Of a stretch of DNA of 13,157 nucleotides, positions 1 to 13,157 are shown in pieces. Source of the stretch: Aequorivita sp. (GTDB lineage Bacteria > Bacteroidota > Bacteroidia > Flavobacteriales > Flavobacteriaceae). The stretch lies in the NCBI GenBank assembly GCA_020435865.1, contig JAGQYZ010000161.1, forward strand, positions 1 to 13,157, written 5' to 3'. Each line of letters begins with the position of its first letter. Positions within the stretch are counted from its first letter, which is position 1. Below the pieces are notes generated by a model. The model ran no database searches, had not been told where the DNA came from, and saw only the letters and a program-made list of their open reading frames with translations. Made by a program: the position numbers and the translations under genes.

Positions 1-483
1 AAAATTTGGGATTTCACCAATGATTCCCCTTTAACCTATGCCCGAAGTAATAAAAAAGTGGGTTTCATAAATGGTAAAGGCGAATGGGTTATTCAACCAG
101 CTTATGATAAAGTCCGTGCTTTTAATGTAGGCCTTGCACCTGTAAATGAAGGAAAGGAATGGGGGTTTATTAATGAAAAAGGAGAAAAGATAATCGATAT
201 AAAATACAGGGATGCCGAAATTTTTTCTGACAATGGCCTAGCTCCTGTGAAAGAAAAAAAACTTTGGGGTTTTGTTGATAAAACGGGTAAACTTGTAATT
301 CCAATGGAATATGATATTTCAATAGGGATGTTTGGCTTTTTGCAAAGTGGTTCTGATAAAGGATTTATAGATGGTCTTGCCCGTGTTAAGAAAAACAAAG
401 AATGGGGATTCATAGATAAAACTGGAAAAGTTGTTGGCAAATGGCATCAAAATGCTGAAGCTTTTGTAGATACTTCTAAGTAG
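1..483 (+). CDS. WG-repeat protein, C-terminal part (5' end outside window)
   Basis: The reading frame is open from the first base of the window to a TAG stop, giving 160 residues, so the gene starts upstream and only its C-terminal part is visible. It consists of WG (KWG-type) repeats: glycine-phenylalanine-isoleucine/valine cores, each followed by a lysine-glycine turn and a short strand ending in a tyrosine, begin near residues 20, 54, 89 and 135. The last repeats are separated by an insertion of about ten residues. WG repeats form beta-rich structures and are common in Bacteroidota, often in exported or surface-associated proteins; no catalytic function can be assigned. No signal peptide can be judged because the N-terminus is missing. 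It is separated from the pigment operon by 69 bases and is probably not part of it. A GTG at 58 could serve as a start but would cut into a repeat, so I read the gene through to the window edge. Confidence 0.85.
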   Translation, partial: KIWDFTNDSPLTYARSNKKVGFINGKGEWVIQPAYDKVRAFNVGLAPVNEGKEWGFINEKGEKIIDIKYRDAEIFSDNGLAPVKEKKLWGFVDKTGKLVIPMEYDISIGMFGFLQSGSDKGFIDGLARVKKNKEWGFIDKTGKVVGKWHQNAEAFVDTSK

Positions 484-552
484 TTAAAAGAATAAAGAAA
501 ATAGAAAAAGAGAAAAAGCACCATTCGTCTTTGTGGCTTTGTTGAAAAATAA
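484..552 (+). other. Intergenic gap, probable operon leader
   Basis: This 69-base, A-rich gap separates the WG-repeat gene from the first gene of the tightly packed biosynthetic operon, so a promoter for that operon would be expected here or inside the end of the preceding gene. I searched for the Bacteroidota pattern (TTG near -33 and TAnnTTTG near -7). The best partial match is TGGCTTTG at 534-541, which lacks the A and has no TTG at the right distance. No convincing promoter or terminator can be called. The stretch at about 526-541 has a repeated CTTTGTGG-like character, discussed in the findings. Confidence 0.3.
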
Positions 553-1305
553 ATGGAAGAGAAAAAAACAAAACAGAAATACGCATTAGTAACTGGAGGT
601 TCTCGAGGTATTGGCCGGGCAGTCTGCATTCAACTTGCCAAGGATTTGGAATACAGCCTTCTTATAAACTATAACGGAAACAAAGAAGCTGCCCAGCAAA
701 CCTTGAAAGAAGTGAAGACTCTTGGCGGCAAAGGCGAAATAATCCAGTTTGACGTTACCGATGCCGAAGCTGTTAATAAGGCATTTGACGTATGGCACGA
801 AAACAATAAAGATGCTATCATTGAAGTGATTATAAACAATGCTGGAATAACCAAAGATGGTATGTTTATGTGGATGAAACCCGAAGATTGGCATAGTGTT
901 ATTAATACGAGTTTGAATGGTTTTTACAATGTAACAAATGCTTTGATTCAAAAATTGCTTGTCAATAAATATGGACGGGTTATCAATATGGTTTCGGTTT
1001 CTGGGTTAAAAGGAACGCCGGGACAGGTTAATTATTCCGCAGCAAAAGGAGCTGTTATTGGTGCTACAAAAGCATTAGCGCAAGAAGTTGCAAAACGAAA
1101 TATTACTGTAAACGCTGTAGCCCCAGGATTCATAAAAAGTGATATGACCGCCGAACTTGACGAAAAGGAGCTCAAAAAAATGATACCAGCCAACCGTTTT
1201 GGCGAAGCTGAGGAAGTTGCGCACGTAGTTAGTTTTTTGGCTTCTTCTAAATCTTCCTATATTACCGGGGAAGTGATTAATATTAATGGCGGAATTTATT
1301 CATAA
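553..1305 (+). CDS. fabG: 3-oxoacyl-ACP reductase, FabG-type SDR
   Basis: This is a short-chain dehydrogenase/reductase of 250 residues, the usual FabG length. It would reduce 3-oxoacyl-ACP to 3-hydroxyacyl-ACP with NADPH in the cytoplasm, here most likely during each round of polyene elongation. The Rossmann cofactor motif TGGSRGIG is at residues 14-21, NNAG at 95-98, and the catalytic set Ser148, Tyr161 and Lys165 is intact (YSAAK). The C-terminal ITGEVININGG segment is typical of FabG. It is the first gene of the run, with the ketosynthase starting 12 bases after its stop. The position inside a flexirubin-type cluster argues for a dedicated pigment reductase rather than the housekeeping FabG. 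The family call is sure; the exact substrate is inferred from context. Confidence 0.9.
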   Translation: MEEKKTKQKYALVTGGSRGIGRAVCIQLAKDLEYSLLINYNGNKEAAQQTLKEVKTLGGKGEIIQFDVTDAEAVNKAFDVWHENNKDAIIEVIINNAGITKDGMFMWMKPEDWHSVINTSLNGFYNVTNALIQKLLVNKYGRVINMVSVSGLKGTPGQVNYSAAKGAVIGATKALAQEVAKRNITVNAVAPGFIKSDMTAELDEKELKKMIPANRFGEAEEVAHVVSFLASSKSSYITGEVININGGIYS

Positions 1306-1317
1306 AAAGGAGGAGAA
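1306..1317 (+). promoter_or_regulatory. Strong Shine-Dalgarno before a TTG start
   Basis: AAGGAGG at 1307-1313 lies four bases upstream of the TTG start codon at 1318. Such a complete Shine-Dalgarno sequence is unusual in Bacteroidota, where most genes, including the others in this window, lack one. It supports the TTG as the true start and may compensate for the weak codon. Confidence 0.65.
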
Positions 1318-2538
1318 TTGAGAAGAGTAGTAATTACCGGAATGGGTATTTATTCCTGCATCGGCAAAAACCTGCAGGAAGTGAAGCAATCGCTCTATGA
1401 CGGAAAATCTGGAATTATTTGTGACGGAAAAAGAAAGGATTTTGGTTATCGTTCCTGTTTAACGGGTTGGGTTGAAGAACCCAATTTGAAGGAGCAACTT
1501 TCCAGAAGAGAACGTGTTAGCCTTGGAGAAGAAGGTGCTTATGCGTATGCCGCCACCATTGAAGCATTGAAAAATGCAAAGATAGACCAGCAGTTTCTTG
1601 ACAAAAATGAAGTGGGTATCCTCTACGGAAACGATAGCACCGCAAAATCGGTTATTGAATCAGTTGATAAAATTCGTGAAAAGAAAGATACAACCTTAGT
1701 TGGTTCAGGCGCTATTTTTAAAGCAATGAACTCTTCGGTAACAATGAATCTTTCAACTATTTTTAAATTACGAGGAATCAATTTCACAATCAGTGCGGCC
1801 TGTGCAAGTGGTTCACATTCCATCGGGATGGCCTATTTCTTAATAAAAAATGGCTTGCAAGATTGTATAATTTCAGGTGGAGCGCAGGAAATAAATGAAC
1901 TCGCAATGGGCAGTTTTGACGGTCTCGGGGTTTTTTCAACACAACTTGACCCAACAAAAGCATGTCGTCCCTTCGATAAGGATAGAGACGGTTTGGTACC
2001 CAGTGGCGGAGCGGCAACATTAGTTATTGAAAGCTATGAAAGTGCCATAAAACGAGGTGCGCCAATTTTGGGCGAAATTATAGGCTATGGCTTTTCTTCA
2101 AACGGTGATCATATTTCAACACCAAATGTTGATGGCCCCGCACGCGCGATGAAAATGGCTTTAGAGCAAGCAAATATAAAAGCTACTGAAGTTGATTACG
2201 TAAATGCCCATGCAACTTCAACGCCCGTTGGTGATGCAAATGAAGCCCTTGCTATTACTGAGGTTTTTGGTGAAAATGGCCCCTGTGTTAGCTCCACAAA
2301 GTCTATGACGGGCCACGAATGCTGGATGGCTGGAGCTAGTGAGGTCATTTATTCTATGTTGATGATGGAGCATTCTTTCATCGCTCCAAACATTAACCTG
2401 GAAACGCCCGATGAGGCAGCTTCAAAATTAAACCTTGTTAACAAAACGTTAAATAGAAAAATTGATGTATTTTTGTCCAATTCTTTCGGTTTTGGGGGAA
2501 CCAATTCCGCATTAATTATTAAAAAGTGTACACATTAA
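1318..2538 (+). CDS. Beta-ketoacyl-ACP synthase (FabF/KAS II type)
   Basis: This 406-residue condensing enzyme of the thiolase fold extends an acyl chain with malonyl-ACP. The catalytic triad is complete: Cys162 within SAACASG, His298 within NAHATSTP, and His333 within MTGHE, with the accessory Lys328. A glycine-rich GFGGTN loop lies near the C-terminus. The TTG start is chosen because the next in-frame ATG (1339) would remove the conserved first strand (RRVVITGMG), and because a strong AAGGAGG precedes the TTG. In aryl polyene and flexirubin pathways one active ketosynthase pairs with a chain-length-factor-like partner to build the polyene. This protein is the most FabF-like ketosynthase in the window and is the best candidate for the main elongating enzyme. 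It sits between the reductase and the acyl carrier protein, all closely spaced. Assignment to polyene rather than resorcinol chain extension is inferred. Confidence 0.9.
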   Translation: MRRVVITGMGIYSCIGKNLQEVKQSLYDGKSGIICDGKRKDFGYRSCLTGWVEEPNLKEQLSRRERVSLGEEGAYAYAATIEALKNAKIDQQFLDKNEVGILYGNDSTAKSVIESVDKIREKKDTTLVGSGAIFKAMNSSVTMNLSTIFKLRGINFTISAACASGSHSIGMAYFLIKNGLQDCIISGGAQEINELAMGSFDGLGVFSTQLDPTKACRPFDKDRDGLVPSGGAATLVIESYESAIKRGAPILGEIIGYGFSSNGDHISTPNVDGPARAMKMALEQANIKATEVDYVNAHATSTPVGDANEALAITEVFGENGPCVSSTKSMTGHECWMAGASEVIYSMLMMEHSFIAPNINLETPDEAASKLNLVNKTLNRKIDVFLSNSFGFGGTNSALIIKKCTH

Positions 2539-2540
2539 AA

Positions 2541-2783
2541 ATGAATAAAGAAGTTATAGTTGAGAAAATAAACTACTTTTTGGTAGATGAGTTTGAGGTA
2601 GAAACCGAAGACATTGAACCAAGAGCCAACCTAAAAGAAACTTTAGAGCTGGATAGCTTGGATTTTGTAGACTTGGTAGTTGCCATTGAGGCCAATTTTG
2701 GCGTGAAATTGACTGGTGAAGATTTCCTTAATGTTATTACACTTCAAGATTTTTACGACCTGATTGAAACAAAAATCAGCTGA
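2541..2783 (+). CDS. Acyl carrier protein
   Basis: This is a small acidic four-helix carrier protein of 80 residues. The phosphopantetheine attachment site is Ser39 in the classic DSLD motif, preceded by a leucine-rich helix and followed by the hydrophobic, acidic helix II (VDLVVAIEANFGV). I prefer the ATG at 2541, two bases after the ketosynthase stop, over a GTG at 2526 that would overlap that gene and add five non-conserved residues. The holo-protein would carry growing acyl intermediates between the ketosynthase, reductase and dehydratases encoded nearby. It is the only carrier protein in this window; related clusters usually contain more than one, so others may lie downstream. The family assignment is secure. 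Whether it serves the polyene line, the resorcinol line or both cannot be told from sequence. Confidence 0.92.
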   Translation: MNKEVIVEKINYFLVDEFEVETEDIEPRANLKETLELDSLDFVDLVVAIEANFGVKLTGEDFLNVITLQDFYDLIETKIS

Positions 2784-2801
2784 AATTTGCAATAACTATT
2801 T

Positions 2802-3683
2802 ATGGCGGGCGAATGGGAAGGCAAGAGCAAAGGCACCGTTTTAGGGTATAAAATCTTTATATTTTTTATTCGGAAATTAGGGGTTCGCGCTGCTTACGGC
2901 TTGCTTTATTTCGTTGCCCTTTATTATGTTTTCTTTGCTGGAAAAAGTACGCATTCCATCTTTTATTACTTTCGTAAAAGACTGAAATATGCTTTGCCGA
3001 AAAGTCTTTTCAGTATTTATAAAAGTTATTATGTATTCGGTAAAACCATCATCGACAAGGCCGCAATCTCTTCAGGATTAAAAAGTCAATTTACCTATGA
3101 ATGTGATGGAGTTGAAAATATAATCAATCTTCTTGATAAACAGCAGGGTGGCATTATGATAAGTGCCCATGTTGGCAACTTTGAAATCGCCGAGTTTTTT
3201 TTCGAAGAAATTGATACCCGTTCACAAATAAGTCTTGTTACCACAGATGCTGAACATAGAAACATAAAGGAATACATGGAAAAAGTTACCATGCGTTCTA
3301 ACGTTAAATTTATTTTAGTGAAGGAAGACATGTCGCATATTTTTGAAATAAACAATGCATTAAGAAATGGCGAACTGGTTTGTTTTACAGGAGATAGATA
3401 TATGAAAGATTCCAAAACATTGGCGGAATCACTTATGGGTAAACAAGCGAATTTCCCTGCGGGACCTTTTTTATTGGCCAGTAGGTTGAATGTTCCTGTT
3501 TTGTTTGTCTATGTAATGAAGGAAACAAACAAGCATTATCATTTATATGCCCGTCAAGTAGAAGTAAAAAATCGCGATGCACAAGGCCTGTTAAAAAAAT
3601 ACACTGAAAGCGTGGAATGGATATTGAAAAAATATCCATTGCAATGGTTTAACTATTTTGATTTTTGGGATACAAACGATTAG
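2802..3683 (+). CDS. LpxL/HtrB-like lysophospholipid-family acyltransferase
   Basis: This 293-residue protein belongs to the lipid A late-acyltransferase (LpxL/HtrB) branch. The HX4E active-site motif is present as His123 to Glu128 (HVGNFE), after a short N-terminal membrane anchor at about residues 27-47. A second conserved block, FTGDRYMKD at about residue 190, matches the GDR/K region of the family, and a PAGPFLLASRLNVPV segment matches the later conserved block. These enzymes transfer acyl chains from acyl-ACP to a hydroxyl group at the inner membrane. Here, between an acyl carrier protein and darA, it is a candidate for attaching an ACP-bound aryl polyene to a hydroxyl acceptor, either the dialkylresorcinol (the flexirubin ester) or a lipid. 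It lies 18 bases after the ACP gene and 3 bases before darA. The substrate is inferred, and a BtrH-like gene downstream is a competing candidate. Confidence 0.85.
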   Translation: MAGEWEGKSKGTVLGYKIFIFFIRKLGVRAAYGLLYFVALYYVFFAGKSTHSIFYYFRKRLKYALPKSLFSIYKSYYVFGKTIIDKAAISSGLKSQFTYECDGVENIINLLDKQQGGIMISAHVGNFEIAEFFFEEIDTRSQISLVTTDAEHRNIKEYMEKVTMRSNVKFILVKEDMSHIFEINNALRNGELVCFTGDRYMKDSKTLAESLMGKQANFPAGPFLLASRLNVPVLFVYVMKETNKHYHLYARQVEVKNRDAQGLLKKYTESVEWILKKYPLQWFNYFDFWDTND

Positions 3684-3686
3684 CAA

Positions 3687-4604
3687 ATGAAGGAAATTTT
3701 AGTAATCTATTATTCGCAAACAGGGCAACTTTTTGATATTTTGAAGAATATTGCTTCAAAAATTTCAGGTGAAAACATAAATATTTCTTATTGCGAAATC
3801 ATTCCAAAGAAAAAATTCCCCTTTCCATGGAAACAAGAAGAATTTTATGGGGCCTTTCCAGAAACTTTTCTTCAAATTCCCACTTCTTTGGAAACGATTC
3901 CTCAGGAAATTCTTCAGAAAAATTACGATTTAGTAATTTTAGGCTATACTACTTGGTATTTAACGCCATCGATCCCAATCAATTCATTTTTAAAATCTGA
4001 GGAAGCAAAAATTTTGCTTGCCAATACGCCAGTTGTCACCGTTTCTGCAAGTAGAAATATGTGGATTATGGCACAGGAAAAAGTGAAGAAATTGCTAGTT
4101 GCTAATAAGGCTAGATTGGTTGGAAATATCGCTTTGGTTGATAGAAATCTAAATCACATTAGTGTAATCACAATCGTACACTGGTTGATGGGCGGAAAGA
4201 AAACCAAAATGCTCGGAATCTTCCCAAAACCTGGTGTTTCTGATAAGGATATTGAATCGGCTTCGCGATTTGGAATACCAATCAAACAAGCTTTATTCCA
4301 AAATGAATATTCTAACCTGCAAGAAAATCTTTTAAGCGTTGGTGCTGTAAAAGTAGATCCTTCTCTCATAGCTACAGATATTCGCGGAAATGTTGTTTTT
4401 ACAAAATGGGCTAATCATTTGATTAAAAAAGAAGGTGAAGAAAGAAAGAAATGGCTCGTTTATTTTAAATATTATTTGTTATTTGCAATATGGCTTATAG
4501 CACCAATAGTATTTATTGTATTTTTGCTCACTTATATCCCAATGTATCGTAAAATACAGCAAGATAAAGCCTATTATTCATCAGTTGCATTAAAGCAGGA
4601 TTAA
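3687..4604 (+). CDS. darA: DarA, dialkylresorcinol-forming aromatase (flavodoxin-like)
   Basis: DarA works after DarB: it oxidises the cyclohexanedione ring product to the aromatic 2,5-dialkylresorcinol. The 305-residue protein begins with a flavodoxin-like strand and phosphate-binding loop (YYSQTGQ, residues 8-14), consistent with FMN binding. A second flavodoxin-type block is LVILGYTTWYLTPSIPI near residues 85-100. A strongly hydrophobic segment at about residues 260-288, followed by a short polar tail, predicts a C-terminal membrane anchor. The stop overlaps the start of darB by one base (TAATG), indicating translational coupling, and the pair is the diagnostic signature of dialkylresorcinol clusters. 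I recognise the family from the pairing and overall sequence pattern; the flavin requirement is inferred from the fold. Confidence 0.87.
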   Translation: MKEILVIYYSQTGQLFDILKNIASKISGENINISYCEIIPKKKFPFPWKQEEFYGAFPETFLQIPTSLETIPQEILQKNYDLVILGYTTWYLTPSIPINSFLKSEEAKILLANTPVVTVSASRNMWIMAQEKVKKLLVANKARLVGNIALVDRNLNHISVITIVHWLMGGKKTKMLGIFPKPGVSDKDIESASRFGIPIKQALFQNEYSNLQENLLSVGAVKVDPSLIATDIRGNVVFTKWANHLIKKEGEERKKWLVYFKYYLLFAIWLIAPIVFIVFLLTYIPMYRKIQQDKAYYSSVALKQD

Positions 4605-5737
4605 TGAAGAATGTTTATATTACAAGGATTGCAAAGTTTTTGCCCAATGAGCCCGTGGAAAATGAGGCGATGGAAGAAAAACTTGGAGTTATTAATGGAA
4701 AAACCTCAAAGGCCCGCCGCATTATCCTTCGGAACAACCAGATAAAAACACGTTACTACGCCATTGACAAAGATGGAAATGTAACCCATAATAACGCACA
4801 ACTTGCTGCAAAAGCTGTGGAAGCTTTGTGCGACGAAACATTCAATAAGAACGAAATTGAATTATTGTCTTGCGGCACATCCAGTCCAGACCAGATTTTG
4901 CCTAGTCATGCTGCAATGGTACACGGGTTTTTAAAGAATGGAAACCTAGAAGTGAATTCTCCTTCGGGAGCGTGTTGCAGTGGAATGAATGCCTTGAAAT
5001 ATGGCTATATGGCCATAAAATCTGAACAAGTGAATAACGCAGTTTGTACAGGTTCTGAAAGAACTTCCTCTTGGATGAAATCTGATATTTTTGAAGACGA
5101 AGTAGCACATTTGCAGCAAATTGATGAAAATCCAATTCTTGCATTTAATAAGGAATTTTTGCGTTGGATGCTTTCTGATGGTGCTGGAGCATTTCTATTG
5201 GAAAGCGAACCAAAAGGGGAAACGCCATTGAAAATTGAATGGATGGAAGGCTACAGCTACGCATTCGAACTGGACACCTGTATGTATGCTGGTGGAGACA
5301 AATTGGAAGACGGTAGCCTAAAACCGTGGAGCGAATATCCCGCAGATGTTTGGGGTAAAAAATCACTTTTTGCAATGAAACAGGACGTGAAGTTGTTGGG
5401 TGAAAATATTCTTCAAAAGGGGGTGGAAAGCATGAAAGAAGCCATGGCGAAGCACAACATCACCGAAGATGACATTGATTATTACCTTCCACATATTTCT
5501 TCATATTATTTCAAAGAAAATCTTTATAACGAAATTGAACGACAAGGTCTGCATTTGTCTTGGGACAAATGGTTTTTGAACCTTCAAAAAGTAGGAAATG
5601 TTGGTGCTGGCTCCATTTATCTTATGTTGGAAGAATTGGTGCATTCCGGAAAACTTAAAAAAGGCGATAAAATATTTCTTCAAGTGCCCGAAAGTGCTCG
5701 CTTCGCATATTCTTACGCTTATTTGACTGTTGTTTAA
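4604..5737 (+). CDS. darB: DarB, KAS III-like dialkylresorcinol ketosynthase
   Basis: DarB is a FabH/KAS III-like condensing enzyme that joins two activated acyl chains (a beta-ketoacyl and a second acyl unit) and cyclises them to a 2,5-dialkylcyclohexane-1,3-dione, which DarA aromatises. At 377 residues it is somewhat longer than FabH. The catalytic triad can be placed: Cys125 in GACCSGMNA (Cys124 is adjacent), His297 in LPHISSYY, and Asn332 in GNVGAGSIY. The FabH ANxR-type loop after the histidine is replaced by YYFKENLY, in keeping with a divergent branch that handles two acyl substrates. It overlaps darA by one base at its start, and the first hotdog gene begins directly after its stop. 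The enzyme class is confident; acyl chain specificity cannot be read from the sequence. Confidence 0.9.
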   Translation: MKNVYITRIAKFLPNEPVENEAMEEKLGVINGKTSKARRIILRNNQIKTRYYAIDKDGNVTHNNAQLAAKAVEALCDETFNKNEIELLSCGTSSPDQILPSHAAMVHGFLKNGNLEVNSPSGACCSGMNALKYGYMAIKSEQVNNAVCTGSERTSSWMKSDIFEDEVAHLQQIDENPILAFNKEFLRWMLSDGAGAFLLESEPKGETPLKIEWMEGYSYAFELDTCMYAGGDKLEDGSLKPWSEYPADVWGKKSLFAMKQDVKLLGENILQKGVESMKEAMAKHNITEDDIDYYLPHISSYYFKENLYNEIERQGLHLSWDKWFLNLQKVGNVGAGSIYLMLEELVHSGKLKKGDKIFLQVPESARFAYSYAYLTVV

Positions 5738-6175
5738 ATGAACGTTTTTACCGAAAAAATAACGGACAAAGATTTCATCGGAAAATTGATTCCGCAGAAA
5801 GCGCCGTTTGTGATGGTGGACAAATTATTTCATTTCGAAGAAAAAAAAGTGGTTGCGGGGTTAACTATTTCCGAAGAAAACATTTTTATACAAAAAAATA
5901 AATTCACTGCTCCGGGTTTGATTGAACATATGGCCCAAACTGTTGCACTTTATACGGGCTATCAATTCTTTCTGAAAAAAGAAGATGCACCAACTGGTTA
6001 CATTGGCGCAATAAAAAAAGCTGAAATTTTTGAACTCCCTTCTGTTGGAGACGAATTAAAAACCACCGTAATTATTCTTCACGATATTATGGGTGTTACT
6101 TTGGTTACCGCTGAAACTGAATGTTATGGAAAAATTATCGCTTCCAGCGAAATGAAAACCGTATTGGCAAATTAA
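5738..6175 (+). CDS. Hotdog-fold 3-hydroxyacyl-ACP dehydratase-like protein 1 (ApeI/ApeP type)
   Basis: This 145-residue single hotdog domain resembles FabZ at its N-terminus (IPQKAPFVMVDKL, where FabZ has LPHRxPFLLVD). The central helix is APGLIEHMAQ, where the glutamate aligns with the catalytic Glu of FabZ. The FabZ catalytic-His segment (GHFPxxP) is absent: the stretch before the helix is IFIQKNKFTAPG. The likely role is dehydration of 3-hydroxyacyl-ACP to trans-2-enoyl-ACP, giving the conjugated double bonds of the polyene because no enoyl reductase follows. The block GYIGAIKKAEIFELPSVG is shared, with changes, by the next protein, showing the two are paralogues. There is no gap after darB and only two bases before the next gene, so the two are probably made together. 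The fold and pathway are well supported; independent catalytic activity is uncertain. Confidence 0.8.
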   Translation: MNVFTEKITDKDFIGKLIPQKAPFVMVDKLFHFEEKKVVAGLTISEENIFIQKNKFTAPGLIEHMAQTVALYTGYQFFLKKEDAPTGYIGAIKKAEIFELPSVGDELKTTVIILHDIMGVTLVTAETECYGKIIASSEMKTVLAN

Positions 6176-6177
6176 GA

Positions 6178-6636
6178 ATGAAAGCAATGGATATTTCAAG
6201 TTTAGATATTTCCAACTTTCTACCACATCGCGACCCGATGCTGATGGTTACTTCAGTATTTGAGATTGATGAAAATTCTGTGTCAACCAAATTTCAAATT
6301 TTAGAAGATTGTGTTTTTTTAAAGGAAGGAAGGCTCTCTGAAACTGGACTTATTGAAAATGCCGCTCAAGCTGCTTCAGGTATTGTAGGTCAAAGTTTTT
6401 TTGAAAAAGACGATTTGGAAGGAACCGGTAACAAGTTAGTTGGGTACATAAGCGCTATCAAAAAAGTGGAGATTTTTGACCTTCCGAAGGTTGGTGAAAC
6501 GATTATTACCAAAGCAAAACTTCTTTCAAGGTTTGATACAGGTAAAGTAACCATGTGTAGCCTTGAGGCCCAAACATTTCTTGCTGAAAAATTAATTGTA
6601 TCTTCTACCATGAATTTTTTAATCCATGAAGTCTGA
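6178..6636 (+). CDS. Hotdog-fold 3-hydroxyacyl-ACP dehydratase-like protein 2 (ApeI/ApeP type)
   Basis: This is the second tandem hotdog protein, 152 residues from the ATG at 6178. A longer frame opens at 6121 but would overlap the preceding gene by 55 bases and add residues with no family match. ATG 6187 is also possible. The N-terminal motif LPHRDPMLMV is closer to FabZ than that of its neighbour, with the LPH histidine kept. The central helix reads ETGLIENAAQAASG, keeping the glutamate but again lacking a GHFPxxP histidine. The shared block GYISAIKKVEIFDLPKVG shows common ancestry with the preceding gene. The simplest reading is that the two products form a mixed dehydratase dimer acting on ACP-bound polyene intermediates. 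Two bases separate it from the next gene. Confidence 0.8.
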   Translation: MKAMDISSLDISNFLPHRDPMLMVTSVFEIDENSVSTKFQILEDCVFLKEGRLSETGLIENAAQAASGIVGQSFFEKDDLEGTGNKLVGYISAIKKVEIFDLPKVGETIITKAKLLSRFDTGKVTMCSLEAQTFLAEKLIVSSTMNFLIHEV

Positions 6637-6638
6637 TT

Positions 6639-7037
6639 ATGAAGAAAAAAGAAGTGCCACAGGATAAAAGTAATTTGGAATCTGCAAATTTCCGCGAACT
6701 CTGCTATGCAGTTGATGAAAATGGCGAATATACCACTGAAAGAAGTAGTGGCTGGGAACCAAAAACCGTAGCTTTAAACAATGCAATAGAAGAAATAAAA
6801 GAGCGCATACAAGATGCGAAAAACCGTGTAATTACAGGTGAGACCAGCCCCATTGAATATTATATGGAACTTCATAAAATGGACGTGGGCATATTGGCAA
6901 GTTACGTGGGTTTTTGGCAATGGAAAGTAAAACGCCACTTTAAGCCTTCGGTTTTTAAAAAATTGAGTGATAAAACGTTGAATAAATATGCTGAAACATT
7001 TGATATTTCAGTAGAAGAACTTCAGAACATAAAATAA
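6639..7037 (+). CDS. Small protein of unknown function, coupled to the BtrH-like gene
   Basis: I do not recognise this 132-residue protein. It is hydrophilic and appears mostly helical after a polar N-terminus of about 20 residues. It has no signal peptide or membrane segment. Visible features are a charged amphipathic stretch (NNAIEEIKERIQDAKNRV, about residues 47-64), a SPIEYYMELHKMDVGILASYVG segment that is tyrosine- and methionine-rich, an aromatic and basic patch (FWQWKVKRHFKPSVF), and a C-terminal end (LNKYAETFDISVEELQNI) that resembles the last helix of Xre-type helix-turn-helix domains or a short recognition helix. A DNA-binding role is not otherwise supported. Its stop overlaps the start of the BtrH-like gene by one base (TAATG), the same coupling seen for darA/darB, so a role as partner or chaperone of the BtrH-like enzyme is plausible but unproven. 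Confidence 0.75.
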   Translation: MKKKEVPQDKSNLESANFRELCYAVDENGEYTTERSSGWEPKTVALNNAIEEIKERIQDAKNRVITGETSPIEYYMELHKMDVGILASYVGFWQWKVKRHFKPSVFKKLSDKTLNKYAETFDISVEELQNIK

Positions 7038-8032
7038 TGGAAATAGACTTTACCCATCACCAATCTGCACATTGTGAAAATGGCGTGGTTTCAAATTTGA
7101 TGAAACACAATGGTTTCAGCGTAAGCGAGCCTATGGTTTTTGGCGTTGGCAGCGGTTTGTTGTTCTGTTATATTCCGCTTTTAAAAGTGAACCACGCGCC
7201 GGTAATTACATATCGCGCACTGCCGGGACATATTTTTAAAAAGTTTGCAAAGCGTACAGGCGTAAAAATGAAGCGTGAAAAATTCAGCAATCCAAAAGAT
7301 GCGAAAGCTCGGCTTGATGAAAATTTAAAAAAAAACAATCCTGTTGGTTTACAAGTTGGGGTATATAATCTACTCTATTTTCCTGACGAATACCGTTTTC
7401 ACTTCAATGCCCACAATATGGTTGTTTATGGGAAGCAAGACGATCGTTATTTAATCAGTGATCCGGTGATGGAAGAAGTCACTTCTCTTTCTGAAAAGGA
7501 ATTGGAAAAAGTGCGTTTTGCCAAAGGAGCTTTCGCACCAAAAGGCCATATGTATTACCCAATTTCTTTTCCTGAAAAACTGGAACTTGAAACAGCAATC
7601 GTAAAAGGAATTAAGGACACCTGCAAAGCAATGCTTGCGCCAGTTTCGTTTGTTGGGGTGAAAGGAATCCACAAAATAGCTGCCTTAATTCGAAAATGGC
7701 CAAAGAAAAAAGGGATTAAAACCGCTAACCATTATTTGGGACAAGTAGTGCGAATGCAAGAGGAAATAGGTACTGGCGGTGGTGGTTTCCGATATATTTA
7801 CGCAGCTTTTTTACAAGAAGCTGGTAAGCTTTTAGGAAATGAAAAGCTTATTGAACTTTCCAAAGAAATGACCGAAATTGGTGATTTGTGGCGCGATTTT
7901 GCACTTGAAGCTTCTAGAATTTACAAAAACAGAAGCGCTCAAACCGACAGTTACAACAAAGTTGCTGACCAATTGGATCATATTGCCGATTTGGAAAAGG
8001 TGTTTTTTAGGAAATTGAAAAAGGCAATATAA
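7037..8032 (+). CDS. BtrH-like (N-terminal domain) acyl-ACP acyltransferase candidate
   Basis: This 331-residue protein begins with a region closely matching the N-terminal domain of the butirosin protein BtrH: HCENG at residues 12-16, then a HNGFSVSEPMVFGVGSGL block at about 24-41. BtrH transfers an ACP-bound acyl group to an amine of ribostamycin using a papain-like Cys/His/Asp set. Equivalent residues can be placed here: Cys13, His126 (FHFNAHNMVVYG) and Asp142 (LISDP). The C-terminal part (about 165-331) is helical and charged, with a GTGGGGFRYIYAAFLQEAG segment, and matches what I recall as the domain of unknown function that follows BtrH-like N-termini. In a pathway where an ACP-bound polyene must be esterified to a dialkylresorcinol, this is an attractive candidate for that step. 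It is translationally coupled to the small gene upstream. The family is confident; the reaction is inferred. Confidence 0.8.
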   Translation: MEIDFTHHQSAHCENGVVSNLMKHNGFSVSEPMVFGVGSGLLFCYIPLLKVNHAPVITYRALPGHIFKKFAKRTGVKMKREKFSNPKDAKARLDENLKKNNPVGLQVGVYNLLYFPDEYRFHFNAHNMVVYGKQDDRYLISDPVMEEVTSLSEKELEKVRFAKGAFAPKGHMYYPISFPEKLELETAIVKGIKDTCKAMLAPVSFVGVKGIHKIAALIRKWPKKKGIKTANHYLGQVVRMQEEIGTGGGGFRYIYAAFLQEAGKLLGNEKLIELSKEMTEIGDLWRDFALEASRIYKNRSAQTDSYNKVADQLDHIADLEKVFFRKLKKAI

Positions 8033-8060
8033 AAAGTCCCCTTTGGGGATTTAGGGGAAA
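8033..8060 (+). promoter_or_regulatory. GC-rich hairpin in the 28-base gap before the ABC genes
   Basis: The gap contains TCCCC (8037-8041), TTT, and GGGGA (8045-8049), a perfect five-pair stem with a three-base loop. A second GGGGA at 8054-8058, directly before the ATG at 8061, could pair with the same C-run instead, so two exclusive hairpins are possible. There is no T-run, so it is not a typical intrinsic terminator. It is the only clearly structured gap between genes of the operon and marks the border between biosynthetic and transport genes. An effect on mRNA stability or on translation of the ATPase gene is inferred. Confidence 0.45.
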
Positions 8061-8804
8061 ATGATACAAATAAACCAACTTTCAAAAAAATACAAAGGCG
8101 CCGAAGACTTTTCGGTAAAAAATCTTGATTTGAAAGTTGAAGATGGTGAAATATACGGATTGCTCGGTCCAAACGGCGCTGGAAAAACCACACTTATTTC
8201 CATGTTGACTTCACTTTTAAAACCTACTTCTGGTTCGTTCACAATCAATGGTTTGAACTTTAAGGAACATAAAAACCAATTGAAGCAACTAATTGGCATT
8301 GTTCCTCAGGAATATGCGCTTTACCCAACGCTTACGGCTTTTGAAAATTTGCAATATTTTGGAAGTATGTATGGAATTAAAGGCGAAATCCTTAAAAAAT
8401 CCATTTGCGAACATTTGGAAATTATGGGGCTTTCAAAATTCGCCAATAAAAAAACCGCCACCTTTTCTGGCGGAATGAAACGTCGTATTAACCTGATTGC
8501 CGGAATTCTGCATCAACCCAAAGTTTTGTTTTTGGATGAACCAACTGTGGGCGTGGACGTGCAATCTAAAAATGTGATCATCGATCACTTAAAATTGCTG
8601 AACAAGAAGGGAACAACAATCGTTTACACTTCACACCATTTAAACGAAGCCGAATTTTTCTGTACCCACGTTGCCATAATTGACAATGGGGAAATAATCG
8701 TAAAAGGAATTCCTTCAGAATTGATAAAAAAGCAAAAAAGCGCCAACAACCTAGAAGACGTTTTTTTAGCAAAAACAGGTAAAGCCCTTCGCGATTATGC
8801 ATAA
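8061..8804 (+). CDS. ABC transporter ATP-binding protein (DrrA/CcmA-like)
   Basis: This 247-residue nucleotide-binding subunit belongs to an ABC-2 type exporter. Walker A is GPNGAGKTT (residues 36-44), the signature is SGGMK (136-140), Walker B is VLFLDEP with Asp159 and Glu160, and the switch histidine is His192 (TSHHLNEAE). The Q-loop is seen in GIVPQEYALYP. The order and spacing are standard and all catalytic residues are intact. It overlaps the permease gene by eight bases (ATGCATAA), indicating coupled synthesis. This subfamily drives export of antibiotics, lipids or polysaccharides. In this cluster the cargo is plausibly the polyene pigment, a resorcinol lipid or an intermediate moving across the inner membrane, but the sequence does not show which. 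Confidence 0.93.
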   Translation: MIQINQLSKKYKGAEDFSVKNLDLKVEDGEIYGLLGPNGAGKTTLISMLTSLLKPTSGSFTINGLNFKEHKNQLKQLIGIVPQEYALYPTLTAFENLQYFGSMYGIKGEILKKSICEHLEIMGLSKFANKKTATFSGGMKRRINLIAGILHQPKVLFLDEPTVGVDVQSKNVIIDHLKLLNKKGTTIVYTSHHLNEAEFFCTHVAIIDNGEIIVKGIPSELIKKQKSANNLEDVFLAKTGKALRDYA

Positions 8805-10065
8805 ACTCTGGGCTTCAACATATAAAGAAATACTGTTACTTATCCGTGATTTGGGCGGAATTGCAATTCTTTTTATAATGCCCTTGTTGCTTTTGGTTGT
8901 AATTACTTTGGTGCAGGATAGCACCTTTAAAACCATTAGTGATATTAAGATTCCAGTGCTTTTGGTAGATAATGATAAAGGCGAAGTTTCAAAAAATATC
9001 ATTGAAAATCTTTCCGAATCTAATTCGTTTGAGATTCTTCAAGAAACTTCCGAAGAAGATGCGAAAAATGCCGTTTTCTCAGGAAAATATCAACTTGCCA
9101 TTGTAATTCCGAAAAATCTTTCGGCTTCACTTCAGAAAAAAGTAGACCAAAATGTGGAAGGCATTTTGTCAAAATTCGGTTTGGATGAAGATACTTTGGC
9201 GGTTGCCAAAGAAGTAATTCCCAAAAAAGAAGTGCGCTTGTATTTCGACCCTGCTACTCAAGTAAGTTTTAAATCTTCGGTAAAGAACGGCATCGATAAA
9301 ATGATTTCAAAAATCGAAACCCAAAGTATTTATAAAGCTTTTCAAACTGAATTGGACGAAGAGGGTGCAGAACCAATTTTTGATACAGAAAACTTTATCG
9401 CTTTTAAAGAAATCCTTCCCACAAAAAACAACGAGGAAATCATTCCAAACTCGGCTCAACACAATGTTCCCGCTTGGACGTTGTTTGCAATTTTCTTCAT
9501 CATTGTTCCACTTTCCATTAATTTAGTAAAAGAAAAAAATCAAGGCACTTTCGTACGTTTACGCACCCAGCCAGTAAATTACGCCACAGTTCTTGGCGGA
9601 AAAACAATTGTTTATCTAGGTGTTTGTTTGATTCAATTTACGTTGATGTTGCTTGTTGGAATTTATCTTTTTCCTGCAATGGGGCTTCCAGGAATTGACG
9701 TTTCAGGGAAATTGCCGTTGCTTTATATGGTTGCGCTTTTTTCAGGATTGGCGGCAATTGGCTTAGGGTTACTTTTAGGAACAATTGCAAAAACACAGGA
9801 ACAGGCAGCGCCCTTTGGTTCAACTTTGGTTGTTATTTTGGCTGCGCTTGGCGGTGTTTGGGTTCCCGTTTTTGTTATGCCGAAGTTTATGCAACTCATT
9901 TCAAAAATTTCCCCAATGAATTGGGGGTTGGAAGCTTTTTACGATGTATTTTTAAGAAATGTGGGTTTTGTTAAAATCCTTCCCGAAATTTCGTTATTAT
10001 TGTTGTTCTTCCTTAGTACAACAATAATAGCAATAATCTTTAATCAAAGAAAAAATGCCGTCTAA
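8797..10065 (+). CDS. ABC-2 type transporter permease
   Basis: This 422-residue membrane subunit pairs with the ATPase just upstream. It shows the ABC-2 arrangement with one N-terminal membrane helix (about residues 21-40), a large soluble region of about 185 residues that would sit outside the cytoplasm, then about five helices near 226-246, 270-292, 308-328, 338-360 and 395-416. The SINLVKEKNQGTFVRLRTQPVNY stretch after the second helix is the typical coupling region. The large extracytoplasmic domain is characteristic of the YhhJ/YbhR-type branch of exporters rather than small DrrB proteins. It overlaps the thioesterase gene by 11 bases. Export of the pigment or a precursor is the likely role given the operon, with no direct sequence evidence for the cargo. 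Confidence 0.92.
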   Translation: MHKLWASTYKEILLLIRDLGGIAILFIMPLLLLVVITLVQDSTFKTISDIKIPVLLVDNDKGEVSKNIIENLSESNSFEILQETSEEDAKNAVFSGKYQLAIVIPKNLSASLQKKVDQNVEGILSKFGLDEDTLAVAKEVIPKKEVRLYFDPATQVSFKSSVKNGIDKMISKIETQSIYKAFQTELDEEGAEPIFDTENFIAFKEILPTKNNEEIIPNSAQHNVPAWTLFAIFFIIVPLSINLVKEKNQGTFVRLRTQPVNYATVLGGKTIVYLGVCLIQFTLMLLVGIYLFPAMGLPGIDVSGKLPLLYMVALFSGLAAIGLGLLLGTIAKTQEQAAPFGSTLVVILAALGGVWVPVFVMPKFMQLISKISPMNWGLEAFYDVFLRNVGFVKILPEISLLLLFFLSTTIIAIIFNQRKNAV

Positions 10066-10483
10066 CAATAGAAATGAAATAAGTTTCACCTCAGAAATTC
10101 GCGTACGCTTCACCGAAACGGATCCTTTGGGAATTGTGTGGCACGGAAATTATATTCAGTATTTTGAGGATGGCCGTGAGGCTTTTGGGCGTGAGCACGG
10201 TATTTCCTATTTGGAACAAAAAGAAAATGGATACACTTCGCCAATAGTGAAATCTTCTTGCGAACACAAGCTCCCGTTGCGTTATGGCGATGTGGCAACC
10301 ATAAAAACCACTTTTATAGATTCGCCAGCGGCTAAAATGATTTTTCAGTATCGAATTTTTGATCCGAAAGGAAGATTAGTCTGTTTAGGTGAAACCATTC
10401 AAGTTTTTTTGAACGAGCAGGGTGAGCTTTCATTAACAAAACCTGAATTTTTTGCGAAATGGAAAATAAAAATGGGACTTTAA
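10055..10483 (+). CDS. Acyl thioesterase, 4HBT hotdog family
   Basis: This 142-residue hotdog protein of the 4-hydroxybenzoyl-CoA thioesterase/YbgC group hydrolyses acyl thioesters. The N-terminal hallmark is RVRFTETDPLGIVWHGNY, with the catalytic aspartate at residue 23, followed by YFEDGREAF, matching the family's central helix. It differs clearly from the two dehydratase-like hotdog proteins upstream. In the operon it could release polyene or fatty acyl chains from ACP, or edit stalled intermediates; analogous thioesterases accompany aryl polyene genes. The ATG at 10055 lies 11 bases inside the permease gene, and a ketosynthase starts three bases after its stop. The family is sure; whether it frees the final product or only cleans the carrier protein cannot be told. 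Confidence 0.85.
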   Translation: MPSNNRNEISFTSEIRVRFTETDPLGIVWHGNYIQYFEDGREAFGREHGISYLEQKENGYTSPIVKSSCEHKLPLRYGDVATIKTTFIDSPAAKMIFQYRIFDPKGRLVCLGETIQVFLNEQGELSLTKPEFFAKWKIKMGL

Positions 10484-10486
10484 AAA

Positions 10487-11635
10487 ATGGACAAGACTTT
10501 TCTTTCACATAATAATATTTTCAGCAGTCTTGGATTTGACAGCGAAGTAGTTGTTGAAAATATTTCGAAAGGAAATTCTGGACTTGAAAAATTTGAGGAC
10601 ACTTCCCTTTTGCCCGATCCGTTTTGCGCATCGCTAATTTCTTCAGGAAAAGTAGTAAGTGAATTCAGAAAAATTGCAGATGCTTCAAAGTATACGAAAC
10701 TTGAACAGATGATGATACTTTCGTTGAAAAGAGTGATTGATGCTGCAAATATTACATTAGATGAAAAAGTAGGTTTAATAATTTCTACCACAAAAGGAAA
10801 TATAAACGTGCTTGAAAAAGAAAGTAATTTTCCCGAAAGTCGAGTTTATTTAAACGAGCTGGGAAAAACAATCCAAAACTTTTTCGGTTTTAAAAATGAA
10901 GCTATTTTGCTTTCAAACGCATGTGTATCGGGTGTTTTGGCAATTTCGGCGGCAAAGCGATTTATTACTGAAGGAAAATATGATCACGTTTTTATAACCA
11001 GTGGCGATTTGGTTACAAAATTCATTCTTTCGGGTTTCAATTCCTTCCAAGCTTTGTCGGCAGAACCTTGCAAACCCTATGATAAAAATCGAATTGGAAT
11101 TAATTTAGGAGAAGTAGCCGCAAGTGCCTTGGTTACTTCTTCAGCAGAAAATCTTGCAAAAGAAGCCACCCAAATTTTGGGTGACGCAACCTGCAATGAT
11201 GCCAACCATATCTCGGGTCCATCGCGCACTGGCGAAGGTCTCTTCCGAAGCGTAAAGGCTGCTATGAAAGAAGCAAATTTGGATGCCTCACAAATAGATT
11301 ATATTTCCGCCCACGGTACTGCTACGCCTTTTAATGATGAAATGGAGGCTATTGCTTTTAGCAGATTGGGAATGGAAAATGTTCCTTTGAACAGTTTAAA
11401 AGGATTTTTTGGACATACTTTGGGTGCTTCTGGCTTATTGGAAACCATTGTGGGAATGCATTCTATGAAAAAAAATACACTTTTTATTTCCAAAGGATTT
11501 GACGAACTTGGCGTCTCAAAAAATATGAATATTGTCAAAGTAAATACATCGAAAACGTTGAATGCCTTCCTAAAAACCGCATCGGGTTTTGGGGGTTGCA
11601 ACACTGCTGTGATTTTAAAAAAAATAAACAACTAA
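10487..11635 (+). CDS. Beta-ketoacyl-ACP synthase, divergent KAS I/II type
   Basis: This is a second ketosynthase, 382 residues, shorter and more divergent than the one near the start of the operon. The N-terminus lacks the usual basic, valine-rich first strand and starts with MDKTFLSHNNIFSSLGF. The catalytic residues are nonetheless complete: Cys146 in NACVSG, His276 in SAHGTATP, His310 in FFGHTLGASG, with Lys305. A SGFGGCNTAVIL C-terminal block corresponds to the GFGGTN loop. It is therefore probably active and not a chain-length factor with a lost cysteine. It might start chains, extend the resorcinol precursors, or pair with the short ketosynthase-like protein that begins at 12718. It follows the thioesterase by three bases and precedes the methyltransferase by ten. 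Confidence 0.87.
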   Translation: MDKTFLSHNNIFSSLGFDSEVVVENISKGNSGLEKFEDTSLLPDPFCASLISSGKVVSEFRKIADASKYTKLEQMMILSLKRVIDAANITLDEKVGLIISTTKGNINVLEKESNFPESRVYLNELGKTIQNFFGFKNEAILLSNACVSGVLAISAAKRFITEGKYDHVFITSGDLVTKFILSGFNSFQALSAEPCKPYDKNRIGINLGEVAASALVTSSAENLAKEATQILGDATCNDANHISGPSRTGEGLFRSVKAAMKEANLDASQIDYISAHGTATPFNDEMEAIAFSRLGMENVPLNSLKGFFGHTLGASGLLETIVGMHSMKKNTLFISKGFDELGVSKNMNIVKVNTSKTLNAFLKTASGFGGCNTAVILKKINN

Positions 11636-11645
11636 CCAATCATAA

Positions 11646-12713
11646 ATGCAAACAACCACTAAAAAAATGAATGCCATTGAGGCTTTGGAGGAAGCGCACC
11701 GGATTGCTTTTGCACCCTTTGTTTTCCAAGCCTCAGTATCGCTTCGGAAGCTCGGAATTCTCGATTATATTTTTAACCAACGGAAAACGGGTGGCCCTAC
11801 AGCTGATGAGATTTCTGAAAAACTATCGTTGAGTCCATATGGTGTTGGCGTGCTTTTGGAAATAGCACAAACCTCGAATATTGTTTGTAAGAATGATGCA
11901 GAGCAATACGAATTGACCAAAGTGGGCTATTTTTTAAATTACAACGAAACAACCAGCGTGAATCTTAATTTTGCTCATGATGTGTGTTATAAAGGCTTGT
12001 TTCATTTAAATGAATCCATCAAAACCGGAAAACCGGAAGGGTTAAAAGAACTTGGCCAATGGCCAACAATTTATGAAGGACTTTCCAAATTGAAACCAGC
12101 GGAACAAAAGTCTTGGTTTGATTTTGACCATCATTATTCTGACGATATTTTTGCGGAAGCATTGGAAAAAATTTTTGAAAGTAACCCGAAAACACTTTTT
12201 GACATTGGGGGCAACACGGGCAAGTTTTCTATTAAATGCTGTAATTTTAATAAAGAGGTAAACGTTAAAATTGTCGATTTACCGGGACAATTGAATATGG
12301 CACTTGCTAATGCTGAAAGCAATGGTTTCAAAAATAGAATTTCAGGTCATCCCATTGATTGGCTTTCGGATAACCCACAGATTCCGGAGGGTGCAGACTT
12401 AATTTGGATGTGCCAGTTTTTGGATTGTTTTTCTGAAGATGAAATTGTAAAAGTCTTGAGTATCTGTGCAAAGTCCATGGACTATGATACCGAATTGGTA
12501 ATTGTTGAAACTTTCACGGATAGACAAGCTTTTCGTGCTTCGCAGTTTATTTTGGAAGCTACTTCGCTATATTTTACAGTACTTGCCAATGGAAACAGCA
12601 AAATGTATCCAGCCAGTGTTTTTTTAAGACTGATTGATAAAGCAGGTTTAAAAGTGAAAAAAGACATCCAATTGGGAGAGTATCACACTATGTTAGTTTG
12701 CAAAAAAAAATAA
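11646..12713 (+). CDS. SAM-dependent methyltransferase (O-methyltransferase fold), possible ring C-methylase
   Basis: This 355-residue protein has the two-domain layout of small-molecule O-methyltransferases. The N-terminal winged-helix dimerisation domain (about residues 15-100) includes DEISEKLSLSPYGVGVLL, and the class I Rossmann domain follows. The SAM loop is DIGGNTG with Asp186, and the ribose-binding acidic residue is Asp211 in VDLPG. In typical family members the catalytic histidine lies in an HDW motif after the SAM domain; the equivalent stretch here, FLDCFSEDE, has Asp260, Cys261 and Phe262, so the His is missing. Flexirubins and many aryl polyenes carry a methyl on the phenyl ring, so a C-methyltransferase acting on the aryl head is plausible. 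ATG 11646 is taken as the start, though 11667 is possible. The fold is certain; the target atom is inferred. Confidence 0.85.
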   Translation: MQTTTKKMNAIEALEEAHRIAFAPFVFQASVSLRKLGILDYIFNQRKTGGPTADEISEKLSLSPYGVGVLLEIAQTSNIVCKNDAEQYELTKVGYFLNYNETTSVNLNFAHDVCYKGLFHLNESIKTGKPEGLKELGQWPTIYEGLSKLKPAEQKSWFDFDHHYSDDIFAEALEKIFESNPKTLFDIGGNTGKFSIKCCNFNKEVNVKIVDLPGQLNMALANAESNGFKNRISGHPIDWLSDNPQIPEGADLIWMCQFLDCFSEDEIVKVLSICAKSMDYDTELVIVETFTDRQAFRASQFILEATSLYFTVLANGNSKMYPASVFLRLIDKAGLKVKKDIQLGEYHTMLVCKKK

Positions 12714-12717
12714 AATT

Positions 12718-13157
12718 TTGCCTGAAATTTTTCACATAAAAAGTTATTGCAATCTTAAAAAGCAAACGGTTTCAGTGAATGGAAATGTTCTTTTTAGTGA
12801 TAATGTAGAAGATTTTCCAACATTTATTAAGAATGCATACAAGTTTTTGAAAACGGATTATTCCAAGTTTTTCAAAATGGACAATCTAAGCAAACTCGCT
12901 TTTTTGGCGGCAGATGTTTTACTGAAAGAAGAAAATTTAAGCGAAAAAGAAAACAACATCGCCCTCATTTTTTCAAATAAAGCCTCCAGTTTGGACACAG
13001 ACCGAAAGCACCAAGCGGCTATTGAAAATGACGCTGAATACTTTCCCAGTCCAGCGGTTTTTGTTTACACGCTGCCAAATATTTGTTTGGGCGAGATAAG
13101 TATCAAACACAGGCTGTATTCTGAAAATAGTTTTTTTATCTTTGACCGCTTTAATGC
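12718..13157 (+). CDS. Short ketosynthase-like protein, N-terminal part (3' end outside window)
   Basis: The frame is open from a TTG at 12718, four bases after the methyltransferase stop, to the window edge, giving 146 residues. No ATG occurs before about residue 53, and an in-frame TAG lies at 12694-12696, so TTG (or ATT 12715) is the probable start. The visible sequence resembles a group of short proteins labelled 3-oxoacyl-ACP synthase in flavobacterial pigment clusters. Recognisable parts are KMDNLSKLAFLAADVLLKEE (about residues 53-72), a LIFSNKASSLDTD block, and VYTLPNICLGEISIKHRL (about 117-134), which matches the region around a ketosynthase nucleophile, with Cys123. It could be a non-catalytic or chain-length-factor-like partner of the preceding ketosynthase. 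Similarity is by memory of pattern and the protein is incomplete, so the function is tentative. Confidence 0.65.
   Translation, partial: MPEIFHIKSYCNLKKQTVSVNGNVLFSDNVEDFPTFIKNAYKFLKTDYSKFFKMDNLSKLAFLAADVLLKEENLSEKENNIALIFSNKASSLDTDRKHQAAIENDAEYFPSPAVFVYTLPNICLGEISIKHRLYSENSFFIFDRFN

Follow-up and report, generated by a model that had tools for sequence, protein, structure and literature searches.

DarH, a BtrH-related protein encoded in flexirubin gene clusters, as the proposed enzyme joining polyene and dialkylresorcinol

RESULTS

Organization of the darH locus

The analyzed stretch of DNA (the window) comprises 13,157 nucleotides, bases 1 to 13157 of contig C80, from a fragmented Aequorivita genome that is 69% complete. 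It carries a tight same-strand operon in which the genes for FlxB, a ketosynthase, an acyl carrier protein (ACP), an LpxL-like acyltransferase, a DarA-like protein, DarB, two dehydratase-like proteins, and DarG precede darH, which is itself followed on its 3' side by genes for an ABC ATPase and permease, a thioesterase, a second ketosynthase, and a methyltransferase (Table 1). A preliminary description of this DNA had placed here a BtrH-like protein, set in a combined polyene and dialkylresorcinol pathway next to an LpxL-like protein with an HX4D/E motif, and each of these points was borne out: the FlxB, ketosynthase, ACP, DarA-like, and DarB genes share one operon, and the LpxL-like protein does carry the motif, as HVGNFE at residue 123. 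The DarA-like product matched no curated family over its cut-off, and we presume it to be DarA from its position and from general knowledge.

The darH open reading frame is intact, and its ATG overlaps the stop codon of darG by one base. Both of its Pfam domains score above their curated cut-offs, BtrH_N at residues 12 to 143 (174.6 bits versus 29.7) and DUF4872 at residues 154 to 327 (217.3 bits versus 28), and the NCBIfam equivalog NF053550, "BtrH-related acyltransferase DarH," is matched over positions 1 to 325 of 325 (514.9 bits versus 300). The Lip_A_acyltrans domain of the LpxL-like neighbor is absent from DarH. Since NCBIfam already names DarH an acyltransferase, its broad function is annotated and the specific reaction proposed below is the new part.

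TABLE 1 Positions of the features considered in the window
Feature	Position	Strand	Remarks
flxB	553..1305	+	Flexirubin ketoreductase, polyene marker; NF053542, 417 bits
Acyl carrier protein	2526..2783	+	PF00550; candidate donor of the polyene thioester
LpxL-like acyltransferase	2802..3683	+	Lip_A_acyltrans domain, HX4E; rival ester synthase
darA-like	3687..4604	+	Dialkylresorcinol aromatase candidate; weak flavodoxin match at N terminus
darB	4604..5737	+	Resorcinol-forming ketosynthase/cyclase; NF053539, 672 bits
DH2	6121..6636	+	Second dehydratase-like protein; adjoins darG in G226
darG	6639..7037	+	132 aa; NF053545/NF053536; directly 5' of darH; possible partner subunit
darH	7037..8032	+	BtrH_N + DUF4872 acyltransferase, 331 aa; proposed polyene-ACP:dialkylresorcinol O-acyltransferase
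Cys13 codon	7073..7075	+	Proposed nucleophile; 113/113 and 17/17 in alignments
His126 codon	7412..7414	+	Proposed general base; 113/113; aligns with His of AziU3 and of C39-like peptidase
Asp142 codon	7460..7462	+	Proposed third triad member; 113/113; aligns with Asp of AziU3 and of C39-like peptidase
ABC transporter	8061..10065	+	ATPase 8061-8804, permease 8797-10065; usually adjoins darH; none in polyene-only stretches

Proposed catalytic residues and predicted fold of DarH

Cys13, His126, and Asp142, already singled out as a set in the preliminary description, are correctly positioned and invariant in 113/113 DarH sequences, namely, the window protein and 112 aligned relatives picked by length (310 to 350 amino acids) and diversity among the 240 of two best-120 lists. 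A motif scan of these 240 relatives passed 229 and flagged 11, among which P0046 and P0113 have their start codon after the Cys, P0039, P0121 to P0123, P0135, and P0158 possess all three residues in the 113-row alignment, and P0013, P0020, and P0040 seem to have an early start codon and were left out of the alignment. All three residues are also invariant in a 17-sequence N-terminal alignment (17/17) that includes five non-DarH relatives, and in a looser alignment of 25 sequences Asp142 is aligned in 21, and in the remaining four an Asp stands in the preceding column.

When solved structures were searched, the DarH sequence alone gave one match, at an E value of 1.2. The profile of the N-terminal alignment retrieved AziU3 (E = 0.003, against 0.9 with the 25-sequence profile) and a C39-like peptidase (E = 0.09), aligning His126 and Asp142 with a His and an Asp in AziU3 and with the peptidase's H...DP motif. 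Designed coiled coils that matched the C-terminal helices with the 113- or the 25-sequence profile were taken as chance, and a viral fold library returned only partial matches to DarH, headed by an endolysin and peptidases.

In the predicted model, Cys13 opens a helix (residues 13 to 24), His126 lies within a strand (125 to 134), and Asp142 follows another (137 to 141). According to this model DarH is a papain-fold enzyme, and it matches the carrier-protein-dependent, cysteine-using acyltransferases CcbD, CtaG, and AziU3 over its full length, including the helical DUF4872 half, in which Arg286 and Arg299, invariant in the 113 sequences, perhaps resemble the Arg patch of CcbD. A papain-fold protein at this place could alternatively be a hydrolase or editing thioesterase whose substrates are ACP-bound intermediates, or a C39-like peptidase that works for the neighboring ABC transporter. 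Bacteriocin-processing C39 peptidases have a C39 domain typically fused to an ABC exporter. The C39 match of DarH is below the cut-off (13.1 bits versus 22) and darH is a separate gene with a DUF4872 half; moreover, the whole-length match is to acyltransferases, and darGH occurs without adjacent ABC genes in genomes G017 and G269, which makes such a role unlikely.

DarG is encoded directly 5' of DarH in all seven Bacteroidota DAR-type loci that we mapped, including G017, where the pair lies away from darAB, and it may be the partner of DarH. Its own model is of low confidence (pLDDT 57, pTM 0.38). By eye, the C-terminal part of DarG looks like a degenerate cro/C1-type helix-turn-helix.

DarH occurs where the polyene and resorcinol pathways meet

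Among 395 Bacteroidota genomes searched for three families, DarH was found over its cut-off in 31, FlxB in 36, and DarB, at 498 bits or more, in 32, the genomes being related and the counts thus not independent. All 31 genomes with DarH carry both DarB and FlxB. The DarB count includes G017 (518.7 bits) and G238 (498.9 bits), both below the curated cut-off of 550, and leaves out G280 (404.6 bits), a second copy in G182 (394.7 bits), G254 (379.9 bits), and fragments in G219; DarH-family matches below the cut-off (152 to 186 bits, in G158, G210, G265, and G269) were likewise not counted. DarH lies at most 8 kb from DarB in 30/31 genomes and at most 30 kb from FlxB in 27/31, the polyene gene being elsewhere in G017, G269, G300, and G391. 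With DarGH, DarAB, and FlxB at three separate genomic places (loci L037 and L038), G017 indicates that DarGH need not be linked to the genes that it would serve.

FlxB without DarH was found in five genomes of five genera and three families (G118, G238, G347, G351, and G394), none of which gave a genome-wide match to DarA or DarG. We considered G238 as a genome with both pathways but lacking DarH and rejected it: its "DarB" gene follows a TetR gene, and neither DarA nor DarG was found in the genome, so that it was not counted as a resorcinol maker. A TetR gene directly followed by an StlD/DarB-like ketosynthase gene without dar neighbors was observed at L034, L035, and L036 (Prevotella and Phocaeicola plasmids and the G238 chromosome), and the pair may form a small-molecule module of its own.

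With the intact cluster of G226 as the reference, the polyene-only stretches of G118, G238, and G394 (40 kb each) were found to have kept the ketosynthases, ACPs, KR, methyltransferase, LolA-like protein, MMPL-acyltransferase, AMP-binding ligase, and LpxL-like protein, and gave no match to DarA, DarB, DarG, DarH, the ABC pair, or DH2, the second dehydratase, which was likewise not seen in the DarH loci mapped outside family f1. The clusters of G347 and G351 are reduced within the fetched stretches (27 and 35 kb), with no LpxL-like or ligase match.

These stretches bear on two other candidates for the ester-forming enzyme. The LpxL-like protein encoded beside darA, a true acyltransferase homolog that shares the operon of darH, could make the ester through the HX4E chemistry of its HVGNFE motif and leave DarH another task. 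However, it persists in polyene clusters where the genome lacks DarA, DarG, and DarH (364 bits in G118, 237 in G238, and 174 in G394) and gave no match in the FlxB stretches (20 to 40 kb) of the DarH genomes G017, G269, and G391, and in the aryl-polyene cluster of Escherichia coli the proposed task of the acyltransferases ApeD and ApeJ is to couple the polyene to a lipid anchor (PMC8253772); we therefore hold this alternative to be quite improbable. The second candidate is the ligase-like FlxW, which Schoner and co-workers proposed to join polyene acid and resorcinol in Chitinophaga pinensis, a published proposal offered without a test (PMC3992019). Nevertheless, r08, the AMP-binding protein in the reference cluster, is retained in the polyene-only stretches of G118, G394, and G238, and no AMP-ligase is found among the reference-cluster genes missing there, an argument that covers AMP-ligases in general; we give the FlxW proposal very little credence. 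Altogether, both the LpxL-like protein and the ligase persist where the resorcinol genes are missing, which makes them weak candidates for forming a resorcinol ester. The expression of darA and darB alone in a heterologous host yields the resorcinol (PMC3992019), so DarH is not needed for that half of the molecule, and since DarA and DarB account for the resorcinol itself, the one enzyme with acyltransferase character that remains among the resorcinol-tracking genes is DarH. DarH is distributed in the same way as DarG and, for the most part, the ABC transporter, and co-occurrence alone thus does not single it out.

Distribution beyond Bacteroidota and exceptions

A second set of genomes was obtained with a DarB motif that is not limited to a phylum and so includes some Bacteroidota; the scan gave 120 stretches, and our counts cover the 80 listed. 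DarA was scored in the locus for 33 genomes and genome-wide for the other 47 (8 clear; one 55-bit partial match uncounted), giving 41 genomes with DarA. DarH was over its cut-off in 39 of these 41, versus 6 of the 39 without DarA. The two DarA genomes lacking DarH are Pseudomonas sp. NFIX28 and a metagenome-assembled genome (MAG; L076) whose contig ends ~340 bases past DarB, and in one MAG that lacks DarA (L095) a subthreshold DarH fragment lies at the edge of a contig. Another grouping, with DarH in 43/46 versus 2/34 genomes, was dropped, and we counted by DarA instead, because the 46 had partly been chosen for DarG or DarH in the locus. PF13723, which we took to be an aryl-polyene marker, was positive in 5/5 genomes with FlxB and negative in 5/5 without; it was present in 43/46 genomes of one set and in 12/34 of the other. 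Sixteen genomes have the polyene marker and no DarA, and DarH is present in 6 and absent from 10 of them.

The six exceptions with DarH and DarB and no clear DarA, in which the resorcinol acceptor is consequently unproven, are the delta-proteobacterial MAGs G437 to G440 and two further MAGs (G403 and G406). In three of the delta-proteobacterial MAGs (G437, G438, and G440), the cluster that holds darH itself includes genes for a polyene-type ketosynthase and an LpxL-like protein; in G439, darH has DarB close by and a ketosynthase ~10 kb away; darG was detected beside darH in two of these four MAGs. A gene for a B12-binding radical SAM protein adjoins darB in G438 (L189, 17511-18959) and G439 (L192, 6896-8194), with a similar one near the G437 and G440 clusters, and this protein might stand in for DarA or alter the resulting product.

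Pseudomonas sp. NFIX28 has DarA-DarB without DarG, DarH, or the ABC genes in an 8-kb locus, lacks DarH genome-wide, and carries an aryl-polyene-like cluster elsewhere. The dar genes of Pseudomonas are known for free 2-hexyl-5-propylresorcinol (cited in PMC8719888), and NFIX28, which has both pathways and no DarH, resembles such free-resorcinol makers. In a Prevotella sp. MAG (G433; L148, 3500-8000), two darH genes flank darA-darB-darG, and the second copy may have another acyl donor.

DarH relatives are also found outside DAR clusters, on an Acinetobacter plasmid and in Streptomyces, with other neighbors, which argues for a versatile family. Such versatility would suit a reading in which DarH acylates the resorcinol or the polyene otherwise, e.g., by adding a fatty acyl group or lipid anchor, and the ester is left to another enzyme. 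Against this, the mass spectra of flexirubin and arcuflavin contain a resorcinol fragment that matches the bare, heterologously made resorcinol (PMC3992019; PMC3949708), and we see next to no chance for it. On the Acinetobacter radioresistens plasmid, the BtrH_N-type gene (L031, 1407-2378) is flanked by a TetR gene on one side and two PaaI thioesterase genes on the other, and DarH-like matches of less than 60% identity were seen on 45 Acinetobacter plasmid records.

DISCUSSION

We propose that DarH is the enzyme that forms the flexirubin ester by joining the polyene and the dialkylresorcinol, a reading to which we give a probability of roughly three in four. What the analysis shows is the fold, the conservation of the triad residues, and the occurrence of DarH where both pathways meet; the substrate, the acceptor, the carrier protein, the ping-pong order, and the role of DarG we infer. 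In the proposed model, the finished aryl-polyene would arrive as a thioester on an acyl carrier protein, and Cys13, activated by His126 and Asp142, would take the acyl group to give an enzyme thioester. Attack on this thioester by a phenolic hydroxyl of the DarA/DarB product, the dialkylresorcinol, would then release the ester, and DarG probably acts together with DarH. An ester-forming role had been put forward in the preliminary description, and it gains support from the match of the model to carrier-protein-dependent acyltransferases, from the distribution, and from the production of the resorcinol by DarAB alone. That description had also held that the ester step is not firmly assigned, in agreement with the open-licence literature, in the excerpts of which we found FlxW as the only proposal and no paper assigning the step to DarH.

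Flexirubins are classic marker pigments of Bacteroidota, and the enzyme joining their two halves appears unproven. If true, the assignment of DarH turns this step into a one-gene deletion question, and the presence of a single gene, darH, might tell free-resorcinol producers from pigment makers. Going further, and only tentatively, DarG-DarH could be a portable two-gene conjugation module, to our knowledge the first papain-fold, carrier-protein-dependent maker of aryl esters, whose gain or loss would decide between a free resorcinol acting as signal or antibiotic and an outer-membrane polyene pigment, even when the pathways are unlinked.

Among the closest comparisons is BtrH of butirosin biosynthesis, which names the N-terminal Pfam domain of DarH, the likeness being one of Pfam family and description. 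BtrH is described as an acyl carrier protein:aminoglycoside acyltransferase with a domain closely related to C39 and C70 peptidases (PMC10318531), in line with the transfer of ACP-bound acyl groups to a small-molecule acceptor stated in the preliminary description. Together with its partner BtrG, it acylates an amine of an aminoglycoside with an amino-acyl group (PMC8430323), whereas the acceptor of DarH would be a phenol, O-acylated with a long polyene. AziU3 of the azinomycin pathway was crystallized with a partner, as the AziU2-AziU3 complex. In Azoarcus, a "BtrH-like peptidase" named DarE is listed between darD and an ABC ATPase in the DAR cluster for arcuflavin, which is also thought to be a polyene-resorcinol ester; the polyene loci lie elsewhere, and the account of that cluster names DarE a peptidase and gives it no ester role (PMC3949708). 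We take DarE as the DarH orthologue, by its listing rather than by its sequence, and our assignment, if true, also applies to arcuflavin-type pigments in Proteobacteria. The lincosamide condensing enzymes CcbD/LmbD (12% identity to DarH) have a reported Cys-His-Glu triad and yield an amide, as does CtaG of the closthioamide pathway (11% identity), whose acceptor is carrier bound. Thus, aryl ester formation would be new with respect to the described relatives whose reaction we found (BtrH, CcbD, and CtaG), all of which make amides, and a fold described for amide synthesis would, if our assignment is true, extend to phenol esters of long acyl chains.
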